Assembly (NCBI GenBank): GCA_019670725.1
Contig: AP024629.1
Location: forward strand, 3,720,001-3,784,000
Direction of reading: 5' to 3'
DNA length: 64,000 nt
From: Alphaproteobacteria bacterium SO-S41
Lineage (GTDB): Bacteria > Pseudomonadota > Alphaproteobacteria > Micropepsales > Micropepsaceae
In this document: positions 1 to 64,000 of the stretch, piece by piece
How the letters are laid out: every line of letters begins with the position of its first letter
How positions within the stretch are numbered: the first letter of the stretch is position 1
Translations under genes and position numbers: made by a program
The notes under the pieces: generated by a model
Told to the model about the DNA's origin: nothing
The model's database searches: none
The model's input: only the letters and a program-made list of their open reading frames with translations

Positions 1-53
1 GTGCAGGCGAAGAGCATGGCATCCGGCAGGTCTTCGCCGTTCGGCCCCTTCAT
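1..53 (-). CDS. Low-molecular-weight protein tyrosine phosphatase / arsenate reductase-like protein, N-terminal fragment
   Basis: Only the first 17 codons lie in the window; the gene runs off the left edge. The start ATG overlaps the stop of the UPF0262 gene in an ATGA junction, so the two are translationally coupled. The visible peptide contains LPDAMLFAC, which matches the first strand leading into the phosphate-binding loop of low-molecular-weight phosphatases (a Cys right after a hydrophobic strand). In many alphaproteobacteria such a gene follows UPF0262 downstream of hisD, which supports the call. The remaining catalytic loop cannot be seen. Confidence 0.6.
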
Positions 54-538
54 GACCGGCCGGATTCGTCCCGCGCATGCAGCGCGCAGATGAGCGTAAA
101 GAGCCGCCGCGCCGTATCGAAGTCGAGTTCGATCTTGTCTTTGAGCCGTTCCAGCAGCACTTCGCTGCCTTCGTTGTGCAGACCCCGCCGCCCCATGTCG
201 ATCGCCTCGATCTGCGAGGGCGCCGCGGTCTTGATCGCAGAATAGTAGCTTTCGCAGATGAAGAAATAATCCTTCACGATGCGGCGGAACGGCGTCAGCG
301 ACAGGACGAGCCGGCCATGCGGTTCGCGCGCTTCGGTCAGCACATCGAACACCAGCCGCCCGTCTTCCAGCGCGAGGCGCAGCACATAGGGCCCGCCCGG
401 CGAGCCCTTGGGCTTGAAGGAGTTGGCCTCCAGCAGGTCGAAGATCGCGACGCGGCGCTCGTGGTCGACATCCGGCCCGCGCGACTGGATCGACGCCTCG
501 TCCAGCTCGATATCGGCGAGGCGAAAATTGTCGCTCAT
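50..538 (-). CDS. UPF0262 family protein
   Basis: This is a 162-residue cytoplasmic protein of a family found almost only in alphaproteobacteria; its function is unknown. The ATG chosen begins [14 protein letters not shown], overlaps the hisD stop by four bases (ATGA), and gives the usual family length of about 160 residues; the open frame extends upstream into hisD but without a better start. Recognisable stretches are the early [13 protein letters not shown] and the C-terminal [11 protein letters not shown]. Its fixed place between hisD and a small phosphatase gene is conserved in alphaproteobacteria, but its presence in the histidine cluster does not by itself prove a role in histidine synthesis. 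Confidence 0.9.
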
Positions 539-1827
539 CGGTTGAGCCGGATCGCGACGCTGCGCGCATGCGCCGGCAGGCCTTCGGACCCCGCCAGCGT
601 CACCGCCGCCGGGCCGATCTCGCTCAAAGCCTCCGCCGAGCATTGCACCAACGTCGTCCGCTTCATAAAGTCGAGCACGCCGAGCCCGCTGGCGAACCGC
701 GCGGTGCGCGAGGTCGGCAAGACGTGGTTCGGCCCAGCGACATAGTCGCCGATCGCTTCGGGCGTATGACGGCCGAGGAAGATTGCACCGGCATGGCGTA
801 CGCGCGCGGCTAGCGCTTCGGGATCGGCGACGGCGAGTTCCAGATGTTCCGGCGCGATGGCGTCGACCAGCGCCGGCGCTTCGTCGAGCGAGCGTACGAG
901 GATGACCGCGCCGTTGGCGTCCCAGCTCGCCCGCGCGGTGCCTTCACGCAACGAGCCCGTGAGTTCGCTCTCGATCGCCCGCAGCACCGCACGCGCGAAG
1001 GCGGCATCATCGGTGATGAGGATCGCCTGCGCGCTCGCGTCGTGCTCGGCCTGGCTGAGGAGGTCGGCGGCGATCCAGGCGGGATCGTTGTCGCCATCCG
1101 CGACGACCAGGATTTCCGACGGCCCCGCGATCATGTCGATGCCGACCTGGCCGAAGACGCGGCGCTTGGCGGCAGCGACATAGGCATTGCCGGGGCCGGT
1201 GATCTTGTCGACGGGGCGGATCGTTTGCGTCCCATAGGCGAGCGCCGCCACCGCCTGCGCCCCGCCGATGCGGTAGATCTCGGAGACGCCCGCCAGTTTC
1301 GCCGCCGCGAAGACCAGCGGGTTCAGCGCGCCGTCCGGCGTCGGCACGACCATGGCGATGCGCTGCACGCCCGCCACCACGGCCGGGATGGCGTTCATCA
1401 GCACGCTCGAGGGATACGACGCCGTGCCGCCGGGGACGTAGATCCCTGCCGCGTCCACCGCCGTCCACCGCACGCCGAGGCGCACGCCGGCTGCGTCGGT
1501 ATAGTCGATCGCCCCCGGCAACTGCTTTTCATGGAAACTGCGGATGCGCTCCGCCGCGATACCGAGCGCCGCCAGTGCCTCCGCCGAGGCGCCAGACGCC
1601 GCCGCATCGATCTCTGCCGCGCTCATGCGCAGCGTCTCCGAGGTCAACGTCAGCCGGTCCCAGCGCGCCGTGTACTCCAGCACCGCCGCATCGCCGCGCG
1701 CCCGGACATCCGCGATGATCGCGGCCACGGCGGCATCGACATCCTCTTCCGCCTCGCGGGCGAGGTGGAGCAGATGCTCGAATTCCGCGGCAAAACCGGG
1801 ATCGCTGGTCGCAAGACGGAGAGCCAT
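535..1827 (-). CDS. hisD: Histidinol dehydrogenase
   Basis: HisD oxidises L-histidinol to L-histidine in two NAD-dependent steps, the last reactions of histidine synthesis in the cytoplasm. The 430-residue product has the expected length when started at the ATG giving [12 protein letters not shown]; a longer open frame exists but adds atypical residues. Family residues are visible: SQAEHDAS carries the zinc-ligand Gln and His, APEHLEL the Glu-His general base pair, [13 protein letters not shown] the zinc-ligand Asp, and LPAHARS near the end the last zinc-ligand His. It is the first visible gene of a coupled minus-strand operon with UPF0262. Immediately upstream lies foreign-looking hipBA DNA instead of DUF2948, which usually precedes hisD. 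Confidence 0.97.
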
Positions 1828-1913
1828 GGCGCCAGATGTGCCGGAGGCGCGGCGGCGGATCAATGGTCAAGGCGCGCGGAACCATTGCTCCATAAACAGG
1901 TTATATGGGCTAG

Positions 1914-2005
1914 ATATGATCTATTTATGGATCGTCACTTTACATAGCATCCTAGTTGATCTATAAACGTCCCAAGAATGCACAATATGATCTATTTATA
2001 GACCG
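1914..2005. promoter_or_regulatory. Repeated operator-like sites upstream of hipB
   Basis: The 181 bp between hisD and hipB is AT-rich for this genome. Two 21-bp sequences, at 1914-1934 and 1985-2005, are identical except for two bases and share the core TGATCTATTTAT; they start 71 bp apart. A third partial copy of the core TGATCTAT lies at 1958-1965. The second site carries the dyad CTATTTATAG and ends four bases before the hipB start codon. HipB-type antitoxins are known to bind repeated operators upstream of their own gene, so autoregulation of hipBA is the natural reading. The same sites could also affect hisD, which is divergent. Confidence 0.6.
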
Positions 2006-2008
2006 AAC

Positions 2009-2347
2009 ATGCCCAAACCCGCCCTCCGCCCCTATTCCCGCTACAGCCGCGACGCCGTCGCTTTGCTAGGTCAGGCGATCCGCCGCGCGCGGATCGAGAA
2101 GAAGCTGACCGTCGGCGCCCTCGCCGAGCGGGCCGGCGTGTCGCGCGGTCTCGTCCAGCGCATCGAGCAGGGCGATCCCGGCTGCGGCGTCGGGCCGGTC
2201 TTCGAGGCCGCGGCGATCGTCGGCCTGCGCCTGTTCGACGCCGACCAGGCGGCGCTCAGCCAACTCGCCGACCAGACCGCGGCGACCCTTACCCTCCTGC
2301 CCAAGACGGTGCGTGCGCCGCGGATCGTGACCGACGATGACTTCTGA
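2009..2347 (+). CDS. hipB: XRE-family HipB-like antitoxin/repressor
   Basis: This 112-residue DNA-binding protein is the likely antitoxin of the following HipA kinase. A helix-turn-helix of the XRE (Cro/CI) type spans about residues 33-56, with LTVGALAERAGVSRGLVQRI as recognition unit. The C-terminal third, rich in hydrophobic and acidic residues, would contact HipA. It starts directly after the last operator-like repeat and overlaps hipA by 11 bases, so the two are co-translated. Gene order (antitoxin first) and length agree with hipBA modules. Regulation is probably by HipB or the HipBA complex binding the three upstream sites. Confidence 0.85.
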   Translation: MPKPALRPYSRYSRDAVALLGQAIRRARIEKKLTVGALAERAGVSRGLVQRIEQGDPGCGVGPVFEAAAIVGLRLFDADQAALSQLADQTAATLTLLPKTVRAPRIVTDDDF

Positions 2348-3632
2348 CGCTGTCGCCCCTGACTCCGCCTATCGCGAGGCCTTCGTCTGGGTCTGGCTGC
2401 CCGGCGCGACCGCGCCCGTCGTCGCCGGCCGTCTCGACGCGATCGAGGGGCGGCTGATCTTCACCTATGGCCGCTCCTATCTGGCGCGCGAGAACGCCAT
2501 CCCGCTCTACCAGCCCGAACTGCCGCTGGAGACCGGGCCCCTGCCCTTGCTCAACGGGCTGGACATGCCGAGCGCCATCCGCGACGGCGCGCCGGATGCC
2601 TGGGGCCGCCGGGTCATCATCAACCGCAAGCTGGGCGCCGCCGGGCGCAGCGTCGATCCCGCGACCTTCGACGAGCTGACCTTCATGCTGGAATCGGGCT
2701 CCGACCGGATCGGCGCGCTCGACTTCCAGGCCTCGCCATCAGCCTATGTCGCGCGCGAGACCTCCAGCGCGACGCTGGACGAATTGCTGAACGCGGCCGA
2801 AAGCGTCGAGCATGGTGTGCCGCTCAGCCCCGAACTCGACCAGGCGCTGCTGCACGGCTCGTCGATCGGCGGCGCGCGACCCAAGGCGCTGATCGTTGAT
2901 GGCGATGCGAAATACATCGCCAAGTTTTCCTCGCAGAACGATCTCTATTCGGTGGTGAAGGCGGAATTCGTCGCCATGCGCCTCGCCGCCGCCGCCGGGC
3001 TGAACGTTGCGCCGGTGATGCTGAACCATGCCGCCGGCAAGGACGTGCTGCTGATCCAGCGCTTCGACCGCACCCGCGTGCCGCAAGGCTGGCGGCGGCA
3101 TCTGATGGTCTCGGCGCTGACGCTGCTGGAGCTCGACGAGATGAATGCGCGCTACGCCTCCTACGAGGATTTCGCGACTATCGTGCGCCATCGCTTCGTG
3201 CAGCCGAAACAGACGCTGCGCGAACTCTTCGCGCGCATGTGCTTCAACATTCTATGTGGGAATACGGACGATCACGCCCGCAACCACGCCGCCTTCTGGA
3301 ACGGCGCGGAGCTTGAGCTGACGCCCGCCTACGACATCTGCCCCCAGGGCCGCTCCGGCGGCGAGGCGGGACAGGCCATGCTCATTTACGGCAACCAGAA
3401 TTTCAGCCGCATCGAGCTCTGCCTCAAAACCGCGCCGTCCTTCCTGGTCAGCGAAGCCGACGCCACCGCCCTCATCGCGAACCAGATCGCCACCATCCGC
3501 GACCACTGGGACACCGTGTGCGACGAAGCCGCCCTCACGGACATCGACCGCGCCCTGATGTGGCGCCGGCAGTTCCTGAACCCGTATGCGTTCGAGGGCG
3601 CGCCGGGCGAGTTGGCGGGGATGGTGGGATAA
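2337..3632 (+). CDS. hipA: HipA-type serine/threonine kinase toxin
   Basis: HipA toxins are kinases; the E. coli protein phosphorylates glutamyl-tRNA synthetase and induces dormancy, but the target here is unknown. The 431-residue protein has the N-terminal HipA subdomain (GLDMPSAIRDGAPDAWGRR, residues about 74-92), SDRIGALDF near 122-130, the phosphate loop SIGGARPK around 176-183 whose Ser corresponds to the autophosphorylated Ser150 of E. coli HipA, the catalytic NTDDHARN at 309-316, and the metal-binding AYD at 331-333. All key residues seem intact, so the toxin is probably functional. It ends 16 bp from the convergent reverse transcriptase gene. Confidence 0.93.
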   Translation: MTSDAVAPDSAYREAFVWVWLPGATAPVVAGRLDAIEGRLIFTYGRSYLARENAIPLYQPELPLETGPLPLLNGLDMPSAIRDGAPDAWGRRVIINRKLGAAGRSVDPATFDELTFMLESGSDRIGALDFQASPSAYVARETSSATLDELLNAAESVEHGVPLSPELDQALLHGSSIGGARPKALIVDGDAKYIAKFSSQNDLYSVVKAEFVAMRLAAAAGLNVAPVMLNHAAGKDVLLIQRFDRTRVPQGWRRHLMVSALTLLELDEMNARYASYEDFATIVRHRFVQPKQTLRELFARMCFNILCGNTDDHARNHAAFWNGAELELTPAYDICPQGRSGGEAGQAMLIYGNQNFSRIELCLKTAPSFLVSEADATALIANQIATIRDHWDTVCDEAALTDIDRALMWRRQFLNPYAFEGAPGELAGMVG

Positions 3633-3648
3633 CAACAAGCGCCTTGAG

Positions 3649-4887
3649 CTATGTGTCGTCCAGCAGCTCTTCAACTTGATCGTGGAGCCCTTCAATTCCC
3701 AAGAATTGCTGACCCTCTGGGGTTATGTTCCGAACAATCTCAAATCCGAAAATGGTCTCTAGAACATCCTTGATGATTGCCCTAGTGGTGGCGCGCAATT
3801 GGCCGTCGAGTGCTTGATAATTTGAGGCGTGAGCATATGCCCCACGATAGGCAGATAGGGTGCGGGACAGAGCAATATTGACATCTGCCAGCGTGAGCTT
3901 CTCGCGCACGATTTCAGAAGGACTATATTCCGCCTTTAGCGAACTAACAATTTTCGCGATTTGCGCCTTCGAAATTCTAGCGACATAGGCGTCGGATTTA
4001 TCAAGGTATAAAATTTCTTGGCCCAGAAATTCCAACGGATCGTCCGGCCCCCGCACGATCGTTTTTGAGTTGCCGCCCAAATTCGGAATTTTTAGGTCGA
4101 GCTTTTGCAGAAGCAAAGTTACTACGCTCCCAGCAGCAATCGCTGCGTCTTTGCTGTCGGCAAACACTACTAGGTCGTCCGCATAACGTACCATCCTAAT
4201 AGCTTGGCGTTCGATCTCCTTGTCAAACCTCGCTAACGCCAAATTGGCTAGCATAGGCGAAAGTGGCATCCCCTGACGCACCCCTTCACCGCGCTTTATC
4301 CCTTGCGCAGCGAGCGTTCTGGCAACTGAGGGTTTGGCTTCGGCTTCACAATCGATAGCGTCGAGCACCAGTTTGGTGAGGCTACTATTTCCCAGTTTTT
4401 TGCGAACCTCCTCCTTGAGGTAGTTTCGCGGGATACGGTCAAAGAATGATTCAATATCCGTCTTAAAACACCACGTTCCGCGGGAACGGGCACTACGTGC
4501 GGCTTCAATGGCTTTAAGAGTGCTGACGCCCTTGAGAAAACCAAAAGACGAATTGTTGTAGATAGGGAATTTTCTCTTATTTTCTAAATAGGCGCATATA
4601 CTACGCTGAACGAGCCGGTCGCGAACTGTCGGCACGCATATAATGCGAAATTTGTCGTTGTTAGTCTTCGGTATTCTAATTACTCGAAGCGGCGCATATC
4701 CAAACTGACCTGATTTAATCTCAGAATGAATTGCGCTGATATTCGCCGCCAAATTTCGTTTGAATATGGCGCTAGTAACATGATCGACGCCGTCTCCACC
4801 GCGTGCCCGAGACCTATCTCTAGAGCTGTTCCAAGCTTCGGTTAGCGCTGAAACGGAAAGTATTTTAGATGGCTTGGAAACTTGCAT
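3649..4887 (-). CDS. Solitary reverse transcriptase (group II intron-like or defence-type)
   Basis: The 412-residue protein is an RNA-directed DNA polymerase. Visible RT blocks are FKTDIESFFDRI at 141-152 with a catalytic Asp, RQGMPLSPMLANL at 204-216, RMVRYADDLVVFAD at 231-244 with the YADD active site, and EFLGQEI at 286-292; residues 340-370 look like a thumb. SFGFLKG at 114-120 resembles the GFRPGRS region of intron RTs. No HNH endonuclease, protease or helicase domain is attached. Retron hallmarks (NAxxH, VTG) and the SQ block of diversity-generating RTs are absent. The ATG was preferred over an upstream TTG. The gene is visibly AT-richer than its neighbours, pointing to horizontal transfer. 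It may be a bacteriophage-defence RT; that is inference. Confidence 0.85.
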   Translation of the reverse strand: MQVSKPSKILSVSALTEAWNSSRDRSRARGGDGVDHVTSAIFKRNLAANISAIHSEIKSGQFGYAPLRVIRIPKTNNDKFRIICVPTVRDRLVQRSICAYLENKRKFPIYNNSSFGFLKGVSTLKAIEAARSARSRGTWCFKTDIESFFDRIPRNYLKEEVRKKLGNSSLTKLVLDAIDCEAEAKPSVARTLAAQGIKRGEGVRQGMPLSPMLANLALARFDKEIERQAIRMVRYADDLVVFADSKDAAIAAGSVVTLLLQKLDLKIPNLGGNSKTIVRGPDDPLEFLGQEILYLDKSDAYVARISKAQIAKIVSSLKAEYSPSEIVREKLTLADVNIALSRTLSAYRGAYAHASNYQALDGQLRATTRAIIKDVLETIFGFEIVRNITPEGQQFLGIEGLHDQVEELLDDT

Positions 4888-4940
4888 TAGCTGAGACCTA
4901 GGCTCGAGCAAGATAGACCTAGGTCCTTTTCCTTAGCCGT

Positions 4941-5019
4941 CAACAGAAGGTCAAAGACGCCTCTGCCGTGTACCAGGGCTTCGCTGTGGCCTCGCTCGCG
5001 CGCGACACGCTCGTCCCGG
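4941..5019. repeat. 79-bp perfect direct repeat, copy 1
   Basis: It is identical over all 79 bases to the copy at 5247-5325. Unlike the surrounding AT-richer DNA it is GC-rich and has protein-coding-like third positions in one plus-strand frame (reading for example SAVYQGFAVASLARD), so it may be a fragment of a host gene that was copied here. It lies about 55 bp upstream of the reverse transcriptase start. No transposon-type terminal inverted repeats border it. Confidence 0.95.
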
Positions 5020-5246
5020 GATTAATCGCCGCTGAGAAGTTATTCCGCGCGAATAATCGCCCGACAATAACACAACGGAACCCGCTCCAGTAGCCCCGGC
5101 ACCAAAAGAACAAACCGAATACAAACCGGAAACGAAAAGAGCTGGAAATTTGCTCCCGCCCCCTCGGCCGTCCCTCACAATGGCTACCAGCGTTGCTCTG
5201 GAATTTAACTATCCTACGCACTGGAACCTCCGATGATTGAAATCCG

Positions 5247-5325
5247 CAACAGAAGGTCAAAGACGCCTCTGCCGTGTACCAGGGCTTCGCTGTGGCCTCG
5301 CTCGCGCGCGACACGCTCGTCCCGG
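5247..5325. repeat. 79-bp perfect direct repeat, copy 2
   Basis: This is the second, identical copy, offset by exactly 306 bp from the first. The flanking bases differ on both sides, so the repeat boundaries are sharp. Perfect identity outside any recognisable gene implies either a recent duplication or selection on the sequence, for example as part of an RNA template. Beyond it, 5326-5520 holds no gene; a promoter-like TATATT sits at about 5466-5471, followed by a strong ribosome-binding-like AAGGAGGG at 5510-5517 in front of a GTG that opens no credible protein. Confidence 0.95.
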
Positions 5326-5520
5326 CTCAATCATCGTCGAGAGATCGCTTCTGGGAAGAAACGAACACCAACGCGTCTTTTTAGAACGAAACTGGAACTT
5401 CCGCAACTCCCCTGAAGTTGGCGCGAAGTGTCACCATGTCGCGTTGCAGAAAAGGTATTTAGTCCTATATTCGCCTGTCGGGCAGCAAGCCATCGCCACC
5501 CGGACAAAGAAGGAGGGCGG

Positions 5521-5709
5521 GTGAAACAAGTTCGAAAAATCGACATTCGAATGCCTGCCGTAGCGTCAACCGATGACGCAAAACCCCTTCCCCTCCGACT
5601 CCCGGTGACAAACGAAGATGCTTTTCGCCGGAGTCGCGACACAACATGTCGCGAAGGGTGCGACAGGGAGGGGAGACCCCAAAAAAATCCCGGATCAATT
5701 CCACCCCAC
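5521..5709 (-). repeat. Dispersed intergenic element of about 190 bp, copy A
   Basis: Read on the minus strand it begins GTGGGGTGGAATTGATCC at 5709 and ends after ATTCGAATGTCG and a T-rich run. The first 27 bases match the element at 31861 with one mismatch, and the ATTCGAA block falls 158 bases in, against 159 in the other copy; the middle differs. An internal hairpin with eight-base arms TCGCGACA and TGTCGCGA lies at 5634-5654. It sits just downstream of the DUF2948 gene, between it and the RT island. It encodes nothing recognisable and has no transposase. Confidence 0.6.
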
Positions 5710-5727
5710 GGCCGAGGGTGCCGCGGC

Positions 5728-6162
5728 TCAGTCCAGCGCGTGCTCCGGGCGGGCCTTGGCGGGCCAGGGGCCGGCGAGGTCGTCCAGGTGGATCTCCAGC
5801 GCCTCGACATGCAGCTCGATCACCCCGCCGCCCGAAAAGGCGAGGCGCAGCGCCCCGCCGCCTTCCGCCCAGGGCTGGAAGGTCAGGGCGAGGAGGCTCA
5901 GCACCGCGTCCTTGGCGTCCTGGCGGATGCGGGTCGCCTTGGCGGAGACGACCTCCTCGATCCTCAAGCCGCAGCGCACGCGCTCGCCCCGGCCGCCGGC
6001 CCGGCCCGCTTCCCAGCGGAAGCGGTTGGCGACCAGCGCGAAGCGGCGGGCCTTGGGCAAGAAGGCGATGTCGCCGACCCTGAGGACCGCGTCCTGCGCC
6101 AGCGCCGACAGCGCCGCGAGGTCGCCCTCATCCTCGACTGCGAGTTTCAGGGCCTCAGCCAT
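5728..6162 (-). CDS. DUF2948 family protein
   Basis: This 144-residue protein belongs to an alphaproteobacterial family of unknown function, typically encoded next to hisD. Characteristic stretches are the N-terminal LKLAVEDEGDLAALSALAQDAV, here shortened in quotation, the central RFRWE with a following arginine-rich loop, and the C-terminal IELHVEALEIHLDDLAGPWPA. The ATG overlaps the end of the small upstream gene by eight bases (ATGGCTGA), so translation is coupled. In the usual arrangement hisD would follow directly; here about 3.9 kb of hipBA and reverse transcriptase DNA intervenes. No catalytic motif is apparent. Confidence 0.85.
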   Translation of the reverse strand: MAEALKLAVEDEGDLAALSALAQDAVLRVGDIAFLPKARRFALVANRFRWEAGRAGGRGERVRCGLRIEEVVSAKATRIRQDAKDAVLSLLALTFQPWAEGGGALRLAFSGGGVIELHVEALEIHLDDLAGPWPAKARPEHALD

Positions 6163-6316
6163 GCGCGGGAGGCTCCGATTCGGCGGGTTGGGGCGTTTGC
6201 GGCGCGGTTTCGGGTGCCTGCGCCCCGGCCGCCTGGGCCCGCGCCTGGGCCTTGCGGCGGCGCAGATTGGCCTTCAGGGCTTCCGCCTGGCGCTTTTCCC
6301 GGTCTTCGCGGCTCAT
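6155..6316 (-). CDS. Small basic/alanine-rich protein preceding DUF2948
   Basis: A 53-codon gene starts MSREDREKRQAEALKANLRR, continues with an RRKAQARAQA stretch and ends in a proline- and glutamate-rich tail. Its N-terminal half is strongly basic and helical, and small proteins with the core ALKANLRRRKAQ are common directly upstream of DUF2948 in alphaproteobacteria, which is why I accept it despite its size. It overlaps DUF2948 by eight bases. Function is unknown; a nucleic-acid or ribosome contact would be possible from its charge, but nothing in the sequence proves it. Confidence 0.65.
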   Translation of the reverse strand: MSREDREKRQAEALKANLRRRKAQARAQAAGAQAPETAPQTPQPAESEPPAHG

Positions 6317-6406
6317 GGCATGGGAGTAGCGTCAGACAAGGAAATCCGCCAGCGCCCTTTGCATCCGCCCTTCCCGTGTGTATAGCACGCCCCTCGCGGA
6401 AAGCGG

Positions 6407-6481
<75 letters not shown>

Positions 6482-6569
6482 TTCTCCGTCGCGCCCCGCC
6501 ATCCTTTGGTATGGCCCCACCACGACATTGGACAATGGCGCGCCGCCGCACGGACGGCGATGCTGCGGC

Positions 6570-6797
6570 ATGCCGTCAAATACCGACGCTGGCGGAAAGC
6601 GCTTCCGCATCCGCTGTCTCGGCCAGCCGCACTCAGGCGCCGACAGCTGTGAGGATTTCGACACGTTCGAGGAAGCCAAGGACGCGGCGGAGCAGCGCTG
6701 GGCCGCGGGCGATCTCTACGGCGTCGTCGTCACCGAGCGGATGAGCGTCGAGGGACGCCTCGTCTGGGTGGCGCTCTGGTCACTGCCGCTGGTTTAG
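6570..6797 (+). CDS. Small hypothetical protein
   Basis: The 75-residue frame beginning MPSNTDAGGKRF has a plausible coding pattern and an acidic central helix (FDTFEEAKDAAEQRW) followed by a beta-like GVVVTERM...LVWVALW segment. This resembles small single-domain proteins that interpret another polypeptide's loops, but no family is recognised. A longer start at 6528 is possible but adds residues of low-complexity character. It lies 89 bp after tRNA-Thr and 165 bp before tamA, with no clear ribosome-binding site. It is called with moderate confidence only. Confidence 0.45.
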   Translation: MPSNTDAGGKRFRIRCLGQPHSGADSCEDFDTFEEAKDAAEQRWAAGDLYGVVVTERMSVEGRLVWVALWSLPLV

Positions 6798-6962
6798 CGC
6801 CTATCCACAGTCTTCTCGGCGTCAAGTCTTGCCTCGCGGCGATGTGCGCGATCTTTTGCCGCCTGCGCGCATCCTTATGCAGGCGAGCGCGTTTGGAGTC
6901 TTGATGTCGAGCGCGCTGTCGTCAGTTACGAGGATTGCGATGGCGTTCGTGGGCGGACGGCC

Positions 6963-8741
6963 ATGATCTTTCCGGCCGCGCTCTCGCTCATCGCCGCGCT
7001 CTCGTTCCCCTTCTTCGGGGGCGATGAGGAGAAGCAGCCCGAAAAGCCGCCCGAGCCCGTCGACACCCAGGCGCTCGCCTATGACGTGACGCTGATCGGC
7101 CCGGACGATCCGGATCTCGCCGAGCGCATCCGCGGCGATCTGGAACTGGAGAAGAAGAAGGAACGCGGCACGCCTTCCGTCGGTGTGCTGGAATCCAGGA
7201 TGGAGAAGGACCTGGAGCGCGCGCGCCATGCCCTTCAGGCCTATGGCTATTATGACGGCACGGCGACCGGCGCGATCACGCAGGACACGCGCCTCCACGC
7301 CACCATCCGCGTCGAGCAGGGCCTGCTCTACCGGATCGGCGTCTTCGCGGTGACCTGGCAGGGCGCGCGGCCCGCCTATACGCCGCAGACCGTCGGCGAG
7401 GGCCTGCCCGCCACCGGTCTCAACATCGTCGCGGCGGGCGAGCGCATCGTCGCCGAGCTGAAGACGCTCGGCTATTTCGACGCCCGCATGGTGGAGCGCC
7501 GCGCGGTGCTCGATCGCGGGGCGGGCAAGGTCGATGTCACCTTGATCGTCGATCCAGGCAATGTCGTCTCGGTGGGCGGCTTCAAGGTGAGCGGGGCGGA
7601 GACGATTCCCGAGGCCCGCGTGGTGCGCCTTTCCAAGCTGGAGATCGGCGAGTTGCTGACGCCGCCGCGGCTGCAGGAAGCCGAAGACAAGCTGATGGAG
7701 AGCGGCATCTTCAACGAGGCCCGCGTCAGCGCGATCGGCGTGGCGCCGGCGCGGCTGATCGGACTTACCGTCACCGAGCGCCTGCCGCGCAGTATCAGCG
7801 GCGCGATCAAGTGGTCGCTGCAGGACGGCTATGCGATCGAGGCGGCGTGGGAACATCGCAACATCTTCGGCGACGCCGAAAAACTGCGCGCCGCCATCAC
7901 GGTGGGCAGCCTGACTCAGAGCCTCGATGTGTCGTATCGCGAATACGATGTGCTGTTCGACAACCACACTTTGGTCGCCAGCCTGAACGTCGCGCACGAG
8001 GATGTGGACGGCCTGGTCTACGAGCAGGCGGCCCTGATCGGCACGCTGGAAACCGACATCTATAAGGGCGTCATTCTGCGCTATGGCGGCTCGATCGAGT
8101 ATGTGCATGACGAGACGCAGCTCGAGGGCGGCGACTTCGCGCTGGTGGGCCTCCGCGTCGAGGCGACCTATGACGGGGCGAACGATCTGTTCGATCCGAC
8201 CGAAGGTTTCCGCGCCTCTGTGCGGATCGGGCCGTATATCGGCTGGAACGGGGATCTCAGGAATTTCACGATCCTTGAGGCGGTGGGCTCGGCCTATCTG
8301 CCGCTGGACGAGGAAAAGACCTGGGTGCTCGCGGGCCGGCTGAGGCTGGGGTCGATTGTCGGCGACGGGCGCGACGATATCCCGCTGCCCAAGCGGTTCT
8401 TCGCCGGTGGGGGTGGCTCGATCCGCGGCTACAGCTACAAGCGCGCCGGACCGATCGATGCCGACGACCGGCCCATCGGCGGCGCATCGGTCGTTGAGTT
8501 CAACGGCGAGGTGCGCTGGCGCATCAATGAGGATTTCGGCGCGGCGGTCTTCGTCGACGCCGGCGGCGCGTTTGAGAGCAATATTCCCGGCCAGGGCGGT
8601 GACTGGTTCATCGGCGCCGGCGCGGGTGTACGCTATTATTCGCCGATCGGTCCCGTGCGGCTGGATGTCGCCGCGCCGATCAACGCGCGCTCGGGAGAAC
8701 CCGGCGTGCAGATCTACGTCTCCATCGGACAGGCCTTCTGA
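6963..8741 (+). CDS. tamA: Outer-membrane translocation/assembly protein TamA
   Basis: TamA is an Omp85-family outer-membrane protein which, with TamB, helps insert or transport outer-membrane proteins and phospholipids. The 592-residue product starts with a short hydrophobic signal segment (MIFPAALSLIAALSF), continues with POTRA-type domains to about residue 270, and ends in a beta-barrel. RFFAGGGGSIRGYSY near residue 480 is the conserved (V/I)RG(F/Y) barrel lid-lock motif, and the chain ends in aromatic QAF as in barrel proteins. Its stop shares one base with the tamB start (TGATG), so both are one operon. The length fits the family. Confidence 0.93.
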   Translation: MIFPAALSLIAALSFPFFGGDEEKQPEKPPEPVDTQALAYDVTLIGPDDPDLAERIRGDLELEKKKERGTPSVGVLESRMEKDLERARHALQAYGYYDGTATGAITQDTRLHATIRVEQGLLYRIGVFAVTWQGARPAYTPQTVGEGLPATGLNIVAAGERIVAELKTLGYFDARMVERRAVLDRGAGKVDVTLIVDPGNVVSVGGFKVSGAETIPEARVVRLSKLEIGELLTPPRLQEAEDKLMESGIFNEARVSAIGVAPARLIGLTVTERLPRSISGAIKWSLQDGYAIEAAWEHRNIFGDAEKLRAAITVGSLTQSLDVSYREYDVLFDNHTLVASLNVAHEDVDGLVYEQAALIGTLETDIYKGVILRYGGSIEYVHDETQLEGGDFALVGLRVEATYDGANDLFDPTEGFRASVRIGPYIGWNGDLRNFTILEAVGSAYLPLDEEKTWVLAGRLRLGSIVGDGRDDIPLPKRFFAGGGGSIRGYSYKRAGPIDADDRPIGGASVVEFNGEVRWRINEDFGAAVFVDAGGAFESNIPGQGGDWFIGAGAGVRYYSPIGPVRLDVAAPINARSGEPGVQIYVSIGQAF

Positions 8742-11700
8742 TGAGCGACCAGACGACGACACCACCTCCCGCCCTGCCCCGCCGCCCGCATTCGCTCGCT
8801 TTGCGTATTGCAAGATGGACCGGCATCGTCCTGCTCGCGATCATCGTGCTGATCACTGGCGTGCTGTTGTGGCCGGGGACGCGCGAATGGGCGTTCAATT
8901 ACGGGCGCTCGATTCTCGACGAGGCCGGCGTCAAGTCGTCGTCGATTACCGGCGACTGGACGGAGATGACGCTGCACGACGTTGCCATCACCGATGCCGA
9001 AGGAACGTGGGCAACGGCGGATGAGGTGGTGCTGTCGTGGTCGCCCTGGGGGCTCGCCAGCTTTACGCTGGATGCCGACCATGTCGCGTTCAAGGGCGCG
9101 CATGTGCTGCGCGCCCCCGCCTATACGCCGGCGCCTGACCAGAAGGACGAGCCATTCGCCTGGCCCGACCTTCCCGTCGATATCACGCTCGGCAGTCTGG
9201 TCGGCGACATCACCATCGACCCGTCGCTGATCGGCGAAGCCGTCACCGCGACCGTGACGGGCAAAGCGGAGCTGACCTCGACGGGCGGCTCGGCGGAACT
9301 GGCGTTGACCCGCAGCGACGGTGTCGCCGGCGAAGCATCCGTGTCGGTCAAATCGAAAGCCGATCTCGGCGACATCGCCCTCGCGGTCAATGCGAAGGAC
9401 GCGCGCATCGTCGCGGCCCTCGCGGGCGATCCGCGGCTGACCAATCTTGAGGTTGCGCTGCAGGCGACGCGCACCGGAACCGAATGCACCGGCCAGGCCG
9501 CCATCGCGGCGCGGGACGGGGCGCTCGCGAGCCTTGGCGTCAATCCTGACTGCACTTTTGCCCTGACCCTGGCCGAGGTCGCGCGATTGCTGCCGCCGGA
9601 TACCGGCCTCTCAGGTCAGGCCAACCTGTCCGTGCAGTTGCGCGAGGACGGCAGCGACAAGACCACGCATTTCCTGCTCGCCGCCGATCTTTCGAAACTG
9701 ATGTCGACCGATGCGATGTTCGCGCGGCTGCTGCCCGGCGCTTCGGCGACCGGACTATTGCGCTTCACGGCCGGCGGTGTCCGCGTCGACGATCTGCAGG
9801 CGCAGCTTGGGAGCGGCACGATCACGCTGACAGGCTGGGCCGAGCAGACCAATGCGGAGCTGAAGACCGAAGCCGATCTCGCCTCGACCGATCTCGCGGT
9901 GGTGCGGCCCGATCTGAAGGGCAGTGCGCAAGCGCATCTCACATATGACACGGCGGCAGCGACCCCGATCGCTATAACTGCGACGGGCGAAAATGTCGTG
10001 GCCGGCGGCCTCACCTGGCCGTCGATCGCGCTGCAGGGCGCCGTCGACGGCGCGGGCACGGGTCAGGTCTCGGTCAAAGGCGATGGCGAAACGCCGATCG
10101 ATCTCGTCGCGACCATCGCAGGCGCTTTCGGCGATGCGCCCAGCATCGATGCGAAAGGCGTTGTCGCCTCAGCGAACATCACCGCGAAGACGGTCCCCGC
10201 TGCGGCGGGCGGCACCGATCTGACCGCATCGATCGACACGCAGCGCCTTGACCGGCTGGGCGCGATAGCCGGCGTCGATGTCGCGGGCAGTCTCAAGGCC
10301 GATCTGTCTGCGCGTCTCAACGCGACGCCGGAGATTGCGTTGACAGCCTCGATCGCCGGCGGCCGGTATGGCGGCACGCCGATTGGTGACGGGAAGCTCA
10401 GCGCCAAGGGACCTCTCGCATCGCTGGCGATCGAGCTGTCAGGTACCGCGCCGGCGGCGGGACAGTCCGTCGTGTACAGGTTGGCGGCCGTTGTCGCCGA
10501 TTTCAACAAGGCGCAGGTCTCCGCTCTGTCGCTGAAGGCCGGCCAGGCCGGGTTGGATGCCTCGGGACCTTTCACGGTCGCTTTCGCATCGGGCGTCATG
10601 GTGGACGGCCTGGATGCGCGGCTGAGCCGAAGCGGCAAGGCGGCGGGCCGCATCGTCGCCAGTGCGGCACAAGGCGATAGCGGCGTGAAGACAACAGTGG
10701 CGCTGACCGGGCTCGACCTGGAGGCGCTGACCGCGGTGCTCGGCCGCGCGACCGTCAAAGGCCTGCTCGACGCCAATGCGACGCTCGACGGCGGCGCCGG
10801 CCGCGCGACGCTCGACGGCCGGATTGCCGGCCTTCGCGCCGGCAGTGGGGGTCGAGCGCCGCCGGCCGATATCGCGCTGAAGGGCAGCTGGAACGGCGGG
10901 CGTTTCACGCTGACCGCTACCGCGACGGCGAACGGCCTGCCCGATGCGCGCGCTGAAATTGCCTTCCCGCTTGCGCGTGCGGCCGACGGTGGATTCCCTT
11001 CGCCGGCGACGAACGCACAGCTGACCGGCTCGGTCTCGTGGAGCGGGCGAATCGCGCCGATCTGGCGGCTGGTCGATATTGACGGTCAGGACCTCGACGG
11101 CGACGCCAATATCCAGGCGAAGATCGCGGGCACGCTGAGCGATCCGAAATTCTCCGGCAGTGCCTCACTGGCGAATGGCCGCTATGCCAATGACGGTTTC
11201 GGCACGCGCCTCGCGGGCCTGTCGCTGAAGGCGGAGATTACCGGCGATCGCGTGACGCTCAACGGCGAGGCGACGGACGGCGCAGCCGGGCGCATGGCGA
11301 TCAACATGGCCGCGACCCTGGGCGGCGGTTACGGCGCGGCGTCAGGCGGCGTCACGCTGACCTCGATGCAGTTGCTCGCACAGGACGAGTTGTCGGCGCG
11401 GTTCAATGGATCGTTGAAACTGGCGCCGGGCGCAAACGGCCCGGTCCTCGGCGGGGCGCTGACAGTGACCAATCTCGTTGCCGGCATTCCCGAAGGCCAG
11501 CCGGCGGATCTCGTGACCGTCGACGTCATCGATCCCGCCAAACCGCCGCCACCGTCGCCCACGCAGACCGCCAGCAGCAAAGCAGCACCCGCTGCGGCGG
11601 CACAGACGCTGGCGCTCGACATCAGCGTGGTGATCCCCGGTCCCGCCAAGGTCGAAGGGCGCGGAATCAACAGTTTGTGGAAGGGCGATCTCAAGATTCT

Positions 11701-12316
11701 CGGCGACGCCACCGATCCGCGCATCCGCGGCAAGCTGACGCTGTTGCGTGGCACGCTCGATTTCGGCTCGCGCAGCTTTGCGCTGACCGAAGGCGAGATC
11801 GAATTCGACGGCGGACCGACGATCGAGCCGCGCATCAATATCGTGGCGACGCAGGAAGAGGCCGACTTCACGGCGTCGCTGACGCTGAGCGGCCGGGCGA
11901 CGGCGCCCAAGATCACCGCAAGCTCGGTGCCTGCGCGACCGCAGGACGAGGTCTTCGCCGCGCTGCTGTTCGGACGGTCGGTCTCCAGCCTGTCGGCGCT
12001 GGAAGGGCTGGAGCTTGCCAACTCCATCGCGGCGCTTTCAGGCGGTGCGGATGTGCGCGGCAGTGTGCTCGGCGATCTCCGCAACAAGTTCGGGCTGGAC
12101 GTGTTGGCGGTTGATCTCGGCGAAGGCGGCAATCCCACGGTGCGGGCCGGCAGCTATCTCGCCGACAATATCTATTTCGAACTGCGCCAAGGCGGCGCGA
12201 ATGGCGGCACGACGGGCCGGGTCGAGTTGCAGATCGACGAGAACATCTCGGTCGAGACGGAGGTCGGCCCGCAATCGTCGAGCAGCGTCGGTGCGCGCTA
12301 CAAGCTCGACTATTGA
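8741..12316 (+). CDS. tamB: Translocation/assembly module TamB
   Basis: TamB is a very long inner-membrane-anchored, periplasm-spanning protein of the AsmA/VPS13-like group; it works with TamA in the outer membrane. The 1191-residue product has one N-terminal transmembrane helix (IVLLAIIVLITGVLLW, about residues 27-42), a long repetitive beta-rich body, and the conserved C-terminal DUF490 domain with LKILGDATDPRIRGKLTLLRG, GTLDFGSRSF and a final VGARYKLDY. A proline-rich spacer around residue 930 separates body and C-terminal domain. It is translationally coupled to tamA and ends four bases from the convergent crotonase gene. Confidence 0.94.
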   Translation: MSDQTTTPPPALPRRPHSLALRIARWTGIVLLAIIVLITGVLLWPGTREWAFNYGRSILDEAGVKSSSITGDWTEMTLHDVAITDAEGTWATADEVVLSWSPWGLASFTLDADHVAFKGAHVLRAPAYTPAPDQKDEPFAWPDLPVDITLGSLVGDITIDPSLIGEAVTATVTGKAELTSTGGSAELALTRSDGVAGEASVSVKSKADLGDIALAVNAKDARIVAALAGDPRLTNLEVALQATRTGTECTGQAAIAARDGALASLGVNPDCTFALTLAEVARLLPPDTGLSGQANLSVQLREDGSDKTTHFLLAADLSKLMSTDAMFARLLPGASATGLLRFTAGGVRVDDLQAQLGSGTITLTGWAEQTNAELKTEADLASTDLAVVRPDLKGSAQAHLTYDTAAATPIAITATGENVVAGGLTWPSIALQGAVDGAGTGQVSVKGDGETPIDLVATIAGAFGDAPSIDAKGVVASANITAKTVPAAAGGTDLTASIDTQRLDRLGAIAGVDVAGSLKADLSARLNATPEIALTASIAGGRYGGTPIGDGKLSAKGPLASLAIELSGTAPAAGQSVVYRLAAVVADFNKAQVSALSLKAGQAGLDASGPFTVAFASGVMVDGLDARLSRSGKAAGRIVASAAQGDSGVKTTVALTGLDLEALTAVLGRATVKGLLDANATLDGGAGRATLDGRIAGLRAGSGGRAPPADIALKGSWNGGRFTLTATATANGLPDARAEIAFPLARAADGGFPSPATNAQLTGSVSWSGRIAPIWRLVDIDGQDLDGDANIQAKIAGTLSDPKFSGSASLANGRYANDGFGTRLAGLSLKAEITGDRVTLNGEATDGAAGRMAINMAATLGGGYGAASGGVTLTSMQLLAQDELSARFNGSLKLAPGANGPVLGGALTVTNLVAGIPEGQPADLVTVDVIDPAKPPPPSPTQTASSKAAPAAAAQTLALDISVVIPGPAKVEGRGINSLWKGDLKILGDATDPRIRGKLTLLRGTLDFGSRSFALTEGEIEFDGGPTIEPRINIVATQEEADFTASLTLSGRATAPKITASSVPARPQDEVFAALLFGRSVSSLSALEGLELANSIAALSGGADVRGSVLGDLRNKFGLDVLAVDLGEGGNPTVRAGSYLADNIYFELRQGGANGGTTGRVELQIDENISVETEVGPQSSSSVGARYKLDY

Positions 12317-12320
12317 GCGC

Positions 12321-13085
12321 TCAACTGCGCGTGAAGCTCGGTGTGCGCTTGTTGAGGAACCCATCCACCGCGGCGCGATGATCGGCGCTGGCCCTGAGGA
12401 CGGCGACTTCTTCGCCAGACGCGCGCTGCGCCTCAGTGGGCGTCAGATCATAGGCGCGGCCGGTTTGCCGCTTCGTCGCTTCGACAGAAAGCGGCGCGCG
12501 CGTCGCAATACGGGTCGCGAGCGTAAGCGCTGCATCGCGTAGCTCGCTTGCCGGATGCACTGCCGTCACCAGGCCATAGAGCCGCGCCGTTTCTGCATCG
12601 ATGGGCTGTCCCGTCAGGAGCATCGCCTTGGCGCGCGCGATGCCGATGAGGCGCGGCAGGCGATAGACGCTGGCCATCAAGCCGACATTGACGCCGGCGC
12701 CGGCGAAGCGCGCCTCAGCCGAGGCGATGCGCAGATCGCAGCACAGAGCGAGTTCGAGCCCGCCGCCCATGGCATGGCCGTTGACGGCGGCGATGACGGG
12801 CACGCGGAAGGCTTCTAGCCGATCGAAGAGCTTTCCGAACTGCGCCAGGCTGGCATTCATCGCATCGCCGCGTGTGGCAACTTCGCGGAGATCATCGCCT
12901 GCGCAGAACGATTTGCCGGTTCCGGTAAGGACGACTGCGCGGATCGCGAGATTGTTCTCCACTTCCTCCAGCGCCACCATCAATCGGCTGCGAACGGCAT
13001 CGCCAAGGGCATTCGACGGCGGGTTGTCGATTTCGATCAGGGCGACGTGATCCGCCGGATAAGAGGTCTTGATCGTATCGCTCAT
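12321..13085 (-). CDS. Enoyl-CoA hydratase/isomerase-family protein lacking both usual catalytic glutamates
   Basis: The 254-residue chain has the crotonase fold: oxyanion-hole segments SFCAGDDL near 60-67 and GHAMGGGLELALCCDLRIAS near 103-122. Aligned by eye to rat mitochondrial hydratase, the two catalytic glutamates fall on Gly (FAGAGVN) and Ala (AKAMLLTG). A standard hydration reaction is therefore unlikely; isomerase, hydrolase or lyase chemistry of this superfamily is possible. It is a single minus-strand gene, convergent with tamB. The substrate cannot be told from the context. Confidence 0.85.
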   Translation of the reverse strand: MSDTIKTSYPADHVALIEIDNPPSNALGDAVRSRLMVALEEVENNLAIRAVVLTGTGKSFCAGDDLREVATRGDAMNASLAQFGKLFDRLEAFRVPVIAAVNGHAMGGGLELALCCDLRIASAEARFAGAGVNVGLMASVYRLPRLIGIARAKAMLLTGQPIDAETARLYGLVTAVHPASELRDAALTLATRIATRAPLSVEATKRQTGRAYDLTPTEAQRASGEEVAVLRASADHRAAVDGFLNKRTPSFTRS

Positions 13086-13235
13086 GAATCGCGTCGTTCC
13101 CGAAGTCTTGCGGAAGCACCGTCATTCCGCAGCGCAACAAGATCAAGCCCAGCTTTACCCTCGCTTCACGCACGTCCAATTGATCGCCGGACGCCTGTCA
13201 TGGTCCTTACATGATGCGCGCCTATAGGGGTTGCG

Positions 13236-13301
13236 CCGCGGGATTTCGGTAATGCTTGCGCCGCGGATCATCAGCTAAGCGCCCCGGGAGAGATCCCGCG
13301 G
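13236..13301 (+). promoter_or_regulatory. Inverted repeat in the leader before a 21-codon peptide gene
   Basis: The nine-base arms CCGCGGGAT (13236-13244) and ATCCCGCGG (13293-13301) are perfectly complementary across a 48-base loop. They lie 24 bases ahead of the small Cys-rich leader frame and could form a long hairpin in its transcript. No known riboswitch pattern was recognised. Confidence 0.3.
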
Positions 13302-13324
13302 TCCGGCCGACGAAGGAGACGAGT

Positions 13325-13390
13325 GATGTCCCAGATCGCGCCTGTTCCTGGCATTCGGGGCTCGATGTGCCGGGGTTGTCGCTGCGCCTG
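13325..13390 (+). CDS. Possible 21-residue Cys-rich leader peptide
   Basis: An ATG preceded by GAAGGAGACGAGTG (a good ribosome-binding site about eight bases away) opens a 21-codon frame ending MCRGCRCA and stop. Such short Cys/Arg-rich frames resemble upstream regulatory peptides of alphaproteobacteria, but this exact sequence is not recognised. It lies 90 bases before the next small gene. Support is only the ribosome-binding site, the position and the unusual composition, so it may be spurious. Confidence 0.3.
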
Positions 13391-13480
13391 ACGCACGCCA
13401 ACGCGCTGCCGAAAAGGCAGAAATCCACATGGATCATTTCCGAATGTCGCGCGTTCCCGAACGCGCAAGGGAGCCTCAAA

Positions 13481-13705
13481 ATGAGCAATGACGGTATCGT
13501 TCTGATCGAGATCGCCGGTGAAGACGCCGGGCTTGCTGTGCCTGACAATGTAGGGATCCGCTTCTTTTCCGGATCCGCCCGTTTCCATGCCCTCGACGGC
13601 CGCCGCTTCGCGCGCTTGTCGGAGCTGCGCCGCGCCGCCACGGATCATGCGGCGACGGTGGACCTCGGATTAAAGGGCTTGCGCGGTCTGAAACGCGCTT
13701 CCTGA
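13481..13705 (+). CDS. Small hypothetical protein upstream of terC
   Basis: The 74-residue frame starts MSNDGIVLIEIAGEDAGL after AAGGGAG at a suitable distance of about eight bases. It has an alternating hydrophobic N-terminal strand, then a basic C-terminal part (RRFARLSELRRAATDHAATV) with helical character. No family was recognised. It is followed after 60 bp by the TerC gene and may be transcribed with it. A frame open further upstream exists, but the ribosome-binding site decides for this start. Confidence 0.5.
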   Translation: MSNDGIVLIEIAGEDAGLAVPDNVGIRFFSGSARFHALDGRRFARLSELRRAATDHAATVDLGLKGLRGLKRAS

Positions 13706-13765
13706 AGCGCCCAATGACGAATCCGGCTTGATCGACATGGCGGCGGACAGATAAGTCTCGCGGCC

Positions 13766-14515
13766 ATGATCGAACTCCTGTCCGACCCCAATGCCTGGGC
13801 CGCCCTGTTGTCGTTGACTGCGCTCGAGATCGTTCTCGGCATCGACAACGTCATCTTCCTCTCGATCGTTTCGGGCAAACTGCCCGTCGAACAGCAAAAG
13901 AACGCACGGCGGATCGGCCTCGCGCTGGCACTGATCATGCGCATCGGCCTGCTGATGCTGATCACCTGGATCCAGCAGCTGGAGCATCCGTTCATTCAGA
14001 TCGGGGGTTTCGGGCTTTCCTGGCGCGACGTGATCCTGATCGGCGGCGGTCTCTTCCTGCTCTACAAGGGCACGACCGAAATCCACCACACGATGGAAGG
14101 TCACGAGGAAGGCCCGCATACCTCCGTGAAGCGCGCCGCCTTTTCGGCCGTGATTTTCCAGATCGTCGTCCTCGACGTCGTTTTCTCGCTCGACTCGGTT
14201 CTGACCGCGGTCGCGATGGCGCCCGGCATGATCGAGGTGATGATCCTCGCCGTCGTCATCTCGATGGGCGTGATGCTGTTCGCGGCGGAGCCGACTGCGC
14301 GCTTTGTGAATAAGCACCCGACGGTGAAGATGCTGGCGCTCAGCTTTCTCATCCTCGTGGGTGCGACTCTCGTGGCCGATGGCTTTCACTATCACATCGA
14401 GCGCGCGTTCATTTACGCGGCGATCGCCTTCTCGGTCGGCGTCGAGGCGTTGAACCTCATCGCCGCCGCGCGGCGCAAGCGGAAGGCCGAGGGCAGCGAC
14501 GGCGAAGGCGTTTGA
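13766..14515 (+). CDS. TerC family integral membrane protein
   Basis: The 249-residue protein has about seven transmembrane segments and the TerC-family acidic motifs EIVLGIDNVIFLSIV near residue 20 and VVLDVVFSLDSVLTAVAMA near 140. Family members include tellurium-resistance proteins and the manganese exporters Alx/MeeY type, so metal-ion export, particularly manganese, is a reasonable inference. The stop overlaps the start of the ExoD gene (TTGA), implying co-translation. No yybP-ykoY-like riboswitch was seen upstream. Confidence 0.9.
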   Translation: MIELLSDPNAWAALLSLTALEIVLGIDNVIFLSIVSGKLPVEQQKNARRIGLALALIMRIGLLMLITWIQQLEHPFIQIGGFGLSWRDVILIGGGLFLLYKGTTEIHHTMEGHEEGPHTSVKRAAFSAVIFQIVVLDVVFSLDSVLTAVAMAPGMIEVMILAVVISMGVMLFAAEPTARFVNKHPTVKMLALSFLILVGATLVADGFHYHIERAFIYAAIAFSVGVEALNLIAAARRKRKAEGSDGEGV

Positions 14516-15141
14516 CGGAAGCAAACGCGCCCGTCGCGCCGCAGGACGTTCCGCTCGTCACGGCGATGCTGCATCTGCTGGACGGTAAGGCCGGTCAGCA
14601 GGTGACGCTCGGCGAGTTCGTCGCCGGGATGGGCGCCCGGGGCTTCGGCTTCTGCTTCATCGTGTTCGGCATCCTGGCAGCCATTTCTTTGCCGGGGGTC
14701 GGTTCACTGATGGGGGCGCCGCTTATCCTGTTCGCGGCGCAGCTCATGTGGGGGCTGAAGCAGCCCTGGGTGCCTGGATTTCTCGCGCGGCGCTCGATCT
14801 CGGCAGACAATGCCAAGAAGACGCTGGAGAGGGCGCAGCGCTGGCTGAAGCGGATCGAGCTGTTCGCCAAGCCGCGCGTCTCGTGGCTGGCGGGCGGGCT
14901 GATGGCACGCCTCGCCGGCTTGTTCGCCGTGTTCCTGGCAGCGGTGATTCTGATGCCGGGGCCGTTCACCAATAACCCGCCGGGCGTCGCAATCACCCTG
15001 CTCGGCTTTGCACTCGCCGAGCGCGACGGCATCTTGATGCTGATCGCGCTGGTGGCGTCGGTGCTGGCCTTTGTGCTCGGCCTTTCGGCCTTCATCGCCG
15101 TCGCCCTCGCCGTCTGGGCGTGGGCGAGCGGCTATTTCTGA
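14512..15141 (+). CDS. ExoD family membrane protein
   Basis: A 209-residue protein of the exopolysaccharide synthesis ExoD family, with the typical ALPGVGSLMGAPLILFAAQ-like segment (here SLPGVGSLMGAPLILFAAQ) near residue 60 and several transmembrane helices in the C-terminal half, including a double glycine-rich LPGPFTNNPPG loop variant. ExoD was first described in Sinorhizobium exopolysaccharide production and alkali tolerance; its molecular activity is unknown. The start used is TTG, sharing the TTGA junction with terC; an in-frame ATG lies 18 codons on and cannot be excluded. Confidence 0.85.
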   Translation: MTEANAPVAPQDVPLVTAMLHLLDGKAGQQVTLGEFVAGMGARGFGFCFIVFGILAAISLPGVGSLMGAPLILFAAQLMWGLKQPWVPGFLARRSISADNAKKTLERAQRWLKRIELFAKPRVSWLAGGLMARLAGLFAVFLAAVILMPGPFTNNPPGVAITLLGFALAERDGILMLIALVASVLAFVLGLSAFIAVALAVWAWASGYF

Positions 15142-15143
15142 GC

Positions 15144-16202
15144 CTAGGCCGCCGCCTTCTTCTGCGACGCCGCCTCGATCCGGCCGCGCGCGATGCGGTC
15201 GGCGACCTCATGCGTCGGGCGGTTCTCGGCTTTCGCTGCCGCGAAGACCTCCGCGAGCGTTACGCCGATGCGTTCGGTCTTGGCGCGGATCGCCTCGTCG
15301 CTCCAGTCATAAATCTGACCGCAGACCCGGATGATGCCGCCGCCATTGATGACATAGTCCGGCGCATAGAGGATGCCGCGCTCGGCGAGCTTCGCGCCGT
15401 GAATGGCGGGCTTGGCGAGCTGGTTGTTCGCGCCGCCAGCAACGACTTTCACCTTCAGGGCGGGAATGGTCTGGTCGTTCAGGATGGCACCGAGGGCGCA
15501 GGGCGCAAAGACGTCGGCCTCCACCGCGTGAATCACATCGGTGGCGACCACGGTTGCGCCGAGGGTTTCCGTGGCGCGCTTGACGTTCGTCTCGTTGACG
15601 TCGGCGACGGTGAGCGTCGCGCCGGCGGCCTTCAGATGGAGAGCGGTATCGTAGCCGACATTGCCGACGCCCTGGATGGCAACACGGATGCCGTTCAGGT
15701 CGTCGGTCCCAAGCGCAGCCTTCACCGCCGCCTTGATGCCACAGAACACGCCCCAGGCCGTCATGGGCGAAGGATCGCCGCCCGTCTTGCCCTTTTGGGC
15801 ATAGCCGGCGACGTGCGGGGTGACGGAGGCAAGGGTTTCCATGTCGGCCTCGGTCATGCCGACATCCATCGCCGTGACGTAGCGCCCGTTCAGGCTGTCG
15901 ACCGCGCGGCCATGGGCGCGCATCAGGCTGGCCGTCTTATCCTTGCGGGCATCGCCGATGATGACGGACTTGCCGCCGCCGAGCGGCAGTTCGGCCATCG
16001 CGTTCTTGTAGGACATGCCTTTCGACAAGCGCAGTGCGTCCGTCAACGCAGCATTGGCGTCGGCGTAGGCCCACATGCGGGTGCCGCCGCAGGCCGGGCC
16101 AAGGGCAGAGTTGTGGATCGCGATAAGCCCGCGATAGCCGGTGGCGGCATCGTGAAACCAGTGAACGGCCTCGTGGCCGTCATAGTCGGGCATGTCGAAC
16201 AT
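15144..16202 (-). CDS. Leucine/valine/phenylalanine dehydrogenase family (Glu/Leu/Phe/Val DH)
   Basis: This enzyme oxidatively deaminates a branched-chain or aromatic amino acid with NAD. The 352-residue product carries MSYKNAMAELPLGGGKSVI, holding the substrate- and catalytic-site lysines near residues 66 and 78, and the Rossmann motif GVGNVGYDTALHL near 175. The ATG giving MFDMPDYDG was chosen because GAGG lies six bases upstream; a second ATG two codons earlier overlaps that site. It is monocistronic and convergent with exoD, two bases apart. Substrate preference cannot be decided; leucine is the commonest for this size. Confidence 0.9.
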   Translation of the reverse strand: MFDMPDYDGHEAVHWFHDAATGYRGLIAIHNSALGPACGGTRMWAYADANAALTDALRLSKGMSYKNAMAELPLGGGKSVIIGDARKDKTASLMRAHGRAVDSLNGRYVTAMDVGMTEADMETLASVTPHVAGYAQKGKTGGDPSPMTAWGVFCGIKAAVKAALGTDDLNGIRVAIQGVGNVGYDTALHLKAAGATLTVADVNETNVKRATETLGATVVATDVIHAVEADVFAPCALGAILNDQTIPALKVKVVAGGANNQLAKPAIHGAKLAERGILYAPDYVINGGGIIRVCGQIYDWSDEAIRAKTERIGVTLAEVFAAAKAENRPTHEVADRIARGRIEAASQKKAAA

Positions 16203-16310
16203 AGGCATCCTCAGCGACGCGATGAGGCGCCGTAAGTAGCGCTTTTCCGCCCTTATGACGCGTCTATTTCGAGCTTTTGAAAGACCCTTCACTGCGGGCT
16301 AGATGGCTAT

Positions 16311-16382
16311 GCGCGAAACAATATTTCGCGCGCCAATCCGTCGCACCTACCATGACTTTTAGAAATGATATTGAAATGATAT
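16311..16382 (+). promoter_or_regulatory. Hairpin and tandem 10-bp repeats in the SPFH promoter region
   Basis: The 208-bp divergent intergenic region contains a hairpin at 16311-16331 with arms GCGCGAAA and TTTCGCGC around CAATA, and two directly repeated GAAATGATAT units at 16362-16371 and 16373-16382, one helical turn apart. The AT-rich repeats end 28 bases before the GTG of the SPFH gene, so a regulator binding on one DNA face is plausible. The neighbouring ribbon-helix-helix protein is an obvious candidate. Confidence 0.5.
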
Positions 16383-16410
16383 CACTTTCTCACTTGTTGG
16401 GAGGACTACC

Positions 16411-17277
16411 GTGAACGAACGTTCCTATTCCGCGCCATCGGGCATACCCGCCCTGATCGGCCTGCTCGTCATACTTGCCGGGGCGATCGCGCTGACGATC
16501 TTCGGCATCAAGGGCAAAGAACCCTGGATGGTTATCAGCGGCATTATCGTCGTCATCATCATGCTGGTCGCGCTGGCCGGCTTTTTCACCGTTGCGCCGA
16601 ACGAAGCCAAGGTTCTGCAGTTCTTCGGCCGCTATGTCGGCACCGTGCATGATGCCGGCCCGCGCTTCGCCAACCCCTTCTACAGCAAGAAGGCCGTCAG
16701 CCTGCGCATGCGCAATTTCGAGTCGAGCAAGCTGAAGATCAACGACCTCGACGGCAATCCGATCGAGATCGCGGCTGTCGTCGTCTGGCAGGTCGTCGAT
16801 ACCGCCGAGGCGCTGTTCAAGGTCAACGACTATGTCGACTTCGTCCATATCCAGAGCGAATCGGCGCTGAGGCAGATGGCCCAGAGCTATTCCTACGACA
16901 CCCATGATCCTGCCAGTATCTCGCTGCGCAGCCATGGCACGGAAATCTCCGACCACCTGCAGAAGGAGATCCAGGAGCGGCTGACGAGCGCCGGCGTGAA
17001 GGTGATCGAGGCGCGCATCACCCACCTCGCCTACGCCCCCGAAATCGCCCAGGCGATGCTGCAGCGCCAGCAGGCCGGCGCGATCATCGCGGCCCGCACG
17101 CTGATCGTCGAAGGCGCGGTCAGCATGGTGGAGATGGCGCTGGAGCAGCTCGCCAAGCGCGGCGTCGTGCAGCTTGACGAAGAGCGCAAGGCCGCGATGG
17201 TGAGCAATCTGCTCGTCGTGCTGTGCGGCGAGCGTGGAACGCAGCCCATCGTGAACACCGGCACGATCTATAGCTGA
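16411..17277 (+). CDS. SPFH domain (band 7/flotillin-like) membrane protein
   Basis: The 288-residue protein has two closely spaced transmembrane segments (about residues 12-32 and 37-56), then an SPFH/prohibitin domain ([18 protein letters not shown], followed by [19 protein letters not shown]) and a coiled-coil-like C-terminal part. SPFH proteins form large membrane-bound rings that organise microdomains or restrain membrane proteases. The start is GTG with GGGAGGAC eight bases before. It is followed after 14 bases by a ribbon-helix-helix gene, an association often seen for this subgroup. Confidence 0.9.
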
Positions 17278-17291
17278 CGGCCAAGGGGTTC

Positions 17292-17483
17292 ATGGCGGAC
17301 AAGAAGGCCTATGCGCTGCGCATCAGTTCCGACGTGCTGGACGCCATCCAGCGCTGGGCCGACGATGATCTGCGCAGCGTGAATGCGCAGATCGAGTACG
17401 TGCTGAGGAGAGCCTTGCGCGAGGCGGGGCGTTTGAAAGCCCCGCCGCCGGATCCTGTCGTCGACGATGGCGCCGATTCCTGA
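17292..17483 (+). CDS. Arc-family ribbon-helix-helix DNA-binding protein
   Basis: The 63-residue protein has the ribbon-helix-helix layout of Arc/MetJ proteins: a beta strand YALRISSDV, helix DAIQRWADD, turn and helix VNAQIEYVLRRALREAG. It would bind DNA as a dimer through the strand. It is directly downstream of the SPFH gene and probably in the same transcript. The tandem GAAATGATAT units upstream of the SPFH gene are a candidate operator for it, which remains inference. Confidence 0.8.
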   Translation: MADKKAYALRISSDVLDAIQRWADDDLRSVNAQIEYVLRRALREAGRLKAPPPDPVVDDGADS

Positions 17484-17504
17484 GAGACAGCGCCGGCGGG
17501 CGAC

Positions 17505-19535
17505 CTACCAGAGTTTAACGCGCTGGGCGTCGGGCAGGGTCAGTTTGGCGTCGGCGGGAACACCGAACGCGTCGTACCAGGGGCCGAAATTCCGCACGAT
17601 GCCATTCACCCGGTAATAGGGCGGCGAGTGCGGGTCAGCGGCGAGACGCGCGCGCAGGCGGTCTTCCTTCGTCTTGCTGCGCCAGCTCATGGCATAGCCG
17701 AGGAAGAAGCGCTGATCGCCGGTCATGCCGTCGAGCACCGGGGCGTCCTTGCCGCCGAGCGCGATGTGGTAGGCGCGATAGGCGATGGCGAGGCCGGCGA
17801 GGTCGGCGATGTTTTCGCCAAGCGTCAGTTCGCCATTGATATGCACGCCCGGCAGCGGCTCGTAGGCATCGAACTGCGCGGCCAGCGCCTTGGCCTGGAT
17901 CTCGTAGGCGGCGGCGTCCTTTTCCGTCCACCAGTCGCGGATGGCGCCGGTCTCGTCGAACTTGCGGCCCTGATCGTCGAAGCCATGGCTGATCTCGTGG
18001 CCGATCGTCGCGCCCATCGAGCCGTAATTCACGGCCATATCGGCGGCGGGATCGAAATAAGGCGGCTGCAAAATGCCGGCCGGAAAGACGATCTCGTTGG
18101 CGACCGGCAGGAAGTAGGCGTTCACCGTCGGCGGCGTCATCAGCCACTCGGTCTTGTCGATCGGACCCGCGATACGGCCGGTGCGGCGGGCCCAATCGAA
18201 GGCGCGGGCACGCTCGATATTGCCGAGCAGATCGCCAGCATTGACCTCAAGCGCCGTGTAGTCGCGCCAGGCGTCGGGATAGCCGATCTTCACGCCCATG
18301 ACGGTCAGCTTCTTCTTGGCCTCGGTCTTGGTCGCCGGATCGAGCCAAGCCGCCTCGTCGATCATTTGGCCGAGCGCTGTCTTCAGGTTGGCGACCATCT
18401 CGACCATCATGGCCTTGGATTCCGGCGGGAAGCGCTTGGCGACATAGGCCTCGCCCATCGCCTCGCCCATATTGCCGTCGATCGCTTCCAGCGCGCGCTT
18501 CCAGCGATCACGCTGCGTTTCCTGACCGGACATGGTGCGGCCGTTGAAGTCGAACTGCGCGTCGTCGAACGCCTTGGAGAGATAGGGCGCCGCGGCATCC
18601 AGCGTGTGGAAGGTGAGATAGGCCTTCCAGGTGTCGAGCGGCGTCGATCCCACCAGCGCGGCGAGCGCGATGATGGCCGACTTTTCGTTGAGGACGAGAT
18701 TGGGAGCGTGCGCGAGATCGGCCTCCGCAAGGAAGGTCGCCCAGTCGAAGCCCGGCGCTTCGGTCACGAGCGTCGCAGCGTCGTAGGGATTGTAGGTCTT
18801 CAGGGCGTCGCGAGTGTCCGCTGCCGGCCAGTGAAGCTTGGCGATCTCGACTTCCAGCGCATAGATGGCCTCGGCCTTCGCGGCGGCATCGGGAATGCCA
18901 GCGAGGCCGAGCTGCTTCTCGATATAGGCGCGATAGGCCGCGCGGTATTTCAGATTCTCTTCGTTGTCGATGAGATAATAGTCGCGATCCGGCAGGCCGA
19001 GGCCCGACTGGTAGACATAGGCGGCGTAGCGTGCGGGGTTCTTGGCATCCGCCTCGGTATAGAGGCCGAACGGCGTGACGCCGAAGCCGATGATGGAGCG
19101 GGCGAAGGCCTTGGCGAGATCGGCGGGCGCCGCAATGGCGGCGATCGCGTCGAGCCGGGCGCGCACGGGTTCGACGCCCTTCTGCTCGATCGCCGCCTCG
19201 TCCATGTAGCTGGCATAGAAGTCGCCGACCTTGCGGAGCAGCGTGCCGGCTTCGGCGGTCTTCGCACCTTCCGCAATCTCGTGCAGATCGGCTTCGGCGC
19301 GCTCCTCGATATCGGTGCCGTCGCTGAAGCCCGACTTGTCGGCGGGGATCTCGACGCGTTTGTCCCAGCCGCCGTTCACATACATGTAGAAGTCGTCGCC
19401 CGGCTTCACCGCCGTATCCATGTCCGACAGGACGATGCCCCATTCGCCGTATTCCGCTTTCGCGAAAGAGGGGGCAATCAGGCTGGCGGAGACCGCCACG
19501 GTGGCGAGAAGCGAGCGAAGGATCGGCAGGCGCAT
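17505..19535 (-). CDS. M13 family zinc metallopeptidase (neprilysin/PepO type)
   Basis: A 676-residue secreted endopeptidase. It starts with a signal peptide (LLATVAVSASLIAPSFAKA, residues about 9-27). The zinc site is GHEISHGFDDQGRKFD near 510 (two His and catalytic Glu of HExxH), with the third ligand Glu in GENIADLAGLAIAY near 570. NAYFLPVANEIVFPAGIL just before the zinc site holds the substrate-binding Asn-Ala-Tyr/Phe motif. Its function is degradation of short peptides in the periplasm. It is a single gene 85 bp downstream of the cyclase-RDD gene, separated by a strong hairpin. Confidence 0.95.
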   Translation of the reverse strand: MRLPILRSLLATVAVSASLIAPSFAKAEYGEWGIVLSDMDTAVKPGDDFYMYVNGGWDKRVEIPADKSGFSDGTDIEERAEADLHEIAEGAKTAEAGTLLRKVGDFYASYMDEAAIEQKGVEPVRARLDAIAAIAAPADLAKAFARSIIGFGVTPFGLYTEADAKNPARYAAYVYQSGLGLPDRDYYLIDNEENLKYRAAYRAYIEKQLGLAGIPDAAAKAEAIYALEVEIAKLHWPAADTRDALKTYNPYDAATLVTEAPGFDWATFLAEADLAHAPNLVLNEKSAIIALAALVGSTPLDTWKAYLTFHTLDAAAPYLSKAFDDAQFDFNGRTMSGQETQRDRWKRALEAIDGNMGEAMGEAYVAKRFPPESKAMMVEMVANLKTALGQMIDEAAWLDPATKTEAKKKLTVMGVKIGYPDAWRDYTALEVNAGDLLGNIERARAFDWARRTGRIAGPIDKTEWLMTPPTVNAYFLPVANEIVFPAGILQPPYFDPAADMAVNYGSMGATIGHEISHGFDDQGRKFDETGAIRDWWTEKDAAAYEIQAKALAAQFDAYEPLPGVHINGELTLGENIADLAGLAIAYRAYHIALGGKDAPVLDGMTGDQRFFLGYAMSWRSKTKEDRLRARLAADPHSPPYYRVNGIVRNFGPWYDAFGVPADAKLTLPDAQRVKLW

Positions 19536-19570
19536 GGGAGGCTCTCGGTCGGAGGGAGGCGCTATCGAAC

Positions 19571-19607
19571 AAGCGTAGCGCGGGCCTTGTCAGCCCGCGC
19601 TACGCTT
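19571..19607. terminator. Strong hairpin between the cyclase-RDD and M13 genes
   Basis: Perfectly complementary 15-base arms AAGCGTAGCGCGGGC (19571-19585) and GCCCGCGCTACGCTT (19593-19607) surround a seven-base loop. It lies 14 bases after the stop of the minus-strand cyclase-RDD gene, so it probably ends that transcript, although only a weak T-run follows. It could also belong to a dispersed palindrome family. Confidence 0.6.
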
Positions 19608-19620
19608 ATTGTCGCGATGG

Positions 19621-21255
19621 TTACTCGACCCGGACGACCACGGTGCCGGCGATGCGGTCGTGGATGCCCTGACGGCGGCGCGAGAACAGCGCGACGAGGA
19701 TGGCGATCGGGAAGATGAAGGTCGTGAGGACCTTGATCACGTTGCGGCCGAGCGCCGTGAAGAAGGAGAGCGGGCGGCCGTCCTCGCGGGTGACGACGAG
19801 ATCGAAGGCGCCCTTGCCGATGGTCGAGCCGACGCGTCCGGCCTCCATGATCGCGAAGTAAAGCGCGAGCAGGATCAGGGTCAGCGTGTCGAGCGAGGGC
19901 CGGGTGATCGGCATGCCGGTTGCGGGATCGATCAGGCGCTCGCGGACGTGCTGGAACGAGAAGTCCCAGTCCTTATCGTCGTCGCCGATCGAGAACCCGA
20001 AGCTGAGGCCGTCTTCCTCGGCATCGGGCGCGACATGGACGCCGCTGGCATCGACGACCACCGCGCCGTTACCGACGACGACGGTGTCACCGTCCACGAC
20101 GACACCGGGGACCTCAACGTGATCCGACGAGGTACCGGGTGTGCCGGGCGTTCCAGGAGTCGGCGGTGTGCCGGGTGTCCCAGGCGTTCCCGGCGTCGGC
20201 GGGGTGCCAGGCGTGCCCGGTGTCCCAGGGGTGCCCGGCGTACCGGGCGTGCCCGGTGTCCCAGGGGTGCCCGGCGTTCCCGGTGTCCCAGGGGTGCCCG
20301 GCGTACCGGGCTCGCCGCCTGCTCCGCCGCGCTTCTTCTCGGTGATATGACCGCGCGTTCGCTCCTGGCGGTAGGTCTGCGTGAACAGACCGAAATAATC
20401 GTAGGTGACGATCCGCTCTTCCTGAACGATCGTCGCGTTGTCTTCGATCTGCGTGCCCTTGGGGACCCACTCGCTGCTCTCGATGCGATCGCCGTGATAG
20501 CTGACGAAGGGGATGTCGAGATCCATGCGGACGGTCGTCGGCGACACGATCGAATTGAGCGCCAGCGCGCCGCCGAAGCAGGCGGCCGCGACGATTCCGT
20601 AGTCGAGCAACAGCGCGAGGCCACGCCGGAACAGCTTGCCGCGGCGGGCGCGCGACAGATCGGGCGGCGGCGGGGGCGCCATCGCGTGCATTGAATCGCC
20701 CCAGGCCGGTTGCTGCGCTGCAACGCTCTTCTGCGGCGTGACCCCGTCCATGGTGACGGAATAGACGGTCACCTCGCCCGCGATGTTCTTGACCGCCTGC
20801 GTGCCCAGCGAGGCGAAGGTCATCGACAGCTTGCCGCGAACCTGCTCGTAGACCGAACTGGAAACGAGGATGCCGCCGGCCGTAGCCATCTGCTGCAGGC
20901 GGGCGGCGATATTGACGCCCTCGCCGAAGATGTCGTCGCCGTCGGCCATGACGTCACCGAGATTGATCCCGATGCGGAACGTCATGCGCTGGTCTTCTTC
21001 GCGGCCACCATTGCGGGCGCGGAGCTCGCGCTGGACTTCGGCAGCGCACTGGACCGCTTCGACGACGCTCGCGAATTCGGCGAGCAGGCCATCGCCCGAC
21101 CAGCTGACCACGCGGCCGTGGTGGCGCGCGATGAAGCCCTCGATCGCCTCGCGGTATTCCTTGAGCGTGGCGAGCGTCCGCGCTTCGTCCGCTCCCATCA
21201 TCCGGCTATAGCCCGAGACGTCCGCGCAGAAGATGGTGGTGAGCTTGCGTTTCAT
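19621..21255 (-). CDS. Class III adenylate/guanylate cyclase fused to a collagen-like repeat and an RDD membrane domain
   Basis: Residues 1-170 form a class III cyclase domain: [12 protein letters not shown] and [11 protein letters not shown] carry the two metal-binding Asp, and [11 protein letters not shown] the Asn and Arg of the active site. A proline-rich linker leads to a first membrane segment ([21 protein letters not shown]). Residues about 315-375 are twenty G-x-y triplets, mostly Gly-Thr-Pro, followed by an acidic segment and then the remaining RDD helices ([32 protein letters not shown]). The RDD domain is thus split by a collagen-like insert. Start is uncertain; the ATG giving MKRKLTTIF suits the family. 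It is 544 residues long. Confidence 0.9.
20131..20311. repeat. Minisatellite encoding Gly-Thr-Pro collagen-like triplets
   Basis: About 181 bp of degenerate 9-, 18- and 27-bp repeats (units such as GGTGTCCCAGGGGTGCCC on the plus strand) encode twenty triplets in the cyclase-RDD protein: one GEP, mostly GTP, two PTP and a final GTS. The reading frame is kept throughout, and long identical sub-blocks suggest recent slippage, so copy number may vary between strains. Confidence 0.9.
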
Positions 21256-21395
21256 CACGCGGCGCTGCGCTGCAGCCTCCAAAGGGAAGTCGGTCCTATG
21301 CCGATAGCATTGCGGACCCTACTCCCTCAACGCCGGAACGCAGCGACCCCGATCACAATATGATCCACGATCCCCCCTTGCTCCGTACAGGGTCT

Positions 21396-22295
21396 ATGCG
21401 CAAATCCTTCGTCTTCATCGGGTTCTTCGTCGCGGTCATCGCCGCCGTTTCAGGATGTTCCATGTCATCGGCGCAGCGTCTTTTCGTCTGGGGCACGGGC
21501 TTCACGCTCGAAACCGATATCGCCTACGGGCCGGAAACGCGCCAGAAACTGGACATCTACACGCCCAAAGGCACAGCGCCGCGGGCGACCGTTCTCTTCA
21601 TCTATGGCGGGTCGTGGAAGAGCGGAGAGAAGGCGCTTTATCGCTTCCTCGGCCAGGCGCTGACTGGGCGGGGCTATCAGGTTGTCGTCGCCGACTACCG
21701 GCTCTATCCGGAGGTCCGCTATCCGGCCTTTGTCGAGGACACCGCGCGGGCCGTCGCCTGGACGAAAACAAATATCGCCGCGCATGGCGGCCGACCGGAC
21801 AAGATCATCCTGATGGGACACTCGGCCGGCGCCTATAACGTCGTCATGGTGGCGATCGATCCACGCTGGCTGGCGCCCTATGGCCTGAAGCCGCGCGATG
21901 TGAGGGCCGTCGTCTCGCTCGCCGGGCCGCTGTCGTTCAATCCGCTGAAGACGGAGTCGACGAAAGATATTTTCTTGACGGCGGACGACATCGAAACGGC
22001 ACGGCCCGTGAAGCTGGCGGCGGCCGGGGCTAAGTCGGCGCCACCGTTTCTGTTCCTCCACGGTGCGGCCGACACCACGGTCAATCCGGAGAATGCGTCG
22101 AACATGGCGAAGGCTGTGAATGATGGCGGCGGCTCGGCGTCCCTCAAATTCTATCCCGGCGTCAGCCATCTGGGCGTCATTACCTGTTTCGCCTGGCCGC
22201 TGCGCTGGCGGGCGTCCTGCCTTGATGATGTCGATATTTTCATGACGAATGCGCTGAAGGCCGTACCGGCGCCCGTTGAGGAGAAGACCCAGTGA
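21396..22295 (+). CDS. Alpha/beta-hydrolase fold esterase, predicted lipoprotein
   Basis: The 299-residue protein begins with a lipoprotein signal ending AAVSGC (lipobox), so it is anchored in a membrane facing the periplasm. The fold is that of carboxylesterases: FIYGGSWKSGEK gives the oxyanion hole (YGG in place of HGG), GHSAGAY the nucleophile Ser, HGAADTTVNPENA the Asp and PGVSHLGV the His. Substrate unknown; an acyl or aryl ester is likely. The ATG at MRKSFVF was chosen because it starts the signal sequence. Its stop overlaps the next gene (GTGA). Confidence 0.85.
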   Translation: MRKSFVFIGFFVAVIAAVSGCSMSSAQRLFVWGTGFTLETDIAYGPETRQKLDIYTPKGTAPRATVLFIYGGSWKSGEKALYRFLGQALTGRGYQVVVADYRLYPEVRYPAFVEDTARAVAWTKTNIAAHGGRPDKIILMGHSAGAYNVVMVAIDPRWLAPYGLKPRDVRAVVSLAGPLSFNPLKTESTKDIFLTADDIETARPVKLAAAGAKSAPPFLFLHGAADTTVNPENASNMAKAVNDGGGSASLKFYPGVSHLGVITCFAWPLRWRASCLDDVDIFMTNALKAVPAPVEEKTQ

Positions 22296-22831
22296 AGATT
22301 CTGTACGGACTGCTCGTTTCGCTCGCCCTGGCCGGCGGCCCGGCCATAGCCGAAGCCGCCTCGCCCCCTGCCCCGCCCGCGACGCTCGATCCGGGCGACG
22401 TGGCACAGCCCAACGGCATGATCCGCGATCTCTACACCCGCTACTTCGCGGCGACGATGGCGACAGAGAAGGAGGGCGTCACGATGCCGCCCGAGCTTGA
22501 GTGGCCGGCAATCGCGGACAAGTATTTCACCACCGAACTGGCGACCCGGTTCAAGAAGGCGATCGCTTCGGACGAGCCGGTCATCGATTGGGACTTCTTC
22601 ATTAACGGCCAGGATTTCGGCGATCTGAAAGTCTTGTCCGTGGACACGACGATGACCGACGCCCGGACGGCATCGGTCACGGTGAAGACCTCGAATTTCG
22701 GCAACGAAAGCACTACGGTCATCAGCATGGTGAGCGGCATCCAGGGCTGGCGCATCGAGGACATGGCCTTCATCGGCGCCGAGCCGGAAGGCATGTCCCT
22801 CAGCAGCGTCCTGAAGGACGCCGGCTACTGA
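22292..22831 (+). CDS. Secreted protein with DUF3828-like domain
   Basis: This 179-residue protein starts with GTG in a GTGA overlap with the esterase, and carries a cleavable signal peptide (LLVSLALAGGPAIAEAA). The mature part has the NTF2-like pattern of DUF3828 proteins: an N-terminal IRDLYTRYFAATMA helix, KYFTTELATRFKKA, then WDFFINGQDFGDLKVLSV and a final GWRIEDMAF strand. Function is unknown. Co-translation with the esterase suggests a periplasmic partner role. Confidence 0.7.
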   Translation: MKILYGLLVSLALAGGPAIAEAASPPAPPATLDPGDVAQPNGMIRDLYTRYFAATMATEKEGVTMPPELEWPAIADKYFTTELATRFKKAIASDEPVIDWDFFINGQDFGDLKVLSVDTTMTDARTASVTVKTSNFGNESTTVISMVSGIQGWRIEDMAFIGAEPEGMSLSSVLKDAGY

Positions 22832-23431
22832 TCAGTATTTGACGCTGCAGCCGTAAGGTTCCGACTCAGGGGTCGCGACCGGGCGGCCGTTCTTCAGATC
22901 ATCGAGCGCGGCGAGCACGAGGTTGTTCGCCGTCGCGATGTCGGCGGGATCGGCGGTCGGCTTGTCGTCGATACCGCCCGCGTAGACGAGCTTTCCCGAG
23001 CCATCGATCACGAACATATGCGGCGTGGTCTGCGCCTCGTAGGCGCGGCCGATCTCGCCCTTGGGGTCGAGAATGATGTCGCTCGGCGTCGCCTTGGCGG
23101 CGGCGGCCACGGCCTTGGCATGTTCGCCAGTGGCGTAGCCCTGCTTGCCTTCGGCGGACGAGATGATGGTGAGCCACACGGCGCCGTCAGCTTCAGCGGC
23201 GGCCTGTGTCTTCTGCATGTTGCCGGAGCCGTAGTGCTTTTTCACATACGGGCAGCCCTCGTTCGTCCACTCCAGCACGACGGTCTTGCCGGCATAGTCG
23301 GAGAGATTGACGGTCTGGCCGTCGGCATCGGTGCCGGTGAAGGCGGGCGCGGCCTCGCCTACGATGGGCGCGGCGAAAGCGGGAAACGCGAGCGCGGAGG
23401 CGACAAACAGGGCGTTGATGAAGCGGTTCAT
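22832..23431 (-). CDS. Periplasmic thioredoxin-like redoxin
   Basis: A 199-residue exported protein (signal peptide ending AFAAPIVGEAAP) of the AhpC/TSA-redoxin group. It lacks CxxC; instead it has EGCPYVKKHYGS near residue 50 and a second Cys in the C-terminal PYGCSVKY, the usual pair of this subfamily. PHMFVIDG contains the thioredoxin cis-proline region. AGGAGAG six bases before ATG fixes the start. It lies 10 bases downstream of the DsbD-like gene on the same strand, so it is probably reduced by that protein. Confidence 0.85.
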   Translation of the reverse strand: MNRFINALFVASALAFPAFAAPIVGEAAPAFTGTDADGQTVNLSDYAGKTVVLEWTNEGCPYVKKHYGSGNMQKTQAAAEADGAVWLTIISSAEGKQGYATGEHAKAVAAAAKATPSDIILDPKGEIGRAYEAQTTPHMFVIDGSGKLVYAGGIDDKPTADPADIATANNLVLAALDDLKNGRPVATPESEPYGCSVKY

Positions 23432-23441
23432 TGCATCTCTC

Positions 23442-25556
23442 CTAGGAAGACGGGGACGATGGGGCGCCAATCGCATCAAGGACGATCCCCTCGGTCAAGA
23501 GCTGAGGCAGGATCGCGGGGGCGGTCTGGCCGGGTTTGTAGAACAGATAGAGCGGCACGCCGGCCCGGCCGTGTTGTTCCAGCAGCTTCGAGATATCCGC
23601 GTCGCGGTTGGTCCAGTCGCCCTTGAGGTAGACGATGCCGGCCTTCTCGAAGGCAGAGGCGAGACTGCTGCTGGAAAGCGCGACCTCTTCATTCACGAGG
23701 CACGTCACGCACCATGCGGCGGTGAGGTTGACGAAGACGGGTTTGCCCTCTTTCAGCAACGCATCGAGCCGCGCGGGTGAATAGGGCTCGGATTTGGGGC
23801 CTGACGTTTCCGCAGCGGCGACAGCGGTCGAAGCGGTCATGCCGGGCACGACGACCAGCGCCGCGATGACCGCAAGCGCTGCTACGATGGCCGTTCCGCG
23901 CGCGAGCCAGCCACCTTCGCCGCGCTGCGCGATACCCCACAGCCAGAGCCCGAAGGCGGTGACGATGAGCGCGGCGAGACTCAGCGCCAGCGCCTGGGGG
24001 CCTGCCATGAGGGAGAGCACCCAGACGAGCCATGCCGTTGAACCGAACATCGGGAAGGCCAGCACCTGCTTCAGCCGCTCCATCCAGAGGCCGGGTTTGG
24101 GTAGGCGGCGCACCAGACCGGGCGATAGGGTGAGCGCGAGATAGGGCGCCGCCATGCCGAGGCCGAGCGCGCCGAAAATCGCCAGCGCTACGGGGATGGG
24201 TTGGGTCAGCGCCGTGAAGATCGCGCCGCCCATGAAGGGCGCGGTGCAGGGCGCTGCGACAACGGCGGCGAGGACGCCGGTGAGGAACGAGCCGCTGAGG
24301 CCGTCGCTCTTGCCGGTGGTGTTGCCAAGGTTCTGAAGATTGGTGCCGACTTCGAAGACGCCCATCAGGTTGAGGCCGATGGCGAAGAAGACGAGAGCCA
24401 GCGCGGCGACGATGACGGGGGATTGCAGCTGGAAGCCCCAGCCGACCGCCTCCCCTGCCCCACGGATCGCGATCAACACGCCGCCAAGCGCGAGGAAGCT
24501 GAGCACGACGCCCGCCGTGTAGGCGAAGCCGCCGGCGCGTGCGGCGGAGGTCGCACCGCCACCCTTCTTGGCCAGCGCCAGCGCCTTCATCGAGAGGACG
24601 GGGAAGACGCAGGGCATCAGGTTGAGGATGAGGCCGCCGAGAAAGGCGAAGCCAAGGGCTGTCCAGACCGAGAGCGTGTCGCCGTCACCTCCGCTGGCAA
24701 CCGCAGGCCCGGGCGTTGCTTTCAGTTCGAAGGCCTTGGTCTGACCGTCCTTGCCTGTGACCACCATGACGGCGTCGATGGCATCGACGGCTTGGGCCTT
24801 TTCCGGTGTCGATAGACGGCGGCCGGTTTCGGTGGCGATTGTGAGACCATCGCCGGTGGTTTCGACGGCCTGTGGCGCGGCGTTCTTGATGAAGCCGCCT
24901 TTGACCGGAAACAGAACGGCAGACTCAAGGCCCGCGGCGGCGAGTTCGGGCGCCTTCAGCGCGAGTGTGACCTTGCCGTCCTGCACGGCGAAGCTCGCAG
25001 GCCAGGGGCTCGGCATCGGCAGCGCAGCTCGGGCCGCGGCAAACTCGGCAGCCGCGCTAGGATTGGGCGGCGGCGGTGCGGCGACGACGGGAAGGTCGAG
25101 CGAGACGCTGGCTTCCTCGGGCACGCAGATGTCGTCGCAGACCAGCCAGACCGCGTGGGCCTTGAGCGGGATCGACTGACCGACCGTGGCGTTGTCGGGG
25201 ACCTTGATATCGGTCAGATGGAGGACGGTGTCGCTGAAGCCGAAATTGACGAGGGGGCCGACCTGGATCCGCTGGGGATAGGGAAACTGGAGCGGGCCTG
25301 CCGTAACGCCTTCCGGCAGCGTCCAGTCGAGCGTCGTCGCCTCTCCGGAATCGCCGGGGTTGATCCAGTAGGTGTGCCAGTGCTCGCGGATCTGGAAGCG
25401 AAGCGCCACCGTCACCGTATCGCCGGGCTGGACGCCCTCGGTCTCGGCGACAAGGCTGGCCTGGACGTTCAGCGGGTGCGCGGGGGCGGTGTCCTGGGCG
25501 CCGGCGAGACCGGCGGCGGCGAGGGCTGCGACGAAGAGGACCGGCAGACGCCGCAT
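23442..25556 (-). CDS. dsbD: Thiol:disulfide interchange protein DsbD (ScsB-like)
   Basis: DsbD-type proteins carry electrons from cytoplasmic thioredoxin across the inner membrane to periplasmic thiol proteins. The 704-residue protein has a signal peptide, an N-terminal DsbC/DsbD-like domain (WHTYWINPGDSGEA; redox pair in CDDICVPEE), a central eight-helix CcdA/DsbD module with Cys in NLMPCVFPVLSMKAL and APCTAPFMGGA, and a C-terminal thioredoxin domain with WCVTCLVNE near residue 615. All redox cysteines are present. AGGAAA precedes the ATG. The redoxin downstream is a likely client. Confidence 0.93.
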   Translation of the reverse strand: MRRLPVLFVAALAAAGLAGAQDTAPAHPLNVQASLVAETEGVQPGDTVTVALRFQIREHWHTYWINPGDSGEATTLDWTLPEGVTAGPLQFPYPQRIQVGPLVNFGFSDTVLHLTDIKVPDNATVGQSIPLKAHAVWLVCDDICVPEEASVSLDLPVVAAPPPPNPSAAAEFAAARAALPMPSPWPASFAVQDGKVTLALKAPELAAAGLESAVLFPVKGGFIKNAAPQAVETTGDGLTIATETGRRLSTPEKAQAVDAIDAVMVVTGKDGQTKAFELKATPGPAVASGGDGDTLSVWTALGFAFLGGLILNLMPCVFPVLSMKALALAKKGGGATSAARAGGFAYTAGVVLSFLALGGVLIAIRGAGEAVGWGFQLQSPVIVAALALVFFAIGLNLMGVFEVGTNLQNLGNTTGKSDGLSGSFLTGVLAAVVAAPCTAPFMGGAIFTALTQPIPVALAIFGALGLGMAAPYLALTLSPGLVRRLPKPGLWMERLKQVLAFPMFGSTAWLVWVLSLMAGPQALALSLAALIVTAFGLWLWGIAQRGEGGWLARGTAIVAALAVIAALVVVPGMTASTAVAAAETSGPKSEPYSPARLDALLKEGKPVFVNLTAAWCVTCLVNEEVALSSSSLASAFEKAGIVYLKGDWTNRDADISKLLEQHGRAGVPLYLFYKPGQTAPAILPQLLTEGIVLDAIGAPSSPSS

Positions 25557-25671
25557 GATTTTCCTGTCGAACGATGAGGTGCGATTATACTGACCGAAGC
25601 GGCGCGTGGGGTCCCGCATTCTAACGATCGTGTGATCCCAAAGACGCCCGGTTCATATGTGGTGGAGCGCC

Positions 25672-26682
25672 ATGAGCGTCAATCGTCGTTGGAAACTGAA
25701 GAAACGCCCGGTCGGCGACCTGGCGCCGGGCGATCTGGAGTTGGTGAGCGAGGCCGTGCCGACGCCTGGACCCGGCCAGATCCTGATCCGCAACATCTAC
25801 CTGTCGCTCGATCCCACGAACCGGATCTGGATGAGCGACATGGACCAGTACATGCCGCCCGTCGAAATCGGCGACGTCATGCGCGGCGGGACGATCGGCG
25901 TGGTCGAAGCGTCGAACAATCCAGGCTTCAAGCCGGGCGATATCGTGCAGCCCTTCGACATGGGCTGGCAGGACTATGTCGTCAGCAACGGTGCGCAGAA
26001 GTTGCAGGTCGGGCCGGACCTGCCGATCCTCGCCTATATGGGCGGGCTCGGCATGACCGCAATCACTGCCTATTTCGGGCTGCTGGATATCGGAAAGCCG
26101 AAGCCCGGTGAGACCGTCGTCGTCTCGGCCGCCGCTGGTGCGGTCGGCTCGATCGTCGGGCAGATCGCGAAGCTCAAGGGCTGCCATGTGGTCGGTCTCG
26201 CGGGCTCGGACGACAAGTGCAAATGGGTGGTTGATGAGCTCGGCTTCGATGCCTGCATCAACTACCGCACCGAGAATGTGCTCGAAGCGCTGCGGCGCGA
26301 ATGCCCCAAGGGAATCGACGTCTATTTCGAAAATGTTGGCGGCGAGATCCTGGATGCGGTGCTGACGCTGATCAATCTGGAAGCGCGCATTCCCGTCTGC
26401 GGCCTGATCTCGACCTACAATGCCGACGGGCCGGTGCCAGGCCCCTACATGTTCCGCAACATCCTCATGAAGCGCGCATTGCTTAAGGGCTTCATCGTCA
26501 TCGACTATTTCCCCCGCATCGCGGAATTCTTCGCGGACATGCCGGGCTGGCTGGCGAGCGGTCAGATCAAGTGGAAGGTCGACGTACGCCAGGGGCTGGA
26601 GAATGCGCCGGTCGTGCTGCAGGACCTCTTCACGGGCGGGAATACCGGCAAGCTGGTCGTGCAGATCGGGCCGGAGCCGTGA
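25672..26682 (+). CDS. NADP-dependent medium-chain oxidoreductase (CurA/prostaglandin reductase-like)
   Basis: The 336-residue enzyme belongs to zinc-free medium-chain dehydrogenases that reduce the C=C bond of alpha,beta-unsaturated ketones or aldehydes. Family marks are LSLDPTNRIWM near 50, MGGLGMTAITAYFGL near 125, the nucleotide loop AAAGAVGSIVGQIAK near 160 and YFENVGGEILDAVL near 230. GGAG five bases before the ATG supports MSVNRRW as start. Its stop overlaps the GNAT gene by GTGA. It forms an operon with a GNAT protein and a membrane cyclase. Confidence 0.9.
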   Translation: MSVNRRWKLKKRPVGDLAPGDLELVSEAVPTPGPGQILIRNIYLSLDPTNRIWMSDMDQYMPPVEIGDVMRGGTIGVVEASNNPGFKPGDIVQPFDMGWQDYVVSNGAQKLQVGPDLPILAYMGGLGMTAITAYFGLLDIGKPKPGETVVVSAAAGAVGSIVGQIAKLKGCHVVGLAGSDDKCKWVVDELGFDACINYRTENVLEALRRECPKGIDVYFENVGGEILDAVLTLINLEARIPVCGLISTYNADGPVPGPYMFRNILMKRALLKGFIVIDYFPRIAEFFADMPGWLASGQIKWKVDVRQGLENAPVVLQDLFTGGNTGKLVVQIGPEP

Positions 26683-27146
26683 CCAAGAAGGCCGTGAAAG
26701 CGCCCGCCACACCGGTGCGGCGGATCGGCAGCTTTCGGGTGGGTTTGGAGGCGAAGCCGCTCGGTGGCGTCAAGCGGGCGATCGCGAAGGGACTGGACGC
26801 ACATAATGTCGGGGCCGCGGGATCCTACGGCTATGCCGACTATGTCGTCAGCGTCCGCGACGCCAAGGGCGAGGTCCGCGGCGGATTCCTGGTGGAGGTC
26901 TATTACGAGTCCGCGTTCCTGAAATGGGCGTGGGTCGATCCGAAGCTGCAGCGCCGCGGGCTAGGCAATGCGCTGATGGCCGCCGCGGAGGATGAAGCGC
27001 GGCGTCGCGGGGCGCTCAATCTGTGGCTGGATACGTTCAGCTTCCAGGCGCGGCCGTTTTACGAAAAGCTGGGCTACAAGGTGTTCGGGACCTTGCAGAT
27101 GGGACGGGCGGGCGTAGAACGCTTCTTTCTTTCCAAGGATCTCTGA
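26679..27146 (+). CDS. GNAT family N-acetyltransferase
   Basis: A 155-residue acetyltransferase with the GNAT acetyl-CoA loop LQRRGLGNALMAAAEDEARRRG (quoted in part: RRGLGNALMAA) near residue 95 and the C-terminal FYEKLGYKVFGTL strand-helix unit. The substrate is unknown. Translation starts with GTG that overlaps the stop of the oxidoreductase (GTGA), and its own stop overlaps the cyclase start by one base (TGATG), so the three genes are tightly coupled. Confidence 0.85.
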   Translation: MTKKAVKAPATPVRRIGSFRVGLEAKPLGGVKRAIAKGLDAHNVGAAGSYGYADYVVSVRDAKGEVRGGFLVEVYYESAFLKWAWVDPKLQRRGLGNALMAAAEDEARRRGALNLWLDTFSFQARPFYEKLGYKVFGTLQMGRAGVERFFLSKDL

Positions 27147-28432
27147 TGCGCCTGTCCCTGCTCGGCTTTCGCGATCGCGACAGGGAGCGGCAGTTCCGTG
27201 CGGCCTTCGAGGTCGATCTGAAGGCGCTGGAGCGGTTTACGGGACTTGTGCTGATCGTGCTTTCGACGCTCAGCGTCTTCGCCCATCCCGCGGGCGCGGT
27301 GGTGTTCGGCATGGAGGCGGCGCCGCTTTCCGCGACGGTGAGCATACCGCTGGCGGTGATCGCGGCCGGGCTGACGCTGGTGCCGCTCAATCCCATCGTG
27401 CGGCAGATCGTGTCGGGGACCGTCCTGGCGCTCCTCTTCGCGAGCGCCTGTATTGCCTTTTCCCACTTCCTGCATCGCGAGCACGGCGCCGGCCTGTATG
27501 CCGCACCGCTGGCGGTGACGATGGCAGGGCTGATGGCAGGTGGCGGCTTCGCGGCGATCCCGGCGGCACTTCTCGGCCTCGTCTTCTCCATTGCACCGGT
27601 GTTGCTGATCAACGGTGCGCCGGGCGATGCCGATGATCGGCTGTTTGCGTTCGCGGCGTTTGCGCTCGCTTGGCTGCTCGGCGCGGCGATGGCGCTGCTC
27701 GCGGAGCGGCTGGCGCGCGCGCAGTTCGTGTCCGACACGGTGGCGGCGCACGAGAAGGAGAAGTCGGATTCGCTGATCTCTGCAATGCTGCCGGAGTTCG
27801 CGGCAGTGCGGTTGAAAGCCGGCGAGCAGCGGATCGCGCAGTCGTTCCAGAATATCGGCGTCCTCTTCGCCGACCTCGCGGGCTTCACGCAGATGTCGGG
27901 GCGCATCGGGGCGGTGAAGACGGTGGCGGTGCTCAACGACATCTTCACCGCCTTCGACGATGCCGCGGCGCGCCATGGCGTGGAACGCGTAAAGACGATG
28001 GGCGACGGCTATATGGCAGTCGTGAACAAAAACCGGACAGCGCCGAACGATCTGCGGCCGTTGGCGGATTTCGCGCTGGAGATCCAACGGATCACGGTTG
28101 AATCGGCGGCGCGGTACGAACTGCCGATCGCGCTGCGGGTCGGGCTGCATGCAGGACCGGCGATCGGTGGGGTGATCGGGCGCCATCGCCCGTTGTTCGA
28201 TTATTGGGGCGAGACGATCAACATTGCGAGCCGGCTGGAAGGCCAGGGGACGGGTGGCGACATCACCGTCTCGCCTGCTGTTCATGCGCGGCTGCGTACT
28301 GAATTCGTCCTCGTATCGGCGGGCACTGCGACGCTGAAGGGCGTGGGGTCGGTGGAGATCCATCGGCTGAAGGGGCGGATCGATCCCAGCAATCAGACGC
28401 GGCCGTTGCAGACGGGGCCGTCACAAACGTGA
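27146..28432 (+). CDS. Membrane-bound class III adenylate/guanylate cyclase
   Basis: The 428-residue protein has about six transmembrane helices in its first 200 residues, a short coiled connector, and a C-terminal class III cyclase domain. VLFADLAGFTQMSG and VKTMGDGYMAV supply the two metal-binding Asp, and WGETINIASRLEGQG the Asn and Arg that stabilise the transition state. It would make cAMP (or cGMP) at the inner membrane in response to an unknown signal. This is the second class III cyclase in the window. It is third in the oxidoreductase-GNAT-cyclase operon. Confidence 0.92.
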   Translation: MRLSLLGFRDRDRERQFRAAFEVDLKALERFTGLVLIVLSTLSVFAHPAGAVVFGMEAAPLSATVSIPLAVIAAGLTLVPLNPIVRQIVSGTVLALLFASACIAFSHFLHREHGAGLYAAPLAVTMAGLMAGGGFAAIPAALLGLVFSIAPVLLINGAPGDADDRLFAFAAFALAWLLGAAMALLAERLARAQFVSDTVAAHEKEKSDSLISAMLPEFAAVRLKAGEQRIAQSFQNIGVLFADLAGFTQMSGRIGAVKTVAVLNDIFTAFDDAAARHGVERVKTMGDGYMAVVNKNRTAPNDLRPLADFALEIQRITVESAARYELPIALRVGLHAGPAIGGVIGRHRPLFDYWGETINIASRLEGQGTGGDITVSPAVHARLRTEFVLVSAGTATLKGVGSVEIHRLKGRIDPSNQTRPLQTGPSQT

Positions 28433-28472
28433 AGGTGCCGCGTCCAAGCGGCAAGAGATCGAGGGAAAGCTT

Positions 28473-28856
28473 ATGAACGACGTATTCTGGACGCGGTTCT
28501 TCATCTTCTGCGGCATCTACAACGTGTTCCTGGTCGGCCTGCCGATGGTTATCGATCCGACCATTCTGGCGGCGACGTCGGGGCTGACGCTGCCGGCTGG
28601 CGACTGGCTGTTCGTGCGCTGCTTCGGCGCGGTCGTCGCCACCTTCGGCGTTGGCTATTTCATGGTCTCGCGTGACCTCGACCGTAATCGCGGCATTATC
28701 GTGATCGGGATCGTCGGCAAGGTCGCCGTGGCGCTGCTGTTCGCGATCTATTGGTTGAAGGGCGCGATCGGCTTCCGGCCGTTCCTGGTCGGGTTCTCCG
28801 ATCTGATCTTCGTCGCCTTCTTCTGGCGCTTCCTCAGCCGCTACCCGGCGCGCTGA
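28473..28856 (+). CDS. Small integral membrane protein, unknown function
   Basis: A 127-residue protein with four predicted transmembrane segments (FFIFCGIYNVFLVGLPM, LFVRCFGAVVATFGVGYFM, IIVIGIVGKVAVALLFAIYW, LIFVAFFWRFLS). The polar ends are short. It resembles uncharacterised DUF4345-like membrane proteins, but I do not recognise it with certainty. GAGGGAAA lies six to seven bases before the ATG. It sits between a cyclase gene 40 bp upstream and a TetR gene on the same strand. Confidence 0.7.
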   Translation: MNDVFWTRFFIFCGIYNVFLVGLPMVIDPTILAATSGLTLPAGDWLFVRCFGAVVATFGVGYFMVSRDLDRNRGIIVIGIVGKVAVALLFAIYWLKGAIGFRPFLVGFSDLIFVAFFWRFLSRYPAR

Positions 28857-28889
28857 ACCCTCGCAAATTCGACCTGTGACCGCAGTCAC

Positions 28890-28928
28890 TGGACAGAAGC
28901 GGCTGTTGGTGTCATATATACTGACATG
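28890..28928 (+). promoter_or_regulatory. Probable leaderless promoter with overlapping dyad before the TetR gene
   Basis: A -10-like TATATA at 28915-28920 ends five bases before the ATG, and a -35-like TGGACA lies at 28890-28895. Transcription would thus start at or next to the ATG, giving a leaderless mRNA; no ribosome-binding site is present. The inverted repeat TGTCA-N7-TGACA (28910-28926) covers the -10 box and touches the start codon, as expected for an autorepressor site. Confidence 0.55.
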
Positions 28929-29576
28929 AATACAGCTACACTGACATCCGGCTATGAGAGCCCCCTGCGCGAGGCGCAGAAGGAAGAGACGCGGAAGCGA
29001 ATTCTCGATGCTGCGGCAGCACTGATCGAGACGGTGAGCCCGGCAGGTCTTTCCTTTGCCGCCATCGCCAAGCAGGCGGGCGTGCAGGAGCGCACGGTCT
29101 ATCGGCATTTCCCGACCAAGGATCTGCTGCTGGAGGCGCTGTGGGCGTGGATGGATCCGCGGATCGGGATCAAGTCGTTTCCGCAGAGCGAAGAGGAACT
29201 GGTCGCGTTTCCCGCGCGGGTGTTTCCGGCCTTCGACGATAACGAACAGCTGATGCGCGCGTTCTGGTCGAGCCCGCAGGGGCGGGAGTTCCGGCTGGGC
29301 ATGAACGAGAAACGGAAGGCCGCGATCTGCAAGTCGGTGAGCGCAGCGACCGAGGAGATGGACCCGCGCGAGGCCGCTTGGCTCACGGCGGCGGTGCAGC
29401 TGCTCTATTCGGGGGCGGCTTGGATGACGATGAAGGATTACTGGGGATTCAGCGGCGACGAGGCGGGCAAGGCGTCCTCCTTCGTGATCGGCCTGCTGAT
29501 GAAGGCGGCGCGGGAGCGTGCAGCCGAAACGAGGGGCGCCGGAAAGCGGCGCAAGACGACTGGAGAGAGACCATGA
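28926..29576 (+). CDS. TetR family transcriptional regulator
   Basis: The 216-residue protein has a TetR N-terminal DNA-binding domain: helix TRKRILDAAAALIETV, then the helix-turn-helix FAAIAKQAGVQERTVYRHFPTKDLLLEALW near residues 45-73. The C-terminal ligand-binding part has the usual helical pattern but no recognisable specificity. It probably represses itself through the dyad over its start and may control the coupled downstream gene, which begins in an ATGA overlap. Confidence 0.9.
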   Translation: MNTATLTSGYESPLREAQKEETRKRILDAAAALIETVSPAGLSFAAIAKQAGVQERTVYRHFPTKDLLLEALWAWMDPRIGIKSFPQSEEELVAFPARVFPAFDDNEQLMRAFWSSPQGREFRLGMNEKRKAAICKSVSAATEEMDPREAAWLTAAVQLLYSGAAWMTMKDYWGFSGDEAGKASSFVIGLLMKAARERAAETRGAGKRRKTTGERP

Positions 29577-30052
29577 TTTTCCATGCATCCATTCCCGCCG
29601 ACAATCCCGAGCGGGTGGCGCGGGCCATTGCCGAATTGTGGAAGGGCGAGGCAGTGCCGTTTCCGCCGATCGAGCGCTCATGGATGGCCTATGCCCATGA
29701 CGGCCGCGGGAGCGAGATCGAGGTGAGCCCGCGCGACCTCGCCTTCTTCCCGGGGCCGGTCGATCTGAACACGCGGCTGCAGCCGGAGACGCCGAAATAT
29801 TCCTCGGCGCATCTGCTGATCTCGTCCGTGCTGAGCGCTGGAGAGATCATCGCCCTCGGTGAACGCGAGGGCTGGGAGACGCGGCGCTGCCGGCGCGGCG
29901 GGCCGGACCTGATGGGCTTCGACCTGATTGAGATGTGGGTCGAGAACGCCTTCATGCTGGAGATCGCGACGGCGGAATGGTCGAAGCAGTATCTGGCGTT
30001 CATGGCGGGCGAACCGGCCCGGCAGATGTTCCAGCTCAAGCAAGCCGCTTGA
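29573..30052 (+). CDS. Conserved hypothetical protein, distantly VOC-like
   Basis: The 159-residue protein starts MIFHASIPADNPERVARAIA and has a mixed alpha/beta pattern with paired strand-helix units reminiscent of vicinal-oxygen-chelate folds, without an obvious metal site. FDLIEMWVENAFMLEIAT is the most distinctive segment. It is translationally coupled to the TetR gene (ATGA), so it is the likely target or partner of that regulator. Its last 17 bases overlap the convergent GNAT gene. Function is not known. Confidence 0.65.
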   Translation: MIFHASIPADNPERVARAIAELWKGEAVPFPPIERSWMAYAHDGRGSEIEVSPRDLAFFPGPVDLNTRLQPETPKYSSAHLLISSVLSAGEIIALGEREGWETRRCRRGGPDLMGFDLIEMWVENAFMLEIATAEWSKQYLAFMAGEPARQMFQLKQAA

Positions 30053-30569
30053 TCATGATGTGGCGACGGGTGCAATCGAGCGCACTGTCGAGCTGGTTCT
30101 GCCAGACGGCATGGTGCTCGCTGCCCCACTCGCTGCGCGGATAGGGTGCAAAGCCGAGACGGGCATAGAACGGCCCGTTCCACGGCACGTCGGTGAAGGT
30201 CGAGAGCGTGAGCGCGGGGTAGGCCTCGCGCCGTGCCCAGTCCTCGCCCGCGGCGATGAGACGGCGGCCGAGCCCCTGCCCCGCATGGTCGGGGTGGACG
30301 TCAAGTTCGCAGAGATGGCCGAGACCGTCGAACGGCCAGAAGGCGGCGAAGCCCGCGACGCGGCCGGAGGGTTCCTCGACCGCCACGAAGAGATTGCCGG
30401 ATTCCACATGCTTGGCGGCGTGGCCGCGCATGTAGGGATCGCCTTCGGTAATGGCGATCAGCTCTTCCATGCCGATCTCGGCAAAGCGCGTGGCGGCCGC
30501 GATCTCGACCGCCTCGCACCTGGCCGCCTCGCTCAAATTGGCGAGGCGGATGTCGTAGACGCGGCTCAG
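30036..30569 (-). CDS. GNAT family N-acetyltransferase with non-standard start
   Basis: The protein reads ...VYDIRLANLSEAARCEAVE and contains the acetyl-CoA loop HPDHAGQGLGRRLIAAGEDWARRE (key part GQGLGRRL) and FYARLGFAPYP, so the GNAT fold is clear. No ATG or GTG stands at the right place: the frame is open far into the thiolase gene. A CTG overlapping the thiolase stop (CTGA) gives 177 residues including the first strand; a TTG 11 codons later would cut that strand. I use the CTG provisionally. Substrate unknown. Confidence 0.75.
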   Translation of the reverse strand: MSRVYDIRLANLSEAARCEAVEIAAATRFAEIGMEELIAITEGDPYMRGHAAKHVESGNLFVAVEEPSGRVAGFAAFWPFDGLGHLCELDVHPDHAGQGLGRRLIAAGEDWARREAYPALTLSTFTDVPWNGPFYARLGFAPYPRSEWGSEHHAVWQNQLDSALDCTRRHIMIKRLA

Positions 30570-31777
30570 CGGTGGAACTCGAAGAGGCCCGCCGCGCCCA
30601 TACCACCGCCGATGCACATCGTGACGATGCCGTACTTGGCGTTCTTGCGACGCTGGCCTTCCAGCAGAATGTGGCCGGTGAGGCGCGCGCCGGTCATGCC
30701 GAATGGATGGCCGATCGAGATGGAGCCGCCATTGACGTTCAGCTTTTCGGGATCGATGCCGATGCGGTCGGCGCAGTAGAGGGCCTGCGAGGCGAAGGCC
30801 TCGTTCAGTTCCCACAGGTCGATATCGTCGACGGTGAGGCCATGGCGCTTCAGGAGCTTCGGCACGGCGAAGACCGGGCCGATGCCCATTTCGTCGGGCT
30901 CGCAGCCGGCGACGGCGAAGCCGCGGAAGGTGCCGAGCGGCTGAAGCCCGCGCTTCGACGCTTCCTTGCCTTCCATCAGCACGACCGCAGCGGCGCCGTC
31001 GGAGAGCTGCGAGGCGTTGCCGGCGGTGATGTACTTGCCTTCCTTGACGACCTGGCCGTCCTTGAAGACGGGGGGCAGGCTGGCGAGGCTTTCATAGGTC
31101 GTCTCGGGACGGTTGCACTCGTCGCGATTGACGACATAGGCGACCTTCGAGGCCTCCTTCGTCACCTTGTCGATGACGATCATCTGGGTGTCCATCGGCG
31201 CGATCTCGTTGGCGAACTTGTTCGCCTGCTGCGCCGCGGCGGTGCGCTTCTGGCTCTCGACGCTGAAGCGGTCCTGACGCTCGCGGCTGATGCCGTAGCG
31301 CTCGGCGACGATTTCGGCGGTCTCGATCATCGCCATCCAGAGGGCCGGCTTGGTCGCGAGGAGGTGTTCCTCGGTGACGCGGTGGCGGTTTGCCTTGCCG
31401 GACATGTTGACGAGCGAGATGGATTCAACGCCCGCGCCGATCGCGATGTCGGTGCCGTCGGTCATGATCTGCTGGGCCGCCATGGCGACGGTCTGCAGGC
31501 CCGACGAGCAGAAGCGGTTGACGGTCACGCCAGAGGTTGTGACCGGGCAGCCCGCCCAGATCGCGGCGAGGCGGCCCACATTGGAGCCGGTCGCACCTTC
31601 CGGTGCGCCGCAGCCCATATAGACGTCCTCGATCTCGCCGGCGTCGATGCCGGCGCGGGCGATGGCGTGCTTGATGGCGTGACCGCCCATCGCGGCGCCA
31701 TGGGTGTCGTTGAAACCGCCGCGGCCCGACTTGGCGAGCCCCGTGCGGGCGGTGGAAACGATGACGGCTTCACGCAT
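30566..31777 (-). CDS. Acetyl-CoA acyltransferase (thiolase)
   Basis: The 403-residue enzyme performs thiolytic cleavage of 3-oxoacyl-CoA in beta-oxidation, or the reverse condensation. [16 protein letters not shown] near residue 90 has the acyl-accepting Cys, [12 protein letters not shown] near 355 the His, and [13 protein letters not shown] at the end the second Cys. The length and the N-terminal [17 protein letters not shown] are typical of FadA-type degradative thiolases. A GNAT gene follows in tight coupling; the usual FadB partner is not adjacent. Confidence 0.95.
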
Positions 31778-31860
31778 GGCTGTTTTTCCTTCCCAACTTT
31801 TGTGGCGGCGGTTTTAAGCGGGTTTCCCGGGTTTGGCGAGACTGACACAACGTCAGAAGC

Positions 31861-32050
31861 GTGGGGTGGAATTGATCCAGGATTTTTGAAGGGGGTGTAC
31901 CCCCGGGGTGGTTTTGATTTGAACGTCTACTTTTGGACAATCGAGCGGCTGCGCGACCGAATATTGCGCGGCGGCGACACAAACCATGCTCGTTTGTCGC
32001 CTGCGGCGCGGGCCGAGTATTCGAACGTCGCTTTTCTGTGATTGTTCAGG
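31861..32050 (+). repeat. Dispersed intergenic element of about 190 bp, copy B
   Basis: It begins GTGGGGTGGAATTGATCC, has an internal stem built from GGCGACA and TGTCGCC (31972-32003), and ends with ATTCGAACGTCG and a T-rich run at the same distance as in the copy near 5.6 kb. The 433-bp stretch 31778-32210 between the thiolase and YoaK genes otherwise holds no gene, only this element and the hairpin at 32117-32136. The 3' limit is approximate. Confidence 0.6.
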
Positions 32051-32116
32051 AACGCAGGCACAGATGGATTCAGACCGGGCAGGATTTTACGATCAGTCAT
32101 GACTCCGCCTTCCTAG

Positions 32117-32136
32117 CCAAGGACTATTGTCCTTGG
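32117..32136 (+). promoter_or_regulatory. Perfect dyad CCAAGGAC-TATT-GTCCTTGG
   Basis: An eight-base perfect inverted repeat with a four-base centre lies 75 bp upstream of the yoaK-like gene, in an AT-richer stretch. Its size suits an operator for a dimeric repressor; it has no T-run, so it is a poor terminator. The regulator is unknown. Confidence 0.45.
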
Positions 32137-32210
32137 GAATATATGACTACTTCATCCCTTGTCAAGCATCTGCGTTGCAGGGCGCGGAGCGAGGTCGCTA
32201 GATAGAGGGG

Positions 32211-32837
32211 ATGAACCGGTTTGACCGCCGCACCCGCCTGATCGCCGTCGCCCTCGCCGGGGTTGCGGGGTTCGTGGACGCGGTCGCATTCATCCAGCTC
32301 GGCGGGTTCTTCGTTTCCTTCATGAGCGGCAACTCGACGCGGCTTGGCGTCGCCTTGAGCGACCTCTCGCTGAACGCCGCCATCGCCGGCGGACTGATCG
32401 CGGCCTTCGTGGCGGGCGCCGCCATCGGGTCGCTGACGGGCCATGCCGCCGGTGCGCGACGCCGTACAATCGTGCTGCTGCTGGTCGGCGCGTTGTTGAC
32501 CGTCGCAATTGTGGCTTATGGGCAGGGCTTTGTCGCCGTCAGCGCCGCCGCAATGGCGCTCGCCATGGGGGCCGAGAATGCGGTGTTCGAGGAGGACGGC
32601 GAGATCCGGATCGGCCTCACCTATACGACGGGATCGTTGGTGAAGCTGGGCCAGAAGCTCGCCGTGGCGCTGCGCGGCGGCGCGCAATGGGACTGGGTGC
32701 CCTACCTCATGCACTGGCTGGGGCTTGTCGCAGGCGCCGTTGCGGGCGCGCTGGCGTTCGCGGCGCTCGGCATGAACGCGCTGTGGCTGGCGGTTGGCGC
32801 TGTTTCGCTGGCCGCGCTGGTGTCGGCGCGCGACTAA
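32211..32837 (+). CDS. YoaK family (DUF1275) membrane protein
   Basis: A 208-residue integral membrane protein with about six hydrophobic segments. AGVAGFVDAVAFIQLGGFFVSFMSGNSTRLG (in part: GFVDAVAFIQLGGFFVSFMS) at residues 16-40 is the family hallmark, and GAENAVFEEDGEIRIGLTYTTGSLVKLGQ (in part: IGLTYTTGSLVKLGQ) near 140 the second. The function of the family is unknown. AGAGGGG stands immediately before the ATG. It is separated from the thiolase by a gene-free stretch with a regulatory-looking dyad. Confidence 0.85.
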   Translation: MNRFDRRTRLIAVALAGVAGFVDAVAFIQLGGFFVSFMSGNSTRLGVALSDLSLNAAIAGGLIAAFVAGAAIGSLTGHAAGARRRTIVLLLVGALLTVAIVAYGQGFVAVSAAAMALAMGAENAVFEEDGEIRIGLTYTTGSLVKLGQKLAVALRGGAQWDWVPYLMHWLGLVAGAVAGALAFAALGMNALWLAVGAVSLAALVSARD

Positions 32838-32841
32838 CGCG

Positions 32842-33018
32842 CTAGGCCGAAGCGCGACGGTCGCGGAACAGGGCGGCGATCAGCAGCAGCGCGGCGCCGC
32901 CGACAATGATCCAGGTCGCGTAGAGCGAGACGAAGGGCATGCGGATGAAAATGCCGACAATGCCGAGCGCGACGGCGGCTATACCGAGCAGGATGAGAAC
33001 GATGGTCTGACCGGACAT
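32842..33018 (-). CDS. Small two-helix membrane protein
   Basis: The 58-residue frame starts MSGQTIVLILLGIAAVALGI, has a short polar turn (IRMPFVSLYATW) and a second helix (IIVGGAALLLIAALF) before RDRRASA. AAGGGGAT six bases before the ATG is a good ribosome-binding site, and the codon pattern is typical of the genome. Positively charged C-terminus suggests that end faces the cytoplasm. It stands between the YoaK gene and the cysteine hydrolase gene. The function is unknown. Confidence 0.65.
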   Translation of the reverse strand: MSGQTIVLILLGIAAVALGIVGIFIRMPFVSLYATWIIVGGAALLLIAALFRDRRASA

Positions 33019-33124
33019 GACGATCCCCTTTCAGGTTCGGGATGAAACGTCCCAGGGGCGAAAGAGTTGCGCGCTGGCGGGGAAGGACCCGGCACCCTAC
33101 AACCGACGAAAGAGGGAACGTCAC

Positions 33125-33835
33125 ATGACGGCATTGGGGAGTTCGCAGGCCAATCTGTGGCAGGTCGGGGCCGACGCGATCGACGTCTCGCGGGGGGCGG
33201 CGCGGACGGCGACGATCGCAGCGCGGCCGAAGCGGGTGACGCTCGATCTCGCGGCGAGCGCGATCATTGTGATCGACATGCAGGCGCTGTTCTGTCGCGC
33301 GCGGCCGCATGAGACAAGCGCGCCGCCGACCGCAAAGCCCATCCAGCCGCTGGAGCGGATGCTGCCGGTGCTGCGCAAAGCGGGCGTGCCGGTGATCTGG
33401 GTCAACTGGGGCAACCGCACCGACAAGCTGAACATAGGGCCGAGCGTGATGCACAGTTTTGCGCGCGAGGGTGGGTTCCGGCCGCCGATCCTCGACAAGG
33501 GCTCGGCGGATGCGGCGATCGTCGACGGGCTGACGGTCGGGGCGGACGATATTCATGTCGACAAGTACCGGGTGAGCGGGTTCTGGGATTCCGAGCTCGA
33601 CAGCGTGCTGCGAAATCTGCGGGTGACGACGCTGTTCTTTGCGGGCGTGAACCTCGACCAGTGCGTGCACGCGACGCTGCTGGATGCGCACTGCCTGAAC
33701 TATGACTGCGTGCTGGTGGAGGATTGCTGCGCGACACGCTCGCCGGACTACTGCACGCAGGCGACGCTCTACAATGTCGAGCGCGGAATGGGGTTCGTGA
33801 CGGACAGCGCAGCTGTCGTGGCGGCGTTAGCATAA
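33125..33835 (+). CDS. Isochorismatase-family cysteine hydrolase
   Basis: The 236-residue enzyme has the cysteine hydrolase triad: Asp in AIIVIDMQALFC near residue 56, Lys in HVDKYRVSGFWDSEL near 145, and the nucleophile Cys in AGVNLDQCVHATLLDA near 178. The family hydrolyses amides, ureides (for example N-carbamoyl compounds, biuret, peroxyureidoacrylate) or isochorismate. The extra conserved Cys-rich stretch VLVEDCCATRSPDYC is common in RutB/biuret hydrolase-like members. AGGGAA precedes the ATG at six bases. The substrate is not evident from neighbours. Confidence 0.85.
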   Translation: MTALGSSQANLWQVGADAIDVSRGAARTATIAARPKRVTLDLAASAIIVIDMQALFCRARPHETSAPPTAKPIQPLERMLPVLRKAGVPVIWVNWGNRTDKLNIGPSVMHSFAREGGFRPPILDKGSADAAIVDGLTVGADDIHVDKYRVSGFWDSELDSVLRNLRVTTLFFAGVNLDQCVHATLLDAHCLNYDCVLVEDCCATRSPDYCTQATLYNVERGMGFVTDSAAVVAALA

Positions 33836-33840
33836 CTACC

Positions 33841-33954
33841 GTCATCCCGGCCGCAGCGGAGCGGAGAGCCGGAGCCCAGGTGACTGGGCAGTGGCGCTTG
33901 CAGCCCCTGGGTCCCGGGTCTCGGACGCCTCGCGGCGGCCTCGCCCGGGATGAC
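33841..33954. repeat. Long intergenic palindrome (GTCAT...ATGAC family), copy 1
   Basis: It begins GTCATCCCGG and ends CCCGGGATGAC, with an internal CCCAG-GTGA-CTGGG hairpin. Over its whole length it is closely similar to the copy at 36802-36923. It fills most of the space between two convergent genes. Confidence 0.8.
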
Positions 33955-33971
33955 GAAATGGCAAGGCGCGT

Positions 33972-34640
33972 CTATCCCGGCAGCAGATCTGTGTAGACGA
34001 AGCCGTCACGCGTAACGGTTTCGCCGGTGCGGACGGGGATGGGGTTCGCGAAGATCGGGCCGGCGGAGGCGAAGGTGTGGAATTCGCCGTTTTCGCCGCA
34101 GGGGTCGATGCCATCAGGCAGCGCATCGAGGAAGGCGTTGTCGAACACGCGGCCGCAGAAGGACGGGTCGAGGCGGGTCGGGTCGAGGGTCGCGATATGG
34201 GCGACGAGGCCGCTGGCGACCATGGCACGGGCCAGCGCCGGCGTTTCGCGGCCCCAGAGTGGAAAGACGCCGGTCATGCCGGCCTTTGCCAGATTGGCTT
34301 CGCGATAGGCGCGGATGTCGGCGAGGAAGAGATCGCCAAAGATCATGTGGGTGACGCCCTGCCCTTTCAGCGTCTCAGCCGCTGCGGCCATGCGCGCTTC
34401 GTAGACCGCGTTGGGGCACGGGGTCGGGAGCCACACTTTCAGACATGGCAGGCCGATGGCCGCGATCTGCGCGTCAAGAAGCTCGTCGCGCACGCCGTGG
34501 ATGGCGACGCGATCATGAGTCTCGCTGACCGTGGTGAGGAGGCCGACAATGTCGAGCTCGCCGGCCTGCTGTGCCGCATGGAGCGCGAAGGCGCTGTCCT
34601 TGCCGGAGCTCCAGGACATGACGGCTTTGGGTTTGGTCAT
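33972..34640 (-). CDS. PP-loop ATPase, diphthine--ammonia ligase-like (adenine nucleotide alpha hydrolase)
   Basis: The 222-residue protein has the ATP-pyrophosphatase loop SWSSGKDSAFALHAAQ near residue 10 and the family segments VSETHDRVAIHGV, FGDLFLADIRAYRE and GENGEFHTFASAGPIF. Archaeal and eukaryotic relatives amidate diphthine on elongation factor 2, a modification bacteria lack, so the substrate here is unknown; related bacterial proteins are annotated as MJ0570-type ATP-binding proteins. The ATG giving MTKPKAVMSW fits the conserved N-terminus. Confidence 0.85.
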   Translation of the reverse strand: MTKPKAVMSWSSGKDSAFALHAAQQAGELDIVGLLTTVSETHDRVAIHGVRDELLDAQIAAIGLPCLKVWLPTPCPNAVYEARMAAAAETLKGQGVTHMIFGDLFLADIRAYREANLAKAGMTGVFPLWGRETPALARAMVASGLVAHIATLDPTRLDPSFCGRVFDNAFLDALPDGIDPCGENGEFHTFASAGPIFANPIPVRTGETVTRDGFVYTDLLPG

Positions 34641-34705
34641 GCCGCGTTGTGGGCGAGCACGCGTGGTGAGGCAAGGTGTTGGATCGGGCGGATATGCCCC
34701 CCTCT

Positions 34706-34758
34706 GCCGCTCTCGGCCAAGCCGAGAGCGGCTGTCTCCCCCCCGCAAGCGGGGGGAG
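34706..34758 (-). terminator. Two consecutive hairpins after the ZnuD-like gene
   Basis: A perfect 12-base stem GCCGCTCTCGGC/GCCGAGAGCGGC with a three-base loop (34706-34732) is followed by a C-run/G-run hairpin CTCCCCCC/GGGGGGAG (34736-34758). Both lie just beyond the stop of the minus-strand receptor gene and would stop its transcript or stabilise its 3' end. No long T-run is present. Confidence 0.5.
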
Positions 34759-34769
34759 CAACGGATTTG

Positions 34770-36692
34770 TTAGTAGCTGGCTGAAATCGCCACGCGGATG
34801 GAGCGGCCGGGGCGGGGGAGTTCGTCTTTCAGGAACGAGGCGTGGACGCGGACGAGTTCGTCGGTGAGGTTGCGGCCGTCGAGCAGCAGCGTCACGTCCT
34901 CGCCTTCGAACGGCCGCCAGGCGAGATGGGCGTTGAGGACGGTAGAGCCGGGCGTGGTGGTTTCGAACGCGGCGACGTCGTCCTGTTCGGCGATGTCGAC
35001 CATTTCGACGCGCGCGGTGACGGCGTCGCTTTCGGCTTCGAGGCCGAGCGTCACGGTGCTGGGCGGGATGCGCGGCAGGTCGCCACCGCCCTTGAATTCG
35101 GCGCGCACGAGATCGGCCGCGACATCGGCCTTGAAGGTGAAGCCGCCGGCCTGGCCGAGGCGCACCGAGGCCGAGATCTCGCCGCCGGTGAAGGTCGCGT
35201 CGCGCTGGACGAAGGCGAATTCGGGGATGGTGTCGCCGTCGTCCAGCTCGACATCCGTGCCGGTGGGGGTGAGCGCGATATAGCCGTCGAAGCCAATGCG
35301 GTAGACGTTGAGTTCCGCCGTCCAGATATCTGAGCCGTAGCGGAGCGAGCCTTCGAGCGAGGTCGCGGTCTCGAGCCCGAGCGAGGCGTCGCCGACCTCG
35401 AACGCGCCGGTCGCGAGGTGGGGACCGTTGGCGAAGAGCTCGACATTGGTCGGCGCGCGTTCGGTGCGCGCGACGGTGAGGCCGGCGAACCAGTTTTCCG
35501 ACGGGCGCCAGAACGCGCCGAGCGAGGCGCTGACGGGGGTGAAGTCGCGCGTGCCGATCACGGCATTGTCGAGATCACGATGCTCGATGCGGAGGCCGCC
35601 TTCGACGCCCCAGGTGCCGGTGTCCCAGCGCTGGACGGTGAAGAGGCCGACATCCTTGGTCACCGTGGGCGCGATGAAGGATTCATCGCCGACCGCGGAG
35701 AAATCGGTGCGGCTGAACTGCAGGCCGGTGGCGCCGGTCAGGCGGTCCTCGCTCTGGCCGTTATGGAGTTCGATGCGGCCTTCATAGCCCTGATTGGCGA
35801 AGACGGTGCCGGCCTCGCCGGTGCCTTCGAATTCGGTGTGGGCGTAGTCGGAGACCTGGCCGGCAAAATCGAGCCGGGTGAAGGGGCCAAGGTCGAGCTT
35901 CACGTCGCCGCGGGCCTCGTAGCGGGTCTGTTCCAGTTCGATATGGCCGCCGAGCTCGCCGGGGGCTTCGGGCGGGAGGCCGTAGGAGGTTTCGAAGCGC
36001 TTGGCGCCCGCGCCGACAAAGCCCCAGTCCTTCACCAGCGAGAGGCCGCCGGCATAGGAGCGCGTGGAGACGAAGGAGTTGATCATGCGGCCGATGGGCG
36101 TGTCGTAGTCGCCGGTCTCGCGCGCCGACCAGTCGAGATTGAGCGCGACGTCGCCGGCCGCGGCGGTGCCGCCGAGGCCGCCCTGCCAGCCGTCGTCGAC
36201 GGAGGAGTAGGAGACGAGACCTCGGGTCGCCCAGCCGCGTTCAGGCAGGCGCGTCGGGATCGTCTCGTCGATCACGTTGACGACGCCGCCGACCGCGTTG
36301 CCGCCATAGGCGAGCGCCGCCGCGCCGCGCAGGACCTCGATGCGGCGGGCGTCGAGCGGGTCGGCGCCGACGGCGTGGTCGGGGCTGGCCGAGGAGGCGT
36401 CGATCGTACCGATGCCGTTTTCGAGCACGCGGATGCGGTCATCGCCGAGGCCCCTGATGATCGGGCGGCCGGCGCCGGCGCCGTAGAAGGTGCTGGAGAC
36501 GCCGGGGAGGCCGGAGAGGACTTCGCCGATCGAGGTGTTGAGCCGGGTGACGATGGCGTCGCGCTTCAGGACCGTCGCGCCCTGCAGGCTTTCGATGCGA
36601 GAGCCTTCGAGGGGCGCGGTGACCACGACCTCCTCGTCGGCGGCGATGGCGGTTCCGGCGAGCAGGAGGGCAGCGAGAGCGAAGCGCGACAT
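34770..36692 (-). CDS. znuD: TonB-dependent outer-membrane receptor, ZnuD-like (zinc)
   Basis: The 640-residue receptor has a signal peptide (LAALLLAGTAIAADEE), a plug domain with PGVSSTFYGAGAGRPIIRGLGDDRIRVL (in part: GRPIIRGLGDDRIRVLENG) and IEVLRGAAALAYGGNAVGGVVNVID, and a 22-stranded barrel ending HASFLKDELPRPGRSIRVAI. The His-x-SFLKD...PGR end is characteristic of ZnuD-type zinc receptors. GGAGAC precedes the ATG. A Zur-box-like dyad 38 bp upstream of the start supports zinc-dependent control. Substrate assignment rests on these two signs together. Confidence 0.85.
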   Translation of the reverse strand: MSRFALAALLLAGTAIAADEEVVVTAPLEGSRIESLQGATVLKRDAIVTRLNTSIGEVLSGLPGVSSTFYGAGAGRPIIRGLGDDRIRVLENGIGTIDASSASPDHAVGADPLDARRIEVLRGAAALAYGGNAVGGVVNVIDETIPTRLPERGWATRGLVSYSSVDDGWQGGLGGTAAAGDVALNLDWSARETGDYDTPIGRMINSFVSTRSYAGGLSLVKDWGFVGAGAKRFETSYGLPPEAPGELGGHIELEQTRYEARGDVKLDLGPFTRLDFAGQVSDYAHTEFEGTGEAGTVFANQGYEGRIELHNGQSEDRLTGATGLQFSRTDFSAVGDESFIAPTVTKDVGLFTVQRWDTGTWGVEGGLRIEHRDLDNAVIGTRDFTPVSASLGAFWRPSENWFAGLTVARTERAPTNVELFANGPHLATGAFEVGDASLGLETATSLEGSLRYGSDIWTAELNVYRIGFDGYIALTPTGTDVELDDGDTIPEFAFVQRDATFTGGEISASVRLGQAGGFTFKADVAADLVRAEFKGGGDLPRIPPSTVTLGLEAESDAVTARVEMVDIAEQDDVAAFETTTPGSTVLNAHLAWRPFEGEDVTLLLDGRNLTDELVRVHASFLKDELPRPGRSIRVAISASY

Positions 36693-36729
36693 GGCGGTCT
36701 CCGGGTGCGGGAGAATGCCGGATATAGTA

Positions 36730-36744
36730 TGTTATATCATAACA
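36730..36744. promoter_or_regulatory. Putative Zur operator TGTTAT-ATC-ATAACA
   Basis: This perfect 6-3-6 dyad matches the GTTAT...ATAAC pattern known for alphaproteobacterial Zur sites and lies 38 bp ahead of the ZnuD-like start, where a repressor would block transcription. It stands out in an otherwise GC-rich genome. Confidence 0.7.
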
Positions 36745-36801
36745 CAATGGGATTGTGCGGTGCGGGAGGGGTGGCGGGATCCTGCGATGAGATTTGGGCT
36801 C

Positions 36802-36923
36802 AATTGTCATCCCGGCCGCGACGCAGCGAAGAGCCGGGACCCAGGTGACTGGGCTCCGGCGCTTGCGGCCTCTGGGTCGCGGGTCTCGGACGCCTGACGG
36901 CGGCATCGCCCGGGATGACAATT
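36802..36923. repeat. Long intergenic palindrome (GTCAT...ATGAC family), copy 2
   Basis: Terminal inverted repeats of 14 perfect bases (AATTGTCATCCCGG and its complement) enclose the same internal sequence as copy 1, including CCCAG-GTGA-CTGGG. It lies between the ZnuD-like promoter and the phytase stop. It contains no gene. Confidence 0.85.
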
Positions 36924-36940
36924 AGGGGGAGACGGCGGCC

Positions 36941-37993
36941 TTAAGGCAGCGCCAAGGCTTTTTTCACGTCGCGCCAGTCGACGAGTTTATAGTTCTGCTG
37001 TTTGCCGTCGCCGTCGTCGGTGTCGTGCATCGAGATGGCGCCGTTGGGGTATGGGCCGATGGGGCCGGACCAGGCGTCGATGCCGTCGGTGACGGTGACG
37101 TTGTCGATGGCGCCGCCTTCGACGGCGAAGCGGCCCTTGTAAGTGTAGGTCGCGCCCTCGATCAGCCAGACCGGATAGGTGCTGTCGCCCTGGCTGGAGG
37201 CGATGAGGTATTTATGCGGGCCGTCGCGCATGATGGTGAGACCTTCGACGTCGTCGGTGAGGACCTTCTTGTCGACGCCGTAGACGAGCGTCGGCGTGCT
37301 GGGCGTCTTGGGGTCGAAGTCGAAGCGCCAGATGCCGCGGTCTTCCTCGCCGAGATAGAAGACCTGCGCCTCGTCATCAACGACGCAGCCTTCGGTCTGG
37401 GTCGCGACCTTCATGGTGCGTTCCAGCGTGGCGATAGGGCCCTTGGGGCCAGCGGTGACGCGGTACTGGCGCGCCTCGCCGTTCTTGTTGTTGGGCATGA
37501 GGTAGATCGCGTCGCCGCGCTTGCCCATGCAGAAGCCGTAGGGCTCGCCCATGTCGGTGGGAATGAAGCCGTAGGACGCGACCTTCAGCGTCGCGGGATC
37601 GAGCAGGTAGGTGACGATGCCGAAGCGGGCGCGTTCGGCGGCGGCGATGAGGACGTAACTCTTGCCGTCGACCACGAAGCCGTCGCGGAGATCGACATTG
37701 TTGAGCGGGCCATCGGGGAAGAACTGGCGCATCGTGCCGTCGAGATTGTGGACATAGAGACCGTCGGTCTTGTCGGTGCCGATCCAGAGCGCGCGCGAAG
37801 GGTCTTTCGCATCGGCCCACAACACGGGATCGTCGGCATCCACGGTCGGGTCGGTGGTGACGATCGTTTCCGCAACCGCCGCGACAGGCTTTGCGGGATC
37901 GCCAAGCGCGGCAGAGCCTTGGGGGATTTGCACGTCCGGCGTGGCGCACGCACCCAGCGGAATCAGGACGGATAACAGCAAGGCGCAGCGCAT
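36941..37993 (-). CDS. Beta-propeller phytase, predicted lipoprotein
   Basis: Phytases release phosphate from myo-inositol hexakisphosphate. The 350-residue protein has a lipoprotein signal (LLSVLIPLGAC) and the calcium-dependent beta-propeller phytase sequence: DADDPVLWADAKDPSRALWIGTDKTDGLYVHNLDG (in part: DDPAIW-like DDPVLW, then GTDKTDGLYVHNL), NNVDLRDGF, DMGEPYGFC, EGCVVDDEAQVFYLGEEDRGIWRF (in part: GCVVDDE and LGEEDRGIW) and DDVEGLTIM. These blocks carry the acidic calcium ligands. It is divergent from a TonB receptor, the usual pairing for phytate use. Confidence 0.93.
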   Translation of the reverse strand: MRCALLLSVLIPLGACATPDVQIPQGSAALGDPAKPVAAVAETIVTTDPTVDADDPVLWADAKDPSRALWIGTDKTDGLYVHNLDGTMRQFFPDGPLNNVDLRDGFVVDGKSYVLIAAAERARFGIVTYLLDPATLKVASYGFIPTDMGEPYGFCMGKRGDAIYLMPNNKNGEARQYRVTAGPKGPIATLERTMKVATQTEGCVVDDEAQVFYLGEEDRGIWRFDFDPKTPSTPTLVYGVDKKVLTDDVEGLTIMRDGPHKYLIASSQGDSTYPVWLIEGATYTYKGRFAVEGGAIDNVTVTDGIDAWSGPIGPYPNGAISMHDTDDGDGKQQNYKLVDWRDVKKALALP

Positions 37994-38158
37994 GAAAAAT
38001 TCTCTCGTTTCCGTCGGCGTCGCCGCGTGGCTAACGCACGGCAAGCCCTGCTGCCAAGCGGGATTCGCGCGCGTCATCAAATGGTCAAATCATCGTAACG
38101 GCGGCGTCATCCCCGTCCGTCACCCGACGCCTCGCAACAACCCGGGGGACGTTGAGCG

Positions 38159-40351
38159 ATGTCGATGCATGCCTTCATGAGAACCTTGCTGTGCGGCGCA
38201 ACCGCATTGGTGGCGCCCGCGGGCGCGCAGGAAATTGAAATGGCGGCGGCCGACGAAGAGATCGTGGTCACCGGCCAGATCATCTATCGCAATCGCAGCA
38301 ACACGACGGCGCCCGTGCTGACCTACGGCCTCGACTATTTCGAGCGCTTCGAGCCGTTGACGGTCGGCGACATGCTGAAGCGCGTGCCGAGCGCGGTATT
38401 CACCTCTGACGTCATCGAGTTCGACGGGTTGCGCCTGCGCGGCCTCGACAGCGCCTACAGCCAGATCCTGATCAACGGCAAGAAGACGCCCGGGCCTGGT
38501 GTCGACCGCTCATTCTTCGTCGACCGCATTCCCGCCGAACTGGTGGAAAAGATCGAGATCGTGCGCTCCTCGAGCGCCGATCGCCCCGCCGAAGGCATCG
38601 GTGGCGCGCTGAATATCGTTCTGAAGGACGCCTATACGTTCGAAGGCGTGTTCGTGAAGGCGGGCGTGCTGCATTTCGACGACGGCGACGCGAAGGGTAC
38701 GGGCGGCGTGCTGTGGGGCGGCAAGATCGGCGATGCGGCCTTTACGCTCGGTCTCAACGTCCAGGGGCGCCACAACCCGAAGACCAAGGTCACCAATTTC
38801 TACGAGCCCGACGGTACCTTCGCCGACGAGCAGGAACTGGAAAGCGATGTCCGCGACGGCACGGACAGCTCGTTCAGCGCCTCGCTGACTGCGCCCATCG
38901 GCAACGCGACGCTGGAGCTCTCGGCCTCCTATGTCGATACCAATCGTGACGAGAACGAGTATGTCACGGCGTGGGAGGACGATCCGCTGGAGCTCGGCGG
39001 GATCGAGGCGCAGTCGGAGGATATCTCGCAGAAGAACATGACCTTCGACGCGAAGCTGACGCTGCCCTGGAGCGCCGGCACGACGATCATCGAAGGCGGC
39101 TATGCGAAGTTCGACGAGTTCACGGCCTCGACCGAATTCGAGGCCGACCCCGGCGATCCGCTGGAGCCTACGGCGCTGGAGACCATCGACACCGTGGACG
39201 ATGAGGTGAGCTTCACGCTGGCGCATGCGTTCACGCTGGGCGAAACGGCGGAGCTGAAACTCGGCGTCGACATCCTGCAGAAGAACCGCACGGCGCGCGA
39301 CACCGCCACCGAGTATGACGACGGCGACCTGGAAGACGAGACCAGCCCGCGCGCGCAGTACGATATCGACGAAAGCCGGATCGACCCGTTCGCCAAGGCG
39401 ACGTGGAAGCCGAGCGATGCGCTGGCGATCGAGGCTGGCATCCGTGTCGAGACGACGAAGATGGATGTGACGGGCAGCGAAGGCGGCGCGTCGACGGACG
39501 AGACTTTCTTCGCGCCGTCGCTGCATGTGCGCTATGCGCTGAGCGATAATGACCGTCTGACCTTCTCGGTGGCGCGCAACCAGCGCCGGCCGGATTTCGA
39601 CCTGATCGCGCCATTCCGCGTTGAAGAAGAGCCGGGCGATGAGGATGAGTTCATCGGCAACCCGCTGCTAAAGCCGGAAACCGCATGGGGCTTCGATGCC
39701 GGCTATGAACGCCGGTTGGGCACGCGCGGCATTATCGGCGTCAACGCATTCTATCGGAAGATCGACGATGTCATCGAGTTCGTTTCGACGGGCGAGGACG
39801 CCGAGGAAGGCGGGCTCGTCTACACCGCCGCCAACGTGAATGACGGCGAAGTGTGGGGCGTGGAGCTCGACCTTTCCACGCCCCTCGACTTCATCGGCAT
39901 GGAGGAGACGGGCGTCTTCCTGAACCTCTCGTGGCTCGACTCCAGCATCGTCGATCCCGTCACCGGCGAGGACCGCAAGTTCCAGAACCAGCCGGACTTC
40001 GTCTACAATGTCGGCTTCATCCAGAACCTGCCAGAATTCGGCGGCGCGTTCGGCGCGACCTATCGCAAGCAAAGCGAGGCGATGCAGCTCGTGCTCGGCG
40101 AGCGGCGCTTCACGGCCTATGACGGCGACCTCGAAGTCTTCGTCGAGAAGCGGATCGGCGACAACATCACGCTGCGCCTGACCGGCAGCAATCTGCTGGA
40201 CCAGGAGAAGCGCGAGGACATCTACAATTTCGACGGCGACAGCGCCGAAGAGATCGCCGAAGCGATGATCGAGAACGATGTCGACGAGATCGAACGCGAA
40301 GGCGAGAAGTCCGGCCCGGTGATCCAGCTGATCCTGCGCGCGGCGTTCTGA
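38159..40351 (+). CDS. TonB-dependent receptor paired with phytase
   Basis: The 730-residue outer-membrane receptor has a signal peptide (LLCGATALVAPAGAQ), a plug with DEEIVVTGQ, VGDMLKRVPSAVF, GLRLRGLDSAYSQILINGK and VEKIEIVRSSSADRPAEGIGGALNIVLKD (in part: IGGALNIVLKD), and a barrel rich in Asp and Glu that ends in Phe. It belongs to the group with the RxSSADRPAEGIGG plug end. Divergent expression with a phytase suggests uptake of phytate or of its breakdown products under phosphate limitation; this is inference from context. The first of three close ATGs was used. Confidence 0.88.
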   Translation: MSMHAFMRTLLCGATALVAPAGAQEIEMAAADEEIVVTGQIIYRNRSNTTAPVLTYGLDYFERFEPLTVGDMLKRVPSAVFTSDVIEFDGLRLRGLDSAYSQILINGKKTPGPGVDRSFFVDRIPAELVEKIEIVRSSSADRPAEGIGGALNIVLKDAYTFEGVFVKAGVLHFDDGDAKGTGGVLWGGKIGDAAFTLGLNVQGRHNPKTKVTNFYEPDGTFADEQELESDVRDGTDSSFSASLTAPIGNATLELSASYVDTNRDENEYVTAWEDDPLELGGIEAQSEDISQKNMTFDAKLTLPWSAGTTIIEGGYAKFDEFTASTEFEADPGDPLEPTALETIDTVDDEVSFTLAHAFTLGETAELKLGVDILQKNRTARDTATEYDDGDLEDETSPRAQYDIDESRIDPFAKATWKPSDALAIEAGIRVETTKMDVTGSEGGASTDETFFAPSLHVRYALSDNDRLTFSVARNQRRPDFDLIAPFRVEEEPGDEDEFIGNPLLKPETAWGFDAGYERRLGTRGIIGVNAFYRKIDDVIEFVSTGEDAEEGGLVYTAANVNDGEVWGVELDLSTPLDFIGMEETGVFLNLSWLDSSIVDPVTGEDRKFQNQPDFVYNVGFIQNLPEFGGAFGATYRKQSEAMQLVLGERRFTAYDGDLEVFVEKRIGDNITLRLTGSNLLDQEKREDIYNFDGDSAEEIAEAMIENDVDEIEREGEKSGPVIQLILRAAF

Positions 40352-40408
40352 GGCGGCGCATAGCTGCACAAGAGTGCGGGGCGGTGCGATGCGCCGCCCC
40401 GTTTTCTT

Positions 40409-40539
40409 TGTCATCGCCGGATTCATTCCGGCGACCCCTGCCGAGGCACTCGCCGACGGCCGATCGTGCCGCCAAAGCGGCACGCGCAAAGGATCGAGCA
40501 ACGGAACGAGGGGTCGCCGGAACAGGTCCGGCGATGACA
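40409..40539. repeat. Long intergenic palindrome (GTCAT...ATGAC family), copy 3
   Basis: Outer arms TGTCATCGCCGGA and its complement are perfect over 13 bases, and a second nested pair TTCCGGCGACCCCT/AGGGGTCGCCGGAA lies inside. The centre differs from copies 1 and 2, so only ends and architecture are shared. Confidence 0.8.
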
Positions 40540-40663
40540 GTTTTAGATTGGGCCGCGGAGCTTCGAACCACGCAGGGTGTGGCGAGAGATGCGTCCTTCG
40601 AGACGCGGCCGTTGGCCGCTCCTCAGGAGGTCGGGCATTTTGATTGGTGGGTTGAGGGGTATG

Positions 40664-40701
40664 CCAAAAAGCAAAATCGGCGACGTGGCCCCGTCGCCGA
40701 T
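40664..40701 (-). terminator. Rho-independent terminator for a minus-strand transcript
   Basis: A perfect 10-base stem ATCGGCGACG/CGTCGCCGAT with a six-base loop is followed on the minus strand by TTTGCTTTTT. No minus-strand protein gene ends here, so it must terminate something else: the structured RNA candidate just upstream. Confidence 0.75.
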
Positions 40702-41215
40702 CCGCTTCTGCTCTCCGGCATCACGCTCGCCGTTGCCGGCCGCCAATGCCCTATTCAGCTCTCCGCCGCCGCAACCTTCGGGTGATCTCTTTCGACCTCA
40801 CCTTACCGTTCCAACTGCCCCGGCAGCATCCCTTGCGGGACCATCCACCGCAGCTGAGCCAATGACCCGTTGCCAGACCATCCTCTCCGAAGCTCGATCG
40901 TAGGGGCCAGACGTCGCGCCTCCGATCTCGCCGCGCCGGCCTTGCGGCCCCCGCTTGCGCCCTCTTAACGGTGTTAGCCCACCGTTTCGGGTCCATGGAC
41001 CGATGCGTCCGCCTTGCGGCCTTCCGCACCGGAGATCTTCCCGTTCGCGATCTACACGAGGCTGTGACACCCCTTTCCACCGCGCCCGCCGGGAACCGTC
41101 GCTCCCGTGGATCTCAAAGGATTCTCGCGCCAATCTCCGGCTTTCGCCGGAAGGTTTCGATCAACCTCGCAAGAAGCCTCTCGCCGTTTCGCAAAACCGT
41201 CAATCAGGTGATTGG
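40702..41215 (-). ncRNA. Candidate long structured noncoding RNA, type not recognised
   Basis: The gene-free stretch between the TonB receptor and the next protein gene is 973 bp. On the minus strand it is full of short hairpins with GNRA-type tetraloops: TCCGGC-GAAA-GCCGGA (41136-41151), GGCC-GCAA-GGCC (40938-40949) and TCCC-GCAA-GGGA (40829-40840), plus AACGGTG/CACCGTT (40967-40986) and the palindrome GGTCCATGGACC (40990-41001). It ends in a clear terminator. Open frames here are Arg/Gly-rich without protein character. Landmarks of RNase P RNA, tmRNA, 6S and SRP RNA were looked for and not found. The 5' end is only estimated. Confidence 0.45.
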
Positions 41216-41324
41216 GTTATGCACCGAGGTATCCACATGAATCTGAATTCACGCCTGAACGCCTTGACCGGCCCTTCCACACAAGGGCCTTAGTGCCGAC
41301 ATAAAGGGCCAGCATCAGGGCGTT

Positions 41325-41996
41325 GTGACCGCACTCAGTTATCAGGACTGGTCTGGTGAAACGCCGCGCGACAATGCGCGGCCGCAGCTGCCGCTGTGGG
41401 CGGCGCTGTCGATCCTGGTCCATCTGCTGATCGTCGCGTGGATTCTGATGGCGCCCGATCCGCCGCCGCTGACGATGGCGAATCGCTCGATCCAGGACCG
41501 GCCGGCGATCGACATCGTGGCGCTGCCGCCGGCGCCGGTGGATGCGACGCCGCTGCCCGATAACGTGACGCCCGACCGGCCGACCCTGACGCCGCCGCCG
41601 CGCAAGCTGGATGCGATGTCGGATGTGCCGACCGTGCCGCACGATGTCGTCGATCCCCGGGCGCTGGAGGAGTTCCTGCGGCGCCAGGCGCTGCGCGACA
41701 AGGAAACGGCGGGCGGCCAGGGGTCGACCTGGACGACGTGCAGCCTGCTGTCGCCCGAGCGCCGCCTGCTGGAGCCGGCCTGCGACGGGATGATGATCAA
41801 GCCGGGTTCGGCGCCGGGCGTCGCGGCCAGCCTGCAGCCACCGGATGCGGCGACGCTGGCGGCGATCCAGAAGTTCAACAAGCCGCGCACCGCCCAGGAC
41901 GAGGCCGATGCGATCGGCGACAACGACACCAATACCGACGGCTCGTACCGCAACCAGACGGACGAGGTGTACGGGAAGATGCCCTGGGAGAAATGA
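41325..41996 (+). CDS. Hypothetical single-pass inner-membrane protein
   Basis: The 223-residue protein starts at GTG, has one transmembrane segment (LWAALSILVHLLIVAWILM, about residues 25-43) and then a long proline-rich periplasmic stretch, a layout like TonB or energy-transducing proteins. The C-terminal half has two Cys (TWTTCSLLSPERRLLEPACDG), possibly a disulfide, and ends YGKMPWEK. No family recognised. It could span the periplasm; TonB's characteristic C-terminal domain is missing. The preceding 973 bp holds a structured RNA candidate. Confidence 0.75.
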   Translation: MTALSYQDWSGETPRDNARPQLPLWAALSILVHLLIVAWILMAPDPPPLTMANRSIQDRPAIDIVALPPAPVDATPLPDNVTPDRPTLTPPPRKLDAMSDVPTVPHDVVDPRALEEFLRRQALRDKETAGGQGSTWTTCSLLSPERRLLEPACDGMMIKPGSAPGVAASLQPPDAATLAAIQKFNKPRTAQDEADAIGDNDTNTDGSYRNQTDEVYGKMPWEK

Positions 41997-42039
41997 CGCG
42001 GCTTGGCGGCGGGGCGGCGCGCCGCTAGACACGGGCGTC

Positions 42040-42468
42040 ATGACATCATCCTCGTCTCATCCCACCTTGCCCGGCTATCAGCCGATGGGGGCCGCTTCCG
42101 GCTTCAACACCTATGTCGGCGCGTTCCTGGTCGATCCCGCCAAGGCGGCGGGGACGCCTGAGCGTTTCGCCTTCCTGCCCGAGCCCAAGCACCTCAACGG
42201 CGGCGGGGCGCTGCATGGCGGGCTGCTGATGACGCTGGCCGATACGTTTCTGGGGTTCACCGTGCAGGAGGCGGCCTCGCCCGGCATGGCCTCGACCGTG
42301 ACGCTGAACACCGACTTCCTGGCTGGCGGCACGGCGGATGCGCCGGTCTTCGCGGAGGCGACGATCACGCGGAAGACGCGCTCGCTGATCTTCGTGTCGG
42401 GCACCCTCACCCAGAGCGGGCGGCTGCTGATGACCGCGACCGGCATCTGGAAGGTGCTGGGCGCATGA
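42040..42468 (+). CDS. PaaI-type hotdog thioesterase, first of a pair
   Basis: A 142-residue hotdog-fold acyl-CoA thioesterase. LNGGGALHGGLLMTLADTFLG has the HGG loop and helix of the PaaI family, in which the Asp further along the helix acts in catalysis; TVTLNTDFLAGG and ATITRKTRSLIFVSGTL follow. Its stop overlaps the start of a second, related gene (ATGA). The two may form a heterodimer or heterotetramer, which is inference. The substrate is unknown. Confidence 0.85.
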   Translation: MTSSSSHPTLPGYQPMGAASGFNTYVGAFLVDPAKAAGTPERFAFLPEPKHLNGGGALHGGLLMTLADTFLGFTVQEAASPGMASTVTLNTDFLAGGTADAPVFAEATITRKTRSLIFVSGTLTQSGRLLMTATGIWKVLGA

Positions 42469-42959
42469 GCGCCGACTGGCTGAAAGCGATGCCGGCCACC
42501 AATTACGGCATGCCCGTGCAGCGCCCGGCGGTGAGCGACTTCCCGGCGCCGGAGGGTTATCCGACCGCGGTGCCGCTGGTCGATCCGTTCGAGGCGTTCG
42601 CGTTCCAGAGCTTCCAGCGGACCAACGACGACGGCACGACGAGCTTCGCGCTGCCGATCGACGCGCGCCACGACAACACGCGCGGCGTCGCGCATGGCGG
42701 GCTGCTGATGGCGTTCGCCGATTCCGTGCTGGGCTTCGCGGCGTGGAGCGCCTGCCCGCCCGGTATCTGGTGCGTCACGGTCAGCCAGAGTTCCAGCTTC
42801 CTGAAAGGCGTGAAGATCGGCGACCTGCTGGAGGTGACGCCGGTCGTATCGCGCGCGACGCGGACCATGATCTTCACCCGCGGCGACTTCACGGTCGGCG
42901 GCGAACCGGTGTTCCAGGCCTCGTCCGTATGGAAGGTGACGGGGAAGTCGGCGAGTTAG
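42465..42959 (+). CDS. PaaI-type hotdog thioesterase, second of a pair
   Basis: The 164-residue protein shares the HGGLLMAFADSVLGF core with the preceding gene (HGGLLMTLADTFLGF there), plus VTVSQSSSFLKG and ATRTMIFTRGDF. It also has an N-terminal extension of about 45 residues. The pair is clearly an ancient tandem duplication, as the proteins differ widely outside the core. It is co-translated with its neighbour and followed by an intergenic palindrome. Confidence 0.85.
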   Translation: MSADWLKAMPATNYGMPVQRPAVSDFPAPEGYPTAVPLVDPFEAFAFQSFQRTNDDGTTSFALPIDARHDNTRGVAHGGLLMAFADSVLGFAAWSACPPGIWCVTVSQSSSFLKGVKIGDLLEVTPVVSRATRTMIFTRGDFTVGGEPVFQASSVWKVTGKSAS

Positions 42960-42966
42960 TCCTTTC

Positions 42967-43037
42967 TGTCATGCCCGCGCAGGCGGGCATCCAGCAGCCG
43001 CGCACGTTCATGGATGCCCGCCTTTGCGGGCATGACA
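42967..43037. repeat. Intergenic palindrome (GTCAT...ATGAC family), copy 4
   Basis: Arms TGTCATGCCCGC and GCGGGCATGACA are perfect over 12 bases, with an inner GGCGGGCAT/ATGCCCGCC pair. It is shorter (71 bp) than copies 1-3. Confidence 0.8.
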
Positions 43038-43162
43038 AAGGGAGATGGGCGGAGGGAATCGCTAATCTCCATGAAGACTTTGCGTCGTTCTTCCGACACG
43101 CTTCAGCCTTCCTAAACCCTTTTTCCGCATAGCAATTAACGGGACTGCAAACGGATTTCCGT

Positions 43163-44110
43163 ATGCTGTTCGACATGAGCAACGATGTGTCCAGACTGGT
43201 CCTTGGTACCGTGCAGATCGGAGCGCCCTACGGCGCCGCGAACCTGACGGGCCTTCCCTCAACCGATCGGGCGATCCGCCTGCTGAAGCGCGCTCGTCGC
43301 GCCGGCGTCGGGGCGTTCGACACCGCACGCGGCTATGGCGAGGCGGAGAACCGCATCGGCGCCGCCTTCGAGGGCGAAGACCAGCCCGACACGATCACCA
43401 AGCTCGACCCCCTCGCCTCGCTGCCGGAAGACGCGAGCGCGGCGGAAGCCGAATGCGCGGTCGAGGACAGCATCAATGCCAGCCTCGTCAGCCTGAAGCG
43501 CGCCAAGCTGGACACGCTGCTGCTGCATCGCGCGGCGCATCTCTCCTCGCATGGCGGGGCGGTGTGGAAGCGCCTGGTGCGGCTGCAGAAGGCCGGCGTG
43601 ATCGACCGCCTGGGCGTTTCCGTGCAAACGCCGGAAGAGGCGTTCGAGGCGCTCAGCCTGCGCGCCGTCACCCATATCCAGCTGCCCTTCAACCTGATCG
43701 ACCAGCGCTGGCGCGAGGCCGGGGTGCCGGCTGCGGCACGGGCGCGCAGCGACGTCACGATCCATGCCCGCAGCATCTACCTGCAGGGTATCCTCGCCGG
43801 CGACGATTCGCGCCTGTGGCCCAAGGTCCACGGCGTCGATGCCGAAGGCACGCTCTACATGCTCGATACGCTGGCCCAGCTCTATGACCGGATGTCGATC
43901 GCCGATCTCTGCCTCGCGTATGTGCGCGGGCAGGACTGGATCAGCGGCATCGTGATCGGCATGGAGACCGAGGAACAGCTCGACCGCAATCTCGCGATGT
44001 TCGACGGCGAGGCGATGACGCAGGACGAAATCGCCGACATCGAACCGCGCCTGCCGCGCTTCCCCGCGGCGCTCCTCAACCCAGCGCTGTGGCCGCGCAA
44101 GGCTGAATGA
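43163..44110 (+). CDS. Aldo/keto reductase family protein
   Basis: The 315-residue TIM-barrel oxidoreductase has the family tetrad: Asp and Tyr in FDTARGYGEAE near residue 55, Lys in TITKLDPLA near 78, and His in TLLLHRAAHLSS near 118. The sequence type (LVLGTVQIGAPYGAANLTG) is the one often found next to nonulosonic-acid or flagellin-glycan genes, and the next gene is an SDR of the PtmA type. It is co-translated with it (ATGA). A second ATG four codons on is possible. Substrate unknown. Confidence 0.88.
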   Translation: MLFDMSNDVSRLVLGTVQIGAPYGAANLTGLPSTDRAIRLLKRARRAGVGAFDTARGYGEAENRIGAAFEGEDQPDTITKLDPLASLPEDASAAEAECAVEDSINASLVSLKRAKLDTLLLHRAAHLSSHGGAVWKRLVRLQKAGVIDRLGVSVQTPEEAFEALSLRAVTHIQLPFNLIDQRWREAGVPAAARARSDVTIHARSIYLQGILAGDDSRLWPKVHGVDAEGTLYMLDTLAQLYDRMSIADLCLAYVRGQDWISGIVIGMETEEQLDRNLAMFDGEAMTQDEIADIEPRLPRFPAALLNPALWPRKAE

Positions 44111-44907
44111 GCGATCCCGCCTCAGCGCAACTCTTCAGGCTCGACGGACGCATCGCGTTCGTCTCCGGAGGCGCGGGGCATCTGGGCGAGGCGATGGTGC
44201 GCGGCCTTTGCGCACATGGCGCCCACGTCATCGTGAATGGCCGCAACGAAGAAAGGCTCAAGGCGTTTCAGACGCGTATGAGCTCTTTCGACTGTCACGT
44301 GTCCACCGCCGCTTTCGACATGATGGATTTCGCCGCAAGCCGCGCCTTCTTCGGCGGGCTGGAGCGGCTTGACGTGTTGGTCAACAATGCTGTGACGATG
44401 GAGCCCGGCAAGGTTGCAGACCAGACGCCGGACCAGTTCGACATCGCCTATCGCTCGACCGTCACAGCCGCCTTCGAAGCGATGCGTGCGGCGGAACCGG
44501 CGCTGAAGGCCGCCGCTTCATCGGCGGGTCATGCGAGCGTGATCAATATCGCGACCATGTACGCGCATGTGGCGCCCGATCCGCGCATCTATGGCACGAG
44601 CGGTCTCAACTCGCCGCCGGCCTATGGTCCGGCCAAGGCGGGGCTGCTGCAGTTGACGCGGCACATGGCGGCGCATTGGGGGCCGGAGAGGATCCGCGTG
44701 AACTCGGTATCGCCGGGGCCGTTTCCCAATCCGAATTTCGTCAAAGAGAAGCCGGACTTCGCGGCGACGCTGGCGAGCAAGACGATGCTGGGCCGGATCG
44801 GCGCGAGCGGCGAGATTGCGGGGGCGGTTGTGTTTCTGGCGGGCGATGCCGCCTCTTTCGTAACGGGGACCGACCTCAGGGTCGACGGGGGGTGGACGTC
44901 ATGGTGA
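44107..44907 (+). CDS. Short-chain dehydrogenase/reductase (PtmA-like)
   Basis: A 266-residue SDR with the nucleotide loop FVSGGAGHLGEAMV, LDVLVNNAVTM, and the catalytic YGPAK in LNSPPAYGPAKAGLLQLTRHM near residue 177. The usual catalytic Ser region reads INIATMYAHVAPDPRIY, closely like PtmA-type SDRs of flagellin-glycan pathways. The rest of such a pathway is absent here. It is the middle gene of an AKR-SDR-patatin operon, with overlaps on both sides. Confidence 0.88.
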   Translation: MSDPASAQLFRLDGRIAFVSGGAGHLGEAMVRGLCAHGAHVIVNGRNEERLKAFQTRMSSFDCHVSTAAFDMMDFAASRAFFGGLERLDVLVNNAVTMEPGKVADQTPDQFDIAYRSTVTAAFEAMRAAEPALKAAASSAGHASVINIATMYAHVAPDPRIYGTSGLNSPPAYGPAKAGLLQLTRHMAAHWGPERIRVNSVSPGPFPNPNFVKEKPDFAATLASKTMLGRIGASGEIAGAVVFLAGDAASFVTGTDLRVDGGWTSW

Positions 44908-46712
44908 TCAGCACCGCGGCCAGTACGGTCGTCCAGGCCTTCGCGCAGATCGGGCGCGTCTTTTCCTCCATCGACGAAGATGTAGTCCGCTCCAGCGGCC
45001 TCTTCGACCGCATCCGCAAGTTTCCGCTGTTCGCCGAGTGCGACGACGCCGCGGTCGAGCGCATCGCCGCCGAGGCGACGTGGTTCGGCCTGCCGGGCGG
45101 GACCTATCTCGACCGCGACGGCGAGAATGACGAGGCGATCTTCCTGGTCGTGAGCGGACGCCTCGCGGTCCATGTGCCCGACGACAAGGGCACCGACCGG
45201 ATCGTCGCGCATGTCCCGGCCGGCGAGACGGTCGGCGAGATGTCGCTGATCGCCGGCGACGCGCACAGCGCCAAGCTGCGCGCGATGCGCGACAGCGAAT
45301 TGCTGCGCCTTTCCAAACCGGCCTTCCTGCGCATCACGGCGCGCGAGCCGCGCGTGATGACGACGCTGACGCGCCTCATCATCCGCCGCCTGCGCGCGAC
45401 GACGGCGCGCAATGCGGCGCTGATGCGGCCCAAGACCTTTGCGCTGATCCCGCTGGAGCCGGATGCCGATGCGCTCGGCTTCGGCCGCGGGCTGACCGAG
45501 ATGCTTGGCGCGATGGGCGTCAAATGCGCGTTCTTCGATCCCAGCCATCGCGATGAGCCGGCCGAGAACCAGTACAATGCCGAACAGTCCAGCGATGTCG
45601 TCGTCTATGTCGGCGACGAGGCGGGTTCGGTGTGGTCGCAGCACTGCATCCGCCAGGCGGACCGCGTGATGCTGCTGACCCATGCGGGAGCGGCGGCGCA
45701 GAGCGCGGGCTTCCAGCAAGCGGCGGCCGCCGGACGGCGCTACGAGCTGATCGTCATGCACGGCGCGGCGAACGACCAGATGGCGCCCGGCAGCGTCACC
45801 GAGGGCCGCCACAATATTCGTTTGAAAAGCCGGGAAGATGTTGCGCGGCTGGCGCGGCTGATGACGGGGCGCGCGGTCGGCGTGGTGCTCGCGGGCGGCG
45901 GGGCGCGCGGCTATGCCCATATCGGCGCGATCCGCGCGCTGCGTGAAGCGGGCGTCACCATCGATCTCGCTGGCGGCGCCTCGATCGGCGCGATGGTCGC
46001 GGCGGGCATTTCGATGGACTGGAAGGATGCCGAGCTGGAGGAGCGGATGCGCCGCACCTTCCTGCGCGACAAGCCGCTCAACGACTACACCCTGCCCTTC
46101 ATCGCGCTGCTGCGCGGCGGCAAGGTCGGCCGCAATCTGCGCACCCACTTCGCGGACATGCGGATCGAGGACATGCCGCTGCCCTTCTTCTGCGTGACGT
46201 CGGACCTGACCACCGGCCATGCTGTGGCGCATCGCCAGGGTCTGTTGTGGCGGGCGCTAAAGGCCAGCGCGTCGATTCCCGGCCTGCTGCCGCCGGTGGT
46301 GATTGACGGGCATCTGCATGTCGATGGCGGGATCATGAACAACCTGCCGGTCGATATCATGGCGGCCGAGGCGCGCGGGCCAATCATCGCGATCGACGTG
46401 GTGGGCGAAGCGGGCATCGCCTGCGACGACGAGAATTTCGGCGACCACAACTGGTTCGGGGCGTGGTGGAGCCGCCGCAAGGGTGCCCCGACGCTGGCCT
46501 CGATCCTGATGCGCGCCGGCACGGTCGGCAACGAGATGCAGCGCCGCGTGGCGCGGGCGCAGGCCGATCTCGTGATCGACCCGCCGCTGGACGGGATCGG
46601 CCTGACGCACTGGAAGAAGTTCGATCTCGCGGTCGAGGCCGGCTATCGCGCCGTCGCCAAGGTGCTGGACGCCAAGGGCCTCCCCGCCGTGCTGAAGAGC
46701 GCGGCGGCCTGA
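44901..46712 (+). CDS. Patatin-like phospholipase with cyclic-nucleotide-binding domain
   Basis: The 603-residue protein resembles neuropathy target esterase-type lysophospholipases. Residues about 35-165 form a cyclic nucleotide-binding domain (GTYLDRDGENDEAIFLVVSGRL, VGEMSLIAGDAHSAKLRAM; key parts quoted). The patatin domain has the oxyanion loop GGGARGYAHIGAIRAL near 333, the nucleophile GGASIGAMVA near 362 and the catalytic Asp in VDGGIMNNLPVD near 476. Lipid hydrolysis may be gated by cAMP, which two cyclases in this window could supply; this link is inference. Its start lies within the SDR gene's last codons. Confidence 0.92.
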   Translation: MVISTAASTVVQAFAQIGRVFSSIDEDVVRSSGLFDRIRKFPLFAECDDAAVERIAAEATWFGLPGGTYLDRDGENDEAIFLVVSGRLAVHVPDDKGTDRIVAHVPAGETVGEMSLIAGDAHSAKLRAMRDSELLRLSKPAFLRITAREPRVMTTLTRLIIRRLRATTARNAALMRPKTFALIPLEPDADALGFGRGLTEMLGAMGVKCAFFDPSHRDEPAENQYNAEQSSDVVVYVGDEAGSVWSQHCIRQADRVMLLTHAGAAAQSAGFQQAAAAGRRYELIVMHGAANDQMAPGSVTEGRHNIRLKSREDVARLARLMTGRAVGVVLAGGGARGYAHIGAIRALREAGVTIDLAGGASIGAMVAAGISMDWKDAELEERMRRTFLRDKPLNDYTLPFIALLRGGKVGRNLRTHFADMRIEDMPLPFFCVTSDLTTGHAVAHRQGLLWRALKASASIPGLLPPVVIDGHLHVDGGIMNNLPVDIMAAEARGPIIAIDVVGEAGIACDDENFGDHNWFGAWWSRRKGAPTLASILMRAGTVGNEMQRRVARAQADLVIDPPLDGIGLTHWKKFDLAVEAGYRAVAKVLDAKGLPAVLKSAAA

Positions 46713-46716
46713 ACGC

Positions 46717-47169
46717 TCAATCGCTCACCAGCAGATTGGTGAGTTTGCCCTTCGCATCCTTGAAGGCCGCGCTGACGATGACGGTCTTGCCGTCATGGTC
46801 TTCGGCGACGACATCCGCGGTGCCCTTGGCGGTAGGCCCTGCGAGGTTGATGCCATAGGTCACGCTCACCTGGCCGTTCACCGCGCTGTATGCGTAATTG
46901 TAGAGGCCCTGCTCGGTCACGGGCGAGCCGAGGGCCGCGATGACGCGCGGGTCGTTCCCGACGAGCTTCATGATGTCGAGGAAGCGCGGCTGTTTCTTGT
47001 AGTCGCCCGTGAGGCCGGCGGCGGCGTCACCGACCTCGCTGCCGATGCCCCGAATAATGCTGGAGCATTTCGTGGCAGCGAAAGCGAGCGCACCCAGCAC
47101 GACGACAAGCACGATGATGCTGCTGGTGCGGACGCCCTTGCGGGCGGCCGGCGGCGGTAGGTCGGACAT
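46717..47169 (-). CDS. Coa1-like (cytochrome oxidase assembly 1 family) membrane protein
   Basis: A 150-residue protein with one N-terminal transmembrane helix (TSSIIVLVVVLGALAFAATKC) and a periplasmic domain whose ALGSPVTEQGLYNYAYSAVNGQVSVTYGI (in part: ALGSPVTEQGLYNY) and LAGPTAKGTADVVAE blocks resemble the Coa1/Tim21-like fold. Bacterial members have no proven role in oxidase assembly, so the name reflects family only. It is convergent with the patatin gene, four bases away. Confidence 0.65.
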   Translation of the reverse strand: MSDLPPPAARKGVRTSSIIVLVVVLGALAFAATKCSSIIRGIGSEVGDAAAGLTGDYKKQPRFLDIMKLVGNDPRVIAALGSPVTEQGLYNYAYSAVNGQVSVTYGINLAGPTAKGTADVVAEDHDGKTVIVSAAFKDAKGKLTNLLVSD

Positions 47170-47244
47170 GACAGGCGCTCCCCAATCTCGCGGACAAGAT
47201 TGCGGGCATGTCCGGATCGTGGCAACGCGCGATAGCGCCGCAGG

Positions 47245-48354
47245 TCAGCGCGGGTTCAGCCAGCGGCGCGCGGGCTCGGCGATGAAGCGGTGCGCGAGCC
47301 AGGCGACAAGCACGATCACCACGAAGCGCAGGATGACGTTGTAGGTGAAGTATTGCGACCAGAGCAGGAAGAAGGTGTTGCGCAGTTCGGTGTCGTTGAG
47401 GCCGTCGATCCAGCTGAGGATCGGCTGGTGGACGAGGAAGATCGCGTAGGAGACCGAGCCAAGCCAGACCGCCGGGCGCGAGGCGAGCGGCCGCGCGATG
47501 ACGCCGCGATCATCGAGCAGCGACCAGAAGAAGAGCGTGAGCAGCGGCAAGGTGATCGCATCCGGCCAGAAACGGTGGAGGCCAAGGCCGGCGAGCAGCA
47601 GCAAGGGTAGTTGCAGATATTTGCGCCACCCAGGTCCCGGCGGCAGGAGTGCGATGCCGTAGCCGACGGAGAATTCCAGAATGGCGCGCAACGGCGAGAG
47701 ATCGTTCGGGAGAGGAAAGGCGCCCTCGGCGAAGGCGAGGTGGAGCGCGATCGTCGCCGCGCCGGCGATGCCGATGAGGACGATGCCGCGCATGGTGGGG
47801 CCGAGACCGGCGGCGGCACGGGCGATGAAAGGGAAGACGAAATAGGCGCAGATGAGCGCGCTCACATACCAGGCGGGGATGTTCCAGACGAGCTTGTTAC
47901 AGAAGCCCCAAGACTGAACCATAAAGAGCGAGGCGATGTAGGTATCGAGCGTCGCAGAGGCGCGGCCGAAGGGCGGCCAGGGCGTTGCGCCGCCGCCATG
48001 CGCGACGATGAGGTAGTAAACCTCCTGCGCGCCGAGCACGAGCAGCACGAAGAGATAGAGCGGGTAGAGTCGCGCGAACCGGCCCCAGAGGAAGCGGCCA
48101 TAGGTCTGCGCAGTGAACGGCTTTTCGAAGGTTTTGGCGTAGCCCGACGCGATCGCGTATCCGGACACGATGAAAAAGAGGTCGAGCAGCAGGTAGTATT
48201 TCCAGACCTGCCCGCTCGCCCATTTCAGCTCGGGCGCGTAACCGAGCGAGGCCCGCGTGTGGTAGAGCACGATGCCGAGCGCCGCGATGCCGCGCAGGCC
48301 GTCGATGGCGCGAATGGGCGCGCGCGCGGCCTTGCCCGCCAAGTCTGCCGTCAC
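47245..48354 (-). CDS. Acyltransferase 3 family membrane protein
   Basis: The 369-residue protein has around ten transmembrane helices and the family start AIDGLRGIAALGIVLYHTRAS, whose His is the presumed catalytic base; FFIVSGYAIASGY follows near residue 60. Such enzymes transfer acetyl or succinyl groups to sugars of lipopolysaccharide, exopolysaccharide or other glycans. The donor, acceptor and pathway cannot be told. It is a single gene on the minus strand. Confidence 0.9.
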   Translation of the reverse strand: MTADLAGKAARAPIRAIDGLRGIAALGIVLYHTRASLGYAPELKWASGQVWKYYLLLDLFFIVSGYAIASGYAKTFEKPFTAQTYGRFLWGRFARLYPLYLFVLLVLGAQEVYYLIVAHGGGATPWPPFGRASATLDTYIASLFMVQSWGFCNKLVWNIPAWYVSALICAYFVFPFIARAAAGLGPTMRGIVLIGIAGAATIALHLAFAEGAFPLPNDLSPLRAILEFSVGYGIALLPPGPGWRKYLQLPLLLLAGLGLHRFWPDAITLPLLTLFFWSLLDDRGVIARPLASRPAVWLGSVSYAIFLVHQPILSWIDGLNDTELRNTFFLLWSQYFTYNVILRFVVIVLVAWLAHRFIAEPARRWLNPR

Positions 48355-48410
48355 GAACCGATTCCCCTCATCGCCGCTGGCCTAGCACGGCCGGGCGCGG
48401 CGCCAAATCG

Positions 48411-49058
48411 TCAGCTCTGATTGGCGTGGATCTTGGCGATTTCGGGGAGGGCTTCGACCTTGAGGGCGATGGCGTGGAGCTTAGGCGCTTCGGCCTTGAA
48501 CCAGTCGCGGCCGGGGCGCCACCAGGTCATCGGCCAAAGATAGAGATCGAGCGCCGAGAAGGTCTCCCCCAGGAACCACGGCGCGCCGGTCCAGCTTTCG
48601 GTGTAGCGCCAGAGCGACTTGCGGTGGTCGTCGGTCGATTCGCGCAGCTTCTTGCCTGCCTCCTCGTCGCCCTTCAGCCATTTCTTGGGCGAGTCGCCAT
48701 AGGTGAAGCTGGGATAGATCGCGGTGTTGAGCAGCATGAGGAAGCGCAGGAACTCGCGGCGATGCGGGTGGTCGCGGCCCGGGATGAGGCCGGCCTGCGG
48801 GGCGATGTCGTCGAGATGCATGAGGATCGCGGCGCTTTCCGTCATGATGCGCCCGTCGGGGCAGACGAGGCTCGGCACCTGCATCAGCGGGTTTACCGAG
48901 CGCAGTTCGTCGTGTTCGAGGCCGAGATCGGTCCAGGTGAAATACTCGACCTCGAGATCGAGGCCGGCGAGCGCGAAGCCGCCCTCGACGATCATCGAGC
49001 CGCCGCCTTTTGCGGCGAAGAGCTTGTAGCCGGATTTGGATTTCGCCTTGGGGGGCAT
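48411..49058 (-). CDS. Glutathione S-transferase family protein
   Basis: The 215-residue protein has an N-terminal thioredoxin-like domain (YKLFAAKGGGSMIVEGGFALAGLDLEVEYF; key part GGGSMIVEGG, where the Ser is a candidate active residue) with the cis-Pro and glutathione-binding MQVPSLVCPDGRIMTESAAIL, and an all-helical C-terminal domain (FSALDLYLWPMTWW). GGAGGA six bases before the ATG decides the start. It could serve detoxification or glutathione-dependent isomerisation. Confidence 0.88.
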   Translation of the reverse strand: MPPKAKSKSGYKLFAAKGGGSMIVEGGFALAGLDLEVEYFTWTDLGLEHDELRSVNPLMQVPSLVCPDGRIMTESAAILMHLDDIAPQAGLIPGRDHPHRREFLRFLMLLNTAIYPSFTYGDSPKKWLKGDEEAGKKLRESTDDHRKSLWRYTESWTGAPWFLGETFSALDLYLWPMTWWRPGRDWFKAEAPKLHAIALKVEALPEIAKIHANQS

Positions 49059-49237
49059 GCGTGTCCTCCGTTTCTGTCGGCAGGGCCGGTGATTGGCGAC
49101 AAGCATAGCCTGCCGGGCCAGGGGATCGCCACTTGAGCGAGGCTTCAGGTTGACCCCAACGGCAGGCGGGCGCTCTTGCCTTTCGCGCCCGTGCGGCGAC
49201 AAAGTCCGGCCACCAGAAGAATATGGAGGAGACCGCG

Positions 49238-50107
49238 ATGGCCATCAGTTACGACCACATCATGTCGCTGAAATCGGAAGGGACGGAGACGTCCTATGGC
49301 GACCGCGAGACCATGCTGTACGCGCTCGGCATCGGGTTCGGCCGCGACCCGATGAACGAGGCGGAACTGCCCTTCGTCTATGAGGGCGTCAACGACCCGA
49401 ACTATCTGAAGACCGTGCCGACCATGGCGACGGTGCTGCAGTGGGGCGGTGGGGCGATGCGCGACAGCGGCATCAACTATCTGATGGTGGTGCATGGCGA
49501 GCAGCGCATCCAGCTGCACCGGCCGCTGCCGTCGGCGGGAACCGTGATCTCCGACGAGAAGGTGATCGGCGCGTTCGACAAGGGCGCGGGCAAGGGCGCG
49601 GTCATCGTGACCGAGAAGAAGATCCGCCTGAAGGGCACGAACGAGCCGCTGGTGACGCTGATCTCGTCGACCTTCGCGCGCGGCGACGGCGGGTTCGGCG
49701 GGCCGACGGCGGGCGCGCCCGAGCCGCATCCGATCCCCGAGCGGGCGCCGGATGCGACCTATGAGACCGACATCATCCCGAACCAGACCTTCATCTATGC
49801 GCTGTCGGGCGACCGCAATCCGCTGCACCGCGACCCCAAGATCGCCAAGCTCGCGGGCTTCGAGAAGCCGATCATCCACGGGCTCTGCACCTACGGCACG
49901 ACCTGCCGCGCGATCATCACGAATGTGATGGATCATGCGTCGGAAAAGATCACCGGCTATGACGTGCGCTTCTCCTCGCCCGCCTATCCCGGCGAAGCCA
50001 TCGCGGTGGATGTGTGGAAGGACGGCAATATCGTCTCGTTCCGCGCCCGCGTGCCGGCGCGCGGCGTCACCGTCATCAACAACGGCAAGTGCACGCTGAG
50101 CGCATGA
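49238..50107 (+). CDS. MaoC-like (R)-specific enoyl-CoA hydratase, double hotdog
   Basis: The 289-residue protein contains a non-catalytic N-terminal hotdog half and a C-terminal half with the hydratase-2 motif ALSGDRNPLHRDPKIAKLAGF near residue 190, including the catalytic Asp and His, then IIHGLCTYGTTCRAI. This is the architecture of peroxisomal-type 2-enoyl-CoA hydratase 2, giving (R)-3-hydroxyacyl-CoA. GGAGGAGA seven bases before the second ATG decides the start. It is co-translated with a methyltransferase (ATGA). Confidence 0.92.
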   Translation: MAISYDHIMSLKSEGTETSYGDRETMLYALGIGFGRDPMNEAELPFVYEGVNDPNYLKTVPTMATVLQWGGGAMRDSGINYLMVVHGEQRIQLHRPLPSAGTVISDEKVIGAFDKGAGKGAVIVTEKKIRLKGTNEPLVTLISSTFARGDGGFGGPTAGAPEPHPIPERAPDATYETDIIPNQTFIYALSGDRNPLHRDPKIAKLAGFEKPIIHGLCTYGTTCRAIITNVMDHASEKITGYDVRFSSPAYPGEAIAVDVWKDGNIVSFRARVPARGVTVINNGKCTLSA

Positions 50108-51192
50108 CGCTGGAAGGCTGGCCCGACGACCCCGTCGCCGCGGCCGCAGACCTGATCGAGGAAGGGCGCGCGGCAGAGGCAGCCGCGCGCCTTTCCGCTT
50201 TGATCGGGGACGGCCGCGGTGGGTTGCTGGCGCGGCTGACGCTGGTGCGCGCGCTGTTGGCGGAGGGGCGGCACGAAGACGCGGTCGCGGCGGCGCGGGA
50301 GTTGACGCAGCTCGCGCCCAGCTGGGCAGAGGCCGCCGTCGCTTTCGGACGCGCGCTGGCGGCGAACGGCGCGCTGCCGGTCGCCATCGCGGAATACCAG
50401 CGGGCGCTGCGACTGGACCGCGATTGCGCGCCGGCGGAGATCGCGCTCGCCGAGGCCTGGGCGGAAGCGGGTGAGGTGGAGAAGGCGGAGGCGCATCTTG
50501 ATGCCGCCGAGGCGTTGGGCGCGGCGGTGACGGGATTGCGCGCGCGGCTGGATGCGATGCGTGGGGCGGCGCGGTCGGATGCGGGCTATGTGCGTCATCT
50601 CTTCGATCAGTTCGCGGTCGATTACGACGAGCGCATGCGCGGCAATCTCGGCTATCGCGCGCCGGAGATCTTGCGCGACCTCGGCGTGATGGTGGCGGGC
50701 AAGTTGAAGAAAGCGCCGACGCTAGATCTCGGCTGCGGCACGGGGCTGGCTGCGCCGGTGTTCAAACCGTTCGCGACGAAACTGACCGGCGTCGATCTCA
50801 GCCCGCAGATGATTGCGCAGGCGAAGACCGGCAGGCTCTACGACGCGCTAGAGGTGGGCGATATCGAGTCCTGGTTGGCGGAAACGAAGGCGCGGTTCGG
50901 GCGGGTGATCGCGGCGGACGTGCTGGTTTATCTCGGCGATCTCGCCAAGGTTTTTGCGGGGGTCAGGCGCGTGCTGAAGCCGGGCGGGTTTTTCCTCTTC
51001 ACCGTCGAGCGGCACGAGGGCGTGGAAGACTTCCTGTTGCAGGAAACGCGGCGCTGGGCGCATCGACGGGGCTATGTGGAAACGCTGGCCGCGGCGGAGG
51101 GCTTCGATCTCCGCGGCCTCGTCGAATGCACGCCGCGCTTCAACAAGGGTGTTGCGATTCCCGGATTGGCCGGCGCGCTGGCGGTGCCCTAG
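50104..51192 (+). CDS. TPR-containing SAM-dependent methyltransferase
   Basis: The 362-residue protein has about three tetratricopeptide-like helical repeats in its first 150 residues (AAARLSALIGDGR, ALLAEGRHEDAVAAARELTQLAP, AIAEYQRALRLDRD) and then a class I methyltransferase domain: YDERMRGNLGYRAPEIL, motif I LDLGCGTGLAAPVF near 217, GVDLSPQMIAQAK, ADVLVYLGDL and VLKPGGFFLFTVE. The YDERM block is typical of TPR methyltransferases acting on an unknown, possibly protein, substrate. It overlaps the convergent PfpI gene by three bases. Confidence 0.88.
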   Translation: MTLEGWPDDPVAAAADLIEEGRAAEAAARLSALIGDGRGGLLARLTLVRALLAEGRHEDAVAAARELTQLAPSWAEAAVAFGRALAANGALPVAIAEYQRALRLDRDCAPAEIALAEAWAEAGEVEKAEAHLDAAEALGAAVTGLRARLDAMRGAARSDAGYVRHLFDQFAVDYDERMRGNLGYRAPEILRDLGVMVAGKLKKAPTLDLGCGTGLAAPVFKPFATKLTGVDLSPQMIAQAKTGRLYDALEVGDIESWLAETKARFGRVIAADVLVYLGDLAKVFAGVRRVLKPGGFFLFTVERHEGVEDFLLQETRRWAHRRGYVETLAAAEGFDLRGLVECTPRFNKGVAIPGLAGALAVP

Positions 51193-51764
51193 CCAAATTT
51201 CTCCGCGGTCAGTTCCTGTTTGAAAAAGCCGAGGCCTTTCTTTTCGCCCGGTACCAGTGCGGCGACCATTTCGTAGGCGAAGCTGCGGGGGGCGAAGCCG
51301 GGGGCGGTGATGAGGTTACTGTCGCGCACCGCATGCGGCACGTCGCGATAGTGCGACGCACCGTGATAGGCCGACGACTTCTTCGGCGTGTCGGCGTCGT
51401 TGCTGGTATGCGGGCGGTTATCGAGCAGGCCGGCGCGGGCGGCGGCGATGGTGCCACCGCAGATGAAGCCGAGGAGGCGGCCCGCCTTGTCCGCCGACTG
51501 GACGAGGGCTGAGATGTCGGGCGCGCCGTCTTTCATCCAGACGCCGGAGCCGATAACGGCTAGACCGTCGAACGCATCCGGCGTCAGGGTTTCGACGGCA
51601 CCGTCGGCCGCGGCGCGCATGCCGCCTTCGGAGGTCACCGTCGCACCGCCCGGCGTGTAGAAGCGCACCTCGGCGCCGAAGAAGTCGCGCAGTGCCGAAG
51701 TGAGGAACCCGTGTTCCCAGTCGGCGAACTTCTCGATCAGGATGACGGCGAGGCGTGTGGGCAT
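51189..51764 (-). CDS. DJ-1/PfpI family protein
   Basis: The 191-residue protein has the DJ-1/PfpI fold with the nucleophile-elbow Cys in LLGFICGGTIAAARAGLLDNR near residue 108, an acidic residue in FADWEHGFL near 16 that would contact it, and a downstream His in SSAYHGASHYRD. Relatives are glyoxalases, chaperones or amidotransferase-like hydrolases. It stands at the head of a group of four genes with this fold, but on the opposite strand from the other three. Confidence 0.85.
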   Translation of the reverse strand: MPTRLAVILIEKFADWEHGFLTSALRDFFGAEVRFYTPGGATVTSEGGMRAAADGAVETLTPDAFDGLAVIGSGVWMKDGAPDISALVQSADKAGRLLGFICGGTIAAARAGLLDNRPHTSNDADTPKKSSAYHGASHYRDVPHAVRDSNLITAPGFAPRSFAYEMVAALVPGEKKGLGFFKQELTAEKFG

Positions 51765-51898
51765 GGCGGTTGTCCGGGTTGGTTTTGCACATAAACGTTT
51801 GGCCAAAAGAGGCGTTCCATCAAGCGCGCGACGGGGCATGGCGGAAATCGTGGTGCAATTGGCGTTTCCGCCAAGCGCGGCTTTGATAGATTGCCGGC

Positions 51899-52891
51899 AT
51901 GGCCGACCGCCTTACCCGCCGCGTGCTGATGCTTGCCTTCGAGGATTGCCAGGTCCTCGACGTCACGGGGCCGCTGGAAATCCTGGCCGCGGCGAGCCAG
52001 ATCGGTGGGCCGGCCTATGAGATCACGCTGGTCGCTGAGCGCGCCGGCGCTCTGCGGACCAATTCCGGGCTGAAGCTCGTCGCCGACAAGGCCTTCGGCG
52101 CGATCGGCGATGCGGAGCTGGAGGGGCTGCACACCTTCATCGTTGCGGGCGGCACGGGCACGTTGAAGGCGATCCGCAATGCCGCGCTCGTCGATTTCAT
52201 CCGCCGCGCGGCGGCGCGGACCAAGCGGCTTTGTTCGGTGTGTTCCGGCGCGGCGCTGTTGGCGGCGGCGGGGCTGCTGGACGGCAAGCGGGCAACGACG
52301 CACTGGAACGTGGTGCCGGTGATGCGACGGGGTTTTCCCAAGGTGCGGCTGGAGCCCGACGCGATCTATGTGCGCGACGGCGATCTGTGGACGTCGGGCG
52401 GTGTCACCGCGGGCATCGATCTGGCGCTGGCGCTGGTGGAGGACGATCTGGGGCGGGCGGCGGCGCTGGAGCTGGCGCGCTGGCATGTGGTCTATCTCAA
52501 CCGGCCCGGCGGGCAGGCGCAGTTCAGCGGCGAGGCGCAGACGGCGGCGACGGGCCTCAAGACCGCCAAGGCGCTGCGTCATATCGCGGCCAATCTGGAC
52601 GGGGATCTGCGCGTGCCGGCGCTGGCGCGGGCGGCGGGGCTGTCCGAGCGCTCGCTGCTGCGCGCCTTCCATGAGGAGCTGAACACGACGCCGGCCGACT
52701 ACGTGCAACGCGCGCGGGTGGATGCGGCGCGGCGGCGACTGTCGGCGTCGCGTGGGCCTGCAAAACGCGTCGCGGAATTGTGCGGCTTTTCGAGCGCCGA
52801 GGTGATGCGGCGCGCCTTTCATCGCGAGCTGGGGATCAGCCCGGCCGACTATCGCGCCCGTTTCGCGACGGCGCAGAGGAGCGACACATGA
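51899..52891 (+). CDS. GlxA-type transcriptional regulator (DJ-1/PfpI domain plus AraC helix-turn-helix)
   Basis: The 330-residue regulator has an N-terminal DJ-1/PfpI sensor (LMLAFEDCQVLDVTGPLEIL; elbow RLCSVCSGAALLAAAGLLDGKRATTHW, in part SVCSGAALLAAAGLL) and a C-terminal AraC-family DNA-binding domain with two helix-turn-helix units (LARAAGLSERSLLRAFHEEL and VAELCGFSSAEVMRRAFHREL). GlxA-type regulators control catabolic genes, for example carnitine or arginine use. It is co-translated with two DJ-1 genes (ATGA), its most likely targets. Confidence 0.92.
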   Translation: MADRLTRRVLMLAFEDCQVLDVTGPLEILAAASQIGGPAYEITLVAERAGALRTNSGLKLVADKAFGAIGDAELEGLHTFIVAGGTGTLKAIRNAALVDFIRRAAARTKRLCSVCSGAALLAAAGLLDGKRATTHWNVVPVMRRGFPKVRLEPDAIYVRDGDLWTSGGVTAGIDLALALVEDDLGRAAALELARWHVVYLNRPGGQAQFSGEAQTAATGLKTAKALRHIAANLDGDLRVPALARAAGLSERSLLRAFHEELNTTPADYVQRARVDAARRRLSASRGPAKRVAELCGFSSAEVMRRAFHRELGISPADYRARFATAQRSDT

Positions 52892-53577
52892 CCACCCCAT
52901 TGCAAACCGGACTGCTGCTCTATCCCGGCCTCACCCAATTGGACCTGATGGGTCCCTATCAGGTGTTCTCCTCGACGGCGGGCGTGCAGACGCATGTCGT
53001 GTGGAAGACGACCGATCCGGTCGCGTCGGATACCGGGCTGAAGATCACGCCGACGACGAGCTTTGCGGACTGTCCGCAGCTGGATGTCATCTGCGTGCCC
53101 GGTGGGCTGGGGCAGGCGCCGATGCATGAGGATGAAGAGGTGCTGGCCTTCCTGCGCCGTCAGGCGGCGGGCGCGCGCTATGTGACCTCGGTCTGTACGG
53201 GCGCGCTGATCCTGGGCGCGGCGGGATTGCTCGACGGCTATCGCGCGACGACGCATTGGGGCTTTCGCGAATTGCTGCCGGCGGTCGGCGCGATCTATAC
53301 GCCAGGTCGTGTGGTGCGCGATCGCAACCGCATCACCGGCGGCGGCGTCACCGCGGGAATCGACATGGCGTTGACCTGCGTCGCGGAGCTGCTGGGCGAG
53401 GAGTCGGCGCAGGCGGTGCAGCTGGGCATCGAGTACCGCCCCGATCCGCCATTCGCGAGCGGCCATCCCGACGAGGCGGCGCCGGAGATCACGGCGCTGA
53501 TGAGCTCGTTCATGGCGCCGCTGGTCAAGGACATGCGGCCCGCATTGGAAGCCGCGCTGAAGGGAGCTGTGTCATGA
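52888..53577 (+). CDS. DJ-1/PfpI family protein (isonitrile hydratase-like)
   Basis: The 229-residue protein resembles the InhA/isonitrile hydratase branch: LLYPGLTQLDLMGPYQVFSS near residue 10, VPGGLGQAPMHEDEEVLAFL and the elbow YVTSVCTGALILGAAGLLDGYRATTHWGFR (in part SVCTGALILGAAGLL) near 105, and RITGGGVTAGIDMAL. The Cys is the likely nucleophile. It is joined to GlxA upstream and another DJ-1 gene downstream by ATGA overlaps. Confidence 0.85.
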   Translation: MTTPLQTGLLLYPGLTQLDLMGPYQVFSSTAGVQTHVVWKTTDPVASDTGLKITPTTSFADCPQLDVICVPGGLGQAPMHEDEEVLAFLRRQAAGARYVTSVCTGALILGAAGLLDGYRATTHWGFRELLPAVGAIYTPGRVVRDRNRITGGGVTAGIDMALTCVAELLGEESAQAVQLGIEYRPDPPFASGHPDEAAPEITALMSSFMAPLVKDMRPALEAALKGAVS

Positions 53578-54185
53578 ACATCGCCATTCTCGTTTTCGAC
53601 GACGCCGAGGAGCTGGATTTCGTGGGGCCGTGGGAGGTCTTCACGATGGTGAAGAACGTCATCGCGGCGCAGAAACTGAGCGTCGAAGCGCCGCATGTTT
53701 TCACCGTGTCGGAGAATGGCGGGACGGTGCGCTGCGCCAAAGGGATGCGCGTGATTGCCGATCACAGCTTCGCCGATGCGCCGAAGGCCGATGTGCTACT
53801 GGTGCCCGGGGGACAGGGGACGCGCCGGGAGGTCGACAATGCTGCGATGATCGCATGGATCGCCGCGCAGGCGGCGGGCGCGGCGTGGGTGACGAGCGTG
53901 TGCACGGGCGCGTTGCTGCTGGCCGCCGCCGGTCCCGCCAAGGACAGAGTGGTGACGACGCATTGGGCTTTCGTCGCGCAATTGCGCCAGCGCGGCGAGG
54001 CGAAAGAGGTGCGCGCCGACATGCGCTATGTCCGCGACGGGAATGTCGTGACGGCGGCGGGGGTTTCCGCGGGAATCGACATGGCCTTGTGGCTGACCGG
54101 GCAGATCTGGTCGCCCGACCTCGCCCGCGCCACCCAGAAGGGCATGGAATACGACCCTGCCCCGCCCTATCAGGCGATGGTCTGA
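53574..54185 (+). CDS. DJ-1/PfpI family protein
   Basis: A 203-residue member with ILVFDDAEELDFVGPWEVF near the start, VPGGQGTRREVDNAAM, elbow WVTSVCTGALLLAAAGPAKDRVVTTHW (in part SVCTGALLLAAAG) and VVTAAGVSAGIDMALWL. It is related to the preceding protein but clearly diverged, so the pair reflects an old duplication. It is last in the GlxA operon. Function as a hydratase, hydrolase or deglycase cannot be decided. Confidence 0.85.
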   Translation: MNIAILVFDDAEELDFVGPWEVFTMVKNVIAAQKLSVEAPHVFTVSENGGTVRCAKGMRVIADHSFADAPKADVLLVPGGQGTRREVDNAAMIAWIAAQAAGAAWVTSVCTGALLLAAAGPAKDRVVTTHWAFVAQLRQRGEAKEVRADMRYVRDGNVVTAAGVSAGIDMALWLTGQIWSPDLARATQKGMEYDPAPPYQAMV

Positions 54186-54311
54186 GCGACGGAGCGGGCG
54201 GCGGCGGCCGTTCAACTTCCGTTCAGGCCCCGCCCGGCATGGAGGCGAGGTCTTGATCGTGCCGCAACGGCGTGGCTTTAGATGCGCCGATCACCCTGCC
54301 CGGAGTACGCC

Positions 54312-54662
54312 ATGCGCCTCGCTGCAGCTTTCATCGCCGCCGCCCTGCTCGCCCCCGCCGCCTTCGCGGGCACCGAGCGCTGTTCGGAGCCTTATGGCCC
54401 GGTCGTGCCCGACGGCAATACGGCGAGCGCCGCAGAGATGCGGACCGCCAAGGCCGAGGTGCTGCAGTTCATCGACGACAGCGACGCCTACCAGGCCTGC
54501 ATCGAGGCGGTGACCAAGGACCCCGACGAAAAGATGACGCCGCCCCAGAAGCAGGCGGCCTACAAGAAGATGGACGACAACCAGAAGGAAAAGGTCGCCG
54601 TCGCCGACGCCTATAACGTGGCGCTGCGCGCCTACAAGGCGAAGCACGGCGCGGCGCCGTAG
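54312..54662 (+). CDS. Small secreted hypothetical protein
   Basis: The 116-residue protein has a signal peptide (MRLAAAFIAAALLAPAAFAG) and a mature helical part with two Cys (ERCSEPYG and YQACIEAV), likely forming a disulfide. The C-terminal half is Lys-rich (PPQKQAAYKKMDDNQKEKVA). No family recognised. It is a single gene; the ATG at the signal peptide was preferred to one ten codons upstream. Confidence 0.7.
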   Translation: MRLAAAFIAAALLAPAAFAGTERCSEPYGPVVPDGNTASAAEMRTAKAEVLQFIDDSDAYQACIEAVTKDPDEKMTPPQKQAAYKKMDDNQKEKVAVADAYNVALRAYKAKHGAAP

Positions 54663-54674
54663 CCGTTCCAGTTG

Positions 54675-54751
54675 TGTCATGGCCGCCCTTGAGGCGGCCA
54701 TCCAGATAGGCGCGCTGGTTGATGGATGGCCGGGTCAAGCCCGGCCATGAC
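54675..54751. repeat. Intergenic palindrome (GTCAT...ATGAC family), copy 5
   Basis: It begins TGTCATGGCCG and ends CCGGCCATGAC, with an inner GGCGGCCATCCA/TGGATGGCCGGG-like pair. It lies 13 bases past the stop of the secreted hypothetical gene and could act as its terminator. Confidence 0.7.
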
Positions 54752-54885
54752 GATGTTGGGTAGGAAACCGTAACCACACCCGGAACCCGGCTGCCCTTTT
54801 TCCGCCGCGATCCCGCCTTTCGCGCGGCTCATTCGGCGGTGAGTCTCAAATCCTCGGCTGAATAACGCGTTACGGGGATTCCCAC

Positions 54886-56637
54886 ATGGCTCATGCCACC
54901 GCCCGCGCTCGGCTGATGCCGACGCTGCTACTCTCAGCCGCCACGCTTACCGTGCTCGCCGCCTGCAACCAGATGACGTCCACCAAGACGGCGGACGCCA
55001 AGCGCGACCAACTGAAGGAAGAGTCCGACGATGCCCGCGCGCGCGGCACCGTCGAGCTGGCCGCCAAGCCCAAGGCGGAAGCCAGAATGGCGCTCGAACC
55101 AGCAGGCCCCGCTCCCGCCGCAACGGTGCAGCCCTATATCGCAATGGATGGAACGATCCAGTCGGCGCCGGCGATGGACCAGCCCGCGGACACCGAGAAA
55201 TATCCGGACGCGAAGCCCAATCCGATCAAGATCGTTGCAGACGATCCGGTCTCCACCTTCTCGGCCGATGTCGATACCGCGAGCTATTCCGTCGTGCGGC
55301 GGTTCCTGAATGACGGCCGCCTGCCGCCCAGCGACGCCGTGCGGGTCGAGGAGATGGTCAACTATTTCGACTACGCCTATGCGGTGCCGTCCGACAAATC
55401 GAAGCCGTTCGAGCCGACCGTCGCGGTCTATCCAACGCCGTGGAACCCGGCGACCGAGATCCTGCATGTCGGCATCCAGGGGTATGGCCTGCCGCAGGGC
55501 GAGCGGCCGCCGGCGAACCTCGTTATGCTGCTGGATGTTTCCGGCTCGATGGAGGACCCCAACAAGCTGCCGCTGCTGCAGAAGTCGCTCTCGATGCTCG
55601 CCAAGGAGATGACGGCGCAGGATCGCATCTCGATCGTCGTCTATGCCGGCAATGCCGGCGTGGTGCTTGAGCCGACGCCCGGCAACGAGACGCTGAGGAT
55701 CACGCAGGCGATCAACAACCTTTCCGCGGGCGGTTCGACCGCGGGCGGCGAAGGCATCCGCCGCGCCTATGAGCTGGCCGAAGCCAACAAGATCACTGGC
55801 GGCGTCAACCGGGTAATCCTGGCGACCGACGGCGACTTCAATGTGGGGATCACCGATCCCGGCCAGCTGGAGGATTTCGTCGCGCGTAAGCGCGAGAGCG
55901 GCGTGACGCTGACCGTGCTCGGCTTCGGCGCCGGCAACTACAACGATGCGATGATGCAGACGCTGGCCCAGGCCGGCAACGGCAACGCCGCGTATATCGA
56001 CACGCTGAACGAAGCGCGAAAGGTGCTGGTCGACGAGATGGCCGGCACGGTCTTCACCATCGCCGGGGACGTGAAGTTCCAGGTCGAGTTCAATCCCAAA
56101 TGCGTCGCCGAGTACCGGCTCATCGGCTACGAGACGCGGATGCTCAATACCGCCGACTTCAACAACGACAAGGTCGATGCGGGCGATATCGGCGCGGGGC
56201 ACCGTGTCACCGCGCTCTACGAGATCACGCCGGTCGGCAGCGCCGCGCGGCTGACCGAGCCGCTGCGTTACGGCGGATCGACGAATGCGAGCGCCGATTG
56301 CGGCGAGGTCGCGTATTTGAAGATGCGCTACAAGTTGCCGGGCGAGACGGCCTCGAAACTGATCGAGCGGCCCGTGACCTCCGCGGATGTGCGCACCAGC
56401 GTCGATGCGCTGCCGCAGGATCTGAAATTCGCGGCCTCGGTGGCGGGCTTCGCGCAGCTGCTACGCGGCGACCCGTATCTGAAGAACTGGGGTTATGCGA
56501 ACGTCATCGCGCTTGGCCAGGCCGGCAAGGGCGAGGACAAATTCGGCTATCGCGCCGAGTTCCTGAACCTCGTGCGGCTCGCGGAAAGCGCGGCCGGCCT
56601 GCCGACGCTGGGCATGAACGGCAACGGCGGCCAGTAA
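54886..56637 (+). CDS. VWA-domain lipoprotein (YfbK family)
   Basis: The 583-residue protein has a lipoprotein signal (TLLLSAATLTVLAAC), a low-complexity linker, the YfbK N-terminal domain (STFSADVDTASYSVVRRFLNDG in part: FSADVDTASYSVVRRF), a von Willebrand A domain with the metal-binding DVSGSMEDPNK near residue 218 and ATDGDFNVG near 310, and a C-terminal DUF3520 domain. It is probably anchored at the outer or inner membrane and binds partners via a divalent metal. A terminator-like hairpin follows. Function is unknown. Confidence 0.92.
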   Translation: MAHATARARLMPTLLLSAATLTVLAACNQMTSTKTADAKRDQLKEESDDARARGTVELAAKPKAEARMALEPAGPAPAATVQPYIAMDGTIQSAPAMDQPADTEKYPDAKPNPIKIVADDPVSTFSADVDTASYSVVRRFLNDGRLPPSDAVRVEEMVNYFDYAYAVPSDKSKPFEPTVAVYPTPWNPATEILHVGIQGYGLPQGERPPANLVMLLDVSGSMEDPNKLPLLQKSLSMLAKEMTAQDRISIVVYAGNAGVVLEPTPGNETLRITQAINNLSAGGSTAGGEGIRRAYELAEANKITGGVNRVILATDGDFNVGITDPGQLEDFVARKRESGVTLTVLGFGAGNYNDAMMQTLAQAGNGNAAYIDTLNEARKVLVDEMAGTVFTIAGDVKFQVEFNPKCVAEYRLIGYETRMLNTADFNNDKVDAGDIGAGHRVTALYEITPVGSAARLTEPLRYGGSTNASADCGEVAYLKMRYKLPGETASKLIERPVTSADVRTSVDALPQDLKFAASVAGFAQLLRGDPYLKNWGYANVIALGQAGKGEDKFGYRAEFLNLVRLAESAAGLPTLGMNGNGGQ

Positions 56638-56687
56638 CGCGAGCATTGTCTGCGGCGGGGCGTCCCCTATGTCCTCCCCGCCGCGGC

Positions 56688-56729
56688 GCCTCCTCCGGAC
56701 GATCATTCAGCCGAGCGCCCGGAGGAGGC
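56688..56729 (+). terminator. Hairpin after the VWA gene
   Basis: Perfect 11-base arms GCCTCCTCCGG and CCGGAGGAGGC enclose a 20-base loop, followed by GCGCCGTTTTC. It lies 51 bases after the VWA stop and probably ends that transcript. Confidence 0.55.
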
Positions 56730-56813
56730 TGCGCCGTTTTCATGCCGGTGCGGAATTGCCCTAACGTCAGACCTGTCCTGTAGCGGCTGGAGCGAATCCG
56801 CGCTTTAGTCCAC

Positions 56814-56847
56814 GGACGCCGCACGAGATCAAAAGAACGCGGCGTCC
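56814..56847 (+). promoter_or_regulatory. Inverted repeat next to the ribosome-binding site of atuC
   Basis: Nine-base arms GGACGCCGC and GCGGCGTCC flank an AT-rich 16-base loop, ending three to four bases before the GGGAG ribosome-binding site of the carboxylase gene. It could be a repressor site or an RNA hairpin influencing translation of the operon. Confidence 0.45.
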
Positions 56848-56862
56848 GATGGGAGATGCCGC

Positions 56863-58473
56863 GTGCCGGTTTTCAGATCCGAGATCGACACCGCGTCGGC
56901 GCGCTTTGCCGAAAATCGCGCGGCGCATCTCAAACAACTGAGCGAGGTCCGCGACATCGAGGCCCGCATTCGCGCCCATGGCGACAAGGCCGCCGCAAAG
57001 TTCGCGCAGCGCGGACAATTGCCGCCGCGCGACCGGCTGGACCTGCTGCTCGATCGCGGGACGGAGTGGCTGGAGATTTCGACGCTGTGCGGGCTCGGCT
57101 GTCATGACGACGACGGGGCCGCGAATGCGAGCGGCGGCGGGCTGATCTGCGGGATCGGCGTCGTCGGCGGAATACGCTGCGTCATCGACGTCAATGACAG
57201 CGCGATCAAGGGCGGGGCGGCGACGCCCTATGGCATCGACAAGCGGCTGCGGCTGCAGCAGATCGCGCTGGAAAACCGCCTGCCCTATATCCAGCTCGTC
57301 GAGAGCGCGGGCGCCAATCTGTTGCGCCAAGCCGAGCTGTTCGTGCGCGGCGGGGCGACGTTTGCGGGGCTGGCGCGGCTGTCCGCCGCGGGCGTGCCGG
57401 TGATCGCGGTGGTGCATGGCTCGTCGACCGCGGGCGGGGCGTATCAGCCGGGGCTTTCGGACTACGTGATCGTGGTGCGGGGCAAGACCAAGATCTTCCT
57501 CGCGGGGCCGCCGCTGCTGAAGGCTGCGACGGGCGAGATCTCGACCGACGAGGCGCTGGGCGGCGCGGAGATGCACGCGACGGTCAGCGGTCTTGCCGAA
57601 TGGATCGCCGAGGACGACCGCGATGCGATCCGGCTGGCGCGCGCGGTGACAGACAAGCTGAAATGGGACCGGGTGGCGGCGCCGGCCGCCGCGCCGTTGC
57701 CGCTTTACGATCCCGAAGAAATCCTCGGTATCGTGCCGCCGGATTATCGCAAGCCCTATGACGTGCGCGAGGTGATCGCGCGGGTCGTCGATGGCAGCGA
57801 CTGGCTGGACTTCAAGGCGGCCTACGGCCCCGCGACGGTGTGCGGCTTTGCGCACGTCGAGGGGTATGAGGTCGGGATCATCGGCAATAACGGGCCGATC
57901 GATCCGGACGGCGCGACCAAGGCCGCGCAGTTTATGCAGGCCTGTTCGCAATCCGGCACGCCGCTGGTCTTCCTGCAGAATACGACCGGTTACATTGTCG
58001 GGCCGACGGCGGAGCGCGGCGGGATCGTCAAACACGGCTCGAAGATGATCCAGGCCGTGACCAACGCGCCGGTACCGAAGATCACGCTGCATATCGGCGC
58101 CTCGTTCGGGGCGGGGAATTACGGCATGTGCGGGCGCGCCTTCGGACCGCGCTTCATCTTCGCCTGGCCGAACAACCGCATTTCCGTGATGGGCGGCGAG
58201 CAGGCGGCGAAGGTGATGACCATCATCGCCGAAGACGGCGCGCGCCGCGCCGGCAAGGAGCCACCGCACGAAGCGCTGGCTGCGCAGTCGAAGATGATCA
58301 TCGACCAGTACGATGCGGAATCGACCGCGCTCTATGCGACCGCGCGGCTGTGGGACGACGGCATCATCGATCCGCGGGATTCGCGGCGGGTGCTGGGATT
58401 GTGCCTGTCCGTCTGCCGCGATTCCGAGGCGCGCACGGTGCGGCCGAACACGTTTGGCGTGGGACGAATGTAA
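56863..58473 (+). CDS. atuC: Acyl-CoA carboxylase beta subunit, geranyl-CoA carboxylase-like
   Basis: The carboxyltransferase subunit moves CO2 from biotin to the acyl-CoA. The 536-residue protein starts with GTG after GGGAG and has paired crotonase-like halves: VIAVVHGSSTAGGAYQPGLSDY near residue 190 and PLVFLQNTTGYIVGPTAERGG near 380, then HIGASFGAGNYGMCGRAFGPRF (in part ASFGAGNYGMCG). The HGSSTAGGAYQPGLSDY form and the neighbouring citronellyl-CoA dehydrogenase-like gene favour geranyl-CoA over 3-methylcrotonyl-CoA as substrate. Start of a four-gene operon with one- to four-base overlaps. Confidence 0.8.
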   Translation: MPVFRSEIDTASARFAENRAAHLKQLSEVRDIEARIRAHGDKAAAKFAQRGQLPPRDRLDLLLDRGTEWLEISTLCGLGCHDDDGAANASGGGLICGIGVVGGIRCVIDVNDSAIKGGAATPYGIDKRLRLQQIALENRLPYIQLVESAGANLLRQAELFVRGGATFAGLARLSAAGVPVIAVVHGSSTAGGAYQPGLSDYVIVVRGKTKIFLAGPPLLKAATGEISTDEALGGAEMHATVSGLAEWIAEDDRDAIRLARAVTDKLKWDRVAAPAAAPLPLYDPEEILGIVPPDYRKPYDVREVIARVVDGSDWLDFKAAYGPATVCGFAHVEGYEVGIIGNNGPIDPDGATKAAQFMQACSQSGTPLVFLQNTTGYIVGPTAERGGIVKHGSKMIQAVTNAPVPKITLHIGASFGAGNYGMCGRAFGPRFIFAWPNNRISVMGGEQAAKVMTIIAEDGARRAGKEPPHEALAAQSKMIIDQYDAESTALYATARLWDDGIIDPRDSRRVLGLCLSVCRDSEARTVRPNTFGVGRM

Positions 58474-59627
58474 TGCAGCTGACCGAACAACATCACGCGC
58501 TGAAGAGCTCGCTCATCAAGTTCATCGAGGCGGAGATCAATCCGCATGTTGATGCGTGGGAGGAGGCCAAGGTCTTTCCCGCGCACGACCTCTTCAAGAA
58601 AATGGGCGATCAGGGGTTCCTGGGGATCGGCAAGCCCGAGCAGTTCGGCGGGCTGGGGCTCGATTATTCCTATACGGCCGTCTTCTGCGAGGCGCTGGCG
58701 CATATCAATTGCGGCGGCGTGCCGATGGCGATCGGCGTGCAGACCGACATGGCGACACCGGCGCTGGCGAAGTTCGGCAGCGACGAATTGCGCGAGGAAT
58801 TCCTGCGCCCGTCGATCACCGGCGACTATGTCGCCTGTCTGGGTGTCTCCGAAGTGGGCGCGGGCAGCGATGTCGCCTCGATCAAGACGAACGCCCGCAG
58901 CGACGGCGACGACTACGTCATCAATGGCGGCAAGATGTGGACGACCAACGGCAGCCAGGCCGACTGGATGTGCCTGCTCGCCAATACCGGCGATGGGCCG
59001 ATGCATCGCAACAAGTCGCTGATCTGCCTGCCGATGAAAACCAAGGGCGTGACCGTCGCGCGCACGCTGAAGAAGATGGGGATGCACTCGTCGGACACGG
59101 CGCAGGTCTTCTTCGAGGACGTGCGGGTGCCGAAGCGCAACCGGATCGGCGCGGAGGGGCTCGGCTTTTCCTACCAGATGATCCAGTTCCAGGAAGAGCG
59201 CATGTATGCCGCGCTTTCCGCCTCCGAAGGGCTGGAGCGGACGATCAACGACTGCATCGCGTATACGCGCGAGCGGAAGATCTTCGGCAAGAGCGTGCTC
59301 GACAACCAGGTCGTGCATTTCAAGCTGGCCGAGCTGATGGCCGAGGTCGAGGCGCTCAGGGCGCTGACCTGGAAAGCGGTCGAGCGCTATGTCGCGGGCG
59401 AGGACATGACGCAGCTTGCCAGCATGGCGAAGCTGAAGGCGACGCGGCTTTCCCGCATCGTGAATGATGCCTGCCTGCAATATTACGGCGGCATGGGCTT
59501 CACCGACGAGATGCGCATCTCGCGCTCCTATCGCGACGGGCGGCTCGGCTCGATCGGCGGCGGCGCGGACGAGGTGATGCTGCAGATCATCGCCAAGGGC
59601 ATGGGCATCCTGCCCGCGCGCGGCTGA
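58473..59627 (+). CDS. atuD: Acyl-CoA dehydrogenase, citronellyl-CoA dehydrogenase-like
   Basis: The 384-residue flavoenzyme has the acyl-CoA dehydrogenase signatures CLGVSEVGAGSDVASIKT near residue 125, KMWTTNGSQADWMCLLANT, RIGAEGLGFSYQMIQFQEERM and QYYGGMGFTDEMRISRSYRD (last containing the region of the catalytic base neighbourhood). CGGVPMAIGVQTDMATPALAKFG (in part VPMAIGVQTDMATPAL) is strongly reminiscent of AtuD, which forms geranyl-CoA from citronellyl-CoA. Its ATG shares one base with the carboxylase stop (TAATG). It supplies the substrate for the carboxylase. Confidence 0.85.
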   Translation: MQLTEQHHALKSSLIKFIEAEINPHVDAWEEAKVFPAHDLFKKMGDQGFLGIGKPEQFGGLGLDYSYTAVFCEALAHINCGGVPMAIGVQTDMATPALAKFGSDELREEFLRPSITGDYVACLGVSEVGAGSDVASIKTNARSDGDDYVINGGKMWTTNGSQADWMCLLANTGDGPMHRNKSLICLPMKTKGVTVARTLKKMGMHSSDTAQVFFEDVRVPKRNRIGAEGLGFSYQMIQFQEERMYAALSASEGLERTINDCIAYTRERKIFGKSVLDNQVVHFKLAELMAEVEALRALTWKAVERYVAGEDMTQLASMAKLKATRLSRIVNDACLQYYGGMGFTDEMRISRSYRDGRLGSIGGGADEVMLQIIAKGMGILPARG

Positions 59628-61552
59628 TGAGCGCCCTCGCCCGCCCCTTCAGCCGCGTGCTCATCGCCAATCGCGGCGAGATCGCGGTGCGCGTGGTGCG
59701 CGAGATCAATGCACTGGGGATGACCGCGATCGCGATCTATTCCGACGCGGACGAGCACACCGCGCATGTGATGTCAGCGAAGGTGCGGCGGCGGGTCGGA
59801 CCGCCGGCGCCGGCGCTCTCCTATCTGAACGTCGAGGCGATCCTGAAGATCGCGCGTGAGACGGGCGCGGAAGCGGTGCATCCCGGTTACGGCTTCCTGG
59901 CCGAGAATGCCGACTTCGCGCAGGCGGTGATCGACGCGGGGATGGTGTGGATCGGGCCGTCGCCCGAGGCGATCCGTGCGATGGGCGACAAGGGCGCGGC
60001 GAAGCGGATCGCGCGGGGCGCGGGCGTGCCGCTGATCCCCGGCTATGACGGCGACGACCAGAGCGATCCGACGCTCGCGCGCGAGGCCGCAGCGATTGGC
60101 TGGCCGGTGATGATCAAGGCGGCGATGGGCGGCGGCGGTCGCGGGATGCGCCGGGTCGAAGCCGCTGAGGATTTCGCCGATGCGCTGGCGAGCGCGCGGC
60201 GCGAGGCGAAGAGCGCCTTCGCCGACGACCGGATGATTCTGGAAAAGGCGATCGACCATGCGCGGCATGTCGAGATCCAGGTGTTCGGGGATAGCGCGGG
60301 CAACATCGTGCATCTCGGGGAGCGCGACTGTTCGGTGCAGCGGCGCAACCAGAAGGTCATCGAGGAAGCGCCGGCGCCCGGCATGACGGCGGAGCTGCGG
60401 GCCGCGATGGGCGCGGCGGCGGTGTCGCTGGCGCGCGCGGTGACCTATGCCAATGCGGGGACGGTGGAGTTCCTGCTGGATCGTTCGGGCGAGTTCTATT
60501 TCCTGGAAATGAATACGCGCATCCAGGTGGAGCATCCTGTCACCGAGGAAGTGACGGGGCTGAACCTGGTGCGGCTGCAGTTCGAGGTGGCGATGGGGAA
60601 GCCCCTGCCCATCGACCAGAGCGGCGTGACGATCACCGGGCATGCGATCGAGGCGCGGCTGTGCGCGGAAGATCCCGAGGATGGGTTCAAGCCGCAGCGC
60701 GGGACGCTGACCTTCGAGAATTTCAGCGGCGAGTGGCCGGCGGTGCGGCTGGACATGGCGGGGACGCCCGTCGTCAGCGGCGATTATGACTCGATGATCG
60801 CCAAGGTGATCGCCAAGGGCGCGACGCGCGAGGAAGCGCGGGTGAAGCTGGAGGCGGCACTGGCGGACATGCTGCCGCTGGGCATCCGCACCAACCGACA
60901 GTTCCTGCGCGGGTTGCTGAACGATACGGTCTTCATCAATGCCGAGATGGAAACGGGCTGGTTGAACCGACGTGAGACTGTGACGCCGGCGACGGACGAG
61001 CGGGTCAGCCGGATTGCGGCGCTGCTGCTGGCGCGCGGGGCGGAGCGGGGCTGGAGTTCGACGGGGGTGCGGCGAACGCCGGTGCTACTGAAGGAGCGCG
61101 ACCGGACGTTGCGCGTGGATGCCGGCGATGGCGGCGACGTGAAGTTCGTGGCGCGCGGGCAGGATCGCGACGGCAATGCGCTGTTCGCCGTGGAGCTGGA
61201 CAGCGGGGCGACGCGGGCGCTCGCCAAGGTGATGGCGAGCGGGGTCCATGTCGGGCTGGAGGGCGAGGACGCGCTCTATGAGGACGTCACCTATGCCGAA
61301 CCGGAAGCGACCGGCGGGGTGGCGAGCGGCGAGGTGCGCAGCCCGATGGCCGGCAAGATCGTCGCGGTGAAGGCGGCGGTGGGCGCCGCGATCGCTAAGG
61401 GCGACATCATCGCCGTGCTGGAATCCATGAAGATGGAACACGAGATCCGCGCGAAGCTGGCCGGCACCGTCACCGCCGTCGTGGCCGCGGAAGGCCAACA
61501 GGTCGCGCCCAATGCGCTGCTCGCGACGATTACCCCCGAAGGACAGGCATGA
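59627..61552 (+). CDS. atuF: Biotin-containing acyl-CoA carboxylase alpha subunit
   Basis: The 641-residue protein joins biotin carboxylase and biotin carrier domains: LIANRGEIAVRVVREI at the start, ATP-grasp loop KAAMGGGGRGMRRVE near 162, EKAIDHARHVEIQVFGD, EMNTRIQVEHPVTEEVTG near 290, and the biotinyl Lys in AVLESMKMEHEIRAKL near 607. It carboxylates biotin using ATP and bicarbonate for the beta subunit three genes upstream in the operon sense (one gene lies between). The assignment as AtuF rather than methylcrotonyl-CoA carboxylase depends on the AtuD-like neighbour. Confidence 0.85.
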   Translation: MSALARPFSRVLIANRGEIAVRVVREINALGMTAIAIYSDADEHTAHVMSAKVRRRVGPPAPALSYLNVEAILKIARETGAEAVHPGYGFLAENADFAQAVIDAGMVWIGPSPEAIRAMGDKGAAKRIARGAGVPLIPGYDGDDQSDPTLAREAAAIGWPVMIKAAMGGGGRGMRRVEAAEDFADALASARREAKSAFADDRMILEKAIDHARHVEIQVFGDSAGNIVHLGERDCSVQRRNQKVIEEAPAPGMTAELRAAMGAAAVSLARAVTYANAGTVEFLLDRSGEFYFLEMNTRIQVEHPVTEEVTGLNLVRLQFEVAMGKPLPIDQSGVTITGHAIEARLCAEDPEDGFKPQRGTLTFENFSGEWPAVRLDMAGTPVVSGDYDSMIAKVIAKGATREEARVKLEAALADMLPLGIRTNRQFLRGLLNDTVFINAEMETGWLNRRETVTPATDERVSRIAALLLARGAERGWSSTGVRRTPVLLKERDRTLRVDAGDGGDVKFVARGQDRDGNALFAVELDSGATRALAKVMASGVHVGLEGEDALYEDVTYAEPEATGGVASGEVRSPMAGKIVAVKAAVGAAIAKGDIIAVLESMKMEHEIRAKLAGTVTAVVAAEGQQVAPNALLATITPEGQA

Positions 61553-62385
61553 GCGAGCTACCGGTCGTCTATCGCGGCTATGTGAACGCGTGGGACTGCG
61601 ACGAGATGGGGCACATGAACGTGCAGTTCTATGTCGCCAAGGCGTCGGAGGCGTTCACGGGATTGCTTGCCCATCTGGGTCTGGCCCGCGAGGCGCGCGA
61701 GGGCGTGCGCGTGACGCAGCATCGCATCCGCTTCGTGAAGGAGATGCACGTCAGCACGCTGGTCGCCATCCATGGCGGCGCGACGCGCTCGGAGGACGGC
61801 GAGATGGGCGCGGTGCTGGAGGTGCGCAACGATCATGGCGATCTTTGCGCGGCGATCGATGTCACCGCGAGCGGCGCCTGGCCGGGTCCTGAAATGCTGG
61901 TTGCGGCGCCCGCCGACGCGCCGGGGCTGAAGCCGGGTGACGAGGGCGACGGCACGCTGGAGGCCGCGGCGGGTTTCCAGGAGACGATCCGCAATGTCGT
62001 GCAGCCCATCCATTGCGATCCCGATGGCGGCTTCGCGCCGCGCGGGGTGATGGCGCGCTTCTCGGAGGCGCAGGGGCATTTATGGGCGATGCTGGATGCG
62101 CCGCGCGCCTGGCAGCGCGAGGCCAATCTGGCAACGGCAACGCTGGAATACCGCATCCGCTATGGCGCGCATCCCCCTGCCGGATCGATCGTCCGCCTGC
62201 TGACCAATGTGGTCGCGGCGAGCGCCAAGACGGTGCGGTTTCGCCACTGGCTGTTCGATGCCGAGAGCGGCGAGATGATCGCGGCGGCGGCAGGCGCGGC
62301 GCTGTTCCTCGACAAGGCGACGCGGAAGCCCGTGCCGCTGCCCGCCCAAGTCGCGGCGGCGGCCGCGCGGCGGATTACGCCTTAA
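61549..62385 (+). CDS. Tandem-hotdog acyl-CoA thioesterase
   Basis: The 278-residue protein contains two hotdog halves. The first has YVNAWDCDEMGHMNVQFYVAKASEAF near residue 10 (Asp and His-Met-Asn of the 4HBT type), the second the PRGVMARFSEAQGHLWAML region and YRIRYGAHPPAGSIVRL. It is coupled to the carboxylase alpha gene by ATGA and is likely to release acid or recycle CoA in the same pathway. Its last 11 bases overlap the convergent hydrolase gene. Confidence 0.8.
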   Translation: MSELPVVYRGYVNAWDCDEMGHMNVQFYVAKASEAFTGLLAHLGLAREAREGVRVTQHRIRFVKEMHVSTLVAIHGGATRSEDGEMGAVLEVRNDHGDLCAAIDVTASGAWPGPEMLVAAPADAPGLKPGDEGDGTLEAAAGFQETIRNVVQPIHCDPDGGFAPRGVMARFSEAQGHLWAMLDAPRAWQREANLATATLEYRIRYGAHPPAGSIVRLLTNVVAASAKTVRFRHWLFDAESGEMIAAAAGAALFLDKATRKPVPLPAQVAAAAARRITP

Positions 62386-63223
62386 GCGCGGTCCGGATCG
62401 CCGTCCGGACGAGGTCCGGGTGTTCCATCGGCAGGAAGTGCGTGGCGCCCTCGATCGTTTCGAGCCGCGCGGCGGGGTGGTGCGCACGGACAAGGCTGAG
62501 GAACTCGTCGCCGGTGGTCGATTCCACCGTGCCGGCAAAGACGGCGATGGGGCAGCGGAGCGTCGGCACCGCCTCGAAGATGCCGGATGGGCCGAGGCGA
62601 TAGTTCTGCGCTTCCCATTGCGGGTCACAGGCAAGGCGGACGCCGTCGGGATCGGGCTTCAGGCCCCCGCGCAGATAGGCGTCGAGCATCTCGTCGGGCC
62701 AGGTCTTGAAGGCGCCGCGGCCGTGATAAGCGCGGCGCACGGTGGCGACGTCGGGAAAGACCGCGCGGCGCTTCACGGTCATCATGACCAGCGGCATGGC
62801 CTCGCGGTCGAGATTCGCAGGGAAACTGCGCGCGACGGGTTCGAACAGGACCAGCGCCTTGACGAGGTCGGGGCGCTGGGCCGCGACGAGCAGGCTGGAG
62901 GTCGCGCCCATCGAATGGCCGGCGAGGACGTAGGGGCCGGCGCCAACGGCATCGAGAACGCGGATGAGATCGGCGGGATAGGTCAGCCAGCTCGTATGGG
63001 CGGCGGGATCGGCGGGGAGCGTCGTGAAGCCGTGACCGCGCAGGTCCGACGCCAGCACGCGCGCCTCGCCCGCGAGAGGACCGAGCAGCGGGACATAGGT
63101 TTCGGCGTTGAAGCCGTTGGCGTGGGTGAAGTGGATGGCAGGACCATCGCCGCCCCAGTCGAGCAGGTTCACGCCGCCGTCGGCGAGGGCGATCGTGCGG
63201 TGCTGGGGTTCGGGCTGATTCAC
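62375..63223 (-). CDS. Alpha/beta hydrolase
   Basis: The 282-residue enzyme has the oxyanion-hole segment FTHANGFNAETYVPLL near residue 32, the nucleophile elbow LAGHSMGATSSLLVA near 98, an Asp/Glu in the FAGTVESTTGDEFL region near 240 and the final catalytic His in IEGATHFLPMEHPDLV near 262. Substrate unknown; an ester or C-C bond hydrolase of the terpenoid or aromatic pathway is possible from position. It is convergent with the atu operon. Confidence 0.85.
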   Translation of the reverse strand: MNQPEPQHRTIALADGGVNLLDWGGDGPAIHFTHANGFNAETYVPLLGPLAGEARVLASDLRGHGFTTLPADPAAHTSWLTYPADLIRVLDAVGAGPYVLAGHSMGATSSLLVAAQRPDLVKALVLFEPVARSFPANLDREAMPLVMMTVKRRAVFPDVATVRRAYHGRGAFKTWPDEMLDAYLRGGLKPDPDGVRLACDPQWEAQNYRLGPSGIFEAVPTLRCPIAVFAGTVESTTGDEFLSLVRAHHPAARLETIEGATHFLPMEHPDLVRTAIRTALKA

Positions 63224-63239
63224 GCGTGCCTCAAAAGAA

Positions 63240-63274
63240 AATGCCCCGGGCGCGCCAGGCGCACCCGGGGCATT
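63240..63274 (-). terminator. Rho-independent terminator
   Basis: Perfect 11-base arms AATGCCCCGGG and CCCGGGGCATT flank a 13-base loop, followed on the minus strand by TTCTTTT. It lies just past the stop of the secreted minus-strand gene at the right edge and before the hydrolase start. Confidence 0.85.
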
Positions 63275-63288
63275 CGTTCAATCCGGAA

Positions 63289-63864
63289 TTACTCGGCCGT
63301 CTTGTTCAGCGTGCCCGTGACTTCGCGCTGCAGCTGGCCGTCCTTGAAGCGGGTGAACTCAAGGCGCATCGCGTCGCCGTCGACGGTGCGGGCATAGTGC
63401 GTGACGTCATAGGTCCCGTCGGCATCGAGCACGAGGGCCGAGACGTGCAACGTGTTGCCATCGATGCGCGCCCAGTAGTGGGGCTTGCCCGACCAGAGTT
63501 CCGGGGCGCCCTTCTGCTTGAAGACCGTCGCGCTGTCGGTCGCGTCGAAGGTGATCTCGGTCGAGTCCTTGACCTTCACTTCCGAAGGGTTCTCGTCGTC
63601 GATGTAGAGGGTCGACCAGGTGATGGTGAAACCCTTGCCGGCGGCGGTGGTTTCCACGCGCGACATGCGGCCCGAGGCTTCGGCCGTGCCGGCACCGGCG
63701 CCGGTGACGACCTTGGTCGTGCCCTGGAAGATGCCGAAGAAGTACGAGATGGGCTTGGCTTCCTTGGCGGGCGCCGCGGCGGCGGGGGCCTCTTCAGGGG
63801 CCTGCGCAAAGGCCGGAGCGGCGCAAAGAAGGGCAGCGGCAATCGCCGCGACATAGGCTTTCAT
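63289..63864 (-). CDS. Secreted hypothetical protein, beta-rich
   Basis: The 191-residue protein has a signal peptide (AYVAAIAAALLCAAPAFAQ), an Ala/Pro-rich linker, and a beta-rich domain (YFFGIFQGTTKVV, FTITWSTLYID, TEITFDAT, HVSALVLDADGTYDVTHYAR, in part quoted) with a lipocalin- or DUF1579-like strand rhythm. No catalytic motif. A clear terminator follows. The 136 bases to its right hold no recognisable gene, apart from a possible gene end at the extreme edge. Confidence 0.7.
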   Translation of the reverse strand: MKAYVAAIAAALLCAAPAFAQAPEEAPAAAAPAKEAKPISYFFGIFQGTTKVVTGAGAGTAEASGRMSRVETTAAGKGFTITWSTLYIDDENPSEVKVKDSTEITFDATDSATVFKQKGAPELWSGKPHYWARIDGNTLHVSALVLDADGTYDVTHYARTVDGDAMRLEFTRFKDGQLQREVTGTLNKTAE

Positions 63865-64000
63865 TTGAATACTCGTCTCCCAAGGGTCATCCCGCAGAGG
63901 GGGAAATCAGCACAGACCGCGGCGGAATGAAAGTGGCAGACGGGCGAGACGCCTAACGGCGCCCGCCCGCCGCCGCCGGACTATTCGTGCTGGGCGGAGA

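What the first reader, a model, noticed from the sequence alone, without database searches (positions are those of the whole stretch)
3649..5325. Solitary reverse transcriptase with a repeat-bounded upstream region: possible unclassified RT-based defence system
Seen: an intact RT (YADD, QGMPLSP) without endonuclease or partner domain, AT-richer than its neighbours, next to an intact hipBA module, and preceded on its own strand by a 438-bp gene-free segment with two perfect 79-bp repeats, a hairpin and two AGACCTAGG boxes at the RT start. Known: retrons and several defence RT (DRT) types depend on an adjacent noncoding RNA. Inference: the upstream segment is transcribed and templated by this RT. 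It fits neither retron nor DGR hallmarks.
Basis: partly seen in the sequence, partly recalled or inferred. Interest (0 to 1): 0.75.

Follow-up and report, generated by a model that had tools for sequence, protein, structure and literature searches.

The report
Reverse transcriptase with never-ending gene template
This bacterial reverse transcriptase belongs to an undescribed family whose upstream segment is bounded by two identical repeats and sized so that chained DNA copies of it would read as one never-ending membrane-protein gene, which resembles the gene-building trick of one known antiviral system but uses a different enzyme and a different template.

Summary
The RT (3649-4887, minus) is intact, solitary and foreign to its genus. 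It belongs to a proteobacterial clade distinct from group II introns, CRISPR-RTs, DRT10/UG17 and retrons.

The 79-bp repeats are the key. Of 86 homologous loci fetched from public collections, plus plasmid hits and the window, 56 have the same layout: repeat A, segment B, repeat A', a hairpin, then the RT. The A-B unit length is a multiple of three in 50 of 56 (P = 4e-18). In 49 of those 50, one frame on the RT strand has no stop when the unit is chained end to end; shuffles predict about 5. That frame carries a Shine-Dalgarno/start codon and usually a transmembrane-like stretch. Every repeat locus has exactly two A copies. Nine homologues without the pair keep a single A. In one clade A and A' differ at one shared 1-4-nt site.

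Best reading: the RT copies an A-B-A' RNA, jumps from A to A', and builds (A-B)n DNA encoding a never-ending membrane protein. It works like DRT2 neo, but the RT, the template design and the coding strand differ. I found no report of it. cDNA and defence remain untested.

The parts
3649..4887 (-). Reverse transcriptase, 412 aa from ATG (a TTG at 4911 would lie inside the hairpin); group-II-type fold with thumb, no endonuclease or partner domain
   Evidence: family alignment A3/A8; tree
4894..4926 (-). Hairpin GGACCTAGGT-ctatcttgctcga-GCCTAGGTCT between A' and the RT start; conserved position with compensatory changes in relatives; proposed RT-binding or priming element
4941..5019 (-). Repeat A' (3' copy, RT-proximal), 79 bp
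5020..5246 (-). Segment B (227 bp), unique part of the 306-nt unit; open in the same frame as A
5247..5325 (-). Repeat A (5' copy), 79 bp, identical to A'
5020..5325 (-). A-B unit, 306 nt = 102 codons; stop-free when joined end to end
5226..5231 (-). Shine-Dalgarno-like GGAGGT
4940..5221 (-). Genomic single-copy reading frame (GTG start, 93 aa) that stops 1 base after A'; in the chained product the same frame continues into B
5320..5339 (-). Left edge of the 5' copy, where the two copies differ (GATT-GAG-CCGGG here, GATT-AATC-CCGGG at about 5014-5033 for A'); probable counterpart of the diverged site seen in relatives

Best explanation
The locus is a two-part, host-type (not mobile) retroelement. 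An RNA read from the RT strand contains A-B-A' followed by a hairpin and then the RT message. The RT binds the 3' part (hairpin plus A'), starts cDNA in or near A', copies B and then the 5' copy of A. Because the new cDNA end is complementary to A, it re-anneals to A' on the same or another RNA and synthesis continues. The product is a chain (A-B)n. Since the unit is a multiple of three and has no stop in one frame, the chain, once double-stranded and transcribed, encodes a never-ending repeat protein with a start codon in each B and, in most members, one membrane-spanning stretch per unit. Accumulation of this protein probably stops growth of the infected cell, as Neo does in DRT2. Shown here: layout, frame, start site, hairpin covariation, RT clade, two-copy state. 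Inferred: transcription, jumping, chain product, translation, toxicity, defence.
For: Same layout in 56 loci, repeats 54-162 bp and at least 96% identical, ending 25-293 nt before the RT match. Unit multiple of 3 in 50/56 (P = 4e-18); endless frame on the RT strand in 49/50 against 5.2 expected from shuffles and 9 on the opposite strand. Holds with one locus per RT cluster: 37/40 at <60% identity, 25/26 at <45%. SD plus start codon in the endless frame in 38/49, against 13 and 11 in the other frames and about 15 in codon shuffles. Hydrophobic 19-mer (KD > 1.6) in 38/49, against 11, 3 and 4 in control frames. Close pairs dN/dS mostly 0.3-0.7; third-codon-position excess P = 0.002. Hairpin just after A' with compensatory changes in four groups. 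A conserved at nucleotide level within clades, B fast-evolving, as DRT2 authors report for their template (PMC12039810). Every repeat locus has exactly two A copies; nine homologues without the pair keep a single A beside the RT, the expected scar of repeat recombination. A and A' differ at one shared 1-4-nt site in 14 of 15 beta/gamma loci (P < 0.001), so the copies probably have distinct roles. RT fold nearest to GsI-IIC RT (top hit 7k9y, a template-switching complex) and G2L4 RT.
Against: No RNA, cDNA, protein or phage data. Unlike DRT2, the B-A junction already exists in the genome, so a 93-aa single-unit product could be made without any RT. In the window taken alone the endless frame is not significant (P about 0.10) and its hydrophobic stretch is weak (KD 0.99). 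Coding constraint is modest; in A alone the codon-position signal is not significant and A/A' mismatches are mostly non-synonymous (64 to 15). No promoter signal at a fixed place. The RNA 3' end of the window does not fold better than shuffles overall (z -0.42). Six loci have units not a multiple of 3, with an RT that is intact in five of them.
Confidence: 0.7

Rival explanations
1. A conventional small gene: B is translated from its own start codon into A' and stops just after it, giving a small membrane protein (toxin or sensor) from the genomic copy. The 5' copy of A is only a regulatory leader, and the RT acts separately or copies the RNA once.
For: SD and start codon in B; the genomic frame in the window ends one base after A'; hydrophobic stretch; dN/dS below 1.
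Against: It does not predict that the 5' A lies in frame with B. Unit length multiple of 3 in 50/56 and the stop-free stretch upstream of the start codon are unexplained. Nor does it explain two nearly identical A copies in all 56 loci.
Confidence: 0.12
2. A repeat used for chromosomal amplification or deletion: RecA acting on A and A' expands or collapses the unit, and selection for frame comes from chromosomal tandem arrays, not from cDNA.
For: Nine homologues carry a single A, as after collapse.
Against: None of 56 loci has three or more copies of A. The constant neighbouring RT, covarying hairpin and asymmetric site between the copies are not explained.
Confidence: 0.05
3. Telomerase/DRT10-like or rolling-template repeat synthesis in which the DNA itself is the effector (as in DRT9 and DRT10) and coding is incidental.
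For: A-B-A' template logic is that described for DRT10 (PMC12632851). PADLOC's best named DRT family is UG17, though with a low score.
Against: The endless frame, start site and hydrophobicity would be unexplained. DRT10 repeats are about 9 nt and its RT is paired with a SLATT protein; none is adjacent here.
Confidence: 0.08
4. A diversity-generating retroelement: A and A' would be template and variable repeats.
For: An RT next to two near-identical repeats that differ at a few bases.
Against: Differences are confined to 1-4 nt at one site and are often not at adenines (L046 TAC/ATG, L055 TC/GA, L091 C/G). Many loci are 100% identical, and the repeats lie in tandem around one unit before the RT.
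Confidence: 0.02
5. A degenerate or ORF-less group II intron remnant with chance repeats.
For: Group-II-type RT fold; TIGR04416 match at 176.6 bits.
Against: Score far below the 300-bit cut-off, no Rfam intron domain within 12 kb, separate clade from group II introns in the tree, layout kept in 56 loci.
Confidence: 0.02

Closest known systems
DRT2 (UG2) and its neo gene (PMC12039810, PMC11100668)
   Same: Solitary RT with an upstream template; repeat unit always a multiple of three; one stop-free frame across repeat junctions; SD and start codon in each unit; hydrophobic product; template less conserved than its flanks.
   Different: RT is group-II-like, not UG2 (Drt2 model 48 bits). Template bounded by 54-162-bp direct repeats instead of 3-nt ACA motifs. 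Unit 291-453 nt instead of about 111-129. The endless frame is on the RT strand, whereas in DRT2 it is the reverse complement of the ncRNA. The unit junction already exists in the genome, so promoter reconstitution is not the switch.
DRT10 (UG17 RT + SLATT + ncRNA; PMC12632851)
   Same: A-B-A' template logic, in which the cDNA re-anneals to a second copy of A.
   Different: A is about 4 nt and the unit about 9 nt in DRT10; here A is 54-162 nt. No SLATT gene. The true UG17 RT found here scores 438.8 bits on the UG17 model and the window RT 147; separate clade.
Group II intron RTs (GsI-IIC) and group-II-like RTs (G2L4)
   Same: Overall fold (top Foldseek hits 7k9y, 6ar1, 9d4s).
   Different: No intron RNA, below the TIGR04416 cut-off, separate clade; G2L4 is marked by YIDD (PMC4244168), this RT has YADD.
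Retroviral R-region strand transfer (own knowledge)
   Different: No LTR, integrase or RNase H; the product would be a chain, not a provirus.

Membership tests
DRT2 | UG2-type RT | tested here: not met
   PADLOC Drt2 48 bits, below RT (191), UG17 (147) and others
DRT2 | Repeat unit multiple of three with endless stop-free frame | tested here: met
   50/56 and 49/50 loci
DRT2 | Endless frame on the reverse complement of the ncRNA template | tested here: not met
   Frame is on the RT strand in 49/50; 9 have an antisense one. Strand of the template RNA itself is inferred
DRT2 | Phage-triggered concatemeric cDNA and growth arrest | not testable with these tools
   needs experiment
DRT10 / UG17 | UG17 RT | tested here: not met
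   147 bits against 438.8 for the true member L097; group II introns score 140-179 on the same model
DRT10 / UG17 | Adjacent SLATT-domain gene | tested here: not met
   Window neighbours are hipA and DUF2948; no SLATT among the families listed for neighbours of 36 homologues (first 25 of 95 families shown)
Group II intron | Intron RNA domains V/VI next to the RT | tested here: not met
   Rfam scan of 1-12000 finds only a tRNA and a chance match
Group II intron | RT over the TIGR04416 cut-off and inside the intron clade | tested here: not met
   176.6 of 300 bits; clade support 95/85 for the separate family
Retron | Retron-type RT | tested here: not met
   NF038233 76 of 235 bits; no VTG motif; outside retrons in the tree
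Retron | msr-msd RNA | not tested
   no dedicated search made beyond Rfam
DGR | Template and variable repeats differing at adenines | tested here: not met
   differences in 1-4 nt at one site, often not adenines
UG6 or another named but uncharacterised RT class (myRT, Toro) | Placement in that class | not testable with these tools
   no UG6 model or sequences on hand; papers name UG6 without upstream features
Anti-phage defence system | Enrichment among defence genes | tested here: inconclusive
   a few methyltransferases, MzaA, PDC-S14, PD-T7-1 and bSEFIR among 114 neighbours, no background rate computed

The most novel reading that the evidence does not exclude
A second, independent lineage of bacterial RTs assembles never-ending genes. 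It does so by retrovirus-like strand transfer between long direct repeats rather than by the short-motif jumping of DRT2, and the product is a chain of membrane-spanning modules. The asymmetric site between A and A' marks the start or boundary of the template, or is a scar of cDNA written back into the chromosome.
Probability: 0.55. Interest if true: 0.92.

Novelty: new variant of a known kind. Interest (0 to 1): 0.85.

Why it matters
Gene synthesis by reverse transcription is known from one family, DRT2. A separate RT clade with a different template design and the same frame rule would mean the strategy arose more than once. It would also add a class of hidden genes that annotation misses, found in Bradyrhizobium, Burkholderiales, Sphingomonads, Acinetobacter, prophage-like contigs and plasmids. 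The frame rule makes cheap, sharp predictions (insert 1 against 3 bases; stop against synonymous codon). Long repeats might make such a template easy to reprogramme.

Tried and rejected
Single-sequence scan of genome contigs gave no relatives; the alignment scan gave 80. Relatives in genus and family: none. Positional -10 promoter upstream of A: no signal; promoter inside the chained unit: no excess overall (7.71 against 7.49), though the window has TTGACC-16-AATCAT before its GTG. First repeat caller used strict extension; a gapped aligner over-extended into unrelated flanks, so its 'patches' outside A were discarded and only the ungapped register was used. Group II intron, retron, DGR, DRT10 membership and a hipBA link were considered and rejected (see membership test). 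Defence-island association: weak, not used as support. A tree with one true UG17 row on a long branch cannot settle how close UG17 is. Viral-contig scans added few members.

Full report
What is in the window. The RT gene runs from 4887 down to 3649 (412 aa). It carries RQGMPLSP and YADD and no other Pfam domain. Upstream on the same strand lie a 33-nt hairpin (4894-4926), repeat A' (4941-5019), a 227-bp segment B (5020-5246) and repeat A (5247-5325). The two repeats are identical over 79 bp and occur nowhere else in the genome. The RT is at 48.8% GC among genes at 67-74%. No member of the same genus or family searched has it. In one same-genus genome hipA is followed directly by the DUF2948 gene, so the cassette is an insertion between them and hipBA is an older neighbour.

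Relatives. A first search with the single protein failed in genomes, but plasmid hits at 27-34% identity and an alignment search gave 80 genome loci and 6 viral-contig loci. In the first four such loci examined, a long direct repeat again lay just before the RT; ORFs open through both copies were read directly in three of them. A script over all loci found the layout in 56, the window included. Repeats are 54-162 bp, at least 96% identical, and every locus has exactly two copies.

The frame rule. The unit from the start of A to the start of A' is 291-453 nt and a multiple of three in 50 of 56 loci (binomial against one third, P = 4e-18). With one locus per RT cluster it is 37 of 40 at under 60% identity and 25 of 26 at under 45%. 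In 49 of the 50, one frame on the RT strand has no stop when the unit is joined to itself; shuffles predict 5.2, and the opposite strand has 9. In low-GC genomes such as Acinetobacter and Psychrobacter the other frames hold many stops. This is the same kind of evidence by which the neo gene of DRT2 was recognised (PMC12039810).

The frame looks coding. A Shine-Dalgarno run of at least 5 nt precedes a start codon in the endless frame in 38 of 49 units, against 13 and 11 in the other frames. The start mostly lies 5-8 or 17-22 codons into B. In the window it is GGAGGT-TCCA-GTG at 5231-5219. A hydrophobic 19-residue stretch (Kyte-Doolittle over 1.6) is present in 38 of 49, against 11, 3 and 4 in control frames; the window's own stretch is weak (0.99). 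Close pairs show dN/dS mostly 0.3-0.7 and an excess of third-position changes (P = 0.002). Constraint on the protein is therefore real but loose; the frame itself is kept strictly.

A is also a nucleic-acid element. Within clades A is far more conserved than B at the nucleotide level. Directly 3' of A' there is a hairpin in most loci (32 of 56 better than shuffles at P <= 0.05), with compensatory changes in all four groups folded: 5 of 12 pairs with the window included, 2 of 8, 7 of 7 and 3 of 13.

The two copies are not quite equal. In the beta/gamma clade 14 of 15 loci have differences between A and A' at one homologous site of 1-4 nt just after a conserved GGC; no random placement reached this. 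The A' letters are often A-rich and shared among relatives; the 5' letters vary. In the window the copies part at the corresponding left edge. The two copies therefore have separate jobs, or the site is a scar of cDNA synthesis. Which one is open.

Losses. Nine homologues without the pair (L005, L036, L038, L048, L056, L057, L072, L074, L077) keep one copy of A next to the RT, as deletion between direct repeats would leave. Of the six repeat loci with a unit not a multiple of three, L022 has a truncated RT. L039 and L042 have small indels inside A, so their spacing is 402 at one end and 401 at the other. L065 is one base shorter than its close relative L046. I count all six as exceptions.

The RT. 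A tree of 61 RTs puts 39 of 40 family rows in one clade (95/85), apart from group II introns, Cas-fused RTs, a true UG17 and retrons; L073 falls outside. Scores on UG17 (147 bits against 438.8 for a true member) and on the group II maturase model (176.6 against a cut-off of 300) exclude membership by the curated standards on hand. The AlphaFold model (pLDDT 92) is closest to GsI-IIC RT and G2L4 RT. Whether the clade equals a named but uncharacterised class such as UG6 could not be tested.

How it most likely works. RNA A-B-A'-hairpin is read from the RT strand; the RT starts near A', copies B and A, and the cDNA end re-anneals from A to A'. The chain (A-B)n would be made double-stranded and transcribed, and read as a protein without end. 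In the window the genomic copy stops one base after A' (TGA at 4942-4940), while in the chain the same frame runs on into B. The steps from RNA onward are inferred. The promoter for the chain was not found.

Known and new. DRT2 is the nearest in mechanism, DRT10 in template logic. A 2026 overview of DRT1-9 products lists no long-repeat template (PMC13213688), and searches of the open-access library found no report of this family. Subscription papers and most preprints are not covered. I rate it a new variant of a known kind: the idea of an RT-built endless gene is known, while this enzyme family, template design and coding strand are not.

Weak points. There is no experiment. The window's own frame is not significant alone; the claim rests on the family. 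A conventional B-A' membrane-protein gene cannot be excluded as an additional product. Defence is an inference from DRT2.

Noticed in passing
L025, L028, L031, L032, L044, L046, L066, L006, L027, L029, L035, L055, L091, L093 (inside repeat A): The two copies of A are identical except for 1-4 nt at one homologous site after a conserved GGC (plus a few scattered changes); the 3' copy is often A-rich there and the 5' copy varies. It could be an initiation or boundary site, or a scar of cDNA written back.
   Followed up: partly
L005, L036, L038, L048, L056, L057, L072, L074, L077 upstream of the RT: Homologues with a single copy of A beside the RT, apparently collapsed by recombination; natural knock-outs useful for comparison.
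   Followed up: partly
L005:6952-7400: A 10-bp tandem repeat array inside a gene annotated as DNA damage-inducible protein, next to the Acetobacter plasmid RT.
   Followed up: no
L082-L086, L088, L090: The alignment search also brought in long RT fusions (550-700 aa from the match), which I treated as Cas1-fused CRISPR RTs and used as outgroup.
   Followed up: partly
window 6407-6479: Intact tRNA gene just beyond the DUF2948 gene; not adjacent to the cassette, so no sign of tRNA-site integration.
   Followed up: no
L069 (record named Heimdallarchaeota) and L043 (record named Frankia): These loci are nearly identical to Acinetobacter (L070) and Bradyrhizobium loci and are probably contaminant contigs in the public records.
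   Followed up: no
L019, L020, L024, L026, L035, L040, L049, L058, L059, L069, L007 near the 3' end of B: TTGnnn-16/18-TATnnT promoter-like pairs recur in the 3' part of B, where they could drive the RT in the genome and the endless frame in a chain; not significant overall.
   Followed up: partly
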